This document shows, one piece after another, positions 1 to 64,000 of a DNA stretch of 64,000 nt (positions are counted from its first letter, which is position 1; every line of letters begins with the position of its first letter). The DNA lies in the NCBI GenBank assembly GCA_021650895.1, contig CP091278.1:248001-312000 (forward strand), written 5' to 3'. The stretch comes from Candidatus Jettenia sp. GTDB lineage: Bacteria > Planctomycetota > Brocadiia > Brocadiales > Brocadiaceae. The position numbers and the translations under genes were made by a program. The notes beneath the pieces were generated by a model, which had not been told where the DNA came from, searched no databases, and saw only the letters and a program-made list of their open reading frames with translations.

Positions 1-1
1 T

Positions 2-136
2 ATTGGCTGGACGGTAGCAATTTCTGAAGAAAAAGTGGTTTTCATTGTAGTTAATGCAGAGACCGCGGTTGATAACAAATTGAGCCTCCTATTACACTCA
101 TGGAGACAGAAGGTAAAGAAGGTGCTCCGATTGTGA
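2..136 (+). CDS. Possible 3' end of a gene entering from the left edge
   Basis: A frame open from the left edge ends at TGA 134-136 and gives 44 residues with no family I recognise. A second frame opens just after a TGATAA and ends in a Gly-rich tail at TAG around 157-159, so the real gene end, if any, may involve a frame change. Nothing downstream continues it. Treat as a possible gene remnant only. Confidence 0.2.
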   Translation: MGWTVAISEEKVVFIVVNAETAVDNKLSLLLHSWRQKVKKVLRL

Positions 137-176
137 CAATTCCTGCTGGTGGAGGTTAGATATAAATATAATGTGT

Positions 177-430
177 AGGAAATTCAATTCCGTAGGGCAA
201 CCCTTTAGGGTTGCTCTCCCGTGCACGTTCAGGCGGGGAAGCAAGGCTAAAGCCTTGCCCTACATTTTGATAAGAGATAAAAGATGCCGAAGGCCTAATT
301 CAATGTTTAGGAATTTCAATGTTTTGTTGTAGGGGAGAACCTTGTGTTCGCCCAAATGGAAACAAGGAGAAACGTTTTGAGCCGTGCAGGGCAAGGGTGA
401 ATACAAGGTTCGCCCCTACATGAATGACAA
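177..430. repeat. R1 and R2 intergenic hairpin repeats
   Basis: About 190-266 is a complete copy of repeat R1: two short hairpins (a GGGCAACCC...GGGTTGC arm pair and an AGCAAGGCTAAAGCCTTGC arm) separated by a short linker with CCCGTGCACGTTCAGGCGGG. About 330-420 is an R2-type inverted pair, GTAGGGG...AACCTTGTGTTCGCCC facing a diverged reverse copy ending CGCCCCTAC. Both families recur between genes across the window. No gene is visible in 137-566. Confidence 0.8.
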
Positions 431-566
431 ATAAAGTAGCCACAGAAGACACAGGGATTGTAACATTTCCTCTCTGTGATCTCTGTGCCTTCTGTAGCTA
501 AAGTTGCCGAAGACATAACTTGTAGCATTGCCTATGTGAAATGTTGCAAGTTGTAAAGGCAGGTCA

Positions 567-1460
567 ATGGATTCTTTGTCGATGGTTGAAAAAGAGGTGG
601 GTGGATTACTTTACAGCATAAACCTATTGGTGCTTTTTGTATGCATGGTCGCTTTTTTCCTCCTGGCGTTTGAAGGCAGCTTTCGATTCGGACACCTCAT
701 TTGAACAAAGGTTGATGAGATAGCAAAATCATGGATTAGCACCATTGATGTGGCAATTCTCGGTATACTTGCCCTCCTTTTGGGGTTTACCTTTTCTATG
801 TCTCTCTCACGTTTTGACCTTCGTAAGCAACTGGTTATTGAGGAGGCCAATGCCATCGGCACAACCTATTTGAGGGCACAACTACTGCCAGAACCCTACA
901 TGACGGAAATATCTGATCTGCTGCGCCACTATGTCGACGTACGGTTGGAAGGTACACAACCGGGGAATCTCCATGATGCGGTCGTCAAGTCAGAACAGTT
1001 ACAGAATCAACTTTGGCTGCGTGCCGTTGATATCAGCAAAAAGACATCATCATCAATGATTCTTGTGCTGTTTCTGAATTCTCTAAATGAAATGATCGAT
1101 CTTCATGCCAAGCGCCTGGCTGCCTTCGAGAACCGCGTTCCTCAAACGGTTTGATACTGTTTGTTCATATGTGGAACCATAACGGTACTGGTTACGGGCT
1201 ATGGATGCGGTTTGGGTAACCGGCGGAATTTCGTACCCGCAGCAATGATGTCGCTCATTCTGGCGATGATCATTCTGGTGATCATGGATCTCGACCGGCC
1301 CCCAGCATGGGTTTATCAGGGTGAGCCAGCAGAGCCTGATCAGGCTTCAACAAAGTTTAAATCCCGAATCGGCGTCCTCAACGGCATCGGAAGTAAAATA
1401 AAATATTTTAATGTAAAAATACAAGGAAATTCAATGCTTTGTTGTAGGGGCAGGTTTTAA
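567..1460 (+). pseudogene. DUF4239-like membrane protein with two in-frame TGA stops
   Basis: One continuous frame from ATG 567 encodes an N-terminal membrane helix, a second helix, the sequence GFTFSMSLSRFD followed by EEANAIGTTYLRA, and a C-terminal pair of helices ending in IMDLDRP. This order resembles the DUF4239 (bestrophin-like) membrane family as I recall it. The frame is broken by TGA at 702-704 and TGA at 1152-1154 without any frame change. The second stop lies in RVPQTV-stop-YCLF, where the family commonly has Trp, so TGG to TGA is likely. The frame finally runs into an R2 repeat and stops at 1458-1460. Other genes here end in TGA normally, so general UGA recoding is unlikely. Probably a decayed gene; sequencing error is less likely for two substitutions. 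Confidence 0.6.
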
Positions 1461-1473
1461 ACCTGCCCCTACT
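1441..1473. repeat. R2 palindromic repeat
   Basis: GTAGGGGCAGGTTT and AAACCTGCCCCTAC form 14-bp perfect arms around a single T. The same unit recurs at about 5046-5075. It overlaps the end of the broken frame upstream. The remaining stretch 1474-1712 holds no gene I can support. Confidence 0.75.
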
Positions 1474-1712
1474 GGTGTTCGCCTTAGTCCTGTACGATTC
1501 AAAACAGGTGTGCTTTACTAAGGGGGTTAGGAGGTTGTTTTTAATCGGCTAAGGGACAGCATTTGTCATTTTCGATGCCTGTCTCAATAGGAAAATTTCA
1601 TATAAATCTCGTGAAGAATAATAACAAAAGAGGGTTTCATCTATTCTCTTTATGTATGGGTATTCTTTTTCGATGACTGGCTTGCTTTGAATAATAAAGA
1701 AAGGTACTCCTA

Positions 1713-2468
1713 ATGAAAAGAGTGAGTTTTTTTCTGGTTGTAATTATTATACTTTTCCACATCTTGATATGTTCAGTAACTGCACAGACAACCTCTGTTA
1801 ATCAGTTCCAGACAACCGCTTCAAGCGGTCAACAGGCACAGTATATCTTAGGCATTCCCGAGATATTCACCTTTTTTATGTTTATGCTGGGGCCTATCAA
1901 AGTTTTGGTCCCGTTTGTTAAGATGACTAGAGACACTGATACAAGGTTTCGGCGTAAACTTGCACTTATAGCAACCCTCATCTCCACCATTGGTTGTCTT
2001 GTTGCTGCTTTTATGGGGCAAAGGATACTGAAATCCTGGCATATTTCAATCTCTGCCCTCATGCTTGCAGGGGGAATAATTCTTTTCCTGGTGGCACTGC
2101 AAATGATCATGCAGATGTATTCGTTACCTCGCCGGAATGGGACAACATCATCCACCCCAACGCTCGCTATGGCTGTTTCTCCGCTCTCCTTCCCTACGAT
2201 TGTCACCCCGTATGGAATTGCTATGCTTATTATACTCATGGCATCAGCGCAGGATGTCACACGGCAGGCCGGAATTATTGGTGCATTGTTAGCGATTATG
2301 GTTCTCAATCTCCTCACGATGCTGTTTGCTCACAGGATACTAAAGGTTATTGGTGTTATAACCCTGCAAATTCTCGGCAGTGTGCTCGGTGTACTGCAGG
2401 TTGCACTTGGAATAGAAATCATACTTCAAACCTTAATAAAAATGGGGTTAATGGTAAAAACGTCGTGA
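1713..2468 (+). CDS. MarC-family integral membrane protein
   Basis: This 251-residue protein has an N-terminal signal-like helix (residues 5-25) and then about six hydrophobic segments. The block IFTFFMFMLGPIKVLVPF near residue 52 and the LSFPTIVTPYGIA block near residue 157 match the UPF0056/MarC family, where the two paired G-P/P motifs are hallmarks. MarC proteins are inner-membrane proteins of unsettled function; the old link to multiple antibiotic resistance is not supported for E. coli MarC. An AAAGG sequence lies shortly before ATG 1713. The gene stands alone between repeats, so context gives no substrate. The signal-like extension before the first MarC helix is slightly longer than usual. 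Family confidence is high, function is unknown. Confidence 0.85.
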   Translation: MKRVSFFLVVIIILFHILICSVTAQTTSVNQFQTTASSGQQAQYILGIPEIFTFFMFMLGPIKVLVPFVKMTRDTDTRFRRKLALIATLISTIGCLVAAFMGQRILKSWHISISALMLAGGIILFLVALQMIMQMYSLPRRNGTTSSTPTLAMAVSPLSFPTIVTPYGIAMLIILMASAQDVTRQAGIIGALLAIMVLNLLTMLFAHRILKVIGVITLQILGSVLGVLQVALGIEIILQTLIKMGLMVKTS

Positions 2469-2489
2469 TTATTTAAAATAAAGCGTAAA

Positions 2490-2620
2490 ATTGATGGTAG
2501 GGGCGAACCTTGTGTTCGCCCTCATTATGGAAAAATACATTTTAGTATCTTAAAAAATTTTTTGACATTTTCGGCAAAGATGTTTTCTGTAGTGGCAAGG
2601 CACGCCTTGCCACTACTGTC
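2490..2620. repeat. Half R2 unit and a short palindrome after marC-like gene
   Basis: About 2501-2521 is half of an R2-type repeat (GTAGGGGCGAACC...TTCGCCC). At 2591-2614 AGTGGCAAGG and CCTTGCCACT form 10-bp arms around a CACG loop. Either could end the preceding transcript, but neither has a clear following T-run. Confidence 0.55.
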
Positions 2621-2655
2621 TCTTCCGACTCGTTTGGGTTAGGGAAAGAAAGGAT

Positions 2656-2802
2656 ATGAAGTTCATGATACCGAATAATTATGTAAAAATGAAAAAAAGT
2701 AATAATTGTTTCATGATATTGATAGTATTTTTATTGTTATTTATCAACATGCCTTCCTTTGCTGAAGACGGGAGGGAAGTGGAGATGATAAGAATGCGTT
2801 AG
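2656..2802 (+). pseudogene. Remnant of a small exported protein gene
   Basis: ATG 2656, preceded by GAAAGGAT, starts a 48-residue frame with a typical signal peptide: Lys-rich start, hydrophobic core FMILIVFLLLFINM and a possible cleavage after SFA. It then stops at TAG 2800-2802. A neighbouring frame continues as a plausible polar protein segment up to a TGA near 2849, so a frameshift shortly after the signal peptide would extend the protein slightly. The body of the protein is missing. I read it as the decayed 5' end of an exported-protein gene. The stretch 2850-3132 holds no recognisable gene. Confidence 0.4.
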
Positions 2803-3132
2803 ATGTTACGATCCATGGACCTGTGTTAGGAGTGGGAATCCGTTTTTGAGGTTTTTCAAATATTAAATTTTAAAATTTAATATTCAAATGTTCGAAAGAG
2901 TCAAACACAAAGAGGCTATTAAAAATATCTCCAAAACTGGTCTTATAGTCTGCGATTAAACCAAAACGATGAGCAGCTCTACACCAAGAGTTCAATGGTG
3001 TGGTTCTGTGTAGTGGTACATCCTTTTTTATAGCAATAAGCTTGAAAATAAATGCTTCTATCAAGAATATCTGGACTGATAAAAAGTGGAGAGACTATTT
3101 GGTAATATTGAGACAAAGAAAGGAGTAATAAC

Positions 3133-4689
3133 ATGATGGTTTTTCGATTTAGCATTGTAGTTATGTGTCTGATAATTTTTACTTTACTTTTTAACACAAA
3201 TCATGCAGTTGCCGCTGCCAAGGACAAAAAACCCAACATCCTCATCATCTGGGGAGATGATATCGGCTGGCACAATCCCAGTTGTTACCATCGCGGTATG
3301 ATGGGTTATCAAACGCCTAACATTGACAGACTCGCAAAGGAGGGTGCTATGTTTACTGACTGGTATGGCCAGCAGAGTTGTACTGCCGGGCGTGCGGCAT
3401 TTATTACTGGCCAAAGCCCTTTACGTACCGGACTTCTGAAGGTAGGATTGCCCGGTGCGAAAGAAGGGCTGATGAAAGAAGATCCGACCATTGCCGATCT
3501 GCTCAAACCGATGGGCTATGTTACCGGACAATTTGGCAAGAACCATTTAGGCGACCGGGATGAGCATCTACCAACGAATCACGGCTTTGATGAATTCTTC
3601 GGTAACCTTTATCACCTCAATGCAGAAGAGGAACCTGAGCATCCGGACTATCCGAAGAATCCTGAATTTAAGAAAAAGTTCGGCCCGCGTGGCGTGATTC
3701 ACAGCTTCGCCAATGGCAAGATTACAGACACCGGACCGCTGACAAAGAAGCGTATGGAAACCGTGGATGATGAAGTCACCAAAGAGGCATTGCGTTTCAT
3801 TGAAAAAGCCAATGAGGATGGTAAACCGTTTTTCGTTTGGTGGAACTCCACCCGTATGCACATCTGGACACACTTGAAGAAGGAGTCTAAAGGTAAGACC
3901 GGCCTTGGCATTTATCCCGACGGCATGGTCGAACATGATGAACACATCGGCCAGTTGCTCAAAAAGCTCGACGACCTTGGTATTGCCAATAACACCATTG
4001 TAATGTATTCGACCGACAACGGTGCAGAATGTTTCTCATGGCCCGATGGAGGTACAACACCGTTTCGCAGCGAAAAAAACTCTAACTGGGAAGGCGGTTA
4101 CCGCGTTCCCTGCATTATCCGTTGGCCGGGAGTCGTCAAACCTGGCACGGTGATCAACAACATCGGCTCGCATGAGGATGTGCTGCAAACCTTGCTGGCT
4201 GCTGCCGGCGAACCAGATATCGACGAAAAGTTGGAGAAAGGTTACAAGTCCGGCGACAAATCCTTTCATGTTCACCTTGATGGCTACAATCTTCTGCCCG
4301 CACTCAAAGGTGAATCCGAATGGCCGCGTAAGGAATTCTTCTACTTCAGCGACGATGGCAACCTGGTGAACCTCCGTTACAACCAGTGGAAAATTGTCTT
4401 TGCCGAGCAGCGTGAGCATGGTTTCAACGTGTGGCAGGAATCTCTGATGACGCTGCGTTTACCCAAGCTGTTCAATCTCCGTACCGACCCATTTGAGCGG
4501 GCAGACCACGAGGCTGCTGATTATCCGCGGTGGCGCGCGGAGCGTCTTTTCCTGCTCATTCCGGCGCAGGCGTTCGTAGGACAATACCTCCAGACCTTCA
4601 AGGAGTTTCCACCTCGCCAGAAGCCTGGCAGCTTCAACCTCGACCGGGTGCTGGAGAAACTTCAGGAAGCCGGTGGAGGCAACAAATAA
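3133..4689 (+). CDS. Exported arylsulfatase, formylglycine type
   Basis: A 518-residue sulfatase that hydrolyses sulfate esters outside the cytoplasm. Residues 1-28 form a signal peptide ending in AVAA. Residues 34-46 (PNILIIWGDDIGW) carry the paired metal-binding Asp. SCTAGR at residues 82-87 is the C-x-A-x-R form of the sulfatase signature; Cys83 would be converted to formylglycine by FGE or a radical SAM maturase. FGKNHLGD near 135 and STDNGAE near 297 are further conserved sulfatase blocks. AGGAG at 3121-3125, seven bases before ATG 3133, supports the start. The gene is monocistronic. No FGE gene is visible in the window. Planctomycetes are rich in sulfatases, but the natural substrate cannot be read from the sequence. 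Confidence 0.92.
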   Translation: MMVFRFSIVVMCLIIFTLLFNTNHAVAAAKDKKPNILIIWGDDIGWHNPSCYHRGMMGYQTPNIDRLAKEGAMFTDWYGQQSCTAGRAAFITGQSPLRTGLLKVGLPGAKEGLMKEDPTIADLLKPMGYVTGQFGKNHLGDRDEHLPTNHGFDEFFGNLYHLNAEEEPEHPDYPKNPEFKKKFGPRGVIHSFANGKITDTGPLTKKRMETVDDEVTKEALRFIEKANEDGKPFFVWWNSTRMHIWTHLKKESKGKTGLGIYPDGMVEHDEHIGQLLKKLDDLGIANNTIVMYSTDNGAECFSWPDGGTTPFRSEKNSNWEGGYRVPCIIRWPGVVKPGTVINNIGSHEDVLQTLLAAAGEPDIDEKLEKGYKSGDKSFHVHLDGYNLLPALKGESEWPRKEFFYFSDDGNLVNLRYNQWKIVFAEQREHGFNVWQESLMTLRLPKLFNLRTDPFERADHEAADYPRWRAERLFLLIPAQAFVGQYLQTFKEFPPRQKPGSFNLDRVLEKLQEAGGGNK

Positions 4690-5111
4690 GGAAGCAAGGC
4701 TAAAGCCTTGCCCCACATCACAATAACAGGTAAAAGTTGCCAAAGGCCTAGTTTAATGTATAGGAATTTCAAAGTTTTTCATGATGCCGTTAACACACCC
4801 CTACTCCAATTGGAGAGACGCAAAATCTTGCGTTTCTCCAGGGGAATGAACCCACCCCTAACCCCTCCCAAGAGGGGAATAAAAAAAGTCCCCTCTCGGG
4901 AGGGGATTTAGGGGTGGGTAAATCGGGAGGAAATCCATCCCTTAGCCCCATCCAGAGAGCATTGGGGTGGGTAAAAAAGAATAGTCATTGGGTTTTGCCT
5001 TTTAAAACCCAACCTAATGTAATGTTTAGGAATTTCAATGTTTTGTTGTAGGGGCAGGTTTAAAACCTGCCCCTACACCGGTGTTATAAAAAGTCGCCGA
5101 AGGCCTAATTT
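4690..5111. repeat. Repeat cluster: R1 half, R3 unit, R2 unit
   Basis: No gene. 4692-4720 is half of R1 (GCAAGGCTAAAGCCTTGCC). Around 4812-4837 is a short palindrome of the GAGACGCAAAATCTTGCG type. About 4848-4960 is an R3 unit: an inverted pair of CACCCCTAACCCCTCCC and GGGAGGGGATTTAGGGGTG. About 5044-5077 is an R2 palindrome. The last bases (GCCGAAGGCCTAATT) are themselves a repeat motif that runs up to the start of the next gene. Confidence 0.75.
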
Positions 5112-7496
5112 ATGATGCACAGAGAGATAATAAAGCGTTATTTTATGTTTTTCCAAATGTTTCGAATACTGGTTATTTTCGTATCTTTCCTCATATGCAT
5201 GAGCTGCCAAAAAACAAAAAAGGAAACACACCCTCAGGCATCAATGAGCGCACACTACGTCGGTAGAGAGGCATGCAAGCCGTGCCATGAAAATATCTAT
5301 GCACAATATACCGGTTCTGATCACGACCTTGCAATGGATTATGCTGTCGATGCGACTGTGTTCGGGGATTTCAACAATACTTCGTTCAATCATCATGATG
5401 TGACTTCGAAGTTTTATAAAAGAGATGGCAAGTTTTTTGTTTTCACCGAAGGTTTTAGAGGTAAATTCCAGGAGTTTGCCATTAAATACACCTTCGGTGT
5501 GCGGCCTTTGCAGCAGTATCTGGTTGAATTTCCCGATGGGCGTGTGCAGACTCTGCCTCTGTGCTGGGATACGAGACCGAAAGAGCAAGGCGGCCAGCGC
5601 TGGTTTCACATCTACGGCAACGAGCGTATTCCGCCAGGTGATATTCTCTACTGGACAAGAATTTCACAGAACTGGAACTATATGTGTGCTGAGTGCCATT
5701 CCACTAACCTGAAAAAAAACTACGATGCAGCCACAGACCGATACAACACTACGTGGTCTGAGATTGATGTATCATGCGAGGCATGTCACGGCCCTGGCTC
5801 GCTGCACGTTGAATGGGCGGAGGCAGAGGCAAGAGGTGAGGATACACAAGACTACACTGACATGGGCCTGTCCATCCGCTTGAAGGATGACAATGACGAA
5901 GAGGTAACCTGGTTGCTCGACAAAAAGCTATCCACTTATAAGCCAAGTACTCCACAGCGCAGACAAAAAGAGGTTGAGATGTGTGCCCGATGTCACAGTC
6001 GCCGGGGGGTTATTAGTGAGGACTATGTTTACGGAAGACCGTTACTTGACACCCATTACCCGCAAGTGCTGGAAGCAAATCTTTACTATCCGGACGGACA
6101 GATTCGTGATGAGGTCTATGAGTATGGCTCATTTTTACAAAGCAAGATGTATCAGGCCGGCATTGTTTGCACGGATTGTCATGACCCACACAGTACCCGT
6201 CGCCGGAAAGAGGGTAATGAATTATGCTACTCGTGTCATCAAACAGAGAAATATGGTTCCCGCGAGCACCATTTTCATAAGATGGGTTCATCAGGCTCGC
6301 AGTGTGTCGAATGTCATATGCCGGCCCGCACTTACATGGTCGTCGATACGCGCCGGGATCACAGCTTTCGTGTTCCGCGTCCTGACTTATCGAAGAAACT
6401 GGGTGTGCCAAATGCCTGCAACGATTGCCATGCGGATAAGTCAACGGAATGGGCATCAGAACATTTTGGGAAGTGGTACGGGACTCCAAAGTCGGGAAAG
6501 CATTACGGTGAGATTTTTTGGGCTGCCAGTCGCTGTATTCCGGGTACCGATGGCGATCTCATTCGTTTGGCTGAAGATAATCAACGATCACCGATAGTGC
6601 GTGCCACAGCGATATTTTTGCTGCGGAACTATCCCTCCGAAGCATCGTTAGAAACCCTTAGGAAAATGCTGCAAGATGCCAATCCGCTCGTTCGTTCTGA
6701 AGCCGTTACCTCTTTGGACATCTTGCCGCCGGAGGGTCGGGCACAGTACCTGCTGCCGATGTTACATGATCCGGTACGACTGGTGCGTACATTTGCTGCA
6801 CGATCTTTAGCGTCGATCCCGACAAATTTGCTGTCAGAAGCGACGTTAAAGCAACGCGAGGCTGCCATCAAAGAATATGAAGAAACACAGATGCTCAATG
6901 CTGATTATCCTGCGGCACACATAAATCTGGGGAATCTCTACCTCGACCGTGGCGAGTATGACCGTGCCGCAGCTTCATATAAGAAAGCCGTCGAGATCGA
7001 ACCGGTCTTTATCCCCGGATATATTAACCTTGCAGATGTTTATCGCGTTCAGAACCAGGATGAAAAAGGAAGAAATGTCTTAGAGCAAGCATTGTACCTC
7101 GCACCAAAATCTGCGCCGATACATCATGCTCTAGGCCTGTTGATGATTCGCACCGGTGAGCACAAGAAAGCCTTACACCATTTGCGCAAGGCTGCAATAC
7201 GTGCCCCGGAGAATACACGATACAGTTATGTGTATGGGATAGCACTGGATTCACAAAAGATGCCAGAACAGGCGATATCGGTTCTCAAGAAGGCCTTAAA
7301 CCATAACCCATATGATCCTGATTTGCTGGTTTCTCTAACTATGATTTATCGTGACAGAGGCGAGTTTGGACAGGCGTTAAAGTATGCTGCCAGATTAGCC
7401 AAGAACTATCCTGAGAACCAGGATTATCAGCAATTGGAAAAGCATTTAATAATCTTAGCTGACCGGCAGGAAGAAAAACCTGATAGACGAGACTAA
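5112..7496 (+). CDS. Eight-heme cytochrome c fused to HEAT and TPR repeats
   Basis: A 794-residue exported protein. A hydrophobic N-terminus ends in LICMSC, which resembles a lipobox, so it may be a lipoprotein. Eight CxxCH heme sites lie at about residues 55, 192, 222, 291, 353, 372, 398 and 436. Residues about 480-580 look like HEAT-type helical repeats, and about 590-785 hold several TPR repeats (NADYPAAHINLGNLYLDRGE and following). Multiheme-TPR fusions of this kind occur in planctomycetes and deltaproteobacteria; the hemes would carry or accept electrons outside the cytoplasm and the repeats would bind partners. Position 5112 lies at the edge of a repeat and has no ribosome site, so Met12 (5145) or Met16 (5157) may be the real start. 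The exact redox partner is unknown. Confidence 0.85.
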   Translation: MMHREIIKRYFMFFQMFRILVIFVSFLICMSCQKTKKETHPQASMSAHYVGREACKPCHENIYAQYTGSDHDLAMDYAVDATVFGDFNNTSFNHHDVTSKFYKRDGKFFVFTEGFRGKFQEFAIKYTFGVRPLQQYLVEFPDGRVQTLPLCWDTRPKEQGGQRWFHIYGNERIPPGDILYWTRISQNWNYMCAECHSTNLKKNYDAATDRYNTTWSEIDVSCEACHGPGSLHVEWAEAEARGEDTQDYTDMGLSIRLKDDNDEEVTWLLDKKLSTYKPSTPQRRQKEVEMCARCHSRRGVISEDYVYGRPLLDTHYPQVLEANLYYPDGQIRDEVYEYGSFLQSKMYQAGIVCTDCHDPHSTRRRKEGNELCYSCHQTEKYGSREHHFHKMGSSGSQCVECHMPARTYMVVDTRRDHSFRVPRPDLSKKLGVPNACNDCHADKSTEWASEHFGKWYGTPKSGKHYGEIFWAASRCIPGTDGDLIRLAEDNQRSPIVRATAIFLLRNYPSEASLETLRKMLQDANPLVRSEAVTSLDILPPEGRAQYLLPMLHDPVRLVRTFAARSLASIPTNLLSEATLKQREAAIKEYEETQMLNADYPAAHINLGNLYLDRGEYDRAAASYKKAVEIEPVFIPGYINLADVYRVQNQDEKGRNVLEQALYLAPKSAPIHHALGLLMIRTGEHKKALHHLRKAAIRAPENTRYSYVYGIALDSQKMPEQAISVLKKALNHNPYDPDLLVSLTMIYRDRGEFGQALKYAARLAKNYPENQDYQQLEKHLIILADRQEEKPDRRD

Positions 7497-7708
7497 GAGC
7501 CTATCCGAAAGTAAGGGTTGTCGTTCTGTATGAAGGTAGAGGTTTGAAACTTGTCTCTACAAAAGATGATATTGGGGTTTTCAGATAAGCTCGAAGATTT
7601 GCTCGGTAGGAGTGTATATCGATTGTACCAAAAACTTGAGAGAAGATAGCCGCCACGCCTGGTTTTAATATTGATTTAAGTGGTAAGTTTTCAGACGATG
7701 AGGTTATT

Positions 7709-8359
7709 ATGGCAATAGAACAAATACCGGATAAAAAAGAACGCTTCAAACATTTTACTGAGCTGGCGACAACAGTTATTATCGCCCTTGCGACACTGTC
7801 TTCAGCATGGTGTACCTATCAGGCTACACTATGGGGAGGGATTCAAATATTTCGATTGAGTGAAGTGAGTGCTTTAGGACGTAGGAGTTCAGAAAAAACA
7901 GTACATGCCGGACAAATGCGTATGATAGATGGGATACTCTTTGTTGAGTATCTCAAAGCCAACAGCCGTAATCAAAAATCTCTTACTGACTTCTTTTATC
8001 AGCGTTTTAGACCTGAAGCAAAACGGGCAACTGATGCATGGCTTGCCACCAGACCGATTGAGAATCCTCAGGCCCCATCGCATCCTTTTATGATGGAGGA
8101 ATACAGACTTGAATCGGAACAAGAAGCAAAACGGTTGGATGAAGAATCGGTACAGAAGCATGAGGAAGCCAGACAGGCCAACCAAAATTCCGACAATTAC
8201 ATTATGCTTACAGTACTCTTTGCATCGGTTATGTTCTTTGGTGGTATCTCAACGCAGTTTGACATTCTCAGGTATAGAATTACGTTGACAGTCATTAGTG
8301 GAATACTCCTTTGTACAGCCATCGGAATGTTATGTACGAATCCTATAGCATTTGAGTAA
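7709..8359 (+). CDS. DUF4337-like membrane protein of unknown function
   Basis: A 216-residue protein with one hydrophobic segment near residues 18-38, a long polar, Glu/Gln-rich middle (likely helical, residues 60-155) and two membrane segments at about 162-180 and 190-208. This arrangement, and the N-terminal SAWCTYQATLW, resembles a small membrane family (DUF4337-like) seen in many Gram-negative genomes; the match is from memory. GAGG lies a few bases before ATG 7709. The upstream 7497-7708 contains no gene. Function is not known. Confidence 0.6.
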   Translation: MAIEQIPDKKERFKHFTELATTVIIALATLSSAWCTYQATLWGGIQIFRLSEVSALGRRSSEKTVHAGQMRMIDGILFVEYLKANSRNQKSLTDFFYQRFRPEAKRATDAWLATRPIENPQAPSHPFMMEEYRLESEQEAKRLDEESVQKHEEARQANQNSDNYIMLTVLFASVMFFGGISTQFDILRYRITLTVISGILLCTAIGMLCTNPIAFE

Positions 8360-8370
8360 AATAACAGTGT

Positions 8371-8574
8371 ATGGTTAGTTATTCTATAGATACCTTAGCT
8401 AGAAATACTCCAGTAATTTTTATTAGTGTAATACTTCATTACGATGGAAAAACATGGAATCATATGTTTCATGGGTTTGATATGTGGCTCAACGACATTT
8501 ATGAATTTGGTGACAACGATATTTTTGTTGTCGGTGAACGAGGCACGATTCTCCATTGTGCTACAATTACTTAA
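8371..8574 (+). pseudogene. Fragment of a beta-propeller-type repeat protein
   Basis: A 67-residue frame contains ILHYDGKTW followed by DIYEFGDNDIFVVGERGTILH. This is the repeat unit of proteins with many HYDGxxW...VWGxxxxDVFAVGxxGTILHYDG blades. Only about one and a half units remain, with no signal peptide and no ribosome site, and an IS630 element lies 66 bases downstream. I read it as a remnant of a larger gene. Confidence 0.45.
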
Positions 8575-8712
8575 CTTTAATACAGGGGGTTTGGTTACGG
8601 CTTGCTGTATTATATTATCCGTTATTATATCATTACACTACTAGTCCTGCTTCTATTTAAATTGCACCTATAAATATATTTTGGTATACTTCTTCCAAGG
8701 AAGGATGCGATT

Positions 8713-9153
8713 ATGCCAAAAAAAATATATAATGTTCAATTAAGCGAAAGAGAACGAGAAGAGTTAGAAACGTATGTAAAACAAGGGAAAAAATCAGCCA
8801 GAGCAATAAATCGAGCACGTATTTTATTACTGTCAAATGAGGGTAAGATCGATGACGAAATAATCAGTGTATTAGGGGTTTGTAGAACAGCCATATATAA
8901 AATGCGGAAGAAGTTCACGCAAAGCAAGTTTGATACTATCGTGGAATTGCTACAAGAGAAGCCTCGAAGCGGCCAGCCTCTCAAAGTAGATAAGAGGGTG
9001 GAATCTGCTGTTTCCATGATAGCCTGTTCAGAGCCTCCCCAAGGGGCTGTACGATGGACACTGGAGTTAATAGGGGAGAAACTGGTAGAGTTAAAAGTAG
9101 TAGAATCCCTTTGTTTAGAAAGTGTAAGAAAGGCTTTAAAAAAAACGAACTGA
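8713..9153 (+). CDS. IS630 transposase, N-terminal frame (DNA-binding)
   Basis: A 146-residue frame with a helix-turn-helix region (about residues 25-62, DDEIISVLGVCRTAIYKMRKK) typical of the IS630 transposase N-terminus, followed by a second winged-helix-like segment. It ends at TGA 9151-9153, just after an eight-A run at 9138-9145. Codons TTA AAA AAA form an A-AAA-AAA slippery heptamer, and slipping back one base joins this frame to the next one. Programmed -1 frameshifting is known in several IS families and would produce full transposase. Confidence 0.85.
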   Translation: MPKKIYNVQLSEREREELETYVKQGKKSARAINRARILLLSNEGKIDDEIISVLGVCRTAIYKMRKKFTQSKFDTIVELLQEKPRSGQPLKVDKRVESAVSMIACSEPPQGAVRWTLELIGEKLVELKVVESLCLESVRKALKKTN

Positions 9154-9839
9154 AACCGTGGCTGAAGAAGCGATGGTGTATAGGGAAAATAACGGGCGAT
9201 TATATCTGGCATATGGAAGATGTTCTCCATCAGTATGCTCAACCCTATGATCCTTTGCGTCCTCTGATCTGTTTTGATGAACGGCCGTGTCAGCTTCTTG
9301 GTGATAGTATTGTTCCAATACCCATGAAGCCGGGAAAACTCAAACGGGAAGATTATGAGTACGAGCGCAATGGTAGTTGTTGTGTTTTACTCGCTTTTGA
9401 ACCCCATACTGGCTTTCGTTATGTTCAAGTAAGAGAAAGGCGTACTGCAGTTGACTATGCCGAATTTGTGAAACAATTCGTTCAGGTATATTATCCTGGG
9501 GTAGAATGTATTCGTCTTGTTCAAGACAATTTGAATACCCATACACCTGGTTCTTTTTATGAAGTATTTCCACCTGAAGAAGCTTTTGATCTTGCTGAAA
9601 AATTTCAGGTACACTATACGCCCAAAAAGGGGAGTTGGCTGAATATGGCCGAAATAGAGTTTTCTGCTCTTTCTCGGCAATGCCTCGACCGACGTATTGC
9701 CGATAAGGAGACCTTAGAAAAAGAGGTTCTTGCATGGGCTGAAAATCGTAATAGAAAATGCACAACGGTAACCTGGAAATTTACGAAAGACACTGCTCGT
9801 GAAAAGCTTAAAAGCAAATACCATATGTTGAAAAATTAA
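9054..9839 (+). CDS. IS630 transposase, catalytic DDE frame
   Basis: This frame overlaps the previous one; its true reading begins after the A-run near 9138. It encodes the DDE domain of the IS630/Tc1-like family: LICFDE near 9260 (first Asp), RLVQDNLNTH near 9515 (second Asp) and TPKKGSWLNMAEIEF near 9620 (Glu). All three catalytic residues are present, so the enzyme could be active if the -1 frameshift occurs. The frame ends at TAA 9837-9839, about 16 bases before the element's right tip. Confidence 0.88.
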   Translation: MDTGVNRGETGRVKSSRIPLFRKCKKGFKKNELKPWLKKRWCIGKITGDYIWHMEDVLHQYAQPYDPLRPLICFDERPCQLLGDSIVPIPMKPGKLKREDYEYERNGSCCVLLAFEPHTGFRYVQVRERRTAVDYAEFVKQFVQVYYPGVECIRLVQDNLNTHTPGSFYEVFPPEEAFDLAEKFQVHYTPKKGSWLNMAEIEFSALSRQCLDRRIADKETLEKEVLAWAENRNRKCTTVTWKFTKDTAREKLKSKYHMLKN

Positions 9840-9855
9840 ATAGAAGCAGGACTAG

Positions 9856-10039
9856 TACACTGTCAACTTAATTTACCATAATAGACTCTCTCGTATGTGT
9901 CATTGCGAGGGGTATTTTCCCGAAGCAATCTCTTTTGAAATATCCAGGAGATTGCTTCGGACACTACCCTCGCAATGACACAGCCCCATGCAGTTGAACC
10001 GATACAAACCATATTATCATGAATTATATTGACAGTGTA
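9856..10039. mobile_element. M184 MITE, copy 1 (in the IS630 right end)
   Basis: A 184-bp element with ends TACACTGTCAACTTAAT and ATTATATTGACAGTGTA, flanked by CTAG at 9852-9855 and 10040-10043. The core holds a long hairpin with arms GTCATTGCGAGGG...CCGAAGCAATC and the reverse. It has no coding capacity. The other full-length copies are at 22754 and 48110; 179-bp copies are at 31145 and 49416. Confidence 0.88.
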
Positions 10040-10202
10040 CTAGTACCACCGTATATGATTGGAGGGTTAGCGGCCTTCTGGACGATTCAGCGTGTTGTGT
10101 CTTTTCTGTAACTGTGAAGAAAGGAAATATGATAAATCCGACCGTAAATTTGTCAATAAAGCCTTGATCCATCCTTTATGAACTACAACCTGCAATTTTT
10201 TA

Positions 10203-11285
10203 TTATATATTTGGTTTTGAGACTCCTGCTTCTTGAAATGTAGCCATTTCGTTTAATAGTTTTACACTTGCTTCTATCAAATTCATACCCAATGCGGCAC
10301 CAGTCCCTTCGCCCAGTCTCAGGTTTAGATCCAGGAGAGGGATTTTGTCCAGTAATTTTAACATAAGCTTATGTCCCTTTTCTGCGGAAACATGAGAAGC
10401 AATGAGATACTCCTTTACTTTCGGCTCGATTGCACAGGCAATCAAGGCGCCGGCTGTTGAAATAAAGCCATCCAGAACTATGGGAATACGATGCCGCGCT
10501 GCGCCTAAACATAAACCAGCAATACCTCCAATCTCGTAACCACCTACCTTTGCTAATACATCTATTGGATCATGGGGATCTGGTTGATTTATATCAATTG
10601 CTTTTTTTATTATACAAATTTTTCTTTGTAAGGCTTCTTCGTCTAATCCTGTCCCGCGTCCTGTAGCTGTTTCTACGTCTAGTTGGCCTAAAACGGCAAG
10701 AATGGCGCTACTCGGTGTAGTATTAGCAATCCCCATGTCTCCTGTACCGACAATATCCAGTCCATTTTTCAGCTCTTCTTCGATCAGCTCAATACCAACC
10801 TCGAGAGATTGAATGGCCTCATCCCTGGACATAGCAGGCCCTGTTGCTATATTTTTCGTACCTAAGCCTACCTTCTTTATCCTCAAATCTTGTCCCTGGC
10901 ATTGGTTAGAGAACTGATTTTTCTTCAGGTGTGTGGCAACTCCACAATCAACCACAACCACCTTTGCACCGATATGACGTGCAAGGACATTTATAGCCGC
11001 GCCTGCATCCATGAAGTTTTGAACCATTTGTCTTGTAACCTGCTGAGGGAAGGCACTCACACCTTCTTCCGCGACCCCATGGTCTCCTGCCATCGTAAAT
11101 ATTGTTTTGTGTTTTATTGTGCAATTTACACTACCTCTGATAGAGGTATAAACTGTTGCCAACTCTTCCAGCCTTCCCAGACTGCCGCCGGGAATGGCAA
11201 GCGCATTAAATTTTGCTTTAATATCACCGTAGAGGTCTGTCACAACTTCTTTTATATGTTCCGTAGTATATTTTAATAATTTCAT
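10203..11285 (-). CDS. cobT: Nicotinate-nucleotide-dimethylbenzimidazole phosphoribosyltransferase
   Basis: CobT transfers ribose phosphate from nicotinate mononucleotide to the lower-ligand base of cobalamin. The protein is about 360 residues, the usual family length. Visible signatures are GSLGRLEELA near residue 35, AGDHGV near 65, GDMGIANTTPSSAI near 180, GRGTGLDEEAL near 205 and RLGEGTGAA near 325, which includes the catalytic Glu. I prefer the Met at 11283-11285 over the one at 11312, because CobT proteins usually begin near this point. No other cobalamin genes or clear B12 riboswitch are visible, so this is an isolated cobT, probably for ligand attachment or salvage. It is divergent from the secretion cluster, with a shared intergenic stretch of about 115 bases. 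Confidence 0.93.
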   Translation of the reverse strand: MKLLKYTTEHIKEVVTDLYGDIKAKFNALAIPGGSLGRLEELATVYTSIRGSVNCTIKHKTIFTMAGDHGVAEEGVSAFPQQVTRQMVQNFMDAGAAINVLARHIGAKVVVVDCGVATHLKKNQFSNQCQGQDLRIKKVGLGTKNIATGPAMSRDEAIQSLEVGIELIEEELKNGLDIVGTGDMGIANTTPSSAILAVLGQLDVETATGRGTGLDEEALQRKICIIKKAIDINQPDPHDPIDVLAKVGGYEIGGIAGLCLGAARHRIPIVLDGFISTAGALIACAIEPKVKEYLIASHVSAEKGHKLMLKLLDKIPLLDLNLRLGEGTGAALGMNLIEASVKLLNEMATFQEAGVSKPNI

Positions 11286-11400
11286 AATATTAATTAGGTA
11301 TAAGTATTGCAATATGCTGCGAGTTTTACTATAGTATGTAAACTTTAAAAGGGAACAAAATTTTAATATATCTTAATCATATAATTCAAGCAAATTAAGT

Positions 11401-13116
11401 ATGAAAGATTTTGTATACCAATTAGAAGAAGCCTTGTTAAAAAGAGGCATGAAAAAAGAGCAGTTAGATACTGCAAAAGAGCTTCAGAAGAAGGAATGTA
11501 TTCAACTGGAGGAAGCGATTGTCAAACTTGGATATCTAACATATCCGGAAATAATTCAACACCTTGCTGTACTCTATGATATGCCGGTAATTGATCTGGA
11601 TAAAATCAACATTTTACCAGAAGTCATTCATTCATTGCCGGTACATCTTATCAGAAAGCATACGATCATACCCATATCAAAAAATAACGGCACTATCACC
11701 ATTGCCGTAAGCAGTCCGCCTAGCCTTGGATTTATCGATAACTTGCGCTTTATGCTTAACGCAGACATCAAATGTGTATTTGCCACACCGGAGAATATAA
11801 AAAAGATTATTCATAAATATTACGAGCTTGAACCTACGGAAACCGTTGATACCTTATTAAAAGAGCTTAAGACTCCAAAGTCCTCTCTCCGAGAAATAGC
11901 CGTTGAAGAGGGTGAAGGTTCTTACGGTGAGGCAAAGGCTATAGAAGATGAAGGTCCGATTATTCAACTCGTCTCATTGATCATCAACAAAGCGATTGTT
12001 TCCCGGACTAGTGATATTCATTTGGAACCCCTTTCCAATAGATTACGTATACGATATCGTGTTGATGGGGTATGCCAGGAAGCAGATGTGCTACCCAAAC
12101 GGTTGCAGGATCCCATTATTTCCAGGATCAAGATACTTGCCAATATTGATATTGCTGAGAAGAGGAGGCCTCAGGATGGGCGTATCAGTCTAAAATATTC
12201 AGGCAAAGAATTTGATATTCGGGTTTCCTGCCTGCCTTCCATTTATGGGGAGAGTGTGGTTATGCGCCTTCTGGAAAAATCTGCTGCCCTGATGAACCTT
12301 CAAAATCTTGGCTTCTACGAAAACGACTATAAGCGTTTTTACTCTATAATTAAAAGACCAAATGGCATATTCCTGATTACCGGCCCTACAGGAAGTGGTA
12401 AAACAACTACTTTATATGCGACTATTAATGAGTTGAATAAGACAGATACAAAGATTATTACCGCAGAAGATCCTATAGAGTATACCCTTCGTGGCGTTAA
12501 TCAAAGTGAAATAAATGAGAAAATCGGGTTTGATTTTCCTACCATCTTGAGGTCTATGCTTCGTCAAGATCCGAATGTTATCCTTGTGGGAGAGATCCGG
12601 GATGCTGAAACAGCGGATACTGCGGTTGCTGCTGCCTTAACAGGGCATCTTGTTTTGAGCACCCTTCATACGAATGATGCCCCTTCAGCTATCACGAGAT
12701 TGATTGATATGGGGGTAAAACCTTTTCTTATTGCTACTTCACTGCAGGGGATCATGGCGCAGCGGCTCGTCAGGAGGATCTGTACAGGTTGTAAAGAACC
12801 TGTTACATATCACCCTGAAAAGTTATTAGAGATGGGGTATGACATAGAAACATTAAAAGATTTTTCCTTTTATAAGGGAAAAGGCTGCAAGAATTGTAAT
12901 CATGTTGGGTATCGTGGCAGATTAGGTATTTATGAACTCTTAGATATGAACGAGACCCTGCGCGATATGACCTATCGCATGGCTGCTACTGACGAAATAC
13001 GAGAAACTGCAAGAAATATGGGAATGACCACATTAAAAGAAGATGGATTAAGAAAGGCAAAAGATGGCAAAACGACCCTGGAAGAGGTCGTTATGGTTAC
13101 GGGGATAGAAGACTAA
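11401..13116 (+). CDS. Type II secretion / type IV pilus assembly ATPase (GspE/PilB), first copy
   Basis: A 571-residue cytoplasmic hexameric ATPase that powers pseudopilus or pilus assembly. Residues 1-140 form an MshEN/T2SSE N-terminal domain. Walker A GPTGSGKTTT is near residue 328, the Asp box and Walker B (LVGEIRDAETA) near 398, and the His box (LSTLHTNDAP) near 419. A four-Cys zinc motif, CTGC near 461 and CKNC near 496, marks it as an assembly (extension) ATPase rather than the retraction ATPase PilT. A TATAAT hexamer at 11380-11385 is a possible -10 close to the start. It begins a same-strand cluster with a second ATPase, a GspF-type platform and pseudopilins. Confidence 0.93.
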   Translation: MKDFVYQLEEALLKRGMKKEQLDTAKELQKKECIQLEEAIVKLGYLTYPEIIQHLAVLYDMPVIDLDKINILPEVIHSLPVHLIRKHTIIPISKNNGTITIAVSSPPSLGFIDNLRFMLNADIKCVFATPENIKKIIHKYYELEPTETVDTLLKELKTPKSSLREIAVEEGEGSYGEAKAIEDEGPIIQLVSLIINKAIVSRTSDIHLEPLSNRLRIRYRVDGVCQEADVLPKRLQDPIISRIKILANIDIAEKRRPQDGRISLKYSGKEFDIRVSCLPSIYGESVVMRLLEKSAALMNLQNLGFYENDYKRFYSIIKRPNGIFLITGPTGSGKTTTLYATINELNKTDTKIITAEDPIEYTLRGVNQSEINEKIGFDFPTILRSMLRQDPNVILVGEIRDAETADTAVAAALTGHLVLSTLHTNDAPSAITRLIDMGVKPFLIATSLQGIMAQRLVRRICTGCKEPVTYHPEKLLEMGYDIETLKDFSFYKGKGCKNCNHVGYRGRLGIYELLDMNETLRDMTYRMAATDEIRETARNMGMTTLKEDGLRKAKDGKTTLEEVVMVTGIED

Positions 13117-13167
13117 AGGGTTAAAGAACAAAAAATTTTGTAACACCATTTTGCTTTGAAGCTTTTT

Positions 13168-14910
13168 ATGCAGATGAAAGAAAAAACAAAAGTAAGTTTA
13201 AAGGTAGAAGCAAAGAGAAAGCTCTTTGGACAAATATTGAAGGATAAGGGCTTAATTACCGAAGACCAAATTCAGGAAGCTCTGATGATTCAGAGACAGA
13301 AAGGTGGCTTGCTTGGCGATATTTTAACAAGCCTTCATTACATTACGAGTGAACAGATTATGCAAGCCCTGAGCGAGTATTTGGGATTAGAGATTATAAC
13401 CCTTGAAAACATGGATATATCACCTGAAGTTATTACTATGGTGCCTGCAGCTATTGCACAATTATATCGCATTGTCCCCGTTAGCAATAAGAATGGCATT
13501 CTTACCATTGTCCAGGCAGATGCCTTAAATTTTGAGACCCTGGATGATTTAAGATTGCTTCTGAAATATTCTATAAAATTGATGCTTTGTCAAAAGGACG
13601 AAGTCATCCGTGCCATAGAAAAGTATTATCCCAGAAAACATGAATCTGTTGAACAGCTATTATTGGAGTTCAAAGAAGACAAATCCTATAACACATTTAC
13701 TAAGGGAGAGTATATCGATATTGAAGAACTAAAAAAGATGGTGGCTACGACTCCGGTGAAAAAATGGGTTAGTCTTATGTTTCTGGATGCTATCCTGGAC
13801 AAGGCTAGTGATATACATGTAGAGCCTTTCGAAGATGAATTTAAGATCCGGTTTCGCATTGACGGTGTACTGTATGAAAAAATTTCTCCACCAAAACAAT
13901 TAGGAATACCTATTGCCTCACGAATAAAGCTTATATCAGGTATGGATATTTCCGAACGGAGATTACCGCAGGATGGACGCATTCAATTAAATGTTGGGGG
14001 AACGCCTATCGATTTACGTGTTTCCACACTTCCTACAAAATATGGAGAAAGCATTGTTATGCGTTTGTTAAATAAATCTGTCATGTCCGTCAATTTAGAT
14101 GTATTAGGATTTTATCCGGAAGAGTTAAAATCGATACACCAATTATTGAATAAACCGAATGGAATAATTCTTGTTACCGGCCCGACAGGTTCCGGAAAAA
14201 CAACAACTCTGTACGCAGCGCTCAGTTATTTAAATGATATTGGTACAAAAATTATTACTACTGAAGATCCTGTTGAATATGATATTGACGGACTTATTCA
14301 GGTACAGATAAACCCATCTATTGACGTAACCTTTGCGAATTGTTTAAGGGCTATTTTACGACAAGATCCTGATATTATTCTTGTCGGTGAAATACGGGAT
14401 GAAGAAACAGCTAAAATTGCTATACAAGCCTCGTTGACAGGGCATTTAGTTTTTAGTACACTGCACACCAATGATGCCCCTACTACGATAACACGTCTCG
14501 TTGATATGGACATTAAGCCGTATCTGATCGCTTCTACGGTAGAAGCAGTTATTAGCCAAAGATTGGTACGTAAAATATGCGTTTCATGTAAAGAAGAATA
14601 CATGCCTTCCGAAGCATCTTTGATGGAATTAAACCTTACACGGGAAGCGGTTAAGGGGAAACAGTTTTTTCGGGGTAAAGGATGCAACAATTGTCGCAAT
14701 ATAGGATATAAGGGACGTATGGGAATATATGAGATTATGATTATGAATGAAGAGATACGGCGATTAATAATCGAACAGGCACACACAAATGTAATCAGGT
14801 CGGTTGCAAAAAGGAATGGAATGAATACCTTAAGAGACAGTGGATTAACGGCAGTATACGATGGATTAACGACAATCGAAGAAGTTATGAGAGAAACAAT
14901 GTTGGTATAA
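13168..14910 (+). CDS. Type II secretion / type IV pilus assembly ATPase (GspE/PilB), second copy
   Basis: About 580 residues with the same order as the preceding gene: MshEN domain (residues 10-160), Walker A GPTGSGKTTT near 338, GEIRDEETA near 408, STLHTNDAP near 430, and the zinc motif CVSC near 471 with CNNC near 506. It is a diverged paralogue of the first ATPase, not a copy error. I chose ATG 13168; a TTG at 13156 and ATG at 13174 are alternatives. The gap to the upstream gene is about 50 bases, so co-transcription is likely. Two adjacent assembly ATPases may drive different complexes or form a mixed hexamer; the sequence does not decide. Confidence 0.92.
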   Translation: MQMKEKTKVSLKVEAKRKLFGQILKDKGLITEDQIQEALMIQRQKGGLLGDILTSLHYITSEQIMQALSEYLGLEIITLENMDISPEVITMVPAAIAQLYRIVPVSNKNGILTIVQADALNFETLDDLRLLLKYSIKLMLCQKDEVIRAIEKYYPRKHESVEQLLLEFKEDKSYNTFTKGEYIDIEELKKMVATTPVKKWVSLMFLDAILDKASDIHVEPFEDEFKIRFRIDGVLYEKISPPKQLGIPIASRIKLISGMDISERRLPQDGRIQLNVGGTPIDLRVSTLPTKYGESIVMRLLNKSVMSVNLDVLGFYPEELKSIHQLLNKPNGIILVTGPTGSGKTTTLYAALSYLNDIGTKIITTEDPVEYDIDGLIQVQINPSIDVTFANCLRAILRQDPDIILVGEIRDEETAKIAIQASLTGHLVFSTLHTNDAPTTITRLVDMDIKPYLIASTVEAVISQRLVRKICVSCKEEYMPSEASLMELNLTREAVKGKQFFRGKGCNNCRNIGYKGRMGIYEIMIMNEEIRRLIIEQAHTNVIRSVAKRNGMNTLRDSGLTAVYDGLTTIEEVMRETMLV

Positions 14911-14959
14911 TCGGATGATAAGGGAATTTTCATCTTTTTTCGTTCAGCAATAAATCAAC

Positions 14960-15150
14960 ACACACCTGGCTTTAATTGTAGAGAAGCAAGATTTTGCGTC
15001 TCTACAGGGGAATGAACCCACCCCTAACCCCTCCCAAGAGGGGAATAAAAGCTAGTCCTCGACCCGATCGGGGAAAGTCCCCTCTCGGGAGGGGATTTAG
15101 GGGTGGGTAATCGGGAGGGGATTTAGGGGTGGGTAAAAGGAGCAGATAAG
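14960..15150. repeat. R3 repeat cluster inside the secretion operon
   Basis: Contains a GTAGAGAAGCAAG...TTGCGTCTCTAC palindrome (about 14979-15005) and an R3 unit: CACCCCTAACCCCTCCC around 15010 facing GGGAGGGGATTTAGGGGTG around 15085, the latter repeated again near 15113. It splits the ATPase genes from the platform gene. The hairpin is strong enough to affect transcription, but no T-run follows. Confidence 0.7.
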
Positions 15151-15233
15151 AGGGATGGGTAAGAGAGGTAGGTAAAAAGAAAATTTGTTGAGTTTTGTCT
15201 TGTGAAATTCAATCTAATGTAAAGGTAACACTT

Positions 15234-16493
15234 ATGTCTATTTTTCAATACAGCGCTGTTGATAAAAAGGGACATACCATAAAAGATAAACTTGAGGCAT
15301 CTGGTTCAGATGATGCTGTTGCAAAGATACGCGCTCTCGGCTATTTTCCAACAAGCATCAAAGAGATTTCTTTTCGTCAAAAAGGAAAAGAACTACCCGT
15401 TTCATCCGATAGAGCCTTAGAAAAACATCCCAGAATATCCATCTCTTTTGGTAAAGTCAAATCGAAAGAACTTACGGTATTCACACGGCAACTCGCAACA
15501 CTTCAGGATGCAGGACTCCCTATCATACGAGGGTTAAAAATACTCTCCTCTCAAATGAAAAAAGGACTATTTAAGAAGACAATACTGAAGGTTATTGAAG
15601 ACATTGAGGGTGGAAGTACCCTTTCCGGGGCTTTTGTAAAACATCCAAGGGTTTTTGATACGTTATACGTTAGCATTGTAAAGGCAGGTGAAGTGAGCGG
15701 TACCCTGGATATTATTTTACAACGCTTAGCTGATTTTCGGGAAAAGATGGAGCGGCTTATCAGAAAAATAATTAGTGCTATGATCTATCCTACTGTCGTT
15801 ATGTTTGTTGCAATAGGCATTCTTATAGGTCTTATGATTTTTATCGTTCCAAATTTTGCCAAAATATTTGAAGAGTTGGGTCTGGAGTTGCCAGTTCCTA
15901 CTAAAATGCTTATTCTGTTCAGTACGATCTTAAAAACGCAATGGATATGTATTCCTTCCGTACCGTTAGGAAGTTTCATTCTTTATAAATGCCTGGGGAA
16001 AATAAAAAAGATGAGGTTACTGATAGATAAAACCAAATTTAAATTGCCAATCTTCGGTAATATTATCAATAAATCTACCATATCGAGATTTACCCGTACC
16101 CTTGCGACCCTGACATCTAGTGGAGTACCAATCTTAGATGCCCTGAATAACGCCAAAGAATCTACCGGAAATGCAGCTATGGCTCAGGCAATCCAGCATA
16201 TTCATGATAGTATCAGAGGGGGAGAGAGTATAACGAAGCCCCTGAGAGCCTCTAAAATATGTGATGAGATGGTAGTTAATATGGTGGAGGTTGGAGAGGA
16301 AACAGGAGGACTGGATGCTATGCTTAATAAGGTAGCAGATAATTATGATGATGAAGTAGATAGGGCAGTGGAGGCTATGGTCAGCTTGATAGAACCTATA
16401 ATGATTGTATTTCTGGGGGGTTCAGTTGGTTTTATCGTAATCGCCATGTTTGTGCCACTCATAAAATTAATGCAGGGTATTAGTGGTCAATAA
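15234..16493 (+). CDS. Inner-membrane platform protein (GspF/PilC)
   Basis: A 419-residue polytopic protein that couples the ATPase to the growing pseudopilus. It has the two GspF repeats: TRQLATLQDAGLPIIRGL near residue 85 and TRTLATLTSSGVPILDAL near 288, each followed by VKAGEVSG or VEVGEETGGLD. Three membrane segments are visible, about 183-210, 240-258 and 387-410. ATG 15234, preceded by AAAGGT, gives the usual MSIFQYSAVD start; the frame is open further upstream but that part is not conserved-looking. It lies in the same cluster as the ATPases and pseudopilins. Confidence 0.92.
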   Translation: MSIFQYSAVDKKGHTIKDKLEASGSDDAVAKIRALGYFPTSIKEISFRQKGKELPVSSDRALEKHPRISISFGKVKSKELTVFTRQLATLQDAGLPIIRGLKILSSQMKKGLFKKTILKVIEDIEGGSTLSGAFVKHPRVFDTLYVSIVKAGEVSGTLDIILQRLADFREKMERLIRKIISAMIYPTVVMFVAIGILIGLMIFIVPNFAKIFEELGLELPVPTKMLILFSTILKTQWICIPSVPLGSFILYKCLGKIKKMRLLIDKTKFKLPIFGNIINKSTISRFTRTLATLTSSGVPILDALNNAKESTGNAAMAQAIQHIHDSIRGGESITKPLRASKICDEMVVNMVEVGEETGGLDAMLNKVADNYDDEVDRAVEAMVSLIEPIMIVFLGGSVGFIVIAMFVPLIKLMQGISGQ

Positions 16494-16541
16494 TCTGGTT
16501 TGCCAAACTCCATTCAATGAGGCCGCCTTTGGCGGCAATGC

Positions 16542-17099
16542 ATGAAAAAATATAAAATTTCTGTAGGGCGAGGCTTTAGCCTTGCCAGGCAACTTAACAA
16601 CCGGTTGGGGTCTTTCGGTGAAAACAAAGGCTTTACCCTGATAGAATTAATTATTGTTCTGTCTGTTATCGGTATTCTAACAGGTATAATACTTCCTGTT
16701 TTTCTGCATGGTGGACTTGATGAGTCTGTCAGTACATTACAGAGCAGTGTATTTTCTGCAAAGACCCTTGCTATAACAAAACGAAAACCTTGTAAACTGA
16801 TCTTAAATGCCGATTATTATACGAATCCTGATTTCTCACCCTGCACACTCATTGTGGAAGACACAGAAGAGACGTTTAAAAAAAGGTATCAACTTCCGCG
16901 GTATATAAGATTTTGGCAATATAATTCTACAGATTTTACCAGCGGGACAAAAACTATTTACTTCGAGCCTCATGGTATTTCTTATAACGTGGCCGGTAAT
17001 AACGTCCCACAAGATACTATCATTACATTAAAAGATGTAAAGACGGGACTAATAACTACCCGGACAATTATTGGTAACACTTGTCAGATGAAAAAATAA
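16542..17099 (+). CDS. Short pseudopilin (GspH-like) with repeat-derived leader
   Basis: A 185-residue pseudopilin. KGFTLIELIIVLSVIGILTG near residue 32 is the prepilin peptidase motif: cleavage after Gly, methylated Phe, Glu at +5. The rest is a small globular domain of GspH type. The leader is unusual: from ATG 16542 it is about 32 residues long, and residues 6-17 (ISVGRGFSLARQ) are encoded by half an R1 repeat at about 16558-16590. An in-frame TTG at 16605 would give an eight-residue leader, more typical of pseudopilins. Either the repeat jumped into the 5' end and was kept, or the true start is the TTG. Confidence 0.82.
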   Translation: MKKYKISVGRGFSLARQLNNRLGSFGENKGFTLIELIIVLSVIGILTGIILPVFLHGGLDESVSTLQSSVFSAKTLAITKRKPCKLILNADYYTNPDFSPCTLIVEDTEETFKKRYQLPRYIRFWQYNSTDFTSGTKTIYFEPHGISYNVAGNNVPQDTIITLKDVKTGLITTRTIIGNTCQMKK

Positions 17100-17114
17100 C
17101 AATCGATTTCACGT

Positions 17115-17819
17115 ATGTTTCCACTATCAAAAAATAAAGAACGAAAGGAACAAGGGTTTACCCTTATTGAAATCCTCGTTGCCATTTTTGTGCTGGTGAT
17201 TGGCATATTTGGTGTTATGGCGCTATTTCCGGTAGGTATACATAAAACCAGTAAAATTGCGAAGACAACCCTCGGTGCCGTTTCAGCCGAGGTTCCCCTT
17301 GCTTATGCATCGTATAAGTATCCGGAGAATTCAGGAAGTCCGGATTATCATATTCAGGATATTGTAAACCTTATATCAGGGACAGATACCCCTGCCTGTT
17401 ACTTTTATCCAGGTACAGGTGTTATTACAATACCAGGTAATTCCCTGTACGGATGGAATACCGTTCTTGTCCCTGTTGATATGAGTACTCCTGGCAATGG
17501 GACTGCAACATCGATAGCAGAAACCCATCTTTTCAGACAACAAACTGCCGTGTACAAGAATTATACAACCAATAATGGCACAGCCACTTTTACGTACAAT
17601 AGCACGATAGTATCTAACGTCTCCAATATCAATACGATTTCAGTCAATCATTTTATCTGTAATATCCAAAATCACATCTGGTATCGTGTAGTAAATGTTA
17701 ATGAATTGGCAGGTAGTATAACAATTGGATATCCCTATGAATATGAGACTACAAGTGCTGCTTATATTTCTACAAATACTATTGTAGGTCTCTATAATAC
17801 CATGCTTACTTCACATTAA
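17115..17819 (+). CDS. Minor pseudopilin (GspI/PilV-like)
   Basis: A 234-residue protein with prepilin motif QGFTLIEILVAIFVLVIGIF near residue 14, short leader of 14 residues, and Glu at +5. The sequence MALFPVGIHKTSK after the helix is common in PilV/GspI-like minor pilins. The remaining domain is Thr/Asn-rich and likely beta-rich. It starts 15 bases after the previous gene, so the two are likely co-transcribed. It would sit at the tip of a pseudopilus. Which minor pilin it replaces (I or V type) is inference. Confidence 0.8.
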   Translation: MFPLSKNKERKEQGFTLIEILVAIFVLVIGIFGVMALFPVGIHKTSKIAKTTLGAVSAEVPLAYASYKYPENSGSPDYHIQDIVNLISGTDTPACYFYPGTGVITIPGNSLYGWNTVLVPVDMSTPGNGTATSIAETHLFRQQTAVYKNYTTNNGTATFTYNSTIVSNVSNINTISVNHFICNIQNHIWYRVVNVNELAGSITIGYPYEYETTSAAYISTNTIVGLYNTMLTSH

Positions 17820-17867
17820 TCTCTCGTGCAATATCTTTATATAAATATAAGCAAACGTTAAATCGCT

Positions 17868-18527
17868 ATGGAAAAAAGGCATAATGGTTTTACCTTGCTG
17901 GAGTTGTTAATTGTTATAGCTCTCATGGCTGTTCTATGGGGCGTGGCTTATACCCTGTTGTATCAGTCTAAAAAGGTATTTTCTCTATCGGAAAATAAAC
18001 TGGAAATGTATCAATATGCAAGGATTGCTATAGGCGACATTTCCCGAAACCTGAAGGGGGCGATACTGAAAGATACCGTGGATTATTTTAAATCTTTTAC
18101 CCCGTTGGAAGCAACCGGACTCACTCCTCCGCCGAAAGACAATAGCAGTATCCTTACCTTTCTATCACTGACGCCGAATGGCTCCTCTACACCAGTTACC
18201 CTTATTACCTATTACGTAAATAACGTAGACGAGTTGATGCTGGCACACTATAATGATGCCTCTTATATCTATGGAAGTGTATCGGGCTTTGATCCTCATG
18301 ATGCCACATTCTATAAACTGGCGGCGAATATAAACTATTTCAACCTCGCATACGGTATTGGAAATACCTGGGTAAATGCCTGGAATAGTACTAATGGAAC
18401 TACAACTGGTCGCTTGCCTGATTCGGTTAAAGTAACATTACAAATATATGGTACAGGCACCGGCGGTATGATGGAAATAGGTACTTTTACTACAGAAATC
18501 ATGATTCCCTGCCGTGTAACACACTAA
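17868..18527 (+). CDS. Minor pseudopilin (GspJ-like)
   Basis: A 219-residue protein with a six-residue leader and prepilin motif NGFTLLELLIVIALMAVLWG. Following it, YARIAIGDISRNLKGAI resembles GspJ proteins, where an Arg-rich helix is followed by an antiparallel beta domain. It lies 48 bases after the GspI-like gene. After its stop comes about 970 bp of repeats before the GspK-like gene; a 12-bp-arm hairpin at 18559-18585 (GTAGGAGCGTAT/ATACGCTCCTAC) could reduce read-through. Confidence 0.8.
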   Translation: MEKRHNGFTLLELLIVIALMAVLWGVAYTLLYQSKKVFSLSENKLEMYQYARIAIGDISRNLKGAILKDTVDYFKSFTPLEATGLTPPPKDNSSILTFLSLTPNGSSTPVTLITYYVNNVDELMLAHYNDASYIYGSVSGFDPHDATFYKLAANINYFNLAYGIGNTWVNAWNSTNGTTTGRLPDSVKVTLQIYGTGTGGMMEIGTFTTEIMIPCRVTH

Positions 18528-18701
18528 ATTAGGTCTTTGATGGCTTTTTTATATCCCTGTAGGAGCGTATTGCATACGCTCCTACTTGCAAATGAGAATT
18601 TCCATACATTACATGAGGTCTTTGGCACTTTTTATCTTTTATGAAACTGTAGGGCAAGGCTTTAGCCTTGCTTCCCCCGTCTGAACATGCACGGGGGTAG
18701 T
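18528..18701. repeat. Hairpin and left half of a split R1 repeat
   Basis: GTAGGAGCGTAT and ATACGCTCCTAC form 12-bp arms at 18559-18585. About 18649-18700 is one half of an R1 repeat, ending CACGGGGGTAG. The other half is at 19430-19460, after the LR element, so LR inserted into R1. GGGGTAG is present on both sides (18694-18700 and 19430-19436). Confidence 0.75.
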
Positions 18702-19429
18702 ATATGCATCAAGTTAAAGACGGCAATACGGACAAACGTAGAGACGCATATTATGCGTCTGTACAGTCCGTTCCACCCTGAAAACCGCTTACATAAAATG
18801 AAAATTCCTATACAATCAAGCTAAGAAGCGTGTTCCATAAAAAAGGGGTATCCCCCTGGGAAAAGGGCACGGCGTGTCCATGTTCCCCTCTAATCCCCCC
18901 TAACCCCCCTTTAAAAAAGGGGGGAAAGAAGGACAAGTTAAAAAAAGGGAGGAAAGGAAGATAAATTTAGAAAAGGGAGAACGAGGGATTTCCCCCTTTT
19001 CTAAAGGGAAACTAAGGGGGATTATGCATTTTTCCCCTTTTCTAAACTTATCCTTACCCACAAGTTAGGTAGAGATCGAAGGTAGAAGCAAGGTAAACCA
19101 CGAAGTACACGAAGAAAGAAGAACGTAGAGAAGTAAGATTTTGCGTCTTTACAATTGAGGTAAGGGTGTGTTGCTTTTTGTTTAGTGTCAGTGTCAGTGT
19201 TTTCTCACTCACACTCACATCGCCTCAAGAAGGGATCGATCATAAAAAGAATTTATTGAGATTTGGAACTCTCTTATTCTTCGTGTACTTCGTGCTCTTT
19301 GTGGTATTTAAAGATGTGGGTAAGGACACGTTTTCTAAAGGGGGACTATGCATCTCCCCCTTTTCTAAAGGGGGACGAAGGGGGATTATGTTATTCTTCA
19401 CCGTTTCCACATTTTAGCTTGATGCATAT
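18702..19429 (-). mobile_element. LR element, copy A (no MITE)
   Basis: A 728-bp element bounded by ATATGCATCAAG at the left and CTTGATGCATAT at the right. Relative to copies B, C and D it is in reverse orientation. It interrupts an R1 repeat and is flanked by a 7-bp GGGGTAG duplication (one extra T at the left). Internal landmarks are a TATCCCCCTGGG segment near 18849, which is the intact version of the site occupied by M184 in copies B and C, and a conserved stretch (about 19160-19310) with CGCCTCAAGAAGGGATCGAT. No convincing coding region: the short frames here change phase between copies. Confidence 0.75.
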
Positions 19430-19498
19430 GGGGTAGCAACCCTAAAGGGTTGCCCTACGTAATTAAAATTCCTAAACATTGAAATAAAGTAAACTCGT

Positions 19499-22087
19499 AT
19501 GGACAATAAAGACGATAAAAAAAATGCAGGGTATGTCATCATTGTTGTGGCAGTTATTCTGGTAGCCATTTCTCTTATGGGGATGGTATTTTTGAACATT
19601 ACGAGCATCGATTTTACAGCCACCGATAATTATGTCAACAGTGTTCAGGCTGAAATGGCTGCCCATGCTGGACTTGAATATGCCATGTACGTGTTACAAA
19701 TGGACAAGTATGGCACGGATACTATGGTTTATAACGGTAATAATTATTGTTACATTGGTACAACAACGCCGGGTTACGATGAAAATTATGATGCATACAC
19801 GGAAGAATGGCTGGGTACAGGAACAGGCAAGATATTTTGTAATACTACGGCTGCCAGTAATGATGTTGATAATAATGGAGATGGCACCCTGGATTCCAAA
19901 TGGATAGATGCCCCTTTTTCCTTAGATAAAAAGGTAAAGGCACAATACGCCATTCTCATCGAGGATACCGGAGAATCCCGGATTAATGTCAATGTGACGG
20001 GGAATATTGTAGGGGCAGCGGGAGCATTTCTCTACGGTACAGGTGCAACTACCTATGATATAAGATTACAAGATATTCTTACTGACAGCATAGCAAAAGA
20101 TATCATCGGAACGAGCACTGGCCGGTGTGGTGCCGATGGTATACCGGGTAATACAGGCACAACAGCAGCTCAGTTGCAAGTTCGTAATCCCATGGGTGAC
20201 GACCGTCCATTTAACATGCTGGATGCTGCTGATATATGCTTTGGGACGTATACATCGTCTGCGGTTTATCAATCAAGATTACGCAATATAATCAACAATG
20301 AAACCCTTTTCCAGAATATAAGAAATAGCCTTACTCTGTATTCTTTCGATGATATTATAACTCCCACCGGCACCCTGAGTGCTTTGCAGATAGGAAGTAA
20401 TTATTACCGTCTGAATATCAATACTGCATCCGTTGCTGACATTTCTACACAATTGAAGCATTGTGTGTTTGGTACAGATACCTTAACGGCAGATCAGATT
20501 GCAACTCATATCAAAGATTATAGAGATGCGGATGATAGTATCACAGTCTATAATGGCAGATATGGCTTAGAGGCTCACCCGTTTATCAATGAACTTTATT
20601 ATGCCACTGCTACAGCATACCATAGAGTTGAACTCGTAAACCCATTTAATCGCAGTATTGATATTGGAGGCTGGAATCTTATCGTAAACAGGGGAGGGAC
20701 GGTTACCGTATACACGTTAGGCGCTGCAACGATAAGCGCTGCACCTTCTGCCTCAAATCCTGTATATTATGTTTTAGGTGATAATGCATCAGCCACTCTT
20801 ACAACAAATCTTATGGTAAGTAGCCCCAGTCCTCTCAATATATATGATTATGATAGTGATGGCATTCCGATAGAAGTTACTGTTACCCTGAAAGAACCCA
20901 CGCATAATGTTATTGTAGATCAGGCGTATCCAAGCGCCTATATCAATACCGTTAGCATTCTCGGTCTTATTGATGCTCTTATACAAAAAGTGCAGGCATG
21001 TGGAGTTCCTCCTGAAGGTGGTCTTTTAGCGAAATTGTATAATGCAAGAGGCGATTTGGCGGAAATGCCACCTGATTGTGACGCTGCTGAACCTAATCTG
21101 AAGTCCTTTATTCATATGGTCGATGGTTTGAAAGGGAGCAAAAGTCCAGCGTGGAAACAATGTATTAATATCAATGGCGATGAATTTATGAGTCGGGCAC
21201 AATATATTATCGATACCTGTGCGAATCCACCTTCGGCAAGGGCATCCATTGGTCAAAGAAAAATTCCGATTATAGAACGTTCCGATAACTGGTCAGGTTT
21301 ACCTACGAACAAAACAATAGGTACTAACAATGTAAATTTTACCAATACTCGGCAACTGGTAATCGCTAACAAGGACTTTATTTCACCTGGCGAGTTAGGT
21401 TATCTGCTAACGGTGGGTTATAATACTAATTATTCTTACACGATGGATGCATCGTATGCTACATCCACGAATTATGTTGATAATGCGAAGATAAATCTTT
21501 TCGGAGGGACCTATACTACTGTTCAAGAGTATTTTACCATAGCAGACCCAAGAGACGATACTATTGACGATGATGCTGATGGCGCTATTGGTACCGATAC
21601 CGGTAACCAGTCTGGCGATATTGACGGTCCTGAAATTCAGGTACCCGGCCGTATCAATATCAACACTGCACTATCTGGTGTATTAGCAGCCTTACCGGGT
21701 ACCAGCACAAATACTTCTATGGGCACGTGGAGTGCATTAATCCAGTCTGAAATGGGATATTCCCTGATAAACAATATCATAAATGCGCGTCCGTTTAGCA
21801 CCGTTGGGCAGATAACAAGTGTTACCGGGATGGATTATTTTTCCAATGATGCTACTGACAATGATGGTGATGGATTTGTTGATGACAAGGATGAAAAAGA
21901 CCTTATATTTACCTCCATTTCAAATCTTCTCACTACCCACACTAATGTATTTACTGTGTACGTTACTGCTCGCATTGTCAATGCCAATGCATCTCAGACC
22001 TTAGCTGAAAAGAAGCTGGTGGCAATTGTTGATCGGTCTGTTACCCCTATTAAAATACGGTATTTCCGATGGATGACTGAATGGTGA
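19499..22087 (+). CDS. Very large GspK-like pseudopilin
   Basis: An 862-residue protein, more than twice the usual GspK length. Residues 8-35 (NAGYVIIVVAVILVAISLMG) form a pilin-like helix lacking the classical GFTLIE and its Glu at +5, as in GspK/PilX. QAEMAAHAGLEYA follows, a pattern typical of GspK. Asp-rich loops likely to bind calcium are at about residues 122-133 (DVDNNGDGTLD), 685-710 and 778-793 (DNDGDGFVDDKDEKD). Helix-hairpin-helix-like NINTA blocks appear near 303 and 720. GspK caps the pseudopilus tip. It is separated from the GspJ-like gene by the LR element, so it may now have its own promoter; none is obvious. Confidence 0.8.
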   Translation: MDNKDDKKNAGYVIIVVAVILVAISLMGMVFLNITSIDFTATDNYVNSVQAEMAAHAGLEYAMYVLQMDKYGTDTMVYNGNNYCYIGTTTPGYDENYDAYTEEWLGTGTGKIFCNTTAASNDVDNNGDGTLDSKWIDAPFSLDKKVKAQYAILIEDTGESRINVNVTGNIVGAAGAFLYGTGATTYDIRLQDILTDSIAKDIIGTSTGRCGADGIPGNTGTTAAQLQVRNPMGDDRPFNMLDAADICFGTYTSSAVYQSRLRNIINNETLFQNIRNSLTLYSFDDIITPTGTLSALQIGSNYYRLNINTASVADISTQLKHCVFGTDTLTADQIATHIKDYRDADDSITVYNGRYGLEAHPFINELYYATATAYHRVELVNPFNRSIDIGGWNLIVNRGGTVTVYTLGAATISAAPSASNPVYYVLGDNASATLTTNLMVSSPSPLNIYDYDSDGIPIEVTVTLKEPTHNVIVDQAYPSAYINTVSILGLIDALIQKVQACGVPPEGGLLAKLYNARGDLAEMPPDCDAAEPNLKSFIHMVDGLKGSKSPAWKQCININGDEFMSRAQYIIDTCANPPSARASIGQRKIPIIERSDNWSGLPTNKTIGTNNVNFTNTRQLVIANKDFISPGELGYLLTVGYNTNYSYTMDASYATSTNYVDNAKINLFGGTYTTVQEYFTIADPRDDTIDDDADGAIGTDTGNQSGDIDGPEIQVPGRININTALSGVLAALPGTSTNTSMGTWSALIQSEMGYSLINNIINARPFSTVGQITSVTGMDYFSNDATDNDGDGFVDDKDEKDLIFTSISNLLTTHTNVFTVYVTARIVNANASQTLAEKKLVAIVDRSVTPIKIRYFRWMTEW

Positions 22088-22176
22088 TACAACGATTGGA
22101 ATTCTGGTAGTTACACAATTTTAAGTAATTATGAATTTTGTTTACTTCTGGCTTGTCCAGATTGGGAGGTGTTTTT

Positions 22177-22671
22177 GTGATTATTTATTCTGGTAAAAAA
22201 ATACAGGTTCGAAAGGATGAGATTATCTTAGACGATGGGAGAAAGGCGATGAGGGAAACCGTAGAGCATCCGGGTTCTGCCGCTATTATCCCTTTTATTT
22301 CAGAACATGAAATTCTTCTTATCCAGCAATACAGACATGCTATCAAAGAGACAATTTACGAGATTCCTGCCGGCACCCTTGATAAGGGTGAGGCCTTTTA
22401 TACGTGTGCGGAGCGTGAATTGGAAGAAGAGACAGGCTATAGAGCCGGTATACTAGAGCCGCTTATAATTCTTTATCCCTCTCCGGGCATTCTCAGTGAA
22501 ACTATGCATCTCTTTAAAGCAACAAAGCTCACAAAAACTCAAACGAATTATCAGGTAGATGAATCAATTAAAGGTATTGTACAAGTTAAATTGGGTGAGG
22601 CATTAGAGATGATAAAGAAAGGTATCATACGGGATGCAAAAACGGTATGTAGTATCTTGCTCTGCAAATAG
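22177..22671 (+). CDS. Nudix hydrolase, ADP-ribose pyrophosphatase type
   Basis: A 164-residue enzyme that cleaves nucleoside diphosphates linked to another moiety, probably ADP-ribose. The Nudix box, G-x5-E-x7-REL-x-EE-x-GY, is complete at about residues 66-88 (GTLDKGE, then RELEEETGY). IQQYRHAIKETIYEIPAG just before it is typical of ADP-ribose pyrophosphatases. GTG 22177 is the likely start: GGGAGGTG lies just upstream at good spacing. It is a single gene, followed by an M184 MITE. Confidence 0.88.
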   Translation: MIIYSGKKIQVRKDEIILDDGRKAMRETVEHPGSAAIIPFISEHEILLIQQYRHAIKETIYEIPAGTLDKGEAFYTCAERELEEETGYRAGILEPLIILYPSPGILSETMHLFKATKLTKTQTNYQVDESIKGIVQVKLGEALEMIKKGIIRDAKTVCSILLCK

Positions 22672-22753
22672 GTTCTCTTATTTACTTCTCCTGAATTGAT
22701 ATCATGAAAAGATGTTTATCTGTACAATCAGGAGAAATTATTTACTTTCCTAG

Positions 22754-22937
22754 TACACTGTCAACTTAATTTACCATAATAGACTCTCTCGTATGTGTCA
22801 TTGCGAGGGGTATTTTCCCGAAGCAATCTCTTTTGAAATATCCAGGGGATTGCTTCGGACAATACCCTCGCAATGACACAGCCCCATGCAGTTGAACCGA
22901 TACAAATCGTATTATCATGAATTATATTGACACTGTA
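22754..22937. mobile_element. M184 MITE, copy 2
   Basis: 184 bp, same orientation as copy 1 and nearly identical to it. Flanked by CTAG at 22750-22753 and 22938-22941. The right CTAG contains, on the minus strand, the TAG stop codon of the cation efflux gene. Confidence 0.88.
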
Positions 22938-23789
22938 CTAGATGGGGTCTATATGTACAAATGCCTTATGAATACTCTCAATACTCTCAACTGCTCTTTG
23001 TACATTTTTCCCAATATCATGTGCCTGGGTCAGCGTTAAATGCTGATCTAAGGATATGTGAATTTCAACATGAATATAATGGCCTACATAATGTGCACGG
23101 ACATCATGGATCCCAATAACACCGGAAACGGCCTCAGATTTTCTTTTTATTTCTTCCATAATATTTGATTCAGGCTGCTTGCCCATAAGGTAATCAATAT
23201 TTTGCACACCAATCTTATATCCTGCGTAAATAATCCAAAAACTAATAAGGATTGCAGCGATATCATCCATTTGCGGATATCCAAAAAATCCGCAGATAAC
23301 TCCCACCATAGCGGCAAGAGACACATATACATCATTCCTGCTATCAATGGAACTTGCCATGAGGGCAGGGCTGTTGATGTCATGACTTATCTTTTTGAAA
23401 TAGTGAGACATGACAAATTTCATACCTATTGATATCACGAGCACGACAATCGTATAAGAGCTGATTTTATGTTCATGTGCTTTTACCAGATTAAACGTAG
23501 ATGTATGTAACATCTCGAAGCCCAGGATACCGGCAAAGATCGCAACAATCAAACCCGCGATCGGCTCTGCCCGGTGATGACCAAAAGGATGTCCTTCATC
23601 TGCCTGTTTCGAAGAGGTCTTTACAGCAAAGAAAATGATTACTGAAGAAATGACATCAGTAACCGAATTCACAGCATCAGAAATAACAGCCAAACTGTTC
23701 GACATAAGACCGGCTGTAATCTTAATAGCGAATAGAAAGACGTTACAAGCGATCATGAGAATAGTTGCGTTACGGCCTTTATAGTTCAT
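22938..23789 (-). CDS. Cation diffusion facilitator (metal efflux) protein
   Basis: A 283-residue CDF transporter that exports divalent metals (Zn, Fe, Co or Mn) against protons. The first half has about six membrane segments. The metal site motifs are SDAVNSVTD near residue 37 (D-x3-x-D in helix 2) and HPFGHHRAE near 67; the matching second motif (SSIDSRND) is near 147 in helix 5. The C-terminal cytoplasmic domain (about 205-283) ends HKAFVHIDPI, close to where CDF proteins normally end. The stop codon TAG lies in the CTAG duplicated by the M184 insertion, so the native last residues may have been replaced. Substrate cannot be fixed from these motifs. Confidence 0.88.
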   Translation of the reverse strand: MNYKGRNATILMIACNVFLFAIKITAGLMSNSLAVISDAVNSVTDVISSVIIFFAVKTSSKQADEGHPFGHHRAEPIAGLIVAIFAGILGFEMLHTSTFNLVKAHEHKISSYTIVVLVISIGMKFVMSHYFKKISHDINSPALMASSIDSRNDVYVSLAAMVGVICGFFGYPQMDDIAAILISFWIIYAGYKIGVQNIDYLMGKQPESNIMEEIKRKSEAVSGVIGIHDVRAHYVGHYIHVEIHISLDQHLTLTQAHDIGKNVQRAVESIESIHKAFVHIDPI

Positions 23790-24058
23790 ATTTGAGGTAT
23801 TTTAATGTTTAGGAATTTCGAAGTCTAGTGTAAATGATCTAAGGATTATGATATCTTTCGATAGTTCCTTCAAAAATACTTCCTTTTGTTGTAAAATTAG
23901 CGGATATAATGCAGATATAATTAGGTAATAATCTATCCTGTAATCTGGTATACTATTTCTATAGTCTCTAGCATAAAGATTATAATGCAGGCGAGGTAAC
24001 ACTTGCGAAAAGTTTTGCAAGATAATAATAGTAATCTGGTATTTTACGGAGGAGAAAA
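23790..24058. other. Intergenic region upstream of the octaheme gene
   Basis: No gene. The 12-mer GTAATCTGGTAT occurs at 23940-23951 and again at 24031-24042, 91 bases apart. CTTGCGAAAAGTTTTGCAAG near 24003 is a weak hairpin. A GGAGGAG ribosome site sits six bases before the ATG at 24059. Confidence 0.4.
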
Positions 24059-25402
24059 ATGATGATCTATCTCTTACAATTCAGAGTTAAATCTGTAGGA
24101 CTTCTTGCATTCGTTGTTTCTTTTACCGGACTATTCTGGTTTACGGGTTGTACAACGCAAAAGGAGATAGTAACTACTTCCCATTCTCATAAAGAAGCAG
24201 CTCCTGAGCCGGTTGTAACAATGAAGATTGAACGGGGAATTACAGATGAGTCCTTAAGATGCATAACATGCCATGAGGAGCGAGGTGTAACCCACGGCTG
24301 GGTTGCTGATTGGGAGGCTAGCGCACATGCCAGGAATGGTGTGGGATGTGAGGCATGCCATATTAACCCTGAGAGAGAACCATGGATACAAGAGGCCGTT
24401 GAACTGGAATATCTCCGGACCGATAGAAGTAATTGTGATGATAAGAGGGTGCATCTCCAGGTTATTGCCGGCAACTGTGGAAAATGTCATACCAAACAGT
24501 ACAAAGAATTCATGAAGAGCCGCCATTCCATTGGCTGGAAGAGAATGTTAGAATATGGTCACGATACGGGGCTTTCCAAAGATATCCGTCTAGCCAGATG
24601 CGAACAGTGCCATAATATTCAATTTAAATGTGATTCGTGCCACACCAGACATACCTTTAGTGCCCTTGAGGCAAAAACTCCTGAGGTCTGCCGGACGTGT
24701 CATACGGGGCAGGACCATCCTCATTATGATATGTACATTTCTTCTAAACACGGGACCGTATATACTGCAACTCAAACCAGTATATTAAAAGAATCTCGAT
24801 CAATCAAGGCATTACGTGCGCCAGTGTGTATTACCTGTCATATGCCCGAGGGCAATCATGATATCAGTTTTGGACTTGCCTATGCACCGGTAGGAGGCGG
24901 CTTATCTTATAGTAACCGGGAAGGTATTCCTGTCGACAAAAACGAGTTGACGAAAAGACGCAGTGATATGTTGTCTGTTTGCAATACCTGTCATTCACCG
25001 AGTTTTGCTGAGAAAACATTAACGAAGGCTGACACCGTTCATGAGAAGGTAAATGCCGTTATGGATGAGGCAAAGAATACTATTTTTGAATTGGAGAAAG
25101 AGGGCCTTATCTATTTATCGGATATTAAGAACGCCAAGACGATTGATACCACATCTCCTGTTCATGCCCTTATTCTTGGGTCTCCACAATTATATGGTGG
25201 ATCAAGAATAGAGCGTTTATTTCTCGATATAATTTGTAATGCCGCTGTTGCCTCGAAAGGGGCATACCACGTGAATCCCAATTATACATACCTGTATGGG
25301 CTTGCAGAGATGCAAAAAGGTATGAGCGATATGAAAGAAGAGGCAAAGAAACTACGGGAAGAAGCAGAGTTCAAGAGAAAGATGGGTAGTAAATTGAGAT
25401 AA
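24059..25402 (+). CDS. Octaheme cytochrome c, HAO-family-like, predicted lipoprotein
   Basis: A 447-residue multiheme protein. The N-terminal helix ends FWFTGC, a plausible lipobox with Cys31, so it is probably anchored to a membrane by lipid. Eight CxxCH sites lie at about residues 68, 97, 140, 181, 191, 211, 257 and 308. The spacing, with the close pair at 181 and 191 and the sequence TGQDHPHYDMYISSKHG after the sixth, matches the hydroxylamine oxidoreductase (octaheme HAO) family. After the last heme is a helical tail; NPNYTYLYG near residue 404 lies roughly where HAO carries the Tyr that crosslinks to heme P460, but I cannot tell if it is equivalent. Many HAO-like proteins in anammox bacteria oxidise or reduce hydroxylamine, hydrazine or nitrite. 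The reaction here is unknown. The strong GGAGGAG ribosome site fixes the start. Confidence 0.85.
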   Translation: MMIYLLQFRVKSVGLLAFVVSFTGLFWFTGCTTQKEIVTTSHSHKEAAPEPVVTMKIERGITDESLRCITCHEERGVTHGWVADWEASAHARNGVGCEACHINPEREPWIQEAVELEYLRTDRSNCDDKRVHLQVIAGNCGKCHTKQYKEFMKSRHSIGWKRMLEYGHDTGLSKDIRLARCEQCHNIQFKCDSCHTRHTFSALEAKTPEVCRTCHTGQDHPHYDMYISSKHGTVYTATQTSILKESRSIKALRAPVCITCHMPEGNHDISFGLAYAPVGGGLSYSNREGIPVDKNELTKRRSDMLSVCNTCHSPSFAEKTLTKADTVHEKVNAVMDEAKNTIFELEKEGLIYLSDIKNAKTIDTTSPVHALILGSPQLYGGSRIERLFLDIICNAAVASKGAYHVNPNYTYLYGLAEMQKGMSDMKEEAKKLREEAEFKRKMGSKLR

Positions 25403-25403
25403 A

Positions 25404-25487
25404 TGCCGAAGAGGGGAGTTGAACCCCTACAGTGTTGCCACTACTAGACCCTGAATCTAGCGCGTCTGCCAATTCCGCCACTTCGGC
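25404..25487 (-). tRNA. tRNA-Leu (CAG)
   Basis: Reading the minus strand gives an 84-nt cloverleaf: acceptor arm GCCGAAG/CTTCGGC, a D arm with GGCGGAATTGGCAGACGC, an anticodon stem CTAGA/TCTAG with loop TTCAGGG (anticodon CAG), a long variable arm (TAGTGGCAACACT) typical of class II tRNAs, and a T arm with GGTTCAA. No CCA is encoded. It follows the octaheme gene's stop by one base on the opposite strand. Confidence 0.95.
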
Positions 25488-25673
25488 TAGCAATAGATTT
25501 TAAAAAATATGGAGAATCAAGTCAAGGATTTAATAAATTAGCCTTGCATTCATGTCTGCAATCTGTTACGATTTTTAGGTCATATCTAACTATTGAGTTT
25601 TCATTACGCCCGGTTTTTTGCTCATATATTTGGGATGTAACCCTAATTAAGTGGATTATTCTATACAATATAC

Positions 25674-26111
25674 ATGGAAATTATCGCCAAGAATAGGAAA
25701 GCATATTTCGAATATGAGATCCTGGAGAAGATCGAAGCGGGTATTGTCCTTACTGGTACCGAAGTTAAGTCAATCCGGAATAGAGATGTCAGTATCAATG
25801 AAAGTTTTGCCCTTCTTGATAATGGTGAAATTTATATGTATGAGATGCATATTGGGCAATATAAGCAGGGAAATCGACAGAACCATGACCCTAAAAGGGT
25901 TAGAAAACTTCTTCTCCATAAGAAGGAGATAAGCAAGATAGCCGGGAAGATCAAACAAAAAGGATATACCATGATTCCTTTATCACTATATTTTAAAGAA
26001 GGTCTCGTTAAGATAGAGCTTGCGCTTGCCAGAGGAAAGGCGAAAGTTGATAAGCGTGAGGATCTGAAAAAACGTGCCATTGAGAGGGAAATCCAGAGGG
26101 CTATGAGATAA
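25674..26111 (+). CDS. smpB: SsrA-binding protein SmpB
   Basis: A 145-residue tmRNA-binding protein that brings tmRNA to stalled ribosomes for trans-translation. GTEVKSIRNRDVSINESF near residue 28, HIGQYKQGN and RVRKLLLHKKEI near 78, and the basic C-terminal tail from about 127 match SmpB. Length is normal for the family (about 150). No tmRNA gene is visible in 25488-25673 or nearby. Stands alone, followed by a receiver-domain gene 118 bases later. Confidence 0.95.
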   Translation: MEIIAKNRKAYFEYEILEKIEAGIVLTGTEVKSIRNRDVSINESFALLDNGEIYMYEMHIGQYKQGNRQNHDPKRVRKLLLHKKEISKIAGKIKQKGYTMIPLSLYFKEGLVKIELALARGKAKVDKREDLKKRAIEREIQRAMR

Positions 26112-26229
26112 TTTTAGAAATTTCTGTAAGTACAGGTATTTTCATTCTCTATTATGGCTAAATTAACGTAAAGTATTTTGTATACTTTACCTTGCATAAT
26201 AATCCACAAAAGAACATGAAAGGGATACT

Positions 26230-26649
26230 ATGCCTTCTGCAAGGATATTAATTGTAGAGGATGAACGGCAAACTGTAGATACACTGAGAGATCTATTTGA
26301 GCAGCATGGCTACGAAGCTGAGGTTGCCTTGAATAAACAAGTAGCACTGGCTATTCTTCAGGAAAGAAAGATGGATCTTTTAATTTTAAGTACAACAGTT
26401 CAGGAAAACCTCGGAATAGAGATCTTACAGGAAATAAGAAAAATGAGTCCGAGTTTACCAGCTATCATGATTAGTGACCAGAAATCAAAACGTGTTGAAT
26501 CTTCCTCTGCAAAAGCTGGCGCAAATATTTTTATTGTTAAACCTTTCGATGATGAGCTTATTTTACACACAGTTGAGAATTTATTAGAATCTCGGTTTAA
26601 CATTCCGGTATCAAAAAAAACAAAAACATATCCCAAAGGCAAGAAATAA
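26230..26649 (+). CDS. Stand-alone receiver domain without the phospho-aspartate
   Basis: A 139-residue CheY-like protein: ILIVEDE at residues 6-12 provides the acidic pocket, and IVKPFDD near 105 provides the conserved Lys. The beta-3 strand reads DLLILSTTVQ, so the position of the phosphorylated Asp is Ser54. Phosphorylation at the usual site is not possible; such pseudo-receivers usually act by protein contact. There is no output domain. AAAGGGA precedes ATG 26230. It lies about 30 bases before a DacB gene on the same strand, so they may be co-transcribed. Confidence 0.85.
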   Translation: MPSARILIVEDERQTVDTLRDLFEQHGYEAEVALNKQVALAILQERKMDLLILSTTVQENLGIEILQEIRKMSPSLPAIMISDQKSKRVESSSAKAGANIFIVKPFDDELILHTVENLLESRFNIPVSKKTKTYPKGKK

Positions 26650-26678
26650 TCTCTTTGGTTTCTCTGCTAACAAGATTT

Positions 26679-28178
26679 ATGAGTTTTTTCAGGTTTACAT
26701 TAAGAGTATATTCTTACATTGGTATATTCTTTCTCATTATTTTCAATATATTCCTTCCTGGAATATTTTTTGCCACAGACCTGGAAGCAAACACAAATAA
26801 TTTAAACAAACAAATTCAAACCCTATTAAAAAATCTCGATCTGAAACAGGTATCATGTGGTATTAGTATTGTATCTCTGAAAAAGAATGTATCGGTATAT
26901 AATTACCGAAGCAACGATTTATTTAGTGTTGCCTCAAATATGAAACTCCTCACTACTGCCGCGGCTTTAGATTATTTGGGACCAAATTTTACCTATGAAA
27001 CAAACATTGAAGCTAACGGTATAATAACAGATTCAGGGAAACTCAAGGGTGATGTTATCTTGAAAGGGAGCGGCGATCCTAACCTCTCAGGCAGATTTTA
27101 TCATGGTAATATTTTAGCAGTTCCCGAATCCTGGGCGAGTGCTATCAGAAGCAGGGGAATCTCCAGGATTACCGGTGATATTATAGCAGACGATACAATC
27201 TTCGATCGTGTCTATACCCATCCTACATGGTCAAAAAATCAACTGTCAGCATGGTATTGTGCCCCAAGCTGTGGATTATCATTTAACGATAATTGTGTCG
27301 ATATAACGCTCATTTCCAGTAAAAAACCAGGAAATGCTGTAATTCTGTTAATAAATCCGGATACATCGTATTTTACTATTTTTAATAACTGTATAGGTAC
27401 GTCGAATAAAAAGGAACATGCTTATTCAATGTATCGCGAGCCTGAGACTAATCGGATATTTATCACCGGTAAGTTTTGGATTAATGCATCCCCGAAAAGG
27501 GAGTGGGTGACTGTGTATAATCCGGCTCTTTACCTTGCAACGGTCTTTAAAGAAGTTTTAGAAAAGTATGGAATTCTCGTTGATGGAACTGCCCGCCTAA
27601 TTGATGAAACAGATGTTACTGATGCCCATAGGGAAAGGATTACACAAACTACTTCTACTATGGGACAAACTATTTCGGTAACCAATAAACGCAGCCAGAA
27701 CTTTTATGCTGAACAGATACTAAAAACTTTAGGGGCGCATGTTAACGGAGAGGGTAGTACTAAGTCGGGGAGAGACATCCTGCATAATTTTATGAATAAA
27801 CTGGGTTTTCATTCTGACGAATATCAAATTGAAGATGGCTCAGGATTATCGAGAGGTAACAGGTTCTCTCCACATATGATAACGTCTCTTCTGACGTATA
27901 TGTATAAACATCCCCATGGTAAAGTATTGTACGATTCTTTACCTGTATCAGGAAAGGATGGCGGGTTAAAAGATCGAATGGTTTCTCCACAATACAAGAA
28001 TAGAGTACATGCAAAGACAGGGTATATAGCAAAAGTGTCCACGCTTTCCGGATACATAAATACCCCCAATGGAGATGTGCTTGCTTTTTCGATTTTAATG
28101 AATAATTTTAATAATTTACGTAGTATCCATAAAGTACAGGATGATATTTGCCGGACATTAATAAACTATTATAATTAA
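26679..28178 (+). CDS. dacB: D-alanyl-D-alanine carboxypeptidase/endopeptidase (PBP4, DacB)
   Basis: A roughly 499-residue exported peptidase of family S13 that trims or cuts peptidoglycan cross-links in the periplasm. An N-terminal membrane/signal segment covers residues 8-32. The active-site motifs are SNMK near residue 86 (S-x-x-K), SQN near 343 and HAKTG near 446. The long inserted domain between the first two motifs is normal for PBP4. I chose ATG 26679; a TTG at 26655 extends the frame. Together with the L,D-transpeptidase at 47 kb it argues for a peptidoglycan wall. Confidence 0.9.
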   Translation: MSFFRFTLRVYSYIGIFFLIIFNIFLPGIFFATDLEANTNNLNKQIQTLLKNLDLKQVSCGISIVSLKKNVSVYNYRSNDLFSVASNMKLLTTAAALDYLGPNFTYETNIEANGIITDSGKLKGDVILKGSGDPNLSGRFYHGNILAVPESWASAIRSRGISRITGDIIADDTIFDRVYTHPTWSKNQLSAWYCAPSCGLSFNDNCVDITLISSKKPGNAVILLINPDTSYFTIFNNCIGTSNKKEHAYSMYREPETNRIFITGKFWINASPKREWVTVYNPALYLATVFKEVLEKYGILVDGTARLIDETDVTDAHRERITQTTSTMGQTISVTNKRSQNFYAEQILKTLGAHVNGEGSTKSGRDILHNFMNKLGFHSDEYQIEDGSGLSRGNRFSPHMITSLLTYMYKHPHGKVLYDSLPVSGKDGGLKDRMVSPQYKNRVHAKTGYIAKVSTLSGYINTPNGDVLAFSILMNNFNNLRSIHKVQDDICRTLINYYN

Positions 28179-28187
28179 AATACCTTT

Positions 28188-28811
28188 ATGAGTGAACATA
28201 TCAAGAGAGTATATTCGCTTTATGCATGGATTTATGATGGCTTCTTTGGAAAAATATTTGAGCAGGGAAGGTATGCCGCTTTTCATATGATGAATGTAAA
28301 ACCCAATGAGACTATCCTCGAAGTCGGTTTGGGGACTGGGCTATCATTACCCTTATACCCAAAAAGTGCTCACGTGATTGGGATTGACATTAGTCAAGAG
28401 ATGTTAAATAAAGCCGAGGTTAAAAAACGATATTATACATTATCAAATGTGACTTTGCATAACATGGATGCATCATCCATGACCTTTGCAGATAACACCT
28501 TCGATAAAGTCATTGCATCTCATGTTATCACCGTAGTTCCCGACCCACTACGTATTTTACATGAGATAAAAAGGGTATGCAAAAAGGATGGAGAGATTTT
28601 TATATTAAATTATGCAGGTTGTAATAACTGGCTTATTTCCCGTTTCGAAAAATTTATTTCCCCATTTAGAGATAAATTAGGTTTAGGAAAGCATATAGAC
28701 CTTGATGAGTTACTCCGAGGTGCTCACCTTTCAATCGTACACGAGCAACGGGTAAATTTTCTCGGTATGTGCCGGCTAATAAAATGTAAAAATAATCCTG
28801 TTCTTATATAA
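28188..28811 (+). CDS. Class I SAM methyltransferase, PE N-methyltransferase-like
   Basis: A 207-residue enzyme with SAM-binding motif I EVGLGTGLSLPLYP near residue 46, the acidic motif GIDISQEML near 67, and a post-I block DNTFDKVIASHVI near 104. The start (YAWIYDGFFGKIFEQGR) is like phosphatidylethanolamine N-methyltransferases (PmtA) and UbiE relatives. It may methylate a lipid headgroup at the membrane, but other small-molecule substrates are possible. It starts ten bases after dacB, so it may share its transcript. Confidence 0.75.
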   Translation: MSEHIKRVYSLYAWIYDGFFGKIFEQGRYAAFHMMNVKPNETILEVGLGTGLSLPLYPKSAHVIGIDISQEMLNKAEVKKRYYTLSNVTLHNMDASSMTFADNTFDKVIASHVITVVPDPLRILHEIKRVCKKDGEIFILNYAGCNNWLISRFEKFISPFRDKLGLGKHIDLDELLRGAHLSIVHEQRVNFLGMCRLIKCKNNPVLI

Positions 28812-28814
28812 GAG

Positions 28815-28910
28815 GAATTTCAATTCCGTAGGGCAACCCTTCAGGGTTGCCATCCCCGTCTATATTCAGACGAGGGGAGGCAAGGCTAAAGCCTTGCTCT
28901 ACACCGGCCC
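28815..28910. repeat. R1 repeat, full copy
   Basis: Two hairpins: GTAGGGCAACCC...GGGTTGCC and GGCAAGGCTAAAGCCTTGC, with CCCCGTCTATATTCAGACGAGGGG between them. It lies directly after the methyltransferase stop. Nothing else is visible in 28911-29047. Confidence 0.8.
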
Positions 28911-29047
28911 CGTTGCCTGAATATGCGCATGGGGACAGCTTATCTTGTTAAGGAAGCCTAATAAAACTGGGCATTTATACAAACAAATATTAAGTAAATA
29001 TAAGTTTATCATTATAAGTAAATGTAAGTTTACCATGAAAATTTTCT

Positions 29048-30127
29048 TTAGCAAGTATTTTTTCTCTCAATCCATCCCCCACCCACAACGGTATCATTAT
29101 GATAGAAAACAACCGCTTGCCCAGGGGTTATCGCCCTTTGTGAGTTCCTGAATACAACACTCGCCCTGTCTGGCCCATGGGCATATACGATAGCGGGCGC
29201 CGGAGTGTGGTTATACCGGATCTTTGCCTGTACTTCTAATGGTTCCTCCGGTTTGTCAATGGAGATCCAGTTTACGCCGGATGCTACTAATTCATTCTCC
29301 ATGAGTTCATCAGCAGTACCAATTACAACCGTATTCTCTTGTGGATTTATATCAATTACATATCTGGGCGTACCGAATGCGATACCAAGTCCTTTCCGTT
29401 GCCCTATCGTAAAGAATGGCGCCCCCGGATGTCTTCCCAGGGTATTTCCCTGTCTGTCTTTGATAAATCCCGGAGCTATGCGACTTCCAAATCGTTCATA
29501 TAAAAGACTATGATAGTTATTATCCAGTACGAAGCAAATGTCCTGGCTTTCTGGTTTATCCTTCGTTTTCAGGTTCAAATTTCTGGCTACCTGACGTACA
29601 TACTCCTTTGTCACAGCGCCTAAGGGAAAAAGGGTTTTTGAGAGTTGGTCCTGAGTGAGTGAAAACAGTACGTACGATTGGTCTTTTCGCGGGTCTGCCC
29701 CTCTTTTGAGGAGGTATCTGTCCTTTGACTTTTCTATCTTTGCATAATGCCCGGTAGCAATAAAATCGGCATTCAGCATCTTTGCAAAGTCCAATAGCCT
29801 TCCAAATTTTAACTCCTGATTGCAGGTAATGCAGGGATTGGGCGTTCTGCCATTAAGGTATGCAGTGCAAAAGGCATCTATAATACGATCAAAGGCATCC
29901 TTAAAGTTTAGCACATGGAATGGAATGCCTAATTGATCTGCTACGTTGCGGGCGTCATTTGCATCTTCCAGACTACAACAAACCTTGTTTCTGGTTATGG
30001 TATCGATTTTATCGATACCCAGTCGCATGAACAAGCCTATAACCTCATAGCCCTGTTCTACTAAAAAATGTGCGGCAACGCTGCTATCAACACCGCCGCT
30101 CATGGCAATAACAACTTTTGTTTTCAT
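29048..30127 (-). CDS. mnmA: tRNA-specific 2-thiouridylase MnmA
   Basis: A 359-residue cytoplasmic enzyme that makes 2-thiouridine at tRNA wobble position 34. The ATP-binding PP-loop MSGGVDSS is at residues 9-16. The first catalytic Cys is in GRTPNPCITCNQELKFG near 99, and the second in ESQDICFVLDN near 200. GHHPGAPFFTIGQRKGLG-like sequence near 240 starts the C-terminal domains. Full length for the family. No neighbour on the same strand is close enough to be co-transcribed. Confidence 0.95.
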   Translation of the reverse strand: MKTKVVIAMSGGVDSSVAAHFLVEQGYEVIGLFMRLGIDKIDTITRNKVCCSLEDANDARNVADQLGIPFHVLNFKDAFDRIIDAFCTAYLNGRTPNPCITCNQELKFGRLLDFAKMLNADFIATGHYAKIEKSKDRYLLKRGADPRKDQSYVLFSLTQDQLSKTLFPLGAVTKEYVRQVARNLNLKTKDKPESQDICFVLDNNYHSLLYERFGSRIAPGFIKDRQGNTLGRHPGAPFFTIGQRKGLGIAFGTPRYVIDINPQENTVVIGTADELMENELVASGVNWISIDKPEEPLEVQAKIRYNHTPAPAIVYAHGPDRASVVFRNSQRAITPGQAVVFYHNDTVVGGGWIERKNTC

Positions 30128-30677
30128 AATGTGTTCATACTATAAAAAAATACTATTGAGCCATAGAGAACATAGAGTGCCTTTGGCAAGGCTAAAGCCT
30201 CGCCCTACTTAATTAAGATGTAGGGCGAGGCTTTAGCCTTGCCTCCCCGCCTGAATACCTAGAACACAACGTAGAGACGTAAGATTTTGCGTCTCTACGT
30301 TGTGTTCTGACACACGAATGATTATATGATTAGAGCGATTGTACAGTTACAAGTAGAGTGGATTAAGGCGTTGGTTTTTACGCCGAATCCACCAAAGGGA
30401 TAAATTCTAAACATGGATATGAACTTTGCAGGCAACCTCTTAGCATTTTTACCATTCCCGTAATAAAAATGCTTAATGATATTTCCCTGCCACCTTAAAA
30501 ACCGCTTATCTCTGATGATCCCGTCTCCTGGTAGCAAGCATTTCAAAAGCATCACCCCCGGCATACCTTTTTCTTTTCCGATGGTTTTTCCGGGGAAGAT
30601 TCTTGTAACATCCTTAAAAATCAACCAAAATATCTCTCGATACTCGTGAGAAAACCTCTTGAATGTCAGATACCCCA
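30128..30677. repeat. R1 tail-to-tail pair and flanking intergenic DNA
   Basis: GGCAAGGC...CGCCCTAC at 30185-30208 and its exact reverse complement at 30220-30243 form 24-bp arms around an 11-nt loop. ACAACGTAGAGACG and CGTCTCTACGTTGT (about 30267-30304) form 14-bp arms. In 30322-30687 a minus-strand frame of 121 codons has no recognisable protein features; I do not call it. CGTGAGAAAACCTCTTG near 30646 recurs near 31724. Confidence 0.65.
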
Positions 30678-31459
30678 TATGCATCAAGCTAAAATAGGGA
30701 AACGGCGAAGAATAACATAATCACCCTTTAGAAAACGTGTCCTTACCCACATCTTTAAATACCACAAAGAGCACGAAGTACACGAAGAATAAGAGAGTTC
30801 CAAATCTCAATAAATTCTTTTTATGATCGATCCCTTCTTGAGGCGAAACAACACACCCCTACCTCAATTGTAAAGGCGCAAAATCTTGCTTCTCTACGTT
30901 CTTCTTTCTTCGTGTACTTCGTGGTTTACCTTGCTTCTACCTTCGCTCCCTACCTAACTTGTGGGTAAGGATAAGTTTAGAAAAGGGGGAAAAGTATGAT
31001 ATTTTTGATCAGGCAAACTTTTCTCAAGAGAAAATCCTTCCTTCTTTCCCCCCTTTTTAAACTAATCCTTACTTCCCCCCCTTTTTTAAAGGGGGGTTAG
31101 GGGGGATTAGAGGGGAATATGCACACACCGTGCTCTTTCTCTCCTGTCAATATAATTCATGATAACACGATTTGTATCGGTTCAACTGTGTGGGGCTGTG
31201 TCATTGCGAGGGTAGTGTCCGAAGCAATCCCCTGGACATTTCAAAAGAGATTGCTTCGGGAAAATACCCCTCGCAATGACACATACGAGAGAGTCTGTTA
31301 TAATAAATTAAGTTGACAGTGTACCAGGGGGATACCTCCTTTTTTATGGAACACGCTTCTTCGCTTGATTGTATAGGAATTTTCATTTTATGTAAGCGGT
31401 TTTCGAGTGGCACGGACAAACTCCGTTTGTCCGTGTTGCCGTCTTTAACTTGATGCATA
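30678..31459 (+). mobile_element. LR element, copy B (carries an M184 MITE)
   Basis: Bounded by ATATGCATCAAGCTAA at the left and TTAACTTGATGCATAT at the right. Contains M184 at 31145-31323. It lacks the roughly 50-bp stretch present in copies A, D and E between GTGTTG and CGCCTCAAG, a deletion shared with copy C. An R1 repeat half lies at its right edge (about 31465-31516). No coding region is supported. Confidence 0.75.
31145..31323. mobile_element. M184 MITE, copy 3 (inside LR-B)
   Basis: About 179 bp, inverted relative to copies 1 and 2. The left terminal repeat is shortened (starts TGTCAATATAATTC), and the right is complete (TTGACAGTGTA). The same shortened end occurs in copy 5. Confidence 0.85.
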
Positions 31460-31510
31460 TTACTACCCCCGTGCATGTTCAGACGGGGGAAGCAAGGCTA
31501 AAGCCTTGCC

Positions 31511-31722
31511 CTACATTGTCTTTAACCCTACAGGCAGGATAAGGGCTACTTTGGTAAATTCTCCCTCAATACTATCAATAACAATCTTACCGCCGTGATT
31601 CTTGATTATTTTATGACTGATACTTAATCCCAATCCGGTTCCTTTCCCATGAGGTTTTGTCGTAAAAAAGGGCTTTATTGCTTTATCCTTTATCTTTGCA
31701 GGCATACCGATACCGTGATCAT
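31511..31722 (-). pseudogene. C-terminal fragment of a sensor histidine kinase
   Basis: On the minus strand the remnant reads DHGIGMP (G1 box), then KPFFTTKPHGKGTGLGLSIS (F and G2 boxes), then a short end. The Gly-rich boxes of a HATPase domain are clear, but the H box, N box and sensor part are gone. The left end (gene 3' end) stops at a TAG that is part of an R1 repeat; the right end joins a CGTGAGAAAACCTCTTG sequence that also occurs at 30646. It is a decayed fragment bounded by repeats on both sides. Confidence 0.7.
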
Positions 31723-31842
31723 AACGTGAGAAAACCTCTTGATGTCAGGTGTAACGTTTCTTTTAGAAAATAAAAAAGCAGTAAAGAAAGATGCCCCACA
31801 CATCAATCAGTACTGCTTTTAAAGACGTAAAAAATGTATTTC

Positions 31843-32574
31843 TTATTGTAAAGGATTGGCTATGAGCTTTGTACCAAAGGCATGAGCTGTCTTTCCAATC
31901 CGATACTCACCATCTACTGATACAATAACCTCTTTAACCATGCTATTAGCCGATACTTTTTCAGGTTCATTATCACAAAGTATAACATCATAGGATAAAG
32001 ACCAGTCTTTTATATCTTTATCAAGATCAACAAACCGGGATCCTATATGTTTCGATAACTCATTGATTTCCGGGGTTACAAAAGTAAGCCGAATATTGTT
32101 AAGGTTAATTAAACGTTCCTGGTAAACCTTGGCTTTCCCATAAGCTGGTTTGAACTCTGGTACCAAATCAACAATCTTTCCAAGGGCAACCGGACCATCC
32201 AGAAATTTTATAAAATATTCCTTTACACGCCATACTTTTTGTCCGTCAATCGTATCTTCACCATAATAAAATCTAAACTCACAATTACTTCCATTCCTTT
32301 TCAAATAATAGAAATCATGGACGGAAACATCGTATAAGAATTGTGCTCTCAGGATACTTTCCTCTTCCGGTGTTACCATTGCGTATCGTCTGAAAGGTTC
32401 TTCTTCACAATATAAATAGGTTGGTTTCCCAAACTTTTCATTAACTTCTGCTTTTGTTAAGCCAATAATACCATCTTCTAAGGTCTCTTTAGCAGAGAGA
32501 TTATTGTTTACAAAAAGACCTATTCCCAATAAACACATAAATGGTAGCGTTACTGAAATCAATTTACTTCTCAT
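31843..32574 (-). CDS. Exported protein of unknown function
   Basis: About 243 residues with a signal peptide (SKLISVTLPFMCLLGIGLFV, cleavage after LSA). The first mature block, GIIGLTKAEVNEKFGKPTYLY, resembles BamE/SmpA-type beta-strand-helix motifs, but only weakly. The rest is mixed polar sequence with a Tyr-rich middle and no family I recognise. AAGGGATGGAAG upstream of ATG 32574 supports that start over the ATG at 32592. It is divergent from the next gene. Confidence 0.6.
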   Translation of the reverse strand: MRSKLISVTLPFMCLLGIGLFVNNNLSAKETLEDGIIGLTKAEVNEKFGKPTYLYCEEEPFRRYAMVTPEEESILRAQFLYDVSVHDFYYLKRNGSNCEFRFYYGEDTIDGQKVWRVKEYFIKFLDGPVALGKIVDLVPEFKPAYGKAKVYQERLINLNNIRLTFVTPEINELSKHIGSRFVDLDKDIKDWSLSYDVILCDNEPEKVSANSMVKEVIVSVDGEYRIGKTAHAFGTKLIANPLQ

Positions 32575-32592
32575 AACTTCCATCCCTTTCAT

Positions 32593-32862
32593 TTTACCTT
32601 GTACTTATCGTATAGAATTATGCTTAAACAGCATTACAATTATGTAAAAATTTAAGAATGTAGTATATAAATTAACATAATATTTGTCAATTAATTATTA
32701 TCTAAAAAGGCAAAAGACTCCGGGAGAATTTGATGAGAACAACGTTTTAAGTTGTTGACAAATTTTCTTTGACAGTTAATCCATATCATGTTACAAGTAA
32801 ATATTTATACTTTCTCTTAACCAATTCAATACGTAAGTGTGTTCTTGAAAGGAATGTAAAAG
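32593..32862. other. AT-rich divergent promoter region
   Basis: No gene. TTGACA occurs twice (about 32753 and 32770) within TTGTTGACAAATTTTCTTTGACAG, in the direction of the gene at 32863, but no convincing -10 lies at 16-18 bases from either. I see no riboswitch that I can name. Confidence 0.3.
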
Positions 32863-33588
32863 ATGTTAAAGAAAATATCTCTGTTGATACTTGCTTTATT
32901 CATTGTTTCGAAGGCCTCGTATGCTTTTGAAAGTGGCACTCTCCGTGGTCGTATTATGGATGGTTTTGGCAAACCTCTTTCCTTTGCTGATGTCACAGCT
33001 GTATCTAACGGGTCGAAGCTGAGGGCGTCTTCCGACTCAACAGGTAATTTTTCTATTAGTTACCATCCTGGCAATATTAAACTGACCTTTGATAAAGGAG
33101 GGTATATCCCTTTATATATACCGTTATCGCTTGATGAGACAACCGATCTCTCGATTGGTGATATTACCTTGTGGAAAATACCTCCGAAAGGGGGGCTTTT
33201 TGTTGTAGGCGATAACGCCTATGGGGAAATTAATAACGCTGAGTACTACTCTGAAAGTACTAGTAAAGAAAAGCGTTTTTATGCAAAAGGTTCACCGACA
33301 AAGATTAAAGGCCGGGAACTGAAATTTATTGATTTTCAAACAGATAATCCTCTGGTAATAGGGAAGACGCTTTACCGTGTTGATTCAAATAATTCGTTAG
33401 GGAGTATTGTCTTTTACCCTACACAGAGTTATGTTTTAAATAAAGAAAAGGATACGTATACGAAAATTGCTGATAATGTTGGTATGCGGAAATTAGAATT
33501 GCCACCAGGCCGCTATTTCTATTGTGTAGGAGAAATAACGATACGGTCGAAGGTTGGACCCGGGTTCTTTTTTGAGGTATCTTCTTAA
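32863..33588 (+). CDS. Exported protein with carboxypeptidase-regulatory-like domain
   Basis: A 241-residue protein. A signal peptide (residues 1-21, ending SYA) is followed by SGTLRGRIMDGFGKPLSFADVTA and SSDSTGNFSISYHPGNIKLTFDKGGY, which match the CarboxypepD_reg seven-strand domain found in surface and transport proteins. The second half has no family I can name. Its last four bases overlap the end of ftsH, which is on the opposite strand. The function is probably structural or binding, outside the cytoplasm. Confidence 0.6.
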   Translation: MLKKISLLILALFIVSKASYAFESGTLRGRIMDGFGKPLSFADVTAVSNGSKLRASSDSTGNFSISYHPGNIKLTFDKGGYIPLYIPLSLDETTDLSIGDITLWKIPPKGGLFVVGDNAYGEINNAEYYSESTSKEKRFYAKGSPTKIKGRELKFIDFQTDNPLVIGKTLYRVDSNNSLGSIVFYPTQSYVLNKEKDTYTKIADNVGMRKLELPPGRYFYCVGEITIRSKVGPGFFFEVSS

Positions 33589-35426
33589 CGAGTGTTATTT
33601 TTTGGATCAGGGAGGGTGTGAGATATAATTTCCCTCAGTTCTTCACCCTCAATGACCTCCATCTCCAGAAGTCGTTTTGCAAGAGCTTGTAAACGGCCTT
33701 TGTTTTCCAGAAGTATATCTTTTACCCTTGTATAGGAGTCGAAGATGATTTTTTTAACTTCATTATCAATTTCTTTTGAAATCTCTTCGCTTGATTCGCG
33801 GCCCGAGTACCCAAACTCCAGGAATTGTGATTTTCTTTTTTGAAATGTCATAGGACCAATTTTTTCACTCATGCCATATTCTTTGACCATACTCATTGCA
33901 ATCTCTGTCGCCCGTTCCAGGTCGTTTTGTGCCCCTGTAGAAATTTCATGAAAGATCATTTCTTCCGCTGCCCGCCCGCCGAGGAGTACGGCAAGCCGGT
34001 CCAATAATTCTGATCGTGTCAACAAGTACCGGTCTTCAGTAGGCAACTGGAGTGTATATCCCAATGCAGCAATACCGCGTGGAATAATGGAAATTCTATG
34101 GACTTTATCAGCACCCGGGACTGATTCTGCAACTAAAGCATGGCCTGACTCGTGATAAGCAATGATCTCCAATTCCTTTTTGCTCATAACTCTTTTTTTC
34201 TTTTCTAATCCGGCAACTACCCGGTTAATCGATTCTTCAAAATTTTCCATATCCACATACTCTTTTCCCATTCGTGCAGCAAGAAGCGCTGCCTCGTTGA
34301 CAACATTGGCAAGATCTGCTCCGACAAAGCCTGGTGTTCGTGCAGCAATAATTTTTATATCTACCGCCTTGCCAACCTTTACATTTTTGCAATGAACCTG
34401 TAATATTTCTTCGCGCCCTTTGATATCGGGTCTGTCTACCAGGATATGCCTGTCAAACCTTCCGGGCCTCAATAAAGCCGGATCCAGAATCTCTGGCCTG
34501 TTTGTTGCGGCCATGATAATTACCCCTTTCCGGGTATCAAATCCGTCCATTTCTATAAGAAGTTGATTTAAAGTATTTTCTCGTTCTTCGTGACCACCTG
34601 AAATAGGTGCTGCCGCACGTATTTTTCCCAAAGCGTCGACCTCGTCAATAAATATAATACAAGGGGCCTTTTCCTGTGCCTGTCCAAATAGATCACGCAC
34701 TCGCGCAGCTCCCACTCCAACAAACATCTCGACGAACCCTGATCCGCTCATAGAGAAAAAAGGCACTTTCGCTTCACCTGCTACTGCTTTAGCTAGCAAT
34801 GTCTTACCCGTGCCGGTAGGTCCCACAAGCAGTACCCCTTTGGGTATCTTTCCACCCAATCTCTGGTATTTTTGTGGATTTTGGAGATAATCGATAATCT
34901 CTTTTAACTCTTCCTTTGCTTCATCAACGCCGGCTACATCATCAAAAGTAACACCGGTATTCTTGTCGATATAAAGGCTAGCCCGACTTTTTCCGATGGA
35001 CATAAGTCCTGCTCCGGTTGCTCCACGCCTGGCTCGTGATATCATAATGAGAAAAATTATCATAGGGATAAACCAGAGTAAAAACAGACTGCCACGCCAT
35101 CCTCCGCTTTCAAGTGCAGAAAATTTTATATTATGCGCAACAAGTTCTTTTACCAGATTTGGGTCTTCTACCTTGACTGTTGTTACACCCTTCTTACCTT
35201 TTTGTTCTGATTCGGTCTTTAAAATTCCTCTGATCGTTGTCGGATAGAAGATTACCTCTTCCAGTTTATCTTCCTGTATTAATTTCCGGAATTCACTATA
35301 AGGGATATTCTCTGTTTTTACGAAGTCGGCCTTTGCAATACGATGCAGTATGAAAATTGATAGAAAGAGGAGAAATACTACAGATATTTTACAGAAATAT
35401 TTTTGTGTCATTCTCACTAACCTCAT
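33585..35426 (-). CDS. ftsH: ATP-dependent zinc metalloprotease FtsH
   Basis: A 613-residue membrane protease that degrades misfolded membrane proteins and regulators. Membrane helices are at about residues 13-30 and 115-130. The AAA domain has Walker A GPTGTGKT near 200, Walker [10 protein letters not shown] near 257 and the second region of homology [19 protein letters not shown] near 310. The zinc site HESGH is near 423, with the third ligand region further on (GAQNDLERA near 510). Length is normal. It converges on the upstream neighbour with a four-base overlap. Confidence 0.96.
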
Positions 35427-35671
35427 GTTATTTGGGAGTAAACCTTTACGATCCTTTGGCTCATAGAAAGGTGGGAAGACTCTGTGCCGGAGGTCCTTGT
35501 GGCCTGCCTAAATAATATTACAAAGTATCTATTACTTTGGCAACCTATAATTTAGATGCTGATCTGCATGTCTGATTTTTTGCATAGTATTCTCTTTTCT
35601 GATATTAATTATTGACTCACATGATTACAGGCCATAAAATTGATTTTAATTTATTTCGTTAACTCTGATTC

Positions 35672-36604
35672 ATGGAATTTATGTTTCAACCAAGTTATAT
35701 AAATTTGTATAAAACCGGCAAACTCTTTGAGAGAATTGAAAAGGCGCGCATAGTATTAAAAGAATGTCAAATATGTCCAAGACGATGTAAAGTGAACAGA
35801 CTTGAGAATACCATGGGGATATGTAAGGTCGGTACGTTACCAAAGGTTTCAAGTTATAGTCCGCACTTCGGTGAAGAATCACCGTTGGTGGGCAGATACG
35901 GTTCTGGAACTATCTTTATTACTTCATGCAACTTGGGTTGTGTGTTTTGTCAAAATTCCGATATCAGCCATAGCAGAGATGGCCATGAAATTTCTCCTGA
36001 GCGGTTTGCCCAAATAATGATCGAACTGCAACATAGTGGCTGTCACAATATCAATTTCGTTACACCTACCCATGTTTTACCTCAAATACTTGAAGCGCTT
36101 CCTATCGCCATTAAGGAAGGTTTAAAAATACCATTAGTGTATAATACAGGAGGTTATGATCTGGTAGAAACTTTACAACTTGTGGAAGGGGTTTTTGATA
36201 TCTACATGCCTGATTTTAAGTTTTCAGATAATGAGATTGCCAATGTGTTATGTAAAGCCAGAGATTATCCACACGTAGTTATGAGTGCCATAAGAGAAAT
36301 GTACAGACAAGTAGGTGATCTCGTAGTAAATGATTATGGCATTGCGGAGAGAGGATTGATTGTCCGTCATCTCATTATGCCAAATGGATTGGCCGGGACG
36401 CGTAAGGTTATGCAGTTTCTTGCTCAAGAGATTTCACCACATACGTATGTGAATATCATGGATCAATATCATCCTTGTTATCTTTCACATAAGTATTCAG
36501 AGATTAATCGCCGTATCAATGATGAAGAGTTTGAAAATGCCCTTCAGATAGCATGGGAAGAGGGCATCCACAGATTAGACTCTCACATGAGCATTCACCC
36601 GTAG
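35672..36604 (+). CDS. Radical SAM protein, PflX-type (COG1313)
   Basis: A 310-residue protein related to pyruvate formate-lyase activases. CQICPRRCKVNR near residue 31 with CKVG after it is an extra N-terminal Cys cluster; CNLGCVFC near 89 is the C-x3-C-x2-C site for the SAM [4Fe-4S] cluster. NFVTPTH near 128 is a typical PflX block. The natural target is not known for this family. It starts the pair with the flavoprotein gene ten bases downstream, so the two likely work from one transcript. Confidence 0.85.
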   Translation: MEFMFQPSYINLYKTGKLFERIEKARIVLKECQICPRRCKVNRLENTMGICKVGTLPKVSSYSPHFGEESPLVGRYGSGTIFITSCNLGCVFCQNSDISHSRDGHEISPERFAQIMIELQHSGCHNINFVTPTHVLPQILEALPIAIKEGLKIPLVYNTGGYDLVETLQLVEGVFDIYMPDFKFSDNEIANVLCKARDYPHVVMSAIREMYRQVGDLVVNDYGIAERGLIVRHLIMPNGLAGTRKVMQFLAQEISPHTYVNIMDQYHPCYLSHKYSEINRRINDEEFENALQIAWEEGIHRLDSHMSIHP

Positions 36605-36614
36605 CTGATCCCAT

Positions 36615-37850
36615 ATGGCGGATAGATATGATCTCATCGTTATTGGTGGAGGGCCGGCCGGTATGATCGCTGCCGGTCGGGCTGGAGAACGGGGAAAAAA
36701 GGTCATACTTTTTGAAAAGACAAATCACCTGGGCAAAAAACTCCTCATGTGTGCTGCCGGTCGATGTAATGTAACCAATACTGCCCCATTAGATATATTT
36801 GTAAAGGCATACGAGAAGGGAGGCCCTTTCCTTCGGACAGCATTGGAACTATTTGATAATGAGAGATTACGCTCATTTTTTACATCGTACGGTATAGAAA
36901 CAGTTGTAGAAAATAAAGGACGTGTCTTTCCGAAAAGCCAAAGGGCGGACTCTATCCTGAAAGCACTCGAGGCTTACCTGTACGATCACAAAGTAACAAT
37001 CCAGACTAGTTCGCCTGTCCTGCGAATAAAGGCAGAAGGCAATTCTATACGAGGGGTAGAAACAAACCGAGGGGATATTTTTGGACGGAATGTTTTAATT
37101 GCAACAGGGGGGCTTAGTTATCCTGCTACAGGGAGTACGGGTGATGGCTATAGATTCGCCTCGTCAGTAGGTCATACAATTTCACCCCTATATCCGGCTA
37201 TCATTGCCTTTGAGACGGCAGAAACCTGGGTAAAATCCGTACAGGGAATGCCCATGAAAAATGTAAGTATTGCAGCCTGTCAACAGGGTAAAAAGATTGT
37301 TGAACATTTTGGTGAGGCACTTTTTACTCATTATGGTATTTCCGGACCAGCCATTCTTGATATGAGCAAGCGCCTTGTTGAGCGTCTGCCAGAAGGACCT
37401 ATACGAATATACATAGATTTTAAACCGAATCATGCATTCCATGAACTTGACATCCTTCTGCTAGATCAGATAAAACGGCATGGTAGTAAGGCAATCAAAT
37501 CCTGCTTAACTTTTCTTATTCCGGAAAAATTGGTTTCTATCCTTCTGCATTTTTGTGACATTGAGCTACAAAAAAAGGCAGCACAAATCACGGCATCGGA
37601 GAGGAAGAAAATACTGAAACAACTCAAGGGACTATCTCTTACCCTCGTTCGTCATCGTCCGGTTGAGGAGGCTATCGTAATGGCAGGTGGTATAAATTTG
37701 CATGAAGTTGATACAAAGACAATGAAATCTAAACTCCGGGAAGGATTGTATTTTGCGGGAGAGGTGCTTGATATCGATGGTCCCACCGGCGGATTCAATC
37801 TCCAGGCGGCATTTTCTACCGGATATTTTGCGGCGGATTCAATAATTTAG
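36615..37850 (+). CDS. HI0933/YhiN-type flavoprotein
   Basis: A 411-residue FAD-dependent protein. IVIGGGPAGMIAAGRAGERG near residue 8 is the dinucleotide-binding fold, and AAGRCNVTN near 48 is characteristic of the HI0933-like family (also named BaiN/RdsA in places). GFNLQAAFSTGYFAA near the end, including the conserved PTGGFN, closes the FAD domain. The enzymatic role is unsettled. It follows the radical SAM gene by ten bases. Confidence 0.88.
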   Translation: MADRYDLIVIGGGPAGMIAAGRAGERGKKVILFEKTNHLGKKLLMCAAGRCNVTNTAPLDIFVKAYEKGGPFLRTALELFDNERLRSFFTSYGIETVVENKGRVFPKSQRADSILKALEAYLYDHKVTIQTSSPVLRIKAEGNSIRGVETNRGDIFGRNVLIATGGLSYPATGSTGDGYRFASSVGHTISPLYPAIIAFETAETWVKSVQGMPMKNVSIAACQQGKKIVEHFGEALFTHYGISGPAILDMSKRLVERLPEGPIRIYIDFKPNHAFHELDILLLDQIKRHGSKAIKSCLTFLIPEKLVSILLHFCDIELQKKAAQITASERKKILKQLKGLSLTLVRHRPVEEAIVMAGGINLHEVDTKTMKSKLREGLYFAGEVLDIDGPTGGFNLQAAFSTGYFAADSII

Positions 37851-37894
37851 ACTGCCTTTGGCAGCGACCTCTCTGTTTGTTTTGTCCATTTCCA

Positions 37895-37965
37895 AACCAG
37901 GGTTGCTATCGCAGCGCATATATTCAGGCGGGGGAGGCAAGGCTAAAGCCTCGCCCTACATCTTA
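37895..37965. repeat. R1 repeat
   Basis: A degenerate first hairpin (CCAGGGTTGC) and a full second arm GGCAAGGCTAAAGCCTCGCCCTAC, with ATTCAGGCGGGGG between them. Confidence 0.7.
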
Positions 37966-38050
37966 ATAAGAAAAAGGCTGCCGAAGGTTTATTTTAATAT
38001 ATTAGGAAATTCAAGGTTTTTCATGATGCCGTTAACCCACCTCTAACCCC

Positions 38051-38510
38051 ATATGCATCAAGCTAACATGTGGAAACGGCGAAGAATAACATAATCCCCC
38101 TTTAGAAAACTTATCCTTACCCACAAGTTAGGGAGGGAGCGAAGGTAGAAGCAAGGTAAACCACGAAGTACACGAAGAAAGAAGGGCGTAGAGAAGCAAG
38201 ATTTTGCGAAAGATGGAGAGAAGCAAGATTTTGCGCCTTTACAATTGAGGTAGGGGTGTGTTGCTTTTTGTTTAGTGTCAGTATCAGTGTCAGTGTTTTC
38301 TCACTCACACTCACATCGCCTCAAGAAGGGATCGATCATAAAAAGAATTTATGGAGATTTGGAACTCTCTTATTCTTCGTGTACTTCGTGCTCTTTGTGG
38401 TATTTAAAGATGTGGGTAAGGATAAGTTTAGAAAAGGGGGAGATGTATAATTCCCCTTAGTTTTCCTTTAGAAAACTTATCCTTCCCCACATCTTTAGAA
38501 TACCATGGAG
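38051..38510 (+). mobile_element. LR element, copy D (right end missing)
   Basis: Starts with ATATGCATCAAGCTAA like copies B and C and keeps the GTGTTGCTTTTTGTTTAG...CGCCTCAAG stretch that they lack. It carries a small internal duplication (TTTTGCG...GAGAAGCAAG near 38190-38230). The typical right end is absent; similarity fades after about 38500. Confidence 0.6.
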
Positions 38511-38566
38511 AGATGTCTCGTCGGGGGCGTCTCTCGAGAAATTTTATTCTCTGTAAGCCTCTTCCT

Positions 38567-38631
38567 GGGTGGCACTGACAAACCATGTCCCCGTTCAAGA
38601 CGTACGGGGACATGGTTTGTCAGTGCCACCC
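38567..38631. repeat. 28-bp perfect inverted repeat
   Basis: 38567-38594 (starting GGGTGGCACTGACAAACC) and 38604-38631 are exact reverse complements, with a nine-base spacer TCAAGACGT. It would form a very stable hairpin in RNA or a cruciform in DNA. No T-run follows, so a classical terminator is not indicated. A shorter related hairpin (CACGGACAAAC/GTTTGTCCGTG) is inside LR-B and LR-C near their right ends. Confidence 0.9.
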
Positions 38632-38689
38632 TGTTTAATCTTATCGCAATACTCAAATTTACCTCTCCGACTTATGGGTAACGATAAGC

Positions 38690-38745
38690 CCAGGAGGGGA
38701 ATCAAAAAGTCCCCTCTCGGGAGGGGATTTAGGGGTGGGTAAAAA
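38690..38745. repeat. R3 repeat
   Basis: AGGAGGGGAATC...GTCCCCTCTCGGGAGGGGATTTAGGGGTGGGT. Same family as the units at about 4848, 15010 and 57155. Confidence 0.65.
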
Positions 38746-38880
38746 GTCGTTTTGAAATTCCTTAACGTTAAATTAAAAAGCCGTTTGATTTTTATTCTAT
38801 GATATGGTATTTACTTAAACTTCCAGACATACGTAAAGTTCTTCAAAATATTTTGATATACTTTAAAAGGAGTGAAGGCT

Positions 38881-39816
38881 ATGCATCGTGGTATTCTGAT
38901 TATTGTCTATTTTCTCGGCTTATTACTGTTTACTCAAGTACCCCATAGTTTTGCAAATGACGAAAAGGTACAAAATATCGCAGGAAATACTTCTCTCAGC
39001 GAAAACGGATTAAAACATCATGGTCTGCAAAGAAATCTTGGATTTTCAAACTTCCTTGAAGGATGGTTAACACCCTGGGAGAAGTACGAAGAAAGTAAAA
39101 CTCAAGCGCACAGAGTACCTCTCTTGCGTATTGTGCCTGCATTCTTTAAGAGAGAAGTTCGTTTTAATTATATTTACATAGATGATGAAGATGATGGAGA
39201 GTTGGATGCTCATGAGTGGGGGTTAGCATTAGAGCTTCCTCTTACCCTGCGTATTAAGCTCGATGTAGAGACAAAAGTATTATATACGAGTGGAGATACC
39301 GAAAACGTTGGAGTTGGAGACACAAGATTTGCTTTAAGAGCCATGCTCCTAGAATCGAATACCTTCTCATTGTCAACAGGTTCCATTATCAATGTTCCCA
39401 CAGGTGATGAGGACCGGCATCTGGGTAGCGGGGTAACAACTCTTGGTCAGCAACTTGCGTTTTGGATGGATATGGGACATCGCATAAGCCTGCATTCCTT
39501 TTTAGGTGTTGATGTCCCTACCGGTGGAGATCACAAAGAAGATGCCAATGTAGATTTTCTTTATGGTGTGGCATTATCAAAAACCTTTACTATGGAAAAT
39601 GTTCCAGTCCTGGAAGGTATTACACCATTTATTGAATTGAATGGACAAAAAGGGTTTGGATTGGAAGAGCATGAAGAATACCGTGTAGATATTCTTCCAG
39701 GCATGCGTTGGGACCTTTCTCACGAACTGTATGTTATGCATGGTATTGAAATTCCTTTGAATGGAACAGAAGAGTTTGATAAACGGGTTTGGTTCAGTGT
39801 TATCAAAGATTTTTAA
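38881..39816 (+). CDS. Exported protein, predicted outer-membrane beta-barrel
   Basis: A 311-residue protein with a signal peptide (residues 1-25, ending SFA). The mature part is built from alternating polar and hydrophobic stretches with aromatic caps (VRFNYIYI, RIKLDVETKVLY, ISLHSFLGVDVP) and ends WFSVIKDF, with an aromatic last residue typical of outer-membrane barrels. It resembles the DUF3187 group by length and pattern, but this is not certain. AAAAGGAG lies eight bases before ATG 38881, which decides the start over an in-frame GTG at 38872. Probably a channel or sensor in the outer membrane. Confidence 0.65.
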   Translation: MHRGILIIVYFLGLLLFTQVPHSFANDEKVQNIAGNTSLSENGLKHHGLQRNLGFSNFLEGWLTPWEKYEESKTQAHRVPLLRIVPAFFKREVRFNYIYIDDEDDGELDAHEWGLALELPLTLRIKLDVETKVLYTSGDTENVGVGDTRFALRAMLLESNTFSLSTGSIINVPTGDEDRHLGSGVTTLGQQLAFWMDMGHRISLHSFLGVDVPTGGDHKEDANVDFLYGVALSKTFTMENVPVLEGITPFIELNGQKGFGLEEHEEYRVDILPGMRWDLSHELYVMHGIEIPLNGTEEFDKRVWFSVIKDF

Positions 39817-39851
39817 TTTCAAAGGAACGCATAAAAAATAACCACACAATA

Positions 39852-42104
39852 CTAATAGCTCGTATATAACTCTTGTACTTCCGTATCGGTTAAAGCCCGG
39901 TCGTAAATACGGATATCATCGATAATTCCTTGAAAATAGCCGTTATTAACCCTTGAATATCCAATTCTCATATCAGAGTACGACGTTAACGGTACTATGG
40001 TATTTCCCGCAGGGTGGGTCCGTATATGGGCCAACTGTCCATTGATATACAATTTTTGTTCTCCCGTCGTTTTGTTATAGGTGCCTGCAGCATGGAACCA
40101 GCTACTTACCGAATTTGTTAAATTCTTTTGGGTAGTCTTTATACTCCTGATTCCGCCAATATCTTTTGTTATTACGATAAACTGGAGTGTATCAGGATCG
40201 CTTTTGTAAAACCGTAAATCAAAACCCTGTTGAAACTGGGCATCTGAATTCCACTTATATCCACCGAATATAGCATCAGCATAGGTTGTATCATTGGTGT
40301 TTTTATAGAACCAGGCAGAAATTGAAATCTCATCGTAATTCATACGAGGAACGGATACGGAATCATCAATTCCATCAAAGCTTAATCCACCTCCGGTTTT
40401 ACCCGTTGTCCATGTGGCGCCATTGACGGCGCCATGCTTACCGTTACCGGAAGAATCTGTGGCAATGATTCCTGTTCCCTCGTTTAATGTATAAAGGGCT
40501 TTTAAGTCGCTGGAAGTGCCTGTAACAAATGTGGCAGTTACCGCTTTATTACTGGTGATGGTCAATGTCGTGGGATTGTTGCTTCCTGATAAATCGCCAC
40601 TCCAATGATTAAAAATCCATCCCTGATCGGCTTTTGCTGTCAAAGTAACTGTCTGACCAGACGTATAAGGCGGGTTTGGATCAGTTGATACTGAACCGCT
40701 GCCCACCGTTGTTATTGTTAGGCTGAGGCCAGGCGTTACCCCTTTATACAGATTTTCAACCTCGATAGTACTCAACGCCCGGTTATAAAGACGGACTTCA
40801 TCTATAATACCGTTAAAATAACCATTATTAGATCTCGAATATCCTATTCTCATGTCAGAATAATATGCCAGAGGCATGACAGTATTGCCCGCCGGATGTA
40901 TTTGTGTATTCACTAACTTTCCGTCTATATAAAGTTTTTGCTCTCCTGTTGTTTTCTTATAGGTACCTGCAACATGATACCAATTACCAACGGAATTATT
41001 AAATTTATATTTTGCCGTCTTGCCTGTTATAACTCCATTTCTATCTCTCGTAAACAGAATAAATTCAAGTGTATTAGGAGAATAACGGTGGAATCGTACA
41101 TCAAAACCTTCCTTAACTCCGACCCACCTTGATCCCCCAAATATGGCGTCAGCATTTGTCGTATCATTGGCATTTTTATAGAACCATGCAGAAATTGACA
41201 TCTCGTCATTATTCATACGGGGAATCAATACATAATCATCAACTCCATCAAAACTTAGCCCATTCCCGCTTCTGCCTGCTGTCCATACAGCTCCGTTAAC
41301 AGCGCCATTCCTCTTGTAGGTTGACGAGTCAATAGCAACTGTCCCAGTTCCATTATTAAAGGCATAATAAGCCTGGAGGGCCGGACCTGGAACTGGAGGA
41401 GTACAAGGAGGAGGCTGGTATGAGTCTGTCAGGATTTGTTCTACGGCAGGAAACCAAACATCAGCCATCTTGATATAACCGTTAGTGTTTGGATGCAAAT
41501 TATCATCCATATCGTTCTGATAATTCAAGGCATTTTCCATATCGACAATAATAATTTTATCACAATGGGCAATCCGTACCTCTGCCATAGCCCGAATATT
41601 ATCGTTAAATTGTGTTATTAACGGATTATAGGTCTTATGATTGATTATAAGAGCCAAAACTACAACAATATCTTTACTATACTTATCAATTTCATCAAGA
41701 ATAAGCGCTACATCATCAGGGCTTGTATTGAAATCATTCGTTCCGATGTGAAGCAGGATAATATCGGCTGGATTAGCAACGAGCCAGGTATATACCTGCC
41801 CGGCTACTTCGTTATCACTCCAACCACCGTGCCCTTCGTGGTTATAGTCAAAACCGGGATGTGCAAGAATACCGTGACTCAAACTACCTACAAAATCGAC
41901 ATCATAGCCAGCATCTTTTAAATCAAGATAAAGCTTTTGCCGATAACCTACCCTATAATCTTCTGGTATATTCTTTATAAAACCCTGGGTAATTGAATCA
42001 CCAAGGGGCATAATTTTTGTGCTGGCAGACGCTGCTTTGATTATGGTTATGGATAGAAATATGATATAAGTTATTATAGTAAAAGCAACTATAGTTTTTT
42101 TCAT
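39852..42104 (-). CDS. Exported SGNH/GDSL hydrolase with two LamG domains
   Basis: About 750 residues. A signal peptide is followed by MPLGDSITQGF near residue 32, the GDSL block I with its catalytic Ser, and LLHIGTNDFNT near 115 (block III, G-x-N-D). DNLHPNTNGY near 203 has the catalytic Asp/His pair. A LamG/concanavalin-like domain spans about 240-450; a Gly-rich InlB-B-type repeat (TVTLTAKADQGWIFNHWSGD) is near 475-530; a second LamG domain spans about 535-750 and is close in sequence to the first. It is likely an esterase that binds polysaccharide at the cell surface. AGAGGA just before the Met at 42104 supports that start over one at 42122. Confidence 0.85.
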   Translation of the reverse strand: MKKTIVAFTIITYIIFLSITIIKAASASTKIMPLGDSITQGFIKNIPEDYRVGYRQKLYLDLKDAGYDVDFVGSLSHGILAHPGFDYNHEGHGGWSDNEVAGQVYTWLVANPADIILLHIGTNDFNTSPDDVALILDEIDKYSKDIVVVLALIINHKTYNPLITQFNDNIRAMAEVRIAHCDKIIIVDMENALNYQNDMDDNLHPNTNGYIKMADVWFPAVEQILTDSYQPPPCTPPVPGPALQAYYAFNNGTGTVAIDSSTYKRNGAVNGAVWTAGRSGNGLSFDGVDDYVLIPRMNNDEMSISAWFYKNANDTTNADAIFGGSRWVGVKEGFDVRFHRYSPNTLEFILFTRDRNGVITGKTAKYKFNNSVGNWYHVAGTYKKTTGEQKLYIDGKLVNTQIHPAGNTVMPLAYYSDMRIGYSRSNNGYFNGIIDEVRLYNRALSTIEVENLYKGVTPGLSLTITTVGSGSVSTDPNPPYTSGQTVTLTAKADQGWIFNHWSGDLSGSNNPTTLTITSNKAVTATFVTGTSSDLKALYTLNEGTGIIATDSSGNGKHGAVNGATWTTGKTGGGLSFDGIDDSVSVPRMNYDEISISAWFYKNTNDTTYADAIFGGYKWNSDAQFQQGFDLRFYKSDPDTLQFIVITKDIGGIRSIKTTQKNLTNSVSSWFHAAGTYNKTTGEQKLYINGQLAHIRTHPAGNTIVPLTSYSDMRIGYSRVNNGYFQGIIDDIRIYDRALTDTEVQELYTSY

Positions 42105-42290
42105 GCGTATTTTCCTCTTCATAATTTTATAGCAACGTATCTATTGAAATCCTTGTGTATTTGATATTTTTTTCTGATGAAGCAAAAAATATACCACAAA
42201 AGTAAAACTTATTTTGCTATACGAGAGAAGTCTTTTATAGTTAAGGATAGAAAGAGAACGAGATGGTAAGGAATGAAAATAGAAAAAAAC

Positions 42291-42337
42291 GTGACATGTC
42301 GCAGAGGTGTGCCAGGCACAGAAGTGCGACATGTCAC
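42291..42337. repeat. 13-bp perfect inverted repeat with inner palindrome
   Basis: GTGACATGTCGCA at 42291-42303 and TGCGACATGTCAC at 42325-42337 are exact reverse complements around a 21-base spacer. The spacer itself holds GTGCCAGGCAC (42309-42319). Each arm also contains the palindrome GACATGTC. It lies between divergent transcripts and could be an operator for two dimers or a repeat element. Confidence 0.8.
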
Positions 42338-42501
42338 AAAAGGGAATAACAGTTTAAAAATGAGGTGGAGAGGAAGGGTGTTTTACCAATGAGGTGATAT
42401 AATATTCGTTGTATTTTATAAAAGTAATGATATTATACATAAAATTGATTATAGAACTTTAACCTTGAATTATGTAAAGAGGAAGATAAGGGATTTTGTA
42501 T

Positions 42502-42966
42502 ATGAATGGTCGGATATTGGATAAAAACAGAAATACCCAGGGTGATCCTTTGCCGTGGTTCAAAGAAGGATTAAGATTTGAATGTCAGCGGTGTGGCAGA
42601 TGCTGTCGGGGTGAGCCCGGGGTAGTATGGGTTAACGAGACTGAAATAAAGAGAATATCATCATTTCTTGGTATGAGTACGGCAGTATTTACAAGGAATT
42701 ATTTAAGGAGTATCAATGGCCGATTAAGTCTTCTGGAATACGGTAACGGCGACTGTATTATGTATCAAGATGGATGCAGGATATACGCAGAAAGACCTTG
42801 CCAATGCAGGACGTTTCCATTCTGGACATCAAATTTGGAAGCGATATCGGAGTGGGAAAAATTAAAGAAAACCTGTCCGGGTATAGATAAAGGAAAGTTA
42901 CATACTATGAAGGATATACAGGATAGTTTACAGATGTATGAGAGGCGATTTGGTAATACGGCGTAA
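42502..42966 (+). CDS. YkgJ-family cysteine-cluster protein
   Basis: A 154-residue protein with CQRCGRCCRGEPG near residue 32 (C-x2-C-x2-CC), then CIMYQDGCRIYAERPCQCRTFPFW near 86. These are the conserved cysteines of the YkgJ/UPF0153 family, thought to bind iron or zinc, possibly an Fe-S cluster. No signal peptide. It lies upstream of a second family member and of the feo genes on the same strand, which suggests a link to metal handling. ATG 42502 is preferred over the upstream TTG at 42496. Confidence 0.85.
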   Translation: MNGRILDKNRNTQGDPLPWFKEGLRFECQRCGRCCRGEPGVVWVNETEIKRISSFLGMSTAVFTRNYLRSINGRLSLLEYGNGDCIMYQDGCRIYAERPCQCRTFPFWTSNLEAISEWEKLKKTCPGIDKGKLHTMKDIQDSLQMYERRFGNTA

Positions 42967-43077
42967 GAGCGTATAGTTATACAAATAAAATACGGGACGG
43001 CAGTACCATAAGCGCCCAAAAATTCCATAAGAGAGGTATTTATACACGTATCGGATTTTTAAGAAAGCATATTTTGC

Positions 43078-43566
43078 ATGAAAACACAAAGAGTATTGAA
43101 TGGTAACGTTTATTCAGAATTGATAATTATCTATCGGCAGTTAGAACAGGAGTTAACTCAGCTCAATCCTGGCTGTGATACATGCGGCACATGTTGTAAT
43201 TTTACTACCTTTGACCATGTCCTTTATGCAAGTAGTATAGAAGTTGGTTTTATCACGCAACACAGAGAAGTACCTGACAAGAGTAATATCTCAAATAACA
43301 TATGTCCTTTTCTTAAAGATAATCAATGCAGTATCAGGGATTTTCGGATGCTTGGATGTCGTGTTTTCTATTGTAATGCCCATTATCAGGAAATTTCCCA
43401 TGATGTGTATGAGAAATATTATCGTATGATTAGGGATTTAAGTATAAAGTATAATGTTCAATGGAAGTATTCACCTTTTCTCGAACAACTTGCTGAGTTC
43501 AAATCAATATCATCGGCACTTGCCAATAACTTATATCCAGACCCATCTCCATCCGTCCATTCTTGA
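43078..43566 (+). CDS. Second YkgJ-family cysteine-cluster protein
   Basis: A 162-residue protein with CDTCGTCCNF near residue 34 (C-x2-C-x2-CC), CPFLKDNQCSIRDFRMLGCRVFYC near 75. The pattern is related to, but clearly diverged from, the neighbour at 42502, so it is not a recent duplicate. A cytoplasmic metal-binding role is likely. It ends 117 bases before the feo start; the feo promoter and operator lie in that gap, so it is probably on a different transcript. Confidence 0.8.
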   Translation: MKTQRVLNGNVYSELIIIYRQLEQELTQLNPGCDTCGTCCNFTTFDHVLYASSIEVGFITQHREVPDKSNISNNICPFLKDNQCSIRDFRMLGCRVFYCNAHYQEISHDVYEKYYRMIRDLSIKYNVQWKYSPFLEQLAEFKSISSALANNLYPDPSPSVHS

Positions 43567-43583
43567 GATTTACAGGAAATATT

Positions 43584-43611
43584 TTGACTTACATTACAAA
43601 AATACTATAAT
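43584..43611 (+). promoter_or_regulatory. Sigma-70-type promoter for the feo genes
   Basis: TTGACT (43584-43589), a 16-base spacer, then a perfect TATAAT (43606-43611). The likely start site is near 43618, about 65 bases before the first feo codon. Confidence 0.6.
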
Positions 43612-43613
43612 TT

Positions 43614-43632
43614 AATGAGACTCAATTTCAAT
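43614..43632 (+). promoter_or_regulatory. Fur-like operator at the feo transcription start
   Basis: AATGAGACTCAATTTCAAT matches the 7-1-7 Fur pattern TGATAAT-N-ATTATCA at 10 of 14 positions (TGAGACT C AATTTCA). It sits directly downstream of the -10, over the probable start site, where a repressor would act. CTCAAT and ATTGAG (43621-43640) form a second, overlapping inverted repeat, which could instead serve the DtxR-type regulator encoded downstream. Confidence 0.45.
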
Positions 43633-43682
43633 AGATTGAGACCTTTCCATAGTTTATGTAACATAGCAGGATTAAAAAATAC

Positions 43683-44075
43683 ATGTCGCAAAAAGCAGCA
43701 GATATCTATAAGGTTGCATTAGTAGGAAATCCAAATGTTGGAAAAAGTGTAATATTTGGTCTCCTGACAGGAAAGTATGTGACCGTATCCAATTATCCGG
43801 GGACAACGGTTGAGGTTTCTAAGGGCATTTGCAAAGGACTGGATGGCAGCGTAGAAATTGTAGATACGCCGGGAGCAAATAGTTTAATCCCGCTTTCAGA
43901 GGATGAGCTGGTAGCGCGCGATATGCTCCTGGAGGAGTATGATAAGCATATAGTCCAGGTAATGGACGCAAAGAATCTACGCAGGGGGTTATTGATTACC
44001 ACGCAAATTGCGGAGATGGGGCTACCGGTAGTATTAGTCTTGAATATGTGGGATGAACTCTTAGACCGGGTATGA
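43683..44075 (+). CDS. feoB: FeoB G domain (N-terminal part of a split FeoB)
   Basis: A 130-residue GTPase: G1 GNPNVGKS at residues 15-22, G2 Thr in SNYPGTT near 38-44, G3 DTPG near 61, G4 NMWD near 123 (N-x-x-D). This is the cytoplasmic G domain of the ferrous iron transporter FeoB. Translation ends at TGA in GTATGA, right where FeoB normally continues with a linker (R-G-x-x-ID). Adding one G to the GGG run at about 44067-44070 would fuse it in frame to the next gene as LDRGMNIDI. So this is either a real split gene with coupled translation or a single-base loss. Confidence 0.88.
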   Translation: MSQKAADIYKVALVGNPNVGKSVIFGLLTGKYVTVSNYPGTTVEVSKGICKGLDGSVEIVDTPGANSLIPLSEDELVARDMLLEEYDKHIVQVMDAKNLRRGLLITTQIAEMGLPVVLVLNMWDELLDRV

Positions 44076-45949
44076 ACATCGATATTGCTGCCCTGCAAAA
44101 AATAGTAAATGTGCCTATCATAAAAGCCATTGCTACTCACAGGATAGGGGTAAATGCATTGCTGGGTGCTATACCATCTGCAAAAGTACCTAATCTTTCC
44201 ATTGATTACGGGATTTTGATCGAAGAAGGTATTTCGAAGATAGAAAAAGTATTAGCTATGGATGCGCGGATAAATAAACGTGCGTTGGCTATTATGCTCT
44301 TATCACGGGATGAGGCGCTCGAGGATAATTTAAGAGATAAACTTACCCATGAGATTCTTGTGAAAATTCAAGACATTCGGGACGATGTTCAAAAGCATTT
44401 TAGTAATCCGTTAAGCTATGTAATCAATATAAAGCGGGCAAGCTTTGTCGATAAACTCACGAAAAAGGTCTCAATAGCCCATATCCAGAAAAAAGAGACA
44501 CATCCGTTTGTACGAGGTGTATTCTTCTATTTCCTCGTGCCATTAGCATCTTTTCTCATAGGATATAAGCTTATGGCACTCTTGATGTACCTGATCTCTG
44601 CAGGATTTCAGACCAGCGATGTTTTTAGTCTTGCTGTATCACTTATCGCAGGTGGTATATCAGCATCTTACTTTTCATCATCTATATACCTGAAAAATCG
44701 CAAAGCAAAACTTACTATATCGGAGATATTAGGCAGTATTACTATGCATCCGTTAGCCGCCTTTCCGATACTTATTATTATATTATGGATTGTTTATAAG
44801 TTAGTGGGAGAATTTGGAGCGGGGACGTGTGTTGATTTTTTTGAAAACAAGATATTTGGTAATTCTCTGAATCCATCAGGTGGTTTTGATATAGCCCTCT
44901 ACATCCCTTTTATCCAGAAGTCGTATCATATTTTACATGTGGACTTTCAGGGATTTAACTATTATTTAGGGTTACTTACGCAGAAAGTAATAAGTAAGGA
45001 TAATATCATATTTGAGTTGTTCTTTAATGAACAGTTAGGATTGATACAGGTTGGGCTTACCTATGCGATTGCCATTGTATTTCCTATTGTAGGATTTTTC
45101 TTCCTGGCCTTTGGCATTATGGAAGATAGCGGATATCTTCCGCGTCTTGCAGTTATGGTAGACAAGGTATTTAAACAAATAGGGTTAAATGGGAAGGCTA
45201 TTTTACCGATGGTACTGGGTTTGGGTTGCGATACTATGGCAACTTTGACAACCCGTATCCTGAATACAAAAAAGGAACGGGTCATTGCTACCTTGCTCCT
45301 GGCATTGGCTATTCCCTGTTCGGCACAATTGGGCGTTATTGCCGGTGTACTGGGTCGGATTTCGGGAATATACTTTGCCATATACGCTTTCATCATTTGC
45401 ACACAACTTCTCTTTGTTGGTTATTTGTCATCAAAGGTGTTGCCCGGTGATCCTTCTGATTTTTTAATGGAGATTCCTCCCTTTCGCATGCCGAAGCTAT
45501 CAAATATCTTTATTAAGACATTCTACAGGGTTCACTGGTTTTTAAAAGAAGCTGTCCCATTGTTTATGATTGGTACTCTCGCTCTGTTTATCGCAACGAA
45601 ATTGGGGGTACTGTCTTTTGTTGAAAAAATGGGCGCCCCGATTATTAAAAATTTTCTGGGATTGCCTATTGAGACAACGCACGGTTTTATTTTGGGGTTT
45701 TTACGAAGGGATTACGGCGCTGTAAGTATCTTCGATACCCTTCAGGAAAAAGGGGGGGATGCAGGCATAGATCCCAAACAACTCTTAGTTTCCTTAGTTG
45801 TAATTACGTTATTTATCCCATGCCTTGCAAACTTTTTTGTGATGATTAAAGAACAGGGAGCGAAGAATGCATTTCTTATGTTTGCATTTATCTTGCCATA
45901 TTCAATCCTTATTGGGGGTATTCTCCGCATTATTTTGCAGCAGTTCTGA
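44072..45949 (+). CDS. feoB: FeoB membrane domain (C-terminal part of a split FeoB)
   Basis: A 625-residue integral membrane protein forming the Fe2+ permease part of FeoB. It starts by overlapping the stop of the G-domain gene (ATGA). A helical linker domain (residues 1-115) leads to about ten membrane segments. Gate motifs are visible: GLGCDTMAT near 385 and SAQLGVIAGVLG near 418, and a second gate in the C-terminal half (GFLRRDYGAVSIF near 545). The G domain in trans would be needed for regulation. It leads directly into the RseC-like gene. Anammox bacteria need much iron for hemes, which fits the location. Confidence 0.9.
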   Translation: MNIDIAALQKIVNVPIIKAIATHRIGVNALLGAIPSAKVPNLSIDYGILIEEGISKIEKVLAMDARINKRALAIMLLSRDEALEDNLRDKLTHEILVKIQDIRDDVQKHFSNPLSYVINIKRASFVDKLTKKVSIAHIQKKETHPFVRGVFFYFLVPLASFLIGYKLMALLMYLISAGFQTSDVFSLAVSLIAGGISASYFSSSIYLKNRKAKLTISEILGSITMHPLAAFPILIIILWIVYKLVGEFGAGTCVDFFENKIFGNSLNPSGGFDIALYIPFIQKSYHILHVDFQGFNYYLGLLTQKVISKDNIIFELFFNEQLGLIQVGLTYAIAIVFPIVGFFFLAFGIMEDSGYLPRLAVMVDKVFKQIGLNGKAILPMVLGLGCDTMATLTTRILNTKKERVIATLLLALAIPCSAQLGVIAGVLGRISGIYFAIYAFIICTQLLFVGYLSSKVLPGDPSDFLMEIPPFRMPKLSNIFIKTFYRVHWFLKEAVPLFMIGTLALFIATKLGVLSFVEKMGAPIIKNFLGLPIETTHGFILGFLRRDYGAVSIFDTLQEKGGDAGIDPKQLLVSLVVITLFIPCLANFFVMIKEQGAKNAFLMFAFILPYSILIGGILRIILQQF

Positions 45950-45952
45950 GAA

Positions 45953-46360
45953 ATGGAAATAAGAGGAAAGATAGTATCCATTCACGGTAATAGTGCCGAA
46001 GTGTGTATTATCCTGGAAAATAAAGCATGCGGAAGTTGTTCTACATGCCCCAAAAAGATGGGTGTACAGGATATTGTGCAGGTAGCTGTGATAGAAGGAG
46101 TTCATGTTGGACAAGAGGTTGTATTGCGTAGCAATAAAAATTGGTTTACGAAAAATACATGGATTATTATAGTAATTACCTTTGTGCTGGGATTGATAAT
46201 AACAGAGGCAATATCTATGGTCGTATCATTCGGTGCTTACCGTAAAAATATTGATATACTCGGGGCCAGTATTATCACGGTAATTGTTTCGATTATAGTA
46301 TGGTTGAAGAGGCCGCAATATCTTTTTAGAATAGAGTTGACAAAAAGGGGAAAAACGTAG
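45953..46360 (+). CDS. RseC/MucC-like membrane protein
   Basis: A 135-residue protein. The N-terminal half has CGSCSTCPKK near residue 33 (a C-x2-C-x2-C site), and the second half has two membrane segments (about 65-87 and 98-113). This is the RseC/MucC layout, proteins that act with SoxR-reducing Rnf-like complexes or sigma-E control in proteobacteria. It starts three bases after feoB and ends two bases before the regulator gene, so all are in one operon. Here its likely job is redox or metal related; that is inferred from position. Confidence 0.75.
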   Translation: MEIRGKIVSIHGNSAEVCIILENKACGSCSTCPKKMGVQDIVQVAVIEGVHVGQEVVLRSNKNWFTKNTWIIIVITFVLGLIITEAISMVVSFGAYRKNIDILGASIITVIVSIIVWLKRPQYLFRIELTKRGKT

Positions 46361-46362
46361 TT

Positions 46363-47013
46363 ATGGCTGATACCTATCAGGAAGAGATTCTTGAGTTGAT
46401 ATGGACAATAGAAGAAGAAAATGACAAAGTCGATAAAGATGTATTACTGAAAAAAGTAGATCTTCCCGACGCAGAACGTCATATAAAAGCTCTCGTTGAA
46501 GAGAGCTATATTACGATAACCAATAAAAAAGTACAGCTTACGAAAAAAGGAAGGGTTGACGCTCGCCTGATTATCAGAAGGCATCGCCTTGCTGAAAGAT
46601 TATTACATGACGTCCTGGAAGTAAAAGAAGATACCATGGATTCCAGCGCGTGTAAATTTGAACATTTCCTGGATGAAGAAGTCACGGCCAGTATATGCAC
46701 ATTGCTAGGTCATCCGGTAAGCTGTCCTCATGGAAAGGCTATCCCATCGGGTGATTGCTGTGAGAAAGCAAATAAGGAGATAAGGCCGGTTGTAATGCCA
46801 TTAACAGAGTTAAGGTCCGGAGATGAGGCAAGGATATCCTATATCGTGACAAAATATCATCAACGGTTAGATAAGCTTTCATCGATGGGTTTAGTACCCG
46901 GAGTTCAAATCCGGCTTCATCAAAGACAACCAACTTATGTTATTCAGATGGGTGAGACACAAATTGCACTCGATAGTGCTATTGCACAAAGTATTTATGT
47001 TCGCCTTATTTAA
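46363..47013 (+). CDS. DtxR/MntR-type metalloregulator with FeoA domain
   Basis: A 216-residue regulator. Residues 5-65 form a winged helix (LPDAERHIKALVEESYITITNKKVQLT), about 65-125 the metal-binding dimerisation domain (RRHRLAERLLHDVLE and CKFEHFLDEEV, with HPVSCPHGKAIP near 125), and about 140-216 an SH3-like FeoA/core domain. This order is that of DtxR/IdeR/MntR proteins that repress metal uptake genes when metal is bound. The last gene of the feo operon; it may regulate the operon's own promoter at 43.6 kb. Confidence 0.88.
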   Translation: MADTYQEEILELIWTIEEENDKVDKDVLLKKVDLPDAERHIKALVEESYITITNKKVQLTKKGRVDARLIIRRHRLAERLLHDVLEVKEDTMDSSACKFEHFLDEEVTASICTLLGHPVSCPHGKAIPSGDCCEKANKEIRPVVMPLTELRSGDEARISYIVTKYHQRLDKLSSMGLVPGVQIRLHQRQPTYVIQMGETQIALDSAIAQSIYVRLI

Positions 47014-47033
47014 TCTTGTTTTTTTCTTTTGAC

Positions 47034-47062
47034 TTGACAATACCGTATAGGTGTGATATTAA
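47034..47062 (+). promoter_or_regulatory. Promoter close to the start codon of the L,D-transpeptidase
   Basis: TTGACA (47034-47039), 17-base spacer, TATTAA (47057-47062). The start site would be about 47069, only three bases before ATG 47072, and there is no ribosome site, so the message may be leaderless. The -10 lies inside TGTGATATTAATTCCACA, a near-palindrome (TGTG...ATTAAT...CACA) that resembles a CRP/FNR-type site. Confidence 0.5.
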
Positions 47063-47071
47063 TTCCACACC

Positions 47072-48058
47072 ATGAAGACAATAAAAAACGCTTGCATGCT
47101 TATCTTTTGTGTGTGTTTTCTTTTTATATCTGAAGGCTATAGAGCTACTTTCGCTGTAGGGATACAACAACCGGTCGTGTCTGCAAATCCTAATCCTAAT
47201 CAAAAATCACTTCTTTTTGCAGCAAAAGAAGCGGATAATGTTGTTATTTACAGAAAAGATATAATTGCTCATTCTGCTGAGCTGAAAAAAGAATTAAAAA
47301 CAGATGAAGAAGGGTTCAAAACGGTTGAAAATACCATAATAAAAAACCAGGAGAAGCCGAGCTTAGAGGTTGTTCATACCTATATAAAAGAGGGAAAAAA
47401 AGACGAAGCAAGAAATATTCTCTCTGAGATTTTTATGAATAAACAAATACCGGAAAAGCAGAAAGAAATAAAGGAGTTATTAGACAAACTCAACGAAGAA
47501 TTGATCTTTTCTCCTTCATCTTCCTCTGATGCTATCGTATATACAGTCCAGCCTGGGGATGTTCTTGCAAAGATTGCAAAGAAATTTACCACGAATTATG
47601 AATTAATCATGAGAATCAATAGCAAACCTACAACGAGATTAAATATAGGGGAAAGGTTAAAGATACTTACGGGAAAGACAAAAATACTTGTTAATAAGAG
47701 TGATTTTACCCTTACCTTGTTACTCAATAACCATTATGTAAAACAGTATAGAGTCTGTATAGGAAAAGACGATAAAACCCCTGTTGGAATATTTGAAGTA
47801 AAAAACAAGATGAAAGAACCTACCTGGTACTCACCACAGGGTGGGGTGTTTCCTTACGGGCATAAAGAAAATATTCTCGGTACACGATGGATAGGTTTTA
47901 AAGATAAACCCAATCTCTATGGTTTTGGGATTCACGGTACAACGCTTCCTGAATCAATTGGCACGGCAGCATCAAATGGTTGTGTGAGAATGGTAAATAG
48001 TGATGTGGAAGAATTATATGATTTTGTAACACAAGATACTGAAATCATCATTCAGTGA
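47072..48058 (+). CDS. L,D-transpeptidase with LysM domain
   Basis: A 328-residue exported enzyme that makes 3-3 peptidoglycan cross-links or anchors proteins to the wall. Signal peptide at residues 1-28. A helical, Lys/Glu-rich segment (about 70-145) precedes a LysM domain (YTVQPGDVLAKIAKKF near 156-200) that binds glycan. The YkuD catalytic domain (about 210-328) has HGTTLPESIG and SNGCVRM, giving the His and Cys of the active site. Its promoter sits just upstream. An M184 MITE follows the stop by 51 bases. Confidence 0.92.
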   Translation: MKTIKNACMLIFCVCFLFISEGYRATFAVGIQQPVVSANPNPNQKSLLFAAKEADNVVIYRKDIIAHSAELKKELKTDEEGFKTVENTIIKNQEKPSLEVVHTYIKEGKKDEARNILSEIFMNKQIPEKQKEIKELLDKLNEELIFSPSSSSDAIVYTVQPGDVLAKIAKKFTTNYELIMRINSKPTTRLNIGERLKILTGKTKILVNKSDFTLTLLLNNHYVKQYRVCIGKDDKTPVGIFEVKNKMKEPTWYSPQGGVFPYGHKENILGTRWIGFKDKPNLYGFGIHGTTLPESIGTAASNGCVRMVNSDVEELYDFVTQDTEIIIQ

Positions 48059-48109
48059 TATGGTCTTGTGTTGAGAAACGAACCGGAAGGCAAAGAAACA
48101 ATACAGTAG

Positions 48110-48293
48110 TACAGTGTCAATATAATTCATGATAATACAATTTGTATCGGTTCAACTGCATGGGGCTGTGTCATTGCGAGGGTAGTGTCCGAAGCAATCC
48201 CCTGGATATTTCAAAAGAGATTGCTTCGGGAAAATACCCCTCGCAATGACAAATACAAGAAAGCCTATTATAGGAAATCAAGTTGACAGTGTA
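48110..48293. mobile_element. M184 MITE, copy 4
   Basis: 184 bp, inverted relative to copies 1 and 2, ends TACAGTGTCAATATAATTC and AAGTTGACAGTGTA. Flanked by GTAG at 48106-48109 and 48294-48297, a 4-bp target duplication different from the CTAG of copies 1 and 2. Confidence 0.88.
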
Positions 48294-48316
48294 GTAGTAT
48301 CTTAAAACAAATACTT

Positions 48317-48829
48317 ATGGAATGGAAGATAAACAGGGGTTCGAAAGGGTGTATCATATGCGATAAGAAATTTTCTGATGATGAAGAATATTACTCTGCT
48401 CTTTTCGATGAAAATAATGCCTTTACCCGTAAAGATTTTTGTATCGCATGTTGGGATAAAGATAAACAAGAGTATCTTTTCTCATTTTGGAAAACAAAAG
48501 TACCAAAAAAGGATAAACCCGCTCAAAGATTTATCAGTACGGAAGTATTGCTCGATATGTTTATCAGGTTGGAGGGAAGTAACGAAATCCACCAGAGGAA
48601 TCTGCGATATGTATTAGCCTTGTACCTGATACGGAAAAAGCTATTTAAAATAAGATCTTTTCATAAACAAAATGAGGAAGAATATATTATTCTTTATTAT
48701 CCGAAAGAAGACCGGGAATTTAATGTATTTAATCCCGATTTAAAAGAGGAAGAGATTGAGTCTATCACATCCGAAATGAGCCAACTCCTGAACTATCCCT
48801 ACCTGGAACAAGCAAGTGACGTGAAGTAA
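48317..48829 (+). CDS. Small zinc-ribbon-like protein of unknown function
   Basis: A 170-residue cytoplasmic protein. CIICDKKF near residue 12 and CIACWDK near 44 form two C-x2-C pairs, as in a zinc ribbon. The C-terminal half (about 75-165) is helical with a basic middle (LYLIRKKLFKIRS). I do not recognise a characterised family. It starts 20 bases after an M184 MITE and has no clear ribosome site. The role may be nucleic-acid or protein binding; that is a guess. Confidence 0.6.
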   Translation: MEWKINRGSKGCIICDKKFSDDEEYYSALFDENNAFTRKDFCIACWDKDKQEYLFSFWKTKVPKKDKPAQRFISTEVLLDMFIRLEGSNEIHQRNLRYVLALYLIRKKLFKIRSFHKQNEEEYIILYYPKEDREFNVFNPDLKEEEIESITSEMSQLLNYPYLEQASDVK

Positions 48830-49015
48830 GGAATCATGAATTGCCGTGTTAACTGATTCTCAATAATGGTGTTGGATATAACATAAGAAGAGCACCTGGT
48901 ATATATTCGATATTGCAATTGCCGGCAGAGGGGGAATCTTGTGTTCGTCCATCTTTTGTGGGCTTCAGGCACATGCCTTTCTCCATGATGAGGGCGAAAG
49001 CGAGATTCGCTCCCA
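48830..49015. other. Intergenic region before LR-C
   Basis: No gene. A diverged R2-type inverted pair, GGCAGAGGGGGAATCTTGTGTTCG near 48923 and CGAAAGCGAGATTCGCTCCC near 48994, is visible. Nothing else is apparent. Confidence 0.5.
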
Positions 49016-49731
49016 TATGCATCAAGCTAACATGTGGAAACGGTGAAGAATAACATAATCCCCCTTAGTCCCCCTTTAGAAAAGGGGGAGATGCATAATC
49101 CCCCTTTTTTAAACTTATCCTTACCCACAAGTTAAGGAGAGAGCGAAGGTAGAAGCAAGGTAAACCACGAAGTACACGAAGAAAGAAGGGCGTAGAGAAG
49201 CAAGATTTTGCGTCTTTACAATTGAGGTAGGGGTGTGTTGTTTCGCCTCAAGAAGGGATCGATCATAAAAAGAATTTATGGAGATTTGGAACTCTCTTAT
49301 TCTTCGTGTACTTCGTGTTCTCTGTGGTATTTAAAGATGTGGATAAGGACAAGTTTTTTAAAGGAGGGTTAGGGGGAATTAGAGGGGAATAGCACACACC
49401 GTGCTCTTTCTCTCCTGTCAATATAATTCATGATAATACGATTTGTATCGGTTCAACTGCGTGGGACTGTGTCATTGCGAGGGTAGTGTCCGAAGCAATC
49501 CCCTGGATATCTCAAAAGAGATTGCTTCGGGAAAATACCCCTCGCAATGACACATACGAGAGAGTCTATTATGGTAAATTAAGTTGACAGTGTACCAGGG
49601 GGATACCCCTTTTTTATGGAACACTATTCTTAGCTTGATTGTATAGGAATTTTCATTTTATGTAAGCGGTTTTCAGGGTGGCACGGACAAACTCCGTTTG
49701 TCCGTGTTGCCGTCTTTAGCTTGATGCATAT
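49015..49731 (+). mobile_element. LR element, copy C (carries an M184 MITE)
   Basis: Bounded by ATATGCATCAAGCTAA and TTTAGCTTGATGCATAT. It has the same internal deletion and the same M184 insertion site as LR-B. It contains no supported coding region. The following stretch 49732-49848 holds no gene. Confidence 0.75.
49416..49594. mobile_element. M184 MITE, copy 5 (inside LR-C)
   Basis: About 179 bp with the same shortened left end and same flanks (TCTCC on the left, CCAGGGGGATACC on the right) as copy 3 in LR-B. Confidence 0.85.
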
Positions 49732-49848
49732 GAGGTTCGCCCCTACAAGTACCATAAGCATGATCCAACAGTATGCAGCTTTTTTCCGTAAAGAGTTTTA
49801 ATGTAAAAATCTTACATCGGTTTTACCTCATAAACGGTTTATGAATGG

Positions 49849-50103
49849 TTATTGAGGTGCATAGGTAGATGTGTTTGCCGGTGTGTTAAAGCTGCACGAC
49901 TCGCAATCTCCGGCTACCCCTTGTTTTTTTCTTTCTTTTAGTAATGATTGAAGTTTTATTACCTGATCGGTATCAAGATTTTTTTGCCTTTGCAAAGCCA
50001 GCAATTTAATACGGGTTTGCCGTGTCCTTTTAATACTTGGGCATACCGTTTTTCTCATACCTACAGGACAAATACCGGCTATTTTCTTCTTATTTATTTT
50101 CAT
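49849..50103 (-). CDS. Small basic protein with C-terminal Cys pair
   Basis: An 84-residue, Lys/Arg-rich protein. GICPVGMRKTVCPSIKR near residue 10 carries two Cys, and GDCESCSF near 67 carries a C-x2-C. A long basic helix lies between. GAAAGGAG upstream of ATG 50103 is a good ribosome site, which supports a real gene. It follows rnc by about 25 bases on the same strand, probably in one transcript. No family is recognised; it may bind metal or nucleic acid. Confidence 0.55.
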   Translation of the reverse strand: MKINKKKIAGICPVGMRKTVCPSIKRTRQTRIKLLALQRQKNLDTDQVIKLQSLLKERKKQGVAGDCESCSFNTPANTSTYAPQ

Positions 50104-50128
50104 TGCTCTCACAACTCCTTTCTAAGTT

Positions 50129-50893
50129 TTACATGCAAGTCTCACTTGTACTACAAGTTTCACTCGTATTATTGGAAACTAAGTTCGGAGTAGGCATAAA
50201 GATGTTCAGGGTCTCCTTTGCCGCTGATTGTTCTGCTTCTTTTTTGCTTTTTCCCCATCCTCTGCCGTACTCATTACCTTTTATTAACACGATTACCTCA
50301 AATGATTTCCCATGATCTGGACCAATTTGCTGGAGAACCCGGTAACTGGGCGTAACACCATATTCTTTTTGACTGTATTGCTGAAGAATAGATTTATAAT
50401 TCTTCTCATGTTGATTTTTACAAACAATATCAATCTCTTTCGCTAAATATTTTATTGTAAAATTGTAGGCTGCCTCAAAGCCTCCATCGATATAAATCGC
50501 TGCAATAACTGCCTCAAAAACATTCGCAAGTAAGGATTTTGGAAGAAAATTCCGGTCGTTTAAACCCTTTCCTACAAAAAGGAAATCTTGCAAATTTGCT
50601 TCCAAACTAACCCGGGCAAGTGTCGCCTGACTTACCACCACAGACTTTATCTTTGTCAATTCTCCTTCGCTGTATTGTGGCAACGTCTTATACAAGTAAT
50701 CGGAAATAATCATTCCCAATATAGCGTCTCCTAAAAATTCTAGTCGCTCATTCGAAAGATTATTTTCTAACCGGCAAGAAGTGTGGGTAAGTGCTTTTTC
50801 AAGCACCAGGGTATTATGAAAACAATATCCTATTGCTAATTGGCACTCATTAAGTTTTTCTGGGTTTATATGATTATTCACTTGGAATATCAT
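50129..50893 (-). CDS. rnc: Ribonuclease III
   Basis: A 254-residue double-strand-specific endoribonuclease for rRNA and mRNA processing. The signature NERLEFLGDAILG near residue 48 carries the catalytic Glu/Asp; a second acidic site is FEAVIAAIYIDGG near 126. The double-stranded RNA-binding domain follows (about 165-235, with KKEAEQSAAKETL). The tail ends in a short tandem repeat, TSETCSTSETC, that is unusual. Its start overlaps the end of the NYN gene by 20 bases. Confidence 0.93.
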   Translation of the reverse strand: MIFQVNNHINPEKLNECQLAIGYCFHNTLVLEKALTHTSCRLENNLSNERLEFLGDAILGMIISDYLYKTLPQYSEGELTKIKSVVVSQATLARVSLEANLQDFLFVGKGLNDRNFLPKSLLANVFEAVIAAIYIDGGFEAAYNFTIKYLAKEIDIVCKNQHEKNYKSILQQYSQKEYGVTPSYRVLQQIGPDHGKSFEVIVLIKGNEYGRGWGKSKKEAEQSAAKETLNIFMPTPNLVSNNTSETCSTSETCM

Positions 50894-51410
50894 TTTTTTG
50901 AAACTTTTTTTCCTTAAACAACATAGATTCTTCTATAGCAGTATACTTTGTGGCGGCGCTAATAAGTTCAACGGCTGTGCTTCTCCTGAATGACACAACC
51001 TCTACCCGGCATCCATGCGCTTTTAGCATTTCCACAAGTGGCACAAAATCTCCATCGCCACTTACCAATACTACAGTATCTAACTTTGGGGCAATTGCTA
51101 TAGAATCTATGGCAATACCCATATCCCAATCTCCTTTTGCTGTTCCATCTGGCCTTAATCGAAGTTCTTTCGATTTAATTTCATATCCTAAACGACTTAA
51201 CGCGTCGGTAAAGCTCGATTGGTCTACATCGGGTTTTTGTACAACATATGCGATAGCACGAATAAGATTTCTATCACCTACAACTTCTAATAAGAGTTTA
51301 CTATAATCTATTTTTGACTGGTGTAACGCCTTTGCTGAATAAAACATATTTTGGACATCTACAAAGATCCCGATCCTTTGTTGTGATCCTCTAACTCGTC
51401 CACCTACCAT
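50874..51410 (-). CDS. NYN-domain protein (LabA/DUF88 type)
   Basis: A 178-residue protein. IGIFVDVQNMFYSAK near residue 13 and DWDMGIAIDSIAIA near 92, with LVSGDGDFVPLVEML near 112, hold the conserved acidic residues of the NYN (PIN-like) nuclease fold. LabA/DUF88 proteins are thought to be RNA-processing enzymes. The 20-base overlap with rnc puts two RNA-cleaving enzymes in one operon, which suggests related roles. Confidence 0.85.
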   Translation of the reverse strand: MVGGRVRGSQQRIGIFVDVQNMFYSAKALHQSKIDYSKLLLEVVGDRNLIRAIAYVVQKPDVDQSSFTDALSRLGYEIKSKELRLRPDGTAKGDWDMGIAIDSIAIAPKLDTVVLVSGDGDFVPLVEMLKAHGCRVEVVSFRRSTAVELISAATKYTAIEESMLFKEKKFQKNDIPSE

Positions 51411-51679
51411 GTATATCTTCCTTTCTCATAAAAACCTAACACAGCAAAGATCACATATAAGTACCTAACTTAAAAACTTTTTCATAAAAATACCATAGGG
51501 AAAATTAGGTAGGTTAAAATAAAAATACTCTATAAATTCAAAGAACGTAAGATAGTTATAACAAATTATGTCATAACGTACCTTTTGGCAAAATATTAGA
51601 ACAACACCATAAAGTACAATATTTTATTGTAACAGCCTTTTGCTGACAGTCAATTAAAAAACTGAAAAAGTTAATTTTA
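51411..51679. other. Divergent intergenic region
   Basis: AT-rich, with no gene or repeat that I can identify. It must hold the promoters of the rnc operon on the minus strand; none is clear enough to call. Confidence 0.3.
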
Positions 51680-51708
51680 TTGACACTTCTTATAAATTTT
51701 GATAAATT
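51680..51708 (+). promoter_or_regulatory. Possible promoter of pheA
   Basis: TTGACA (51680-51685), 17-base spacer and TAAATT (51703-51708). The leader to ATG 51792 would be about 77 bases. I see no Phe-rich leader peptide. Confidence 0.4.
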
Positions 51709-51791
51709 TACTTAGGTATTATATAAATCTAAATGCTTTATTGGCAATAACTAAACATAAAACAAGTAGAGATCGGCAATTAAAATTATTT

Positions 51792-52874
51792 ATGGACATA
51801 GAATCTTTAAGAAGGGAAATTGATACCCTGGATTCGAGGATTGTGGAGTTATTGAATGAAAGAGCCAGAATTGTGCTAAAAATCGGTGAGATTAAAAAAC
51901 AGAACCGTGCGCAGGTCTATGTCCCTAATCGGGAACAAGAAGTTTATTTTCGAATTACATCACAAAATAAAGGTCCTTTAACGAATGAATGTCTCATGGC
52001 TGTATACCGGGAATTGATGGCTGGTTCTCTGGTATTGGAAAAAGCAATAAAAGTATCTTATCTTGGTCCTGAAGGTACCTTTAGTTACTTTGCCGCCAGA
52101 CAAAAGTTTGGTTCGTCTGTTGAGTATATTCCGACAAGAGGAATCGATGATGTTTTTAGAGACGTAGCGGGGGGTAGAAGTGATTATGGAATTGTGCCGG
52201 TTGAAAACTCTACAGAAGGTGGAATACGAGAAACATTAAATATGTTTGTGGGGTTTGATGTTAAAATATGCGCTGAAATTATTTTGCCGATTCACCACTA
52301 TCTTATGGCAAATTGCGCAAAAGAGGAGATAAAGAAGGTATATTCTAAACCACAAATTCTCTCTCAATGTAAAAATTGGCTGGCAAGTAACCTTCCCTCT
52401 GCTGAATTGGTGGAGGTAAGTAGCAGCGCTGAGGCAGCCCGTATGGTTAAAAGGGCTTTAGAATCTGAGAATGAAGGACGATATTATGCTGTAATTGCTA
52501 ATGCAGAAATGGCACAGCAGTATGGGCTTAATATTCTTTTTAAAAATATTGAAGATAATCCAAACAATGTGACCAGATTCTTTGTTCTTGGCAAAGAGTA
52601 TAGTGCTCCGAGCGGAAGGGACAAGACAGCCGTGATGTGCTATATAAAAAATCAAGCAGGGGCATTATTAGAAATATTAGAACCTTTTAAGACTTACCAT
52701 ATTAATCTTACCAATATAGAATCTTTGCCCACAAGAAAAAATGCCTGGGAGTACTGTTTTTATCTGGATTTTGAAGGGCATGCGTCGAACGAGATAGTTC
52801 AGAAAGCGCTGAAAGAGATATCGAAAAGATGTTTTGAGATCAGGATTTTGGGGTCTTTTCCGAAATGCGACTGA
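51792..52874 (+). CDS. pheA: Bifunctional chorismate mutase / prephenate dehydratase
   Basis: A 360-residue enzyme for the two steps from chorismate to phenylpyruvate in phenylalanine synthesis. Residues 1-85 are a chorismate mutase of AroQ type (IDTLDSRIVELLNERA). About 93-270 is the prephenate dehydratase: YLGPEGTFS near 95, GIVPVENSTEGG near 135, and NNVTRFFVLG near 258 (T-R-F motif). About 282-355 is an ACT domain with GALLEIL and IESLPTR; the usual ESRP motif for Phe binding reads ESLP. The long frame upstream of Met 51792 looks like leader sequence. It is followed closely by tpiA. Confidence 0.92.
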   Translation: MDIESLRREIDTLDSRIVELLNERARIVLKIGEIKKQNRAQVYVPNREQEVYFRITSQNKGPLTNECLMAVYRELMAGSLVLEKAIKVSYLGPEGTFSYFAARQKFGSSVEYIPTRGIDDVFRDVAGGRSDYGIVPVENSTEGGIRETLNMFVGFDVKICAEIILPIHHYLMANCAKEEIKKVYSKPQILSQCKNWLASNLPSAELVEVSSSAEAARMVKRALESENEGRYYAVIANAEMAQQYGLNILFKNIEDNPNNVTRFFVLGKEYSAPSGRDKTAVMCYIKNQAGALLEILEPFKTYHINLTNIESLPTRKNAWEYCFYLDFEGHASNEIVQKALKEISKRCFEIRILGSFPKCD

Positions 52875-52896
52875 GAGGGTATTCCATACTGAGACT

Positions 52897-53661
52897 ATGA
52901 GAAAAAAGCCCTTAATTATAGGGAACTGGAAAATGAACCTTACCCTGAAAGAAGGAGTGGCATTTGCCCAATCACTCAGAGATAACTTATCAGGTAAAAA
53001 TGAAGTTCTGTGTGGAATTTGCCCATCCTTTGTTTCTTTGAGAGATATTGGTAAGGTATTAGAGGGTAGTGGTATCTATATGGCAGCACAGAATGTCCAC
53101 AGTAGTGAAAATGGCGCATACACAGGTGAAGTTTCCGCCCCGATGGTAAAAGAGACTGGCTGTACTCATGTGCTTATAGGGCATTCTGAGCGGAGAAATA
53201 TTTTCGGTGAAACTGATGCCTTTATCAATGCAAAAATAAAGGCAGTGCTGTCTGTCGGTTTAAAACCAATTTTATGTATTGGAGAAAAGCTAAACGAAAG
53301 GGAGGATGGAAGAACAGAATATGTGATCAAAAATCAATTAAAGGATGATTTACAAGGTATTCGGGCTGATGAAATGAAAGAATTTACCATTGCATATGAG
53401 CCTGTATGGGCAATTGGCACAGGGAAAACAGCTTTACCTGAACAGGCTAATGAAGTCCATTCGTTTATTAGAAGTATTTTAGCGGAAAAGTATGGTAAAT
53501 ATATTGCAGGTAACGTATATATCCAATACGGAGGAAGCGCCAAACCAGAGAATGCGTATGAATTGCTGGCACAGCCAGAAATAGATGGGCTTCTGGTTGG
53601 CGGCGCTAGTATTAAATTAGAATCTTTTTTACATATTATTGAGGCTGCATCGAATCCTTAG
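52897..53661 (+). CDS. tpiA: Triosephosphate isomerase
   Basis: A 254-residue glycolytic enzyme that interconverts dihydroxyacetone phosphate and glyceraldehyde 3-phosphate. IGNWKMN at residues 8-14 carries the active-site Asn and Lys, GHSERR near 96 the His, AYEPVWAIGTGK near 166 the catalytic Glu and loop 6, and YGGSAKPEN near 209 the phosphate loop. ATG 52897 gives the normal start; the frame extends upstream into pheA but that part is not TpiA-like. It is 22 bases from pheA and probably co-transcribed. Confidence 0.95.
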   Translation: MRKKPLIIGNWKMNLTLKEGVAFAQSLRDNLSGKNEVLCGICPSFVSLRDIGKVLEGSGIYMAAQNVHSSENGAYTGEVSAPMVKETGCTHVLIGHSERRNIFGETDAFINAKIKAVLSVGLKPILCIGEKLNEREDGRTEYVIKNQLKDDLQGIRADEMKEFTIAYEPVWAIGTGKTALPEQANEVHSFIRSILAEKYGKYIAGNVYIQYGGSAKPENAYELLAQPEIDGLLVGGASIKLESFLHIIEAASNP

Positions 53662-53772
53662 AGATGAACTGCCTCGGATTAGAAAAAATATTCATTTACC
53701 AGTAAAAATAAAAGAAATGAACGAGAGAATATTAAGTGTTTTGTAGTATTTTTTTATTATCGGGAGAGTTAC

Positions 53773-54417
53773 ATGGTGAAGGCTGAAAAAGCGTTTAAAT
53801 GGGGAATTGCAATCGTTATTATTTTTGGAATTCTCAATGCATTTTATTTCCTGAATTTAATCATTGCATTAAAGATTGCATTGCCTATTTTATGTGTATT
53901 CCTCATTGGAGCGATCTTGCTGCAATCGGGTAAAGGCGGGGGACTAGCTGCCATCGGCGGGTTGGGTGATCAGGCCGCCTTTGGTACGAGAACAAGTACA
54001 TTTTTGACGAAAGTTACCTATCTTATAGGTGCCGCATTTATCGTTGCTACTATCTTTCTGTTTAAACTATCTATTAATATGAATGTTATGCACACAAAGA
54101 TTACACAGCCAGCTTCTGAAGCACAACATGAGCATACCCATGATCATCCTGGCCACGAAGGGCATGAGGGGGAACATGATCATCCGGGTGTTCCTCAGGC
54201 AGGGAATGGTAGAGATACAACCTCTAAGTTTGGTATGCAAAATACTGCGGAAGAGCCTGTCAGACCAGCCCATGAACAACCCATATCGGAGGGTAAAGCG
54301 CCGGGAAATCAATCGCCTGATACCCATCCTGCCGGGGAAGGAGAGCAAACATCAAATGTCACAGAAGGGCCTGTTGCTGAAGAAGAAACAAAAACAGGAC
54401 AGAATTCGGGTGAATAG
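53773..54417 (+). CDS. secG: SecG with a long His-rich C-terminal tail
   Basis: A 214-residue SecG, about twice the usual length. The conserved part is residues 10-100: two membrane segments and LLQSGKGGGLAAIGGLGDQAAFGTRT between them, the known SecG loop. SecG assists SecYE in protein export. After the second helix the tail has eight His in residues 119-137 (QHEHTHDHPGHEGHEGEHDH) and then about 75 acidic, Pro/Gly-rich residues. With SecG topology the tail should be on the outer face of the membrane and may bind metal. GGGAGAG precedes ATG 53773. Confidence 0.9.
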   Translation: MVKAEKAFKWGIAIVIIFGILNAFYFLNLIIALKIALPILCVFLIGAILLQSGKGGGLAAIGGLGDQAAFGTRTSTFLTKVTYLIGAAFIVATIFLFKLSINMNVMHTKITQPASEAQHEHTHDHPGHEGHEGEHDHPGVPQAGNGRDTTSKFGMQNTAEEPVRPAHEQPISEGKAPGNQSPDTHPAGEGEQTSNVTEGPVAEEETKTGQNSGE

Positions 54418-54429
54418 TTTACTGTTTGG

Positions 54430-54515
54430 GAATTTTAATTCCGTAGGGCAACCCTTTTGGGTTGCTGTTCCCGATCATATATTCTCGGGGGAAAGCAAGG
54501 CTAAAGCCTTGCCCT
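54430..54515. repeat. R1 repeat, full copy
   Basis: GTAGGGCAACCCTTTTGGGTTGC, linker TTCCCGATCATATATTCTCGGGG, then AAGCAAGGCTAAAGCCTTGCCC. It begins 13 bases after the secG stop. Confidence 0.8.
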
Positions 54516-54590
54516 GCATCGAATCTGTTTTTTCTTGAATTGCTGCCAGGGGCAGCCTCATTGAATACGTGCAATTTATTGGGGACATTG

Positions 54591-55475
54591 ATGCTTAAAA
54601 GTATGACAGGATTTGGCAGCGCTGAATACAAAGATGATGCATGTACGATGCACATAGAAATCCGTTCAGTCAATAACCGGTTCTTAAAGATAGATTCACG
54701 ATTACCAGATATTTTACAAACCTTTGAGAATGAGATCGAACGCCCCATCAGGGAAAAAATCGTTCGCGGTACGGTCCTTTTAAACATAAATTACCATCCT
54801 CTCAAACAGGAATCCGAATATACCTTAAATACTGATAAGTTAAGGGAATATCATAAGCTGTTAAACGATATAAAAAAAGAGATGGGTTCCAGGGAAAGAG
54901 TATCGATTAATTCCCTGATGTTACTACCAGGGATATTCCTGAAGGGAAAAAAGAGCCCGGAGAATGCGGATAATATATTATCCCTGGGTGTTACTCTCCT
55001 GAATCAGGCGCTCGATAAAATGCTGGAAATGAGGGCTGTGGAAGGGAAAAATCTTGCAAAAGATATTGAGCAAAGAAAAGAATTTATCCTTTCCATGCTC
55101 CAAAAGATTGAAATGAGAGCACCTGTGGTGGCCCAGGAATATAGCAAACGTTTAAAAAACAGGACAGCTTCATTACTGGCGGGAACTGATATAGAATTAA
55201 CCGACAGTAACCTTTATCGGGAAATTGCTATTTTTGCAGAACGGTGTGATATTACCGAAGAGATTAATCGCCTTAAAAGTCATTTAAATCAACTGCACGA
55301 AACACTCTACTCGGATGAACCTACCGGCAGGAAGATTGATTTTATTGTTCAGGAAATGTTTCGTGAAACGAATACCATGTGCTCAAAAGCGAATGATAGT
55401 ATACTGCTAAAGGATTTAGTGGATGTAAAAACAGAGATTGAGAAAATTCGTGAACAGGCATTTAACATTGAATAG
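54591..55475 (+). CDS. yicC: YicC-family endoribonuclease
   Basis: A 294-residue protein. It begins MLKSMTGFGSAEY, the family's conserved start, which fixes ATG 54591; the open frame upstream is R1 repeat. EIRSVNNRFLKIDSRLP near residue 22 and EEINRLKSHLNQL near 223, then GRKIDFIVQEMFRETNTMCSKAND near 245, are YicC signatures. YicC/YloC proteins are RNA endonucleases of recently described type. The gene is upstream of gmk, as is common. Confidence 0.9.
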   Translation: MLKSMTGFGSAEYKDDACTMHIEIRSVNNRFLKIDSRLPDILQTFENEIERPIREKIVRGTVLLNINYHPLKQESEYTLNTDKLREYHKLLNDIKKEMGSRERVSINSLMLLPGIFLKGKKSPENADNILSLGVTLLNQALDKMLEMRAVEGKNLAKDIEQRKEFILSMLQKIEMRAPVVAQEYSKRLKNRTASLLAGTDIELTDSNLYREIAIFAERCDITEEINRLKSHLNQLHETLYSDEPTGRKIDFIVQEMFRETNTMCSKANDSILLKDLVDVKTEIEKIREQAFNIE

Positions 55476-55512
55476 AAGTATGTAATTTCTCAATCGTAAA
55501 GTAGCGGGTAGA

Positions 55513-56058
55513 ATGGGCAAAATAGTAATCATTTCAGGGCCGTCCGGATCAGGTAAGACAACAGTATGCAAACTGCTTGAAAAGGATCCACGGATAAAAA
55601 AATCCATATCAGTAACCACTCGTCATCCCCGTCATAATGAGAAAAACGGAGAGTCCTATTATTTTGTATCTCCTGAAGAATTCGAATCTATGATTCAGAA
55701 AGGTGAATTGGCAGAATATGCAACGTATTGCGGGTACTATTATGGAACTCTCCTTCAACCGATGGAAGAAGCTCTTACAAAAGAGATTTTTTACTTGCTC
55801 GAAATAGAAGTGCAGGGTGCATTGAAAATTAAGGAAAAGTTTCCACAAGCCATAGCAATATTTTTATTGCCACCGGAAAAAAATACCCTACACCAACGGT
55901 TGATACAAAGAAATACCAATACTACCAATGATATAGTATGCCGGTTGGAAACTGCTGATAAGGAGTTAGCATACAAAGATAAATATGATTACTGTGTGGT
56001 AAATGATACCCTGGATGTAACGATATATTCTATCCGTAAAATATTAAATCTGACCTGA
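55513..56058 (+). CDS. gmk: Guanylate kinase
   Basis: A 181-residue enzyme that phosphorylates GMP to GDP. The P-loop GPSGSGKTT is at residues 9-17. SVTTRHPRHNEKNGESYYF near 33 is the GMP-binding segment, and EIEVQGALKIKEKFP near 97 follows. Normal size, slightly short. It starts 37 bases after yicC and ends two bases before coaC. The omega subunit gene rpoZ often found here is absent. Confidence 0.94.
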   Translation: MGKIVIISGPSGSGKTTVCKLLEKDPRIKKSISVTTRHPRHNEKNGESYYFVSPEEFESMIQKGELAEYATYCGYYYGTLLQPMEEALTKEIFYLLEIEVQGALKIKEKFPQAIAIFLLPPEKNTLHQRLIQRNTNTTNDIVCRLETADKELAYKDKYDYCVVNDTLDVTIYSIRKILNLT

Positions 56059-56060
56059 TC

Positions 56061-56609
56061 ATGTCGTATCATATTGTTTTGGGTGTTACGGGAAGTATTG
56101 CTGCCTACAAGGCCGTTGAAATCGTGTCGAGCCTGATAAAACAGGGAAATCGCGTTACGGTAATCATGACATCAACCGCGCAACGCTTTGTAGACCCTGT
56201 CACTTTTCGCTCGATTTCACATAATCAGGTCGTAACAGACCTTTTCATTGATAATGAAAACTATAACCCTAACCATGTATCTCTTGGGGAATGTGCCGAT
56301 CTTATCGTAGTTGCGCCAGCTACAGCAAATTTTATCGGTAAGGTCATATCCGGTATTGCTGATGATGCATTAACCTGTACCGTTATGGCAGCACAATGTC
56401 CGGTAATTATTGCACCGGCAATGAATGATAGTATGTATGGAAATCCTATCGTTCAGGAAAATATAAAAAAACTTGCACGTCTTGGATATGTATTTATTGA
56501 GCCGGAAGAGGGCCGGTTGTGTACAGGACAGGTTGGAAAGGGAAGATTAGCCTCTCTTGAGAAGATTCTTGATGTAATCAAAGGAGAGCTTGCCAAAGGG
56601 GGCAGATAG
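56061..56609 (+). CDS. coaC: Phosphopantothenoylcysteine decarboxylase, stand-alone CoaC
   Basis: A 182-residue flavoprotein of coenzyme A synthesis. LGVTGSIAAYKAVEIVS near residue 6 begins the FMN-binding fold; HVSLGECADLIVVAPATANF near 72 holds the catalytic His; PAMNDSMYGNPI near 122 is the conserved PXMNXXMW-type block; CTGQVGKGRL near 157 is the Cys-containing flap. In most bacteria CoaC is fused to CoaB. Here the CoaB half is missing and must be encoded elsewhere. It is followed by dut with a six-base gap. Confidence 0.9.
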   Translation: MSYHIVLGVTGSIAAYKAVEIVSSLIKQGNRVTVIMTSTAQRFVDPVTFRSISHNQVVTDLFIDNENYNPNHVSLGECADLIVVAPATANFIGKVISGIADDALTCTVMAAQCPVIIAPAMNDSMYGNPIVQENIKKLARLGYVFIEPEEGRLCTGQVGKGRLASLEKILDVIKGELAKGGR

Positions 56610-56615
56610 ATAGTC

Positions 56616-57064
56616 ATGAATACGATAACAATAAAGGTAATGAAAAAACAAGGGTGTGAGGATTTACCATTACCCCAGTATATGAGTAATGCCGCAAGCG
56701 GTATGGATTTATATGCAGCAGTGGATAATGCTGTTCAGCTTGATCACCATGAGATAAAGCTGATCCCTACGGGCATTCATATCGAGTTGCCGTTAGGGTA
56801 TGAGGCACAGGTTAGACCAAGAAGCGGATTGGCTTTAAAATATGGATTAACACTCTTGAATACTCCGGGCACTATAGATAGTGATTATCGCGGAGAAATA
56901 GGAATTATTTTATGTAACTTCGGACAAAATCGATTTACCGTAGAGCGGGGATGCGGATTGCTCAGTTAGTAATTCAGCCTGTGGTTAAGGCAGAATTGAT
57001 AGAGGTTGAACATCTGGAAGAATCCCATCGTGGTACAGGTGGTTTTGGTCACACAGGACAATAG
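56616..57064 (+). pseudogene. dut: dUTPase with a single-base frameshift near the 3' end
   Basis: dUTPase breaks down dUTP to keep uracil out of DNA. The first frame (117 residues, stop at 56967-56969) has motif 1 ASGMDLYA, motif 2 PRSGLA, motif 3 [15 protein letters not shown] and motif 4 beginning VERG. After that the correct frame shifts: adding one G to the GGGG run near 56948-56951 gives [16 protein letters not shown] and continues to a C-terminal motif 5, [10 protein letters not shown], ending at TAG 57062-57064. The restored protein is 149 residues, a normal length. Either the base was lost in sequencing or the gene is broken. It is listed as a pseudogene on the sequence as given. Confidence 0.8.
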
Positions 57065-57109
57065 CGGCATGGAGAATTCTCATCTCTGTATGCCGTTCAC
57101 ACATCCCTG

Positions 57110-57240
57110 ACCCCAATTGGAGAGACGCAAGATTTTGCGTCTGTACAGGGGAATGAACCCACCCCTAACCCCTCCCAGGAGGGGACTTTTTTATTCCCCT
57201 CTTGGGAGGGGTTAGGGGTGGGTAAAAAGCCGTTGGGTTT
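57110..57240. repeat. R3 repeat with a short palindrome
   Basis: GAGAGACGCAAGATTTTGCGTCTGT around 57119, then CACCCCTAACCCCTCCC facing GGGAGGGGTTAGGGGTGGG around 57155-57223, about 17-bp arms. Not followed by a T-run, but ACTTTTTTATTC lies in the loop. Confidence 0.7.
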
Positions 57241-57272
57241 GCTTTTTAAAATCCAACCTATAGCATCCAAGA

Positions 57273-57474
57273 GATGAAACCGAACAAAATGTGGCGCATG
57301 AGTCTTTGGTTGTATGCTGGTATAGGGAACGTTACGGAATCTCTCAACATGTCATTGCGAGGGTTTTTTCCGAAGCAATCTCTTCTGAAACTTGTAAAGG
57401 ATTGCTTCGGACAAGACCCTCGCAATGACTGACGGGGTAGTCTTTCCTCTGTTGAGGATAGGTTCGGTTTCATC
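57273..57474. mobile_element. Second MITE-like element sharing the M184 hairpin core
   Basis: GATGAAACCGAAC (57273-57285) and GTTCGGTTTCATC (57462-57474) are perfect 13-bp inverted ends of a 202-bp element. Inside, about 57351-57430, is the hairpin GTCATTGCGAGGG...CCGAAGCAATC...GATTGCTTCGG...CCTCGCAATGAC also found in M184. The ends are unrelated to M184 ends. No coding capacity. Confidence 0.65.
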
Positions 57475-57576
57475 ATTGAAGTACTATAATCTAATTTGAA
57501 ATCCCTACACCTTTTTGATGTGCTGGCTGATAATGAAAGAAAGGAAGGGATAGTTTTTTAACAGAGAAGGAATACT

Positions 57577-59943
57577 ATGGGAATTAAACGTTTTGTACAA
57601 TGCACTGCTGCGATTATTCTTATAGCCTTCACACTTTTTATTTTCATAAGCTTTCTCAGCTATTCTCCCAATGACCCTCCCTTTGCAGATTATCCCGGTA
57701 ATAATTCTGTAAGTAATTTTTGTGGAAAAGCAGGGGCATTCGTTGCAGGATATGCCATGGCGGGTTTGGGTAAGACCTCCTACCTGATAGTCATCTTGCT
57801 GGCGCTGTTAGGGGTATCGTATCTTTATAGAAAGGATATAGAATTTCTTTGGGTAAAAATAATGGGGGCAGTTTTACTGCTCTTCTCGGTGGCCTCTTTG
57901 CTAACCCTGACATGTTACGTATCGAAGAAGTCCCTCCTTTCAGCCAATTTAGGGGGAATCTTTGGGCTTGTTATTACTTCCAGGCTCTATGAATATTTCA
58001 GTCTTACGGGTACTATCATTATTCTGGCATCGGCGTTTGCTTTATCTGTTATGCTCATCCTGAATGTTACTCCCGTCTCCCCATTTCTGAGCGGCGCGCC
58101 GAAAGAAAAAAAAATCAAACGGACTTCAACAAACGATGCTAAAATGGGTAAAGATGCTAAAATGAATAGTGCTGAGGCAGATAATTCTCAGGCAAAAAGT
58201 ATCCGTACTTTTCGGCAATCGAAGGAAAATGAGATTGAAGATTTAAGTAGTATGGCGGATAATTGTATTGATGAACAGCCAATACCTGCACCGGTAAGAG
58301 AAATAAAGAATGAACCGCTCAAACTCATGAGTAAATTTCAAAAACCACGGGAGACAAAAGAGATTCAAGAAACCCGGAAGATCTCACATGCCGAACAACA
58401 TCCCGAAGAGGAAGGGGTAGATGCTTATGCGGAAACTACGAAAAAAAAGGATTCTTCCTATACATTGCCGAAACTGGATCTGCTGGAAAAGCCTGTTGCA
58501 AAGCAATCGGAGGATGACTGGGATCAAATTACACAGCGTGCTCATGTTTTAAAAAATGCCCTTGAGCAGTTTAATATAAAATCAGAGGTCGTGGAAATTG
58601 AAAGAGGACCCGTTATTACCATGTATGAACTGGAACTAGCCCCGGGGACAAAGGTCGGTAAGCTGGTGAGTCTTTCAGATGATCTGGCAATCGCCCTGAA
58701 GGCGCCCAGTGTAAGGATTGTCGCTCCACTCCTTGGGAAGTCGTCCATTGGTGTGGAAGTTCCCAATGTACAAAGAAAAACCGTAATGTTACGGGAGTTG
58801 CTGGATGCGTCTGATGAACTCCGGAAAAAAATGGCCATCCCGCTCCTGATCGGTAAGGATGTTGCGGGAAATCCTGTTATATCAGACTTAGCCGCTATGC
58901 CTCATTTACTTATTGCCGGAACGACCGGTTCCGGAAAATCAGTTTGTTTAAATTCCATTATCTTAAGCATCCTCTTCTTACGACATCCCAGTGATATTCA
59001 GCTTTTGCTGGTAGACCCTAAGATGGTTGAATTTTCCTTATTTCGGGAAATTCCCCATTTAATAAGTCCGGTAGTGACAGATATGAAAAAAGCCGCTGCC
59101 GTGCTGGAATGGGCAGTAAATAAAATGGAAGAACGGTACGCCTTATTGGCGAGCGTTGGGGTAAAACACATCAATGGATATAACAGATTGGGAATGGCCG
59201 AGATCAAGAAACGTCTGAACCCGGAAGGTGATGCCAGTCTTGATGATGTGCCTTTTTATCTGCCTCATATTGTTATTGTCGTTGATGAGCTGGCTGATTT
59301 GATGATGGTGGCATCGAAAGAGGTGGAAGGCTCGGTAATTCGCCTTTCTCAGAAATCACGTGCTGTGGGTATTCATCTCATACTCGCAACACAACGGCCA
59401 TCGGTCGATGTTATTACCGGATTAATTAAATCAAATCTACCCTCCAGGATATCATTTTACGTTGCTTCAAAAGTAGATTCGAGAACAATTCTCGACCAAA
59501 ACGGGGCAGAGAAGCTGTTGGGAGGGGGAGATATGTTGTTTTTACCACCCGGAACATCAAAATTAGTACGCGTGCAGGGGGCATATGTAAGTGATGAAGA
59601 GGTACGGAATGTGGTTGAATATCTTACGAAATGCGCTGCACCACAGTTTAACCCGGAATTGAAGAGTTGGAAAGGTGCATCAGACAAAGATAATAGAGCG
59701 AAAGATAACCTTTACCATGAGGCAGTAAGGATTGTACTCGAGACGCAAAGAGGCTCTGTTTCTCTCTTACAGAGAAGGCTGGAGATTGGATATTCACGTG
59801 CTGCCAAATTGATTGATCTCATGGCAGATGACGGAATCGTTGGGGAATATAAGGGTAGCCAGGCGAGAGAAGTATTTTTGACTCTGGAAGAATGGGACAC
59901 CCAAATGGCCCATGCGGATCAGGAAGAAATGGATAATGCATAG
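57577..59943 (+). CDS. ftsK: DNA translocase FtsK
   Basis: A 788-residue septal DNA pump. The N-terminal 170 residues hold four membrane helices. A polar, Lys/Glu-rich linker runs to about 310. The motor domain follows: Walker A AGTTGSGKSVCLNS near residue 446, Walker B HIVIVVDELADLMM near 565, and the GTSKLVRVQGAY block near 662. The winged-helix gamma domain (RLEIGYSRAAKLIDLMADDGIVG, about 720-775) binds chromosome polarity sequences. The length is typical of a SpoIIIE/FtsK protein with a short linker. Confidence 0.95.
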   Translation: MGIKRFVQCTAAIILIAFTLFIFISFLSYSPNDPPFADYPGNNSVSNFCGKAGAFVAGYAMAGLGKTSYLIVILLALLGVSYLYRKDIEFLWVKIMGAVLLLFSVASLLTLTCYVSKKSLLSANLGGIFGLVITSRLYEYFSLTGTIIILASAFALSVMLILNVTPVSPFLSGAPKEKKIKRTSTNDAKMGKDAKMNSAEADNSQAKSIRTFRQSKENEIEDLSSMADNCIDEQPIPAPVREIKNEPLKLMSKFQKPRETKEIQETRKISHAEQHPEEEGVDAYAETTKKKDSSYTLPKLDLLEKPVAKQSEDDWDQITQRAHVLKNALEQFNIKSEVVEIERGPVITMYELELAPGTKVGKLVSLSDDLAIALKAPSVRIVAPLLGKSSIGVEVPNVQRKTVMLRELLDASDELRKKMAIPLLIGKDVAGNPVISDLAAMPHLLIAGTTGSGKSVCLNSIILSILFLRHPSDIQLLLVDPKMVEFSLFREIPHLISPVVTDMKKAAAVLEWAVNKMEERYALLASVGVKHINGYNRLGMAEIKKRLNPEGDASLDDVPFYLPHIVIVVDELADLMMVASKEVEGSVIRLSQKSRAVGIHLILATQRPSVDVITGLIKSNLPSRISFYVASKVDSRTILDQNGAEKLLGGGDMLFLPPGTSKLVRVQGAYVSDEEVRNVVEYLTKCAAPQFNPELKSWKGASDKDNRAKDNLYHEAVRIVLETQRGSVSLLQRRLEIGYSRAAKLIDLMADDGIVGEYKGSQAREVFLTLEEWDTQMAHADQEEMDNA

Positions 59944-59981
59944 GCGGCCAATATGCCTATTTCTTCGAGGGGTGCAAAGGC

Positions 59982-60060
59982 ATATGCATCAAGCTAACCC
60001 GTAATCCCCCTTGATCCCCCTTTAAAAAAGGGGGAAAATCCCTCTTTCCCCCCTTTTTTA
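59982..60060. mobile_element. LR element fragment, copy F
   Basis: Begins ATATGCATCAAGCTAA like other LR copies but has only the C-rich/G-rich AATCCCCCTT...AAAGGGGG part before the rimO ribosome site. A short remnant of the element's end. Confidence 0.5.
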
Positions 60061-60084
60061 AAATTGAAGGAAAAAGACTATAGT

Positions 60085-61416
60085 ATGAAATCAAAAAAAG
60101 TTGCTTTAATCAATTTAGGATGTCCAAAGAACCTGGTAGATGCGGAAGAGATTATCGGCAGGGTAGCAGATAGCGGGAGTACGATTTGTCAATACCCTGA
60201 GGATGCAGAGATACTCATCATAAATACCTGCGGTTTTATTGAAGACTCTAAACAGGAGTCGATTGATACCATATTGAAAATGGCAAAGCTCAAGGAAGAC
60301 GCGCGATGTAAAAAAATTATCGTAACCGGCTGTCTGGCCCAAAGATATCCGCAGGAATTGAAAAACGATGTCCCTGAAATTGATCATGTGGTAGGTTTGA
60401 AAGACTTTGATACCCTAACGGATTTATCTGGTTCTGGTAAAAAGAGGAAAAAAGATTCCCTGCAGTGTAATGATGATTGGCGTAACCGTATCAGATTGAC
60501 TCCAAGACATTATGCATATCTCAGGATTTCTGATGGGTGCGATAATCGTTGCAGCTATTGTGCCATCCCCGATATACGGGGGAAATTTTCCAGCCGGACG
60601 CTGGAGAGTCTCGTGGAAGAGGCACAGCACATGGCATCTGAAGGTGTCAGGGAAATTCATGTTATTTCACAGGACACAACCTCCTATGGTATAGATTTGT
60701 ATGGAAAATTTAAACTGCATGTGCTTTTAGAGAGATTATCAGAAATACAAGGTATTGAGTGGATACGGATATTATATACCCATCCAAAGCATTTCTATCC
60801 GGAGCTTATTCATACGATAGCTAACCAGCCTAAAATTTGCAAATATGTAGATTTACCCATCCAGCATATCAACGATAGTATCCTGAAAAAGATGGGGCGG
60901 GGAGTAACCCATGCGCATATTGATACACTGATCAATGATTTACGAAACCATATTCCTCAGCTCTTTATAAGGACTTCTGTTATCGTTGGATTTCCGGGAG
61001 AAACAGAAAAACAATTTCATGAGCTTTTAACCTTTATTCAGGCTACCCGATTTGAGAGGTTAGGGGTATTTGCTTACTCAAAAGAAGATGCTACACCTGC
61101 TGCATCTTTCAAAAAGCAAATACCGAAAAGAGTAAAAGAACAGCGCTTAAAGGAGATTATGCTCGCACAGCAAAAAATTATTTTAGAAAAACATAAAAAT
61201 TTAGTAGGGAATTCAATTCCTGTTATTATCGATGAGAAAAATGAAACGAATGGAGGATGGCTCGGAAGAACATATGGTGATGCGCCTGATGTGGATAGTA
61301 AGGTGATTATTGAAGAAAATCATTTGAAAATCGGTGACATTAAAAATATGATAATTACAGGTACCTCAGGATACGATTTGATAGGAACACGGATAAAAAA
61401 GAGAAAAGAGGACTAA
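60085..61416 (+). CDS. rimO: Ribosomal protein S12 methylthiotransferase RimO
   Basis: A 443-residue radical SAM enzyme that adds a methylthio group to an Asp of ribosomal protein S12. NLGCPKNLVDAEE near residue 11, NTCGFIEDS near 50 and TGCLAQRYP near 86 hold the three Cys of the auxiliary [4Fe-4S] cluster; SDGCDNRCSYCAIP near 148 is the radical SAM C-x3-C-x2-C site. YDLI near the end belongs to the TRAM domain. AAGGA before ATG 60085 favours it over the TTG at 60064. It abuts pgsA with no gap. Confidence 0.93.
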   Translation: MKSKKVALINLGCPKNLVDAEEIIGRVADSGSTICQYPEDAEILIINTCGFIEDSKQESIDTILKMAKLKEDARCKKIIVTGCLAQRYPQELKNDVPEIDHVVGLKDFDTLTDLSGSGKKRKKDSLQCNDDWRNRIRLTPRHYAYLRISDGCDNRCSYCAIPDIRGKFSSRTLESLVEEAQHMASEGVREIHVISQDTTSYGIDLYGKFKLHVLLERLSEIQGIEWIRILYTHPKHFYPELIHTIANQPKICKYVDLPIQHINDSILKKMGRGVTHAHIDTLINDLRNHIPQLFIRTSVIVGFPGETEKQFHELLTFIQATRFERLGVFAYSKEDATPAASFKKQIPKRVKEQRLKEIMLAQQKIILEKHKNLVGNSIPVIIDEKNETNGGWLGRTYGDAPDVDSKVIIEENHLKIGDIKNMIITGTSGYDLIGTRIKKRKED

Positions 61417-61992
61417 ATGAACTCATTTGATTTCTCACGATGTGCGGCATTCAATCTACCGAACCGATTAACCCTCATGCGGCTTTTACTGGCCATAGTG
61501 TTTTTCATTTTCTTATCGTACCGTTACTATAATATTGCCCTTGTTTCCTATCTGTTCGCATGGCTAACCGATTGGTTAGATGGCTATCTGGCACGCAAAA
61601 AAGGCCTCCTGACAGATTTCGGACGTATCGCCGACCCGTTTGTAGATAAAATCATTGTCTGTGGCGGATTTATATTACTCATACAGCATGCCCACGATAT
61701 CATACCTCCCTGGATGGTTGTCGTTATTGTAGCCAGAGAGTTTCTTGTCAACAGCCTGAGAAGTTATTCGGAATCAAAGGGAATTGAATTTGGAGCTACG
61801 ATATGGGGCAAGGCAAAGATGTTTACCCAGTCTTTTACCATTAGCCTCATTTTGCTATTCTTTGCTTATTTCGAGCATTTTATGGCTGTTAAACAGGGAA
61901 TTGTTGTCATGCTTTGGCTTACGGTAATCATTACTCTGGTTTCCGGCATTAAATACATGGTCAAAGCCGGCCCGGCAATTTTGATGAAATAG
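61417..61992 (+). CDS. pgsA: CDP-diacylglycerol-glycerol-3-phosphate phosphatidyltransferase
   Basis: A 191-residue integral membrane enzyme for phosphatidylglycerol synthesis. The CDP-alcohol phosphotransferase motif is complete: DWLDGYLARKKG, then DFGRIADPFVDK (D-x2-DG-x2-AR...G-x3-D-x3-D, about residues 51-75). NRLTLMRLLLA near 18 is the conserved PgsA start. About six hydrophobic segments are seen. The start codon directly follows the rimO stop, so they share a transcript. Confidence 0.92.
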   Translation: MNSFDFSRCAAFNLPNRLTLMRLLLAIVFFIFLSYRYYNIALVSYLFAWLTDWLDGYLARKKGLLTDFGRIADPFVDKIIVCGGFILLIQHAHDIIPPWMVVVIVAREFLVNSLRSYSESKGIEFGATIWGKAKMFTQSFTISLILLFFAYFEHFMAVKQGIVVMLWLTVIITLVSGIKYMVKAGPAILMK

Positions 61993-61996
61993 CAAA

Positions 61997-62330
61997 TTCT
62001 AAACTTGTCCTTATCCACATCTTTAAATACCACAAAGAGCACGAAGTACACGAAGAATAAGAGAGTTCCAAATCTCAATAAATTCTTTTTATGATCGATC
62101 CCTTCTTGAGGCGATGTGAGTGTGAGTGAGAAAACACTGACACTAAACAAAAAGCAACACACCCCTACCTCAATTGTAAAGACGCAAAATCTTGCGTCTC
62201 TCCATCTTTATCTTTCGCAGAATCTTGCTTCTCTACGTCCTTCTTTCTTCGTGTACTTCGTGTTCTTTGTGGTATTTAAAGATGTGGGTAAGGATAATTT
62301 TTCTAAAGGGGGACTAAGGGGGATTAATTC
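61997..62330 (-). mobile_element. LR element, copy E (internal part only)
   Basis: Reverse-orientation copy of the central LR region, including the CGATCCCTTCTTGAGGCG landmark and the stretch missing from copies B and C. Both inverted ends (ATATGCATCAAG) are absent. It starts a few bases after the pgsA stop. Confidence 0.6.
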
Positions 62331-62405
62331 CTCTTACTTTTAGACTGCGCCACAATACTTTTAGTCTGCCCTGCATGGTTGTTTTCCTTCTCCTGATTAC
62401 TCTTA

Positions 62406-64000
62406 TCAGGCTGCACTCACACGCACCTGTATCGCATCATTTAATGCTTTTAGTAAATCTTCAAGGTTAACAGGATTGATCTGTACTGCTTGTCCCAGGC
62501 TAATTGTCCTGGCTAAGGTGTTTCTGAGGATAGGATTTTTCAGTTGTTTAAATCCAAAATTTATTAAAACATCGAGGGTTTGCGGGTATTGTTTAATCAA
62601 TTGATAAACATTTGTGCTTGCGGTTGCGATTCTGATTTGCTCTGAAGGTTCTTCTTGTACGTCGAGTTGCATAGTCTTCCATGCATTGATACCAAAGCAG
62701 AACATGGCAGCATATTCAATAAAGCCACTGATTCCCAGGAGCGCATAAAGTTGCGGATACAGATGCGATGCGACCGGTTGAGATACAACCCTGAACAGAC
62801 ATCCAACATTTATCAGGATAAATGTTGCATTGAGTAGTCTTGTACTGCACAACTTTACTCCTTTGCTTAAAGGGATCATCTTGGAAGCACATCCCAGGAT
62901 CATCATACTGATAAACCCGATAAATATAGCATGTCGATATGCGCCAAACAGGGCATGGGAAGTGCGTTCTCCCGAAAATGCTTCATAAATGGTATAGGTG
63001 AGTAATGCAGTCTCTGAGACAAATAGCCAGACAAGGGCAGCCCGGATAAATTTTCTGAAACCAGTCGGCAGGTTAACCGTGTTCTTCACTGCCTTTTTGG
63101 TATTGAATAGATTTAAACTATAGATAAACAAGAACACCCCGCATGCCTCCATAATCCCTGCGAGACAAAAAACCACCGTAAAGAAACCGTGGAGATTTGT
63201 AGTATATTCCCGGTAAAATTCCGATATCGTTCTTAAAGCAATAGAGATGTTTAGGATATACAAAACGTAGGTGCTTATTTTCTTGTTAGGCTCCTGGATT
63301 CCCAGAAATATCGGCAGGGTCTTTGCAAATATTCCAATAATAACCATACAGGCAAACCCTACAATTTGTATATGCCGAATAGGACTTCTGAATATTTCCG
63401 GAATGTTTGTATTATTAACTACGGTAAAATGGAAGTATAAAGCAACAAAAGTAATAGCCTGGAAGAGGAACCAGAGATAACTTGATATGAGGAATCCTTC
63501 GTAGATTTCGAATTTCTTTTTTCCCGATGTGAGATAGGTTGCGCAGATGACGTAAGTAAAGATAATTATCGATACGACTTGTAATGTACATCCAATCAGA
63601 ACGGGGATTTTCAAAAAGAAGAAACCGGTATAATAGGAAATTGTCTTAAAAACAAAGGAGAGAAAAATACCTGCAAGCATTAAGAAAAAGGATTTATATG
63701 CCAGTGGAGTGCTGTACAGTATAGTACTCCAGAATTTAGGCAATGCAAAATATGAAATTCCCATGATAAAGAGACCTACCCATCCATATACCTGAGTATC
63801 ACCATGTGTTTCCGTAAGTATCCAGGATACAGAAGCGAAGGAATTATGAAATGCCATATAGGCTAGGAGTGATGCCCCGTAGAGACATCCTGTTGAGAGT
63901 GCAATAATGATAGACGTTTTAACAAAGATCTCATAGACATGCTCGGTTTGCGGCTTTGTGATCGTGGCTTCATTCGTTGTGCCAACCTCTCCATCGATAA
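62406..64000 (-). CDS. NnrS-like multi-spanning membrane protein with DUF1858 tail, partial
   Basis: The frame is open to the right edge, so the start is outside the window; at least 530 residues are visible. About 12 hydrophobic segments are present, two with the pattern RHIQIVGFACMVIIGIFAKT and RHAIFIGFISMMILGCASK, which recall NnrS heme/copper proteins linked to nitrogen-oxide stress. The last 70 residues (VYQLIKQYPQTLDVLINFGF and following) match DUF1858, a small domain common in anaerobes and often tied to hybrid-cluster or nitrite/NO metabolism. The Met at 63857 is internal. A role in nitrogen-oxide handling would fit an anammox host, but that is inferred. Confidence 0.7.
   Translation of the reverse strand, partial: IDGEVGTTNEATITKPQTEHVYEIFVKTSIIIALSTGCLYGASLLAYMAFHNSFASVSWILTETHGDTQVYGWVGLFIMGISYFALPKFWSTILYSTPLAYKSFFLMLAGIFLSFVFKTISYYTGFFFLKIPVLIGCTLQVVSIIIFTYVICATYLTSGKKKFEIYEGFLISSYLWFLFQAITFVALYFHFTVVNNTNIPEIFRSPIRHIQIVGFACMVIIGIFAKTLPIFLGIQEPNKKISTYVLYILNISIALRTISEFYREYTTNLHGFFTVVFCLAGIMEACGVFLFIYSLNLFNTKKAVKNTVNLPTGFRKFIRAALVWLFVSETALLTYTIYEAFSGERTSHALFGAYRHAIFIGFISMMILGCASKMIPLSKGVKLCSTRLLNATFILINVGCLFRVVSQPVASHLYPQLYALLGISGFIEYAAMFCFGINAWKTMQLDVQEEPSEQIRIATASTNVYQLIKQYPQTLDVLINFGFKQLKNPILRNTLARTISLGQAVQINPVNLEDLLKALNDAIQVRVSAA

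What the first reader, a model, noticed from the sequence alone, without database searches (positions are those of the whole stretch)
24059..25402. HAO-family octaheme protein predicted to be a lipoprotein
Eight CxxCH sites with HAO-like spacing and a FTGC lipobox. HAO enzymes are usually soluble, so a lipid-anchored form could be an electron-transfer or membrane-bound branch. The gene is alone, with no obvious redox partner next to it.
Basis: partly seen in the sequence, partly recalled or inferred. Interest (0 to 1): 0.6.

Follow-up and report, generated by a model that had tools for sequence, protein, structure and literature searches.

The report
Membrane-anchored eight-heme HAO relative
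An anammox bacterium (a Jettenia) carries a conserved eight-heme relative of hydroxylamine oxidoreductase that appears tied to a membrane by a lipid; its active-site loop looks more like the reducing than the oxidising enzymes, so the single tyrosine often used to call such proteins 'oxidising' is probably misleading here.

Summary
ORF 24059-25402 (+, 447 aa) has eight CxxCH motifs and an HAO fold (Pfam PF13447; only HAO-family structures match with confidence). The genome is an anammox planctomycete, genus Jettenia. The gene belongs to the lineage of Kuenenia kuste2457, most probably 'HAO6' of the literature: one copy in most Brocadiaceae, none found in the other families of the order, outside the clade that holds HOX, HDH, HAOr and Nitrosomonas HAO. 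The lipoprotein reading is well supported: the lipobox Cys is invariant in 26/26 orthologues, ends the hydrophobic core, and LspA is encoded. The Tyr test gives a surprise. A Tyr (Y411) aligns with the P460 crosslinking Tyr, but at His+7 on a loop one residue shorter than in every Tyr-bearing relative of the HAO/HOX/HDH clade (all His+8), and the site is His, Asn or Phe in 18/26 orthologues. The distal active-site His is also replaced in 12/26. I read it as a membrane-anchored, reductive-type octaheme (N-oxide reduction and electron transfer), not a P460 oxidase. It stands alone here, but in another Jettenia and in relatives a cytochrome b-like protein and an 11-heme cytochrome lie directly upstream. 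Lineage known; lipid anchor and loop spacing not found described in the library searched.

The parts
24059..25402 (+). octaheme HAO-fold cytochrome c, kuste2457/HAO6 lineage, 447 aa, predicted lipoprotein
24048..24052 (+). ribosome binding site GGAGG, 6 nt before the ATG
   Evidence: read directly
24059..24148 (+). type II signal peptide (residues 1-30: basic residues R9 and K11, then a hydrophobic core up to WFTG)
24149..24151 (+). lipobox Cys31, predicted lipid attachment site, invariant in 26 of 26 orthologues
24260..24274 (+). heme 1 motif CITCH (residues 68-72)
24434..24436 (+). Cys126, an extra non-heme Cys, invariant in the 26 orthologues and not seen at this place in the other rows of alignment A1
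24599..24613 (+). heme 4 motif CEQCH (residues 181-185), counterpart of the catalytic heme of HAO
   Evidence: position of heme 4 by homology to NeHAO
24713..24718 (+). Asp219-His220, counterpart of the active-site Asp-His of HAO (Asp267-His268 of NeHAO, numbering from general knowledge); His220 is Q/N/I/S in 12 of 26 orthologues
25268..25291 (+). His404 ... Tyr411: loop HVNPNYTY with Tyr at His+7 (P460-type HAOs: Tyr at His+8)
25404..25487 (-). tRNA-Leu (CAG) on the opposite strand directly downstream; the gene is monocistronic
23790..24058 (.). upstream intergenic region; in a second Jettenia (L129) this site holds a cytochrome b-like gene and an undecaheme cytochrome gene, with flanks shared with the window

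Best explanation
The gene encodes the kuste2457-type (HAO6) octaheme cytochrome of the anammox family Brocadiaceae: an HAO-fold protein exported, cut by signal peptidase II and held by a lipid at its N-terminus on the outer (periplasm-like or anammoxosome-lumen) face of a membrane. It most likely works in the reducing direction: electrons from the membrane, directly or through other cytochromes, run along bis-His hemes to an open heme 4, where a small N-oxide (nitrite, NO or hydroxylamine) is reduced, as detoxification or an electron sink; in lineages with a degraded active site it may serve only as an electron relay. Shown here: octaheme HAO fold, lineage, conserved lipobox Cys, reductive-type loop spacing, variable Tyr and distal His, patchy upstream cyt b/11-heme cassette in relatives. 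Inferred: actual lipidation, which membrane, direction, substrate, oligomeric state.
For: HAO fold and eight hemes. In the 81-row tree it lies in a clade of 26 (SH-aLRT 100), apart from the clade that holds NeHAO, KsHOX and KsHAOr. Lipobox Cys in 26/26 orthologues, no Cys at that column in the non-anammox relatives examined; LspA encoded. Loop after the invariant His404: the orthologues have the short form (G at His+10 in 24/26) shared with HAOr (lacks the Tyr; PMC9530715) and the Tyr-less non-anammox relatives, whereas all P460-type rows have Tyr at His+8. Tyr411 is Y 8, H 14, N 3, F 1, at least 4 changes on a tree built without that column. Best structural match is the reducing complex Kustc0457/0458, though by a small margin. 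Upstream cytochrome b-like plus 11-heme cytochrome in relatives, one copy decaying, suggests an electron supply from the membrane.
Against: Y411, D219 and H220 are all present in Jettenia, so this orthologue could be an oxidase; PMC12758564 predicts that HAO6 turned oxidative in some Brocadiaceae. No activity, localisation or proteomic data. The cassette is absent from this genome, so no electron route is shown. -3 of the lipobox is Phe and no Lys/Arg lies in the first seven residues. The AlphaFold model is of moderate confidence, without heme or trimer.
Confidence: 0.55

Rival explanations
1. A true P460-type oxidative HAO: the Tyr of one subunit crosslinks to heme 4 of its neighbour in a trimer, and the enzyme oxidises hydroxylamine or hydrazine at the membrane.
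For: phmmer places Y411 on Tyr467 of NeHAO with the motif YTY beside WTY, and D219-H220 are intact; PMC12758564 infers a His to Tyr change in HAO6 of some Brocadiaceae.
Against: Tyr is at His+7 on a loop one residue shorter than in every Tyr-bearing row of the P460 clade (His+8). The column is H/N/F in 18 of 26 orthologues and changes at least 4 times. Two Desulfobacterota relatives also show Tyr in an otherwise Leu/Phe/Thr column.
Confidence: 0.15
2. An electron-relay lipoprotein with a largely decommissioned active site: the eight hemes serve as a membrane-tethered wire and catalysis is vestigial.
For: Heme motifs and the other invariant His residues are kept, while the distal His is Q/N/I/S in 12 of 26 orthologues and the Tyr column drifts. 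An 11-heme cytochrome sits upstream in some relatives.
Against: Asp219 is invariant in all 26 and His220 is kept in Jettenia; dN/dS 0.18-0.20. Another paralogue with E-Q in this place (L003, L056, L100) is itself well conserved, so loss of the His need not mean loss of catalysis.
Confidence: 0.22
3. Not a lipoprotein: the signal is cut by signal peptidase I, or kept as an uncleaved N-terminal membrane helix; the conserved Cys has another role.
For: Lipobox-like matches also occur in the signal peptides of HDH and HOX of the same family, and HDH is described as soluble (PMC12758564). Strict lipobox form fulfilled in only 15 of 26.
Against: Here the Cys ends the hydrophobic core and a polar linker follows at once, with no A-x-A site nearby, whereas HDH continues to a clear AKA site. 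26/26 conservation in an otherwise divergent leader. LspA present.
Confidence: 0.12

Closest known systems
kuste2457 of Kuenenia stuttgartiensis / HAO6 clade of Okubo et al. 2021 as used in PMC12758564
   Same: The only hit of the orthologous clade in a complete Kuenenia genome (G020, whose HOX branches at distance 0 from 4n4j) is 433 aa, the stated length of kuste2457 (PMC3482989). PMC3655542 says Scalindua lacks kuste2457, and PMC12758564 says HAO6 is absent there and varies His/Tyr at the crosslink site in some Brocadiaceae; both fit.
   Different: Only 38% identity to the Kuenenia protein. Assignment to HAO6 rests on distribution and the His/Tyr pattern, not on a published accession. Lipobox and loop spacing not found described in the held papers.
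HAOr, Kustc0458 with Kustc0457 (PDB 6h5l), nitrite-reducing, no Tyr crosslink
   Same: Short loop after the last conserved His with G at His+10; Asp-His at heme 4; best structural match.
   Different: HAOr has WWW where the window protein has YLY; no lipobox in its Jettenia orthologue; different clade.
HOX (kustc1061, 4n4j), HDH (6hif) and NeHAO (1fgj/4fas)
   Same: Octaheme HAO fold, Asp-His at heme 4, a Tyr near the crosslink column.
   Different: Tyr at His+8 on a loop one residue longer; separate, well-supported clade.
Tyr-less octaheme HAO-like proteins of Ignavibacteria, Desulfobacterota, Bipolaricaulota and others
   Same: Same loop length and HxNPxYxx-YG motif; about 30% identity.
   Different: No lipobox Cys, no Cys126, separate clade.

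Membership tests
HAO family (octaheme cytochrome c, HAO fold) | eight CxxCH motifs and match to the family profile or fold | tested here: met
HAO family (octaheme cytochrome c, HAO fold) | heme 4 with a free distal side and an Asp-His pair beside it | tested here: met
   D219-H220 align with DH of NeHAO and KsHOX; the free distal side is inferred from homology
P460-type oxidative HAO (HAO, HOX, HDH) | crosslinking Tyr at the right place | tested here: inconclusive
   Tyr at the aligned column, but His+7 instead of His+8 and not conserved in orthologues
P460-type oxidative HAO (HAO, HOX, HDH) | phylogenetic place inside the P460 clade | tested here: not met
   separate clade with SH-aLRT 100; quick tree, some long branches
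P460-type oxidative HAO (HAO, HOX, HDH) | P460 chromophore and hydroxylamine or hydrazine oxidation | not testable with these tools
   needs purified protein
kuste2457 / HAO6 lineage | monophyly with the 433-aa Kuenenia protein | tested here: met
kuste2457 / HAO6 lineage | restricted to Brocadiaceae, absent from Scalindua | tested here: met
   27 of 33 family genomes, 0 of 29 other genomes of the order (families bear codes, not names)
bacterial lipoprotein | lipobox Cys at the end of the hydrophobic core of a signal peptide | tested here: met
   Cys31 in 26/26 orthologues; looser core pattern 21/26, strict 15/26; the window passes the looser core only
bacterial lipoprotein | signal peptidase II encoded in the genome | tested here: met
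   PF01252 over its cut-off at G000:C1:834240-834653
bacterial lipoprotein | lipid actually attached | not testable with these tools
   needs mass spectrometry or membrane proteomics

The most novel reading that the evidence does not exclude
A second, independent origin of the Tyr-heme (P460) crosslink, on a loop one residue shorter, in a lipid-anchored octaheme enzyme that oxidises hydroxylamine or hydrazine at the membrane of Jettenia and a few relatives, while its own orthologues with His or Asn remain reductases.
Probability: 0.12. Interest if true: 0.7.

Novelty: new variant of a known kind. Interest (0 to 1): 0.4.

Why it matters
HAO-type enzymes carry out several key steps of anammox, and direction of reaction is commonly assigned from one tyrosine. 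This lineage shows natural Y/H/N/F variation at that site on a short loop, so it is a ready test of whether the Tyr alone makes an oxidase, and of whether anammox bacteria have a lipid-anchored octaheme at a membrane besides the Rieske-bound Kuste4574.

Tried and rejected
Tyr presence as a direct call of 'oxidising': rejected after the spacing and variability checks. Lipobox pattern alone as proof: rejected as weak because HDH and HOX signals also match. Coupling between Tyr411 and the distal His: none seen (Y occurs with H, Q and N at 220). Conserved operon partner: none across the lineage; neighbours differ (CDF/smpB in Jettenia and g11, a cyclase-family gene in Kuenenia, others in Brocadia). 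Remnants of the upstream cassette in the window: none found, only shared flanks. The first HAO6 tree included an unrelated row by a naming slip and was rebuilt without it, with the same counts at 411. Ferousi 2021 and Okubo 2021 could not be read. The EET paper PMC7188810 names no such protein in the passages read.

Full report
OBSERVATION. The reading frame lies exactly at 24059-25402 on the + strand: GGAGG, six bases, ATG, 447 codons, eight CxxCH motifs. Pfam gives PF13447 at E 2.5e-29, and phmmer finds the solved HAO-family enzymes. The AlphaFold model (35-row alignment, mean pLDDT 64, pTM 0.62) matches only HAO-family structures at E<=1e-3 (6h5l, 6t5e, 4n4j, 1fgj, 6hif, 4qo5), with NrfA far behind. 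Three Jettenia orthologues give dN/dS 0.18-0.20, so the gene is under purifying selection.

GENOME AND LINEAGE. The window lies in a 3.82-Mb single-contig genome whose nearest named relative is Ca. Jettenia ecosi (94% for this protein). A search with this protein gives 12 matches in the genome, itself included, most of them HAO paralogues or other multiheme proteins. In a tree of 81 sequences the query sits in a fully supported clade of 26, separate from the clade containing NeHAO, KsHOX and KsHAOr and from the octaheme proteins of Ignavibacteria, Desulfobacterota and others (quick method, with long-branch warnings). In the complete Kuenenia genome G020, whose HOX branches at distance 0 from 4n4j, the orthologue is 433 aa, the published length of kuste2457 (PMC3482989). 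Orthologues at E<=1e-55 occur in 27 of 33 family genomes and in none of 29 other genomes of the order. This fits the statement that Scalindua lacks kuste2457 (PMC3655542) and the description of HAO6 in PMC12758564. The HAO6 name is therefore probable but not proven.

LIPID ANCHOR. Cys31 closes the hydrophobic core (LLAFVVSFTGLFWFTG-C) and a polar linker follows at once. The Cys is invariant in 26 of 26 orthologues, although the leader sequences otherwise vary and the protein identities run down to 36%; the looser lipobox core is met by 21 and the strict form by 15. The window's own -3 residue is Phe; its Jettenia ecosi orthologue has Leu. Signal peptidase II is encoded. A control matters: HDH, described as soluble in PMC12758564, and Kuenenia HOX also carry lipobox-like matches inside their signals, so the pattern alone proves little; in HDH, however, the leader runs on to an AKA site, which has no counterpart here. 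Which membrane is anchored is not known.

THE TYROSINE. phmmer sets Y411 on the crosslinking Tyr467 of NeHAO (numbering of the latter from general knowledge, consistent with the chain position). Counting from the invariant His404, however, every Tyr-bearing row of the P460 clade has Tyr at +8: NeHAO, KsHOX, HDH and the other paralogues of that clade. The query has it at +7, with G at +10, the loop length of HAOr (WWW, no Tyr) and of the non-anammox relatives. Among the 26 orthologues the site is H 14, Y 8, N 3, F 1 and changes at least four times between Tyr and not-Tyr on a tree built without that column. The distal active-site His (H220) is H 14, Q 6, N 4, I 1, S 1, while Asp219 is invariant. 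The two sites do not change together. The published inference that HAO6 became oxidative in some Brocadiaceae (PMC12758564) rests on the residue at the aligned column, so the spacing is a reason for caution; it does not exclude a crosslink.

HEME LIGANDS. Apart from the eight CxxCH His, seven His are invariant in the 26 orthologues (H90, H156, H198, H231, H267, H369, H404), which is the number needed for seven bis-His hemes and one open heme (the assignment is inference, and H369 is not shared by the wider family). Cys126 and Asp128 are invariant in the orthologues, and Cys126 has no counterpart in the other rows of A1; its role is unknown.

SURROUNDINGS. The gene is monocistronic in the window: cation efflux gene (-) before it, tRNA-Leu (-) after it, then smpB, a response regulator, an S13 carboxypeptidase and a methyltransferase. 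This order is kept in Jettenia ecosi and in genus g11. In another Jettenia (G016) and in g11 genomes G027 and G030 a cytochrome b561-like membrane protein (PF01292, below its cut-off) and an 11-heme cytochrome lie between the efflux gene and the HAO gene, on the same strand as the HAO gene; in G032 the first gene is broken; in genome G011 of genus g3 the pair lies about 67 kb away. Neither is found in this genome. The window shares both flanks of the site with G016, so the pair was either lost here or gained there. Kuenenia instead has a cyclase-family gene next to the HAO gene.

INTERPRETATION. Best reading: a lipid-anchored octaheme that reduces N-oxides or relays electrons at a membrane. 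Reductive direction is inferred from loop type, tree position outside the P460 clade, variable Tyr, and a membrane cytochrome b/11-heme pair beside it in some relatives. Substrate, direction, lipidation and membrane remain untested. NOVELTY. The lineage is known as one of about ten HAO paralogues; the lipid anchor and the loop spacing were not found in the held literature, which lacks most subscription journals.

Noticed in passing
L129:4620-6262; L019:4231-5839; L031:4156-5831: Cassette of a cytochrome b561-like membrane protein and an 11-heme cytochrome, present in only 4-5 of 33 Brocadiaceae genomes and mostly directly upstream of the HAO6 gene; one copy (G032) is broken by a stop.
   Followed up: partly
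window 24434-24436: Non-heme Cys126 (with Asp128) invariant in all 26 orthologues of this lineage and absent from the other HAO rows of the alignment; possible heme ligand or disulfide partner.
   Followed up: partly
L003, L056, L100: Another anammox HAO paralogue has Glu-Gln in place of the active-site Asp-His while keeping the Tyr at His+8.
   Followed up: no
window 5112-7496 (+): 794-aa protein with eight CxxCH motifs, HEAT and TPR repeats and a lipobox-like ICMSC near the N-terminus; not an HAO.
   Followed up: partly
L025:6001-7365: The orthologue in isolate H5_AMX3 has Ser in place of the first Cys of heme motif 1 (SITCH), leaving seven regular CxxCH.
   Followed up: no
L007, L008: Two near-identical HDH genes at distant places in the window's genome (identical over the kept tree columns); the Kuenenia genome G020 also has two (L108, L111).
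   Followed up: no
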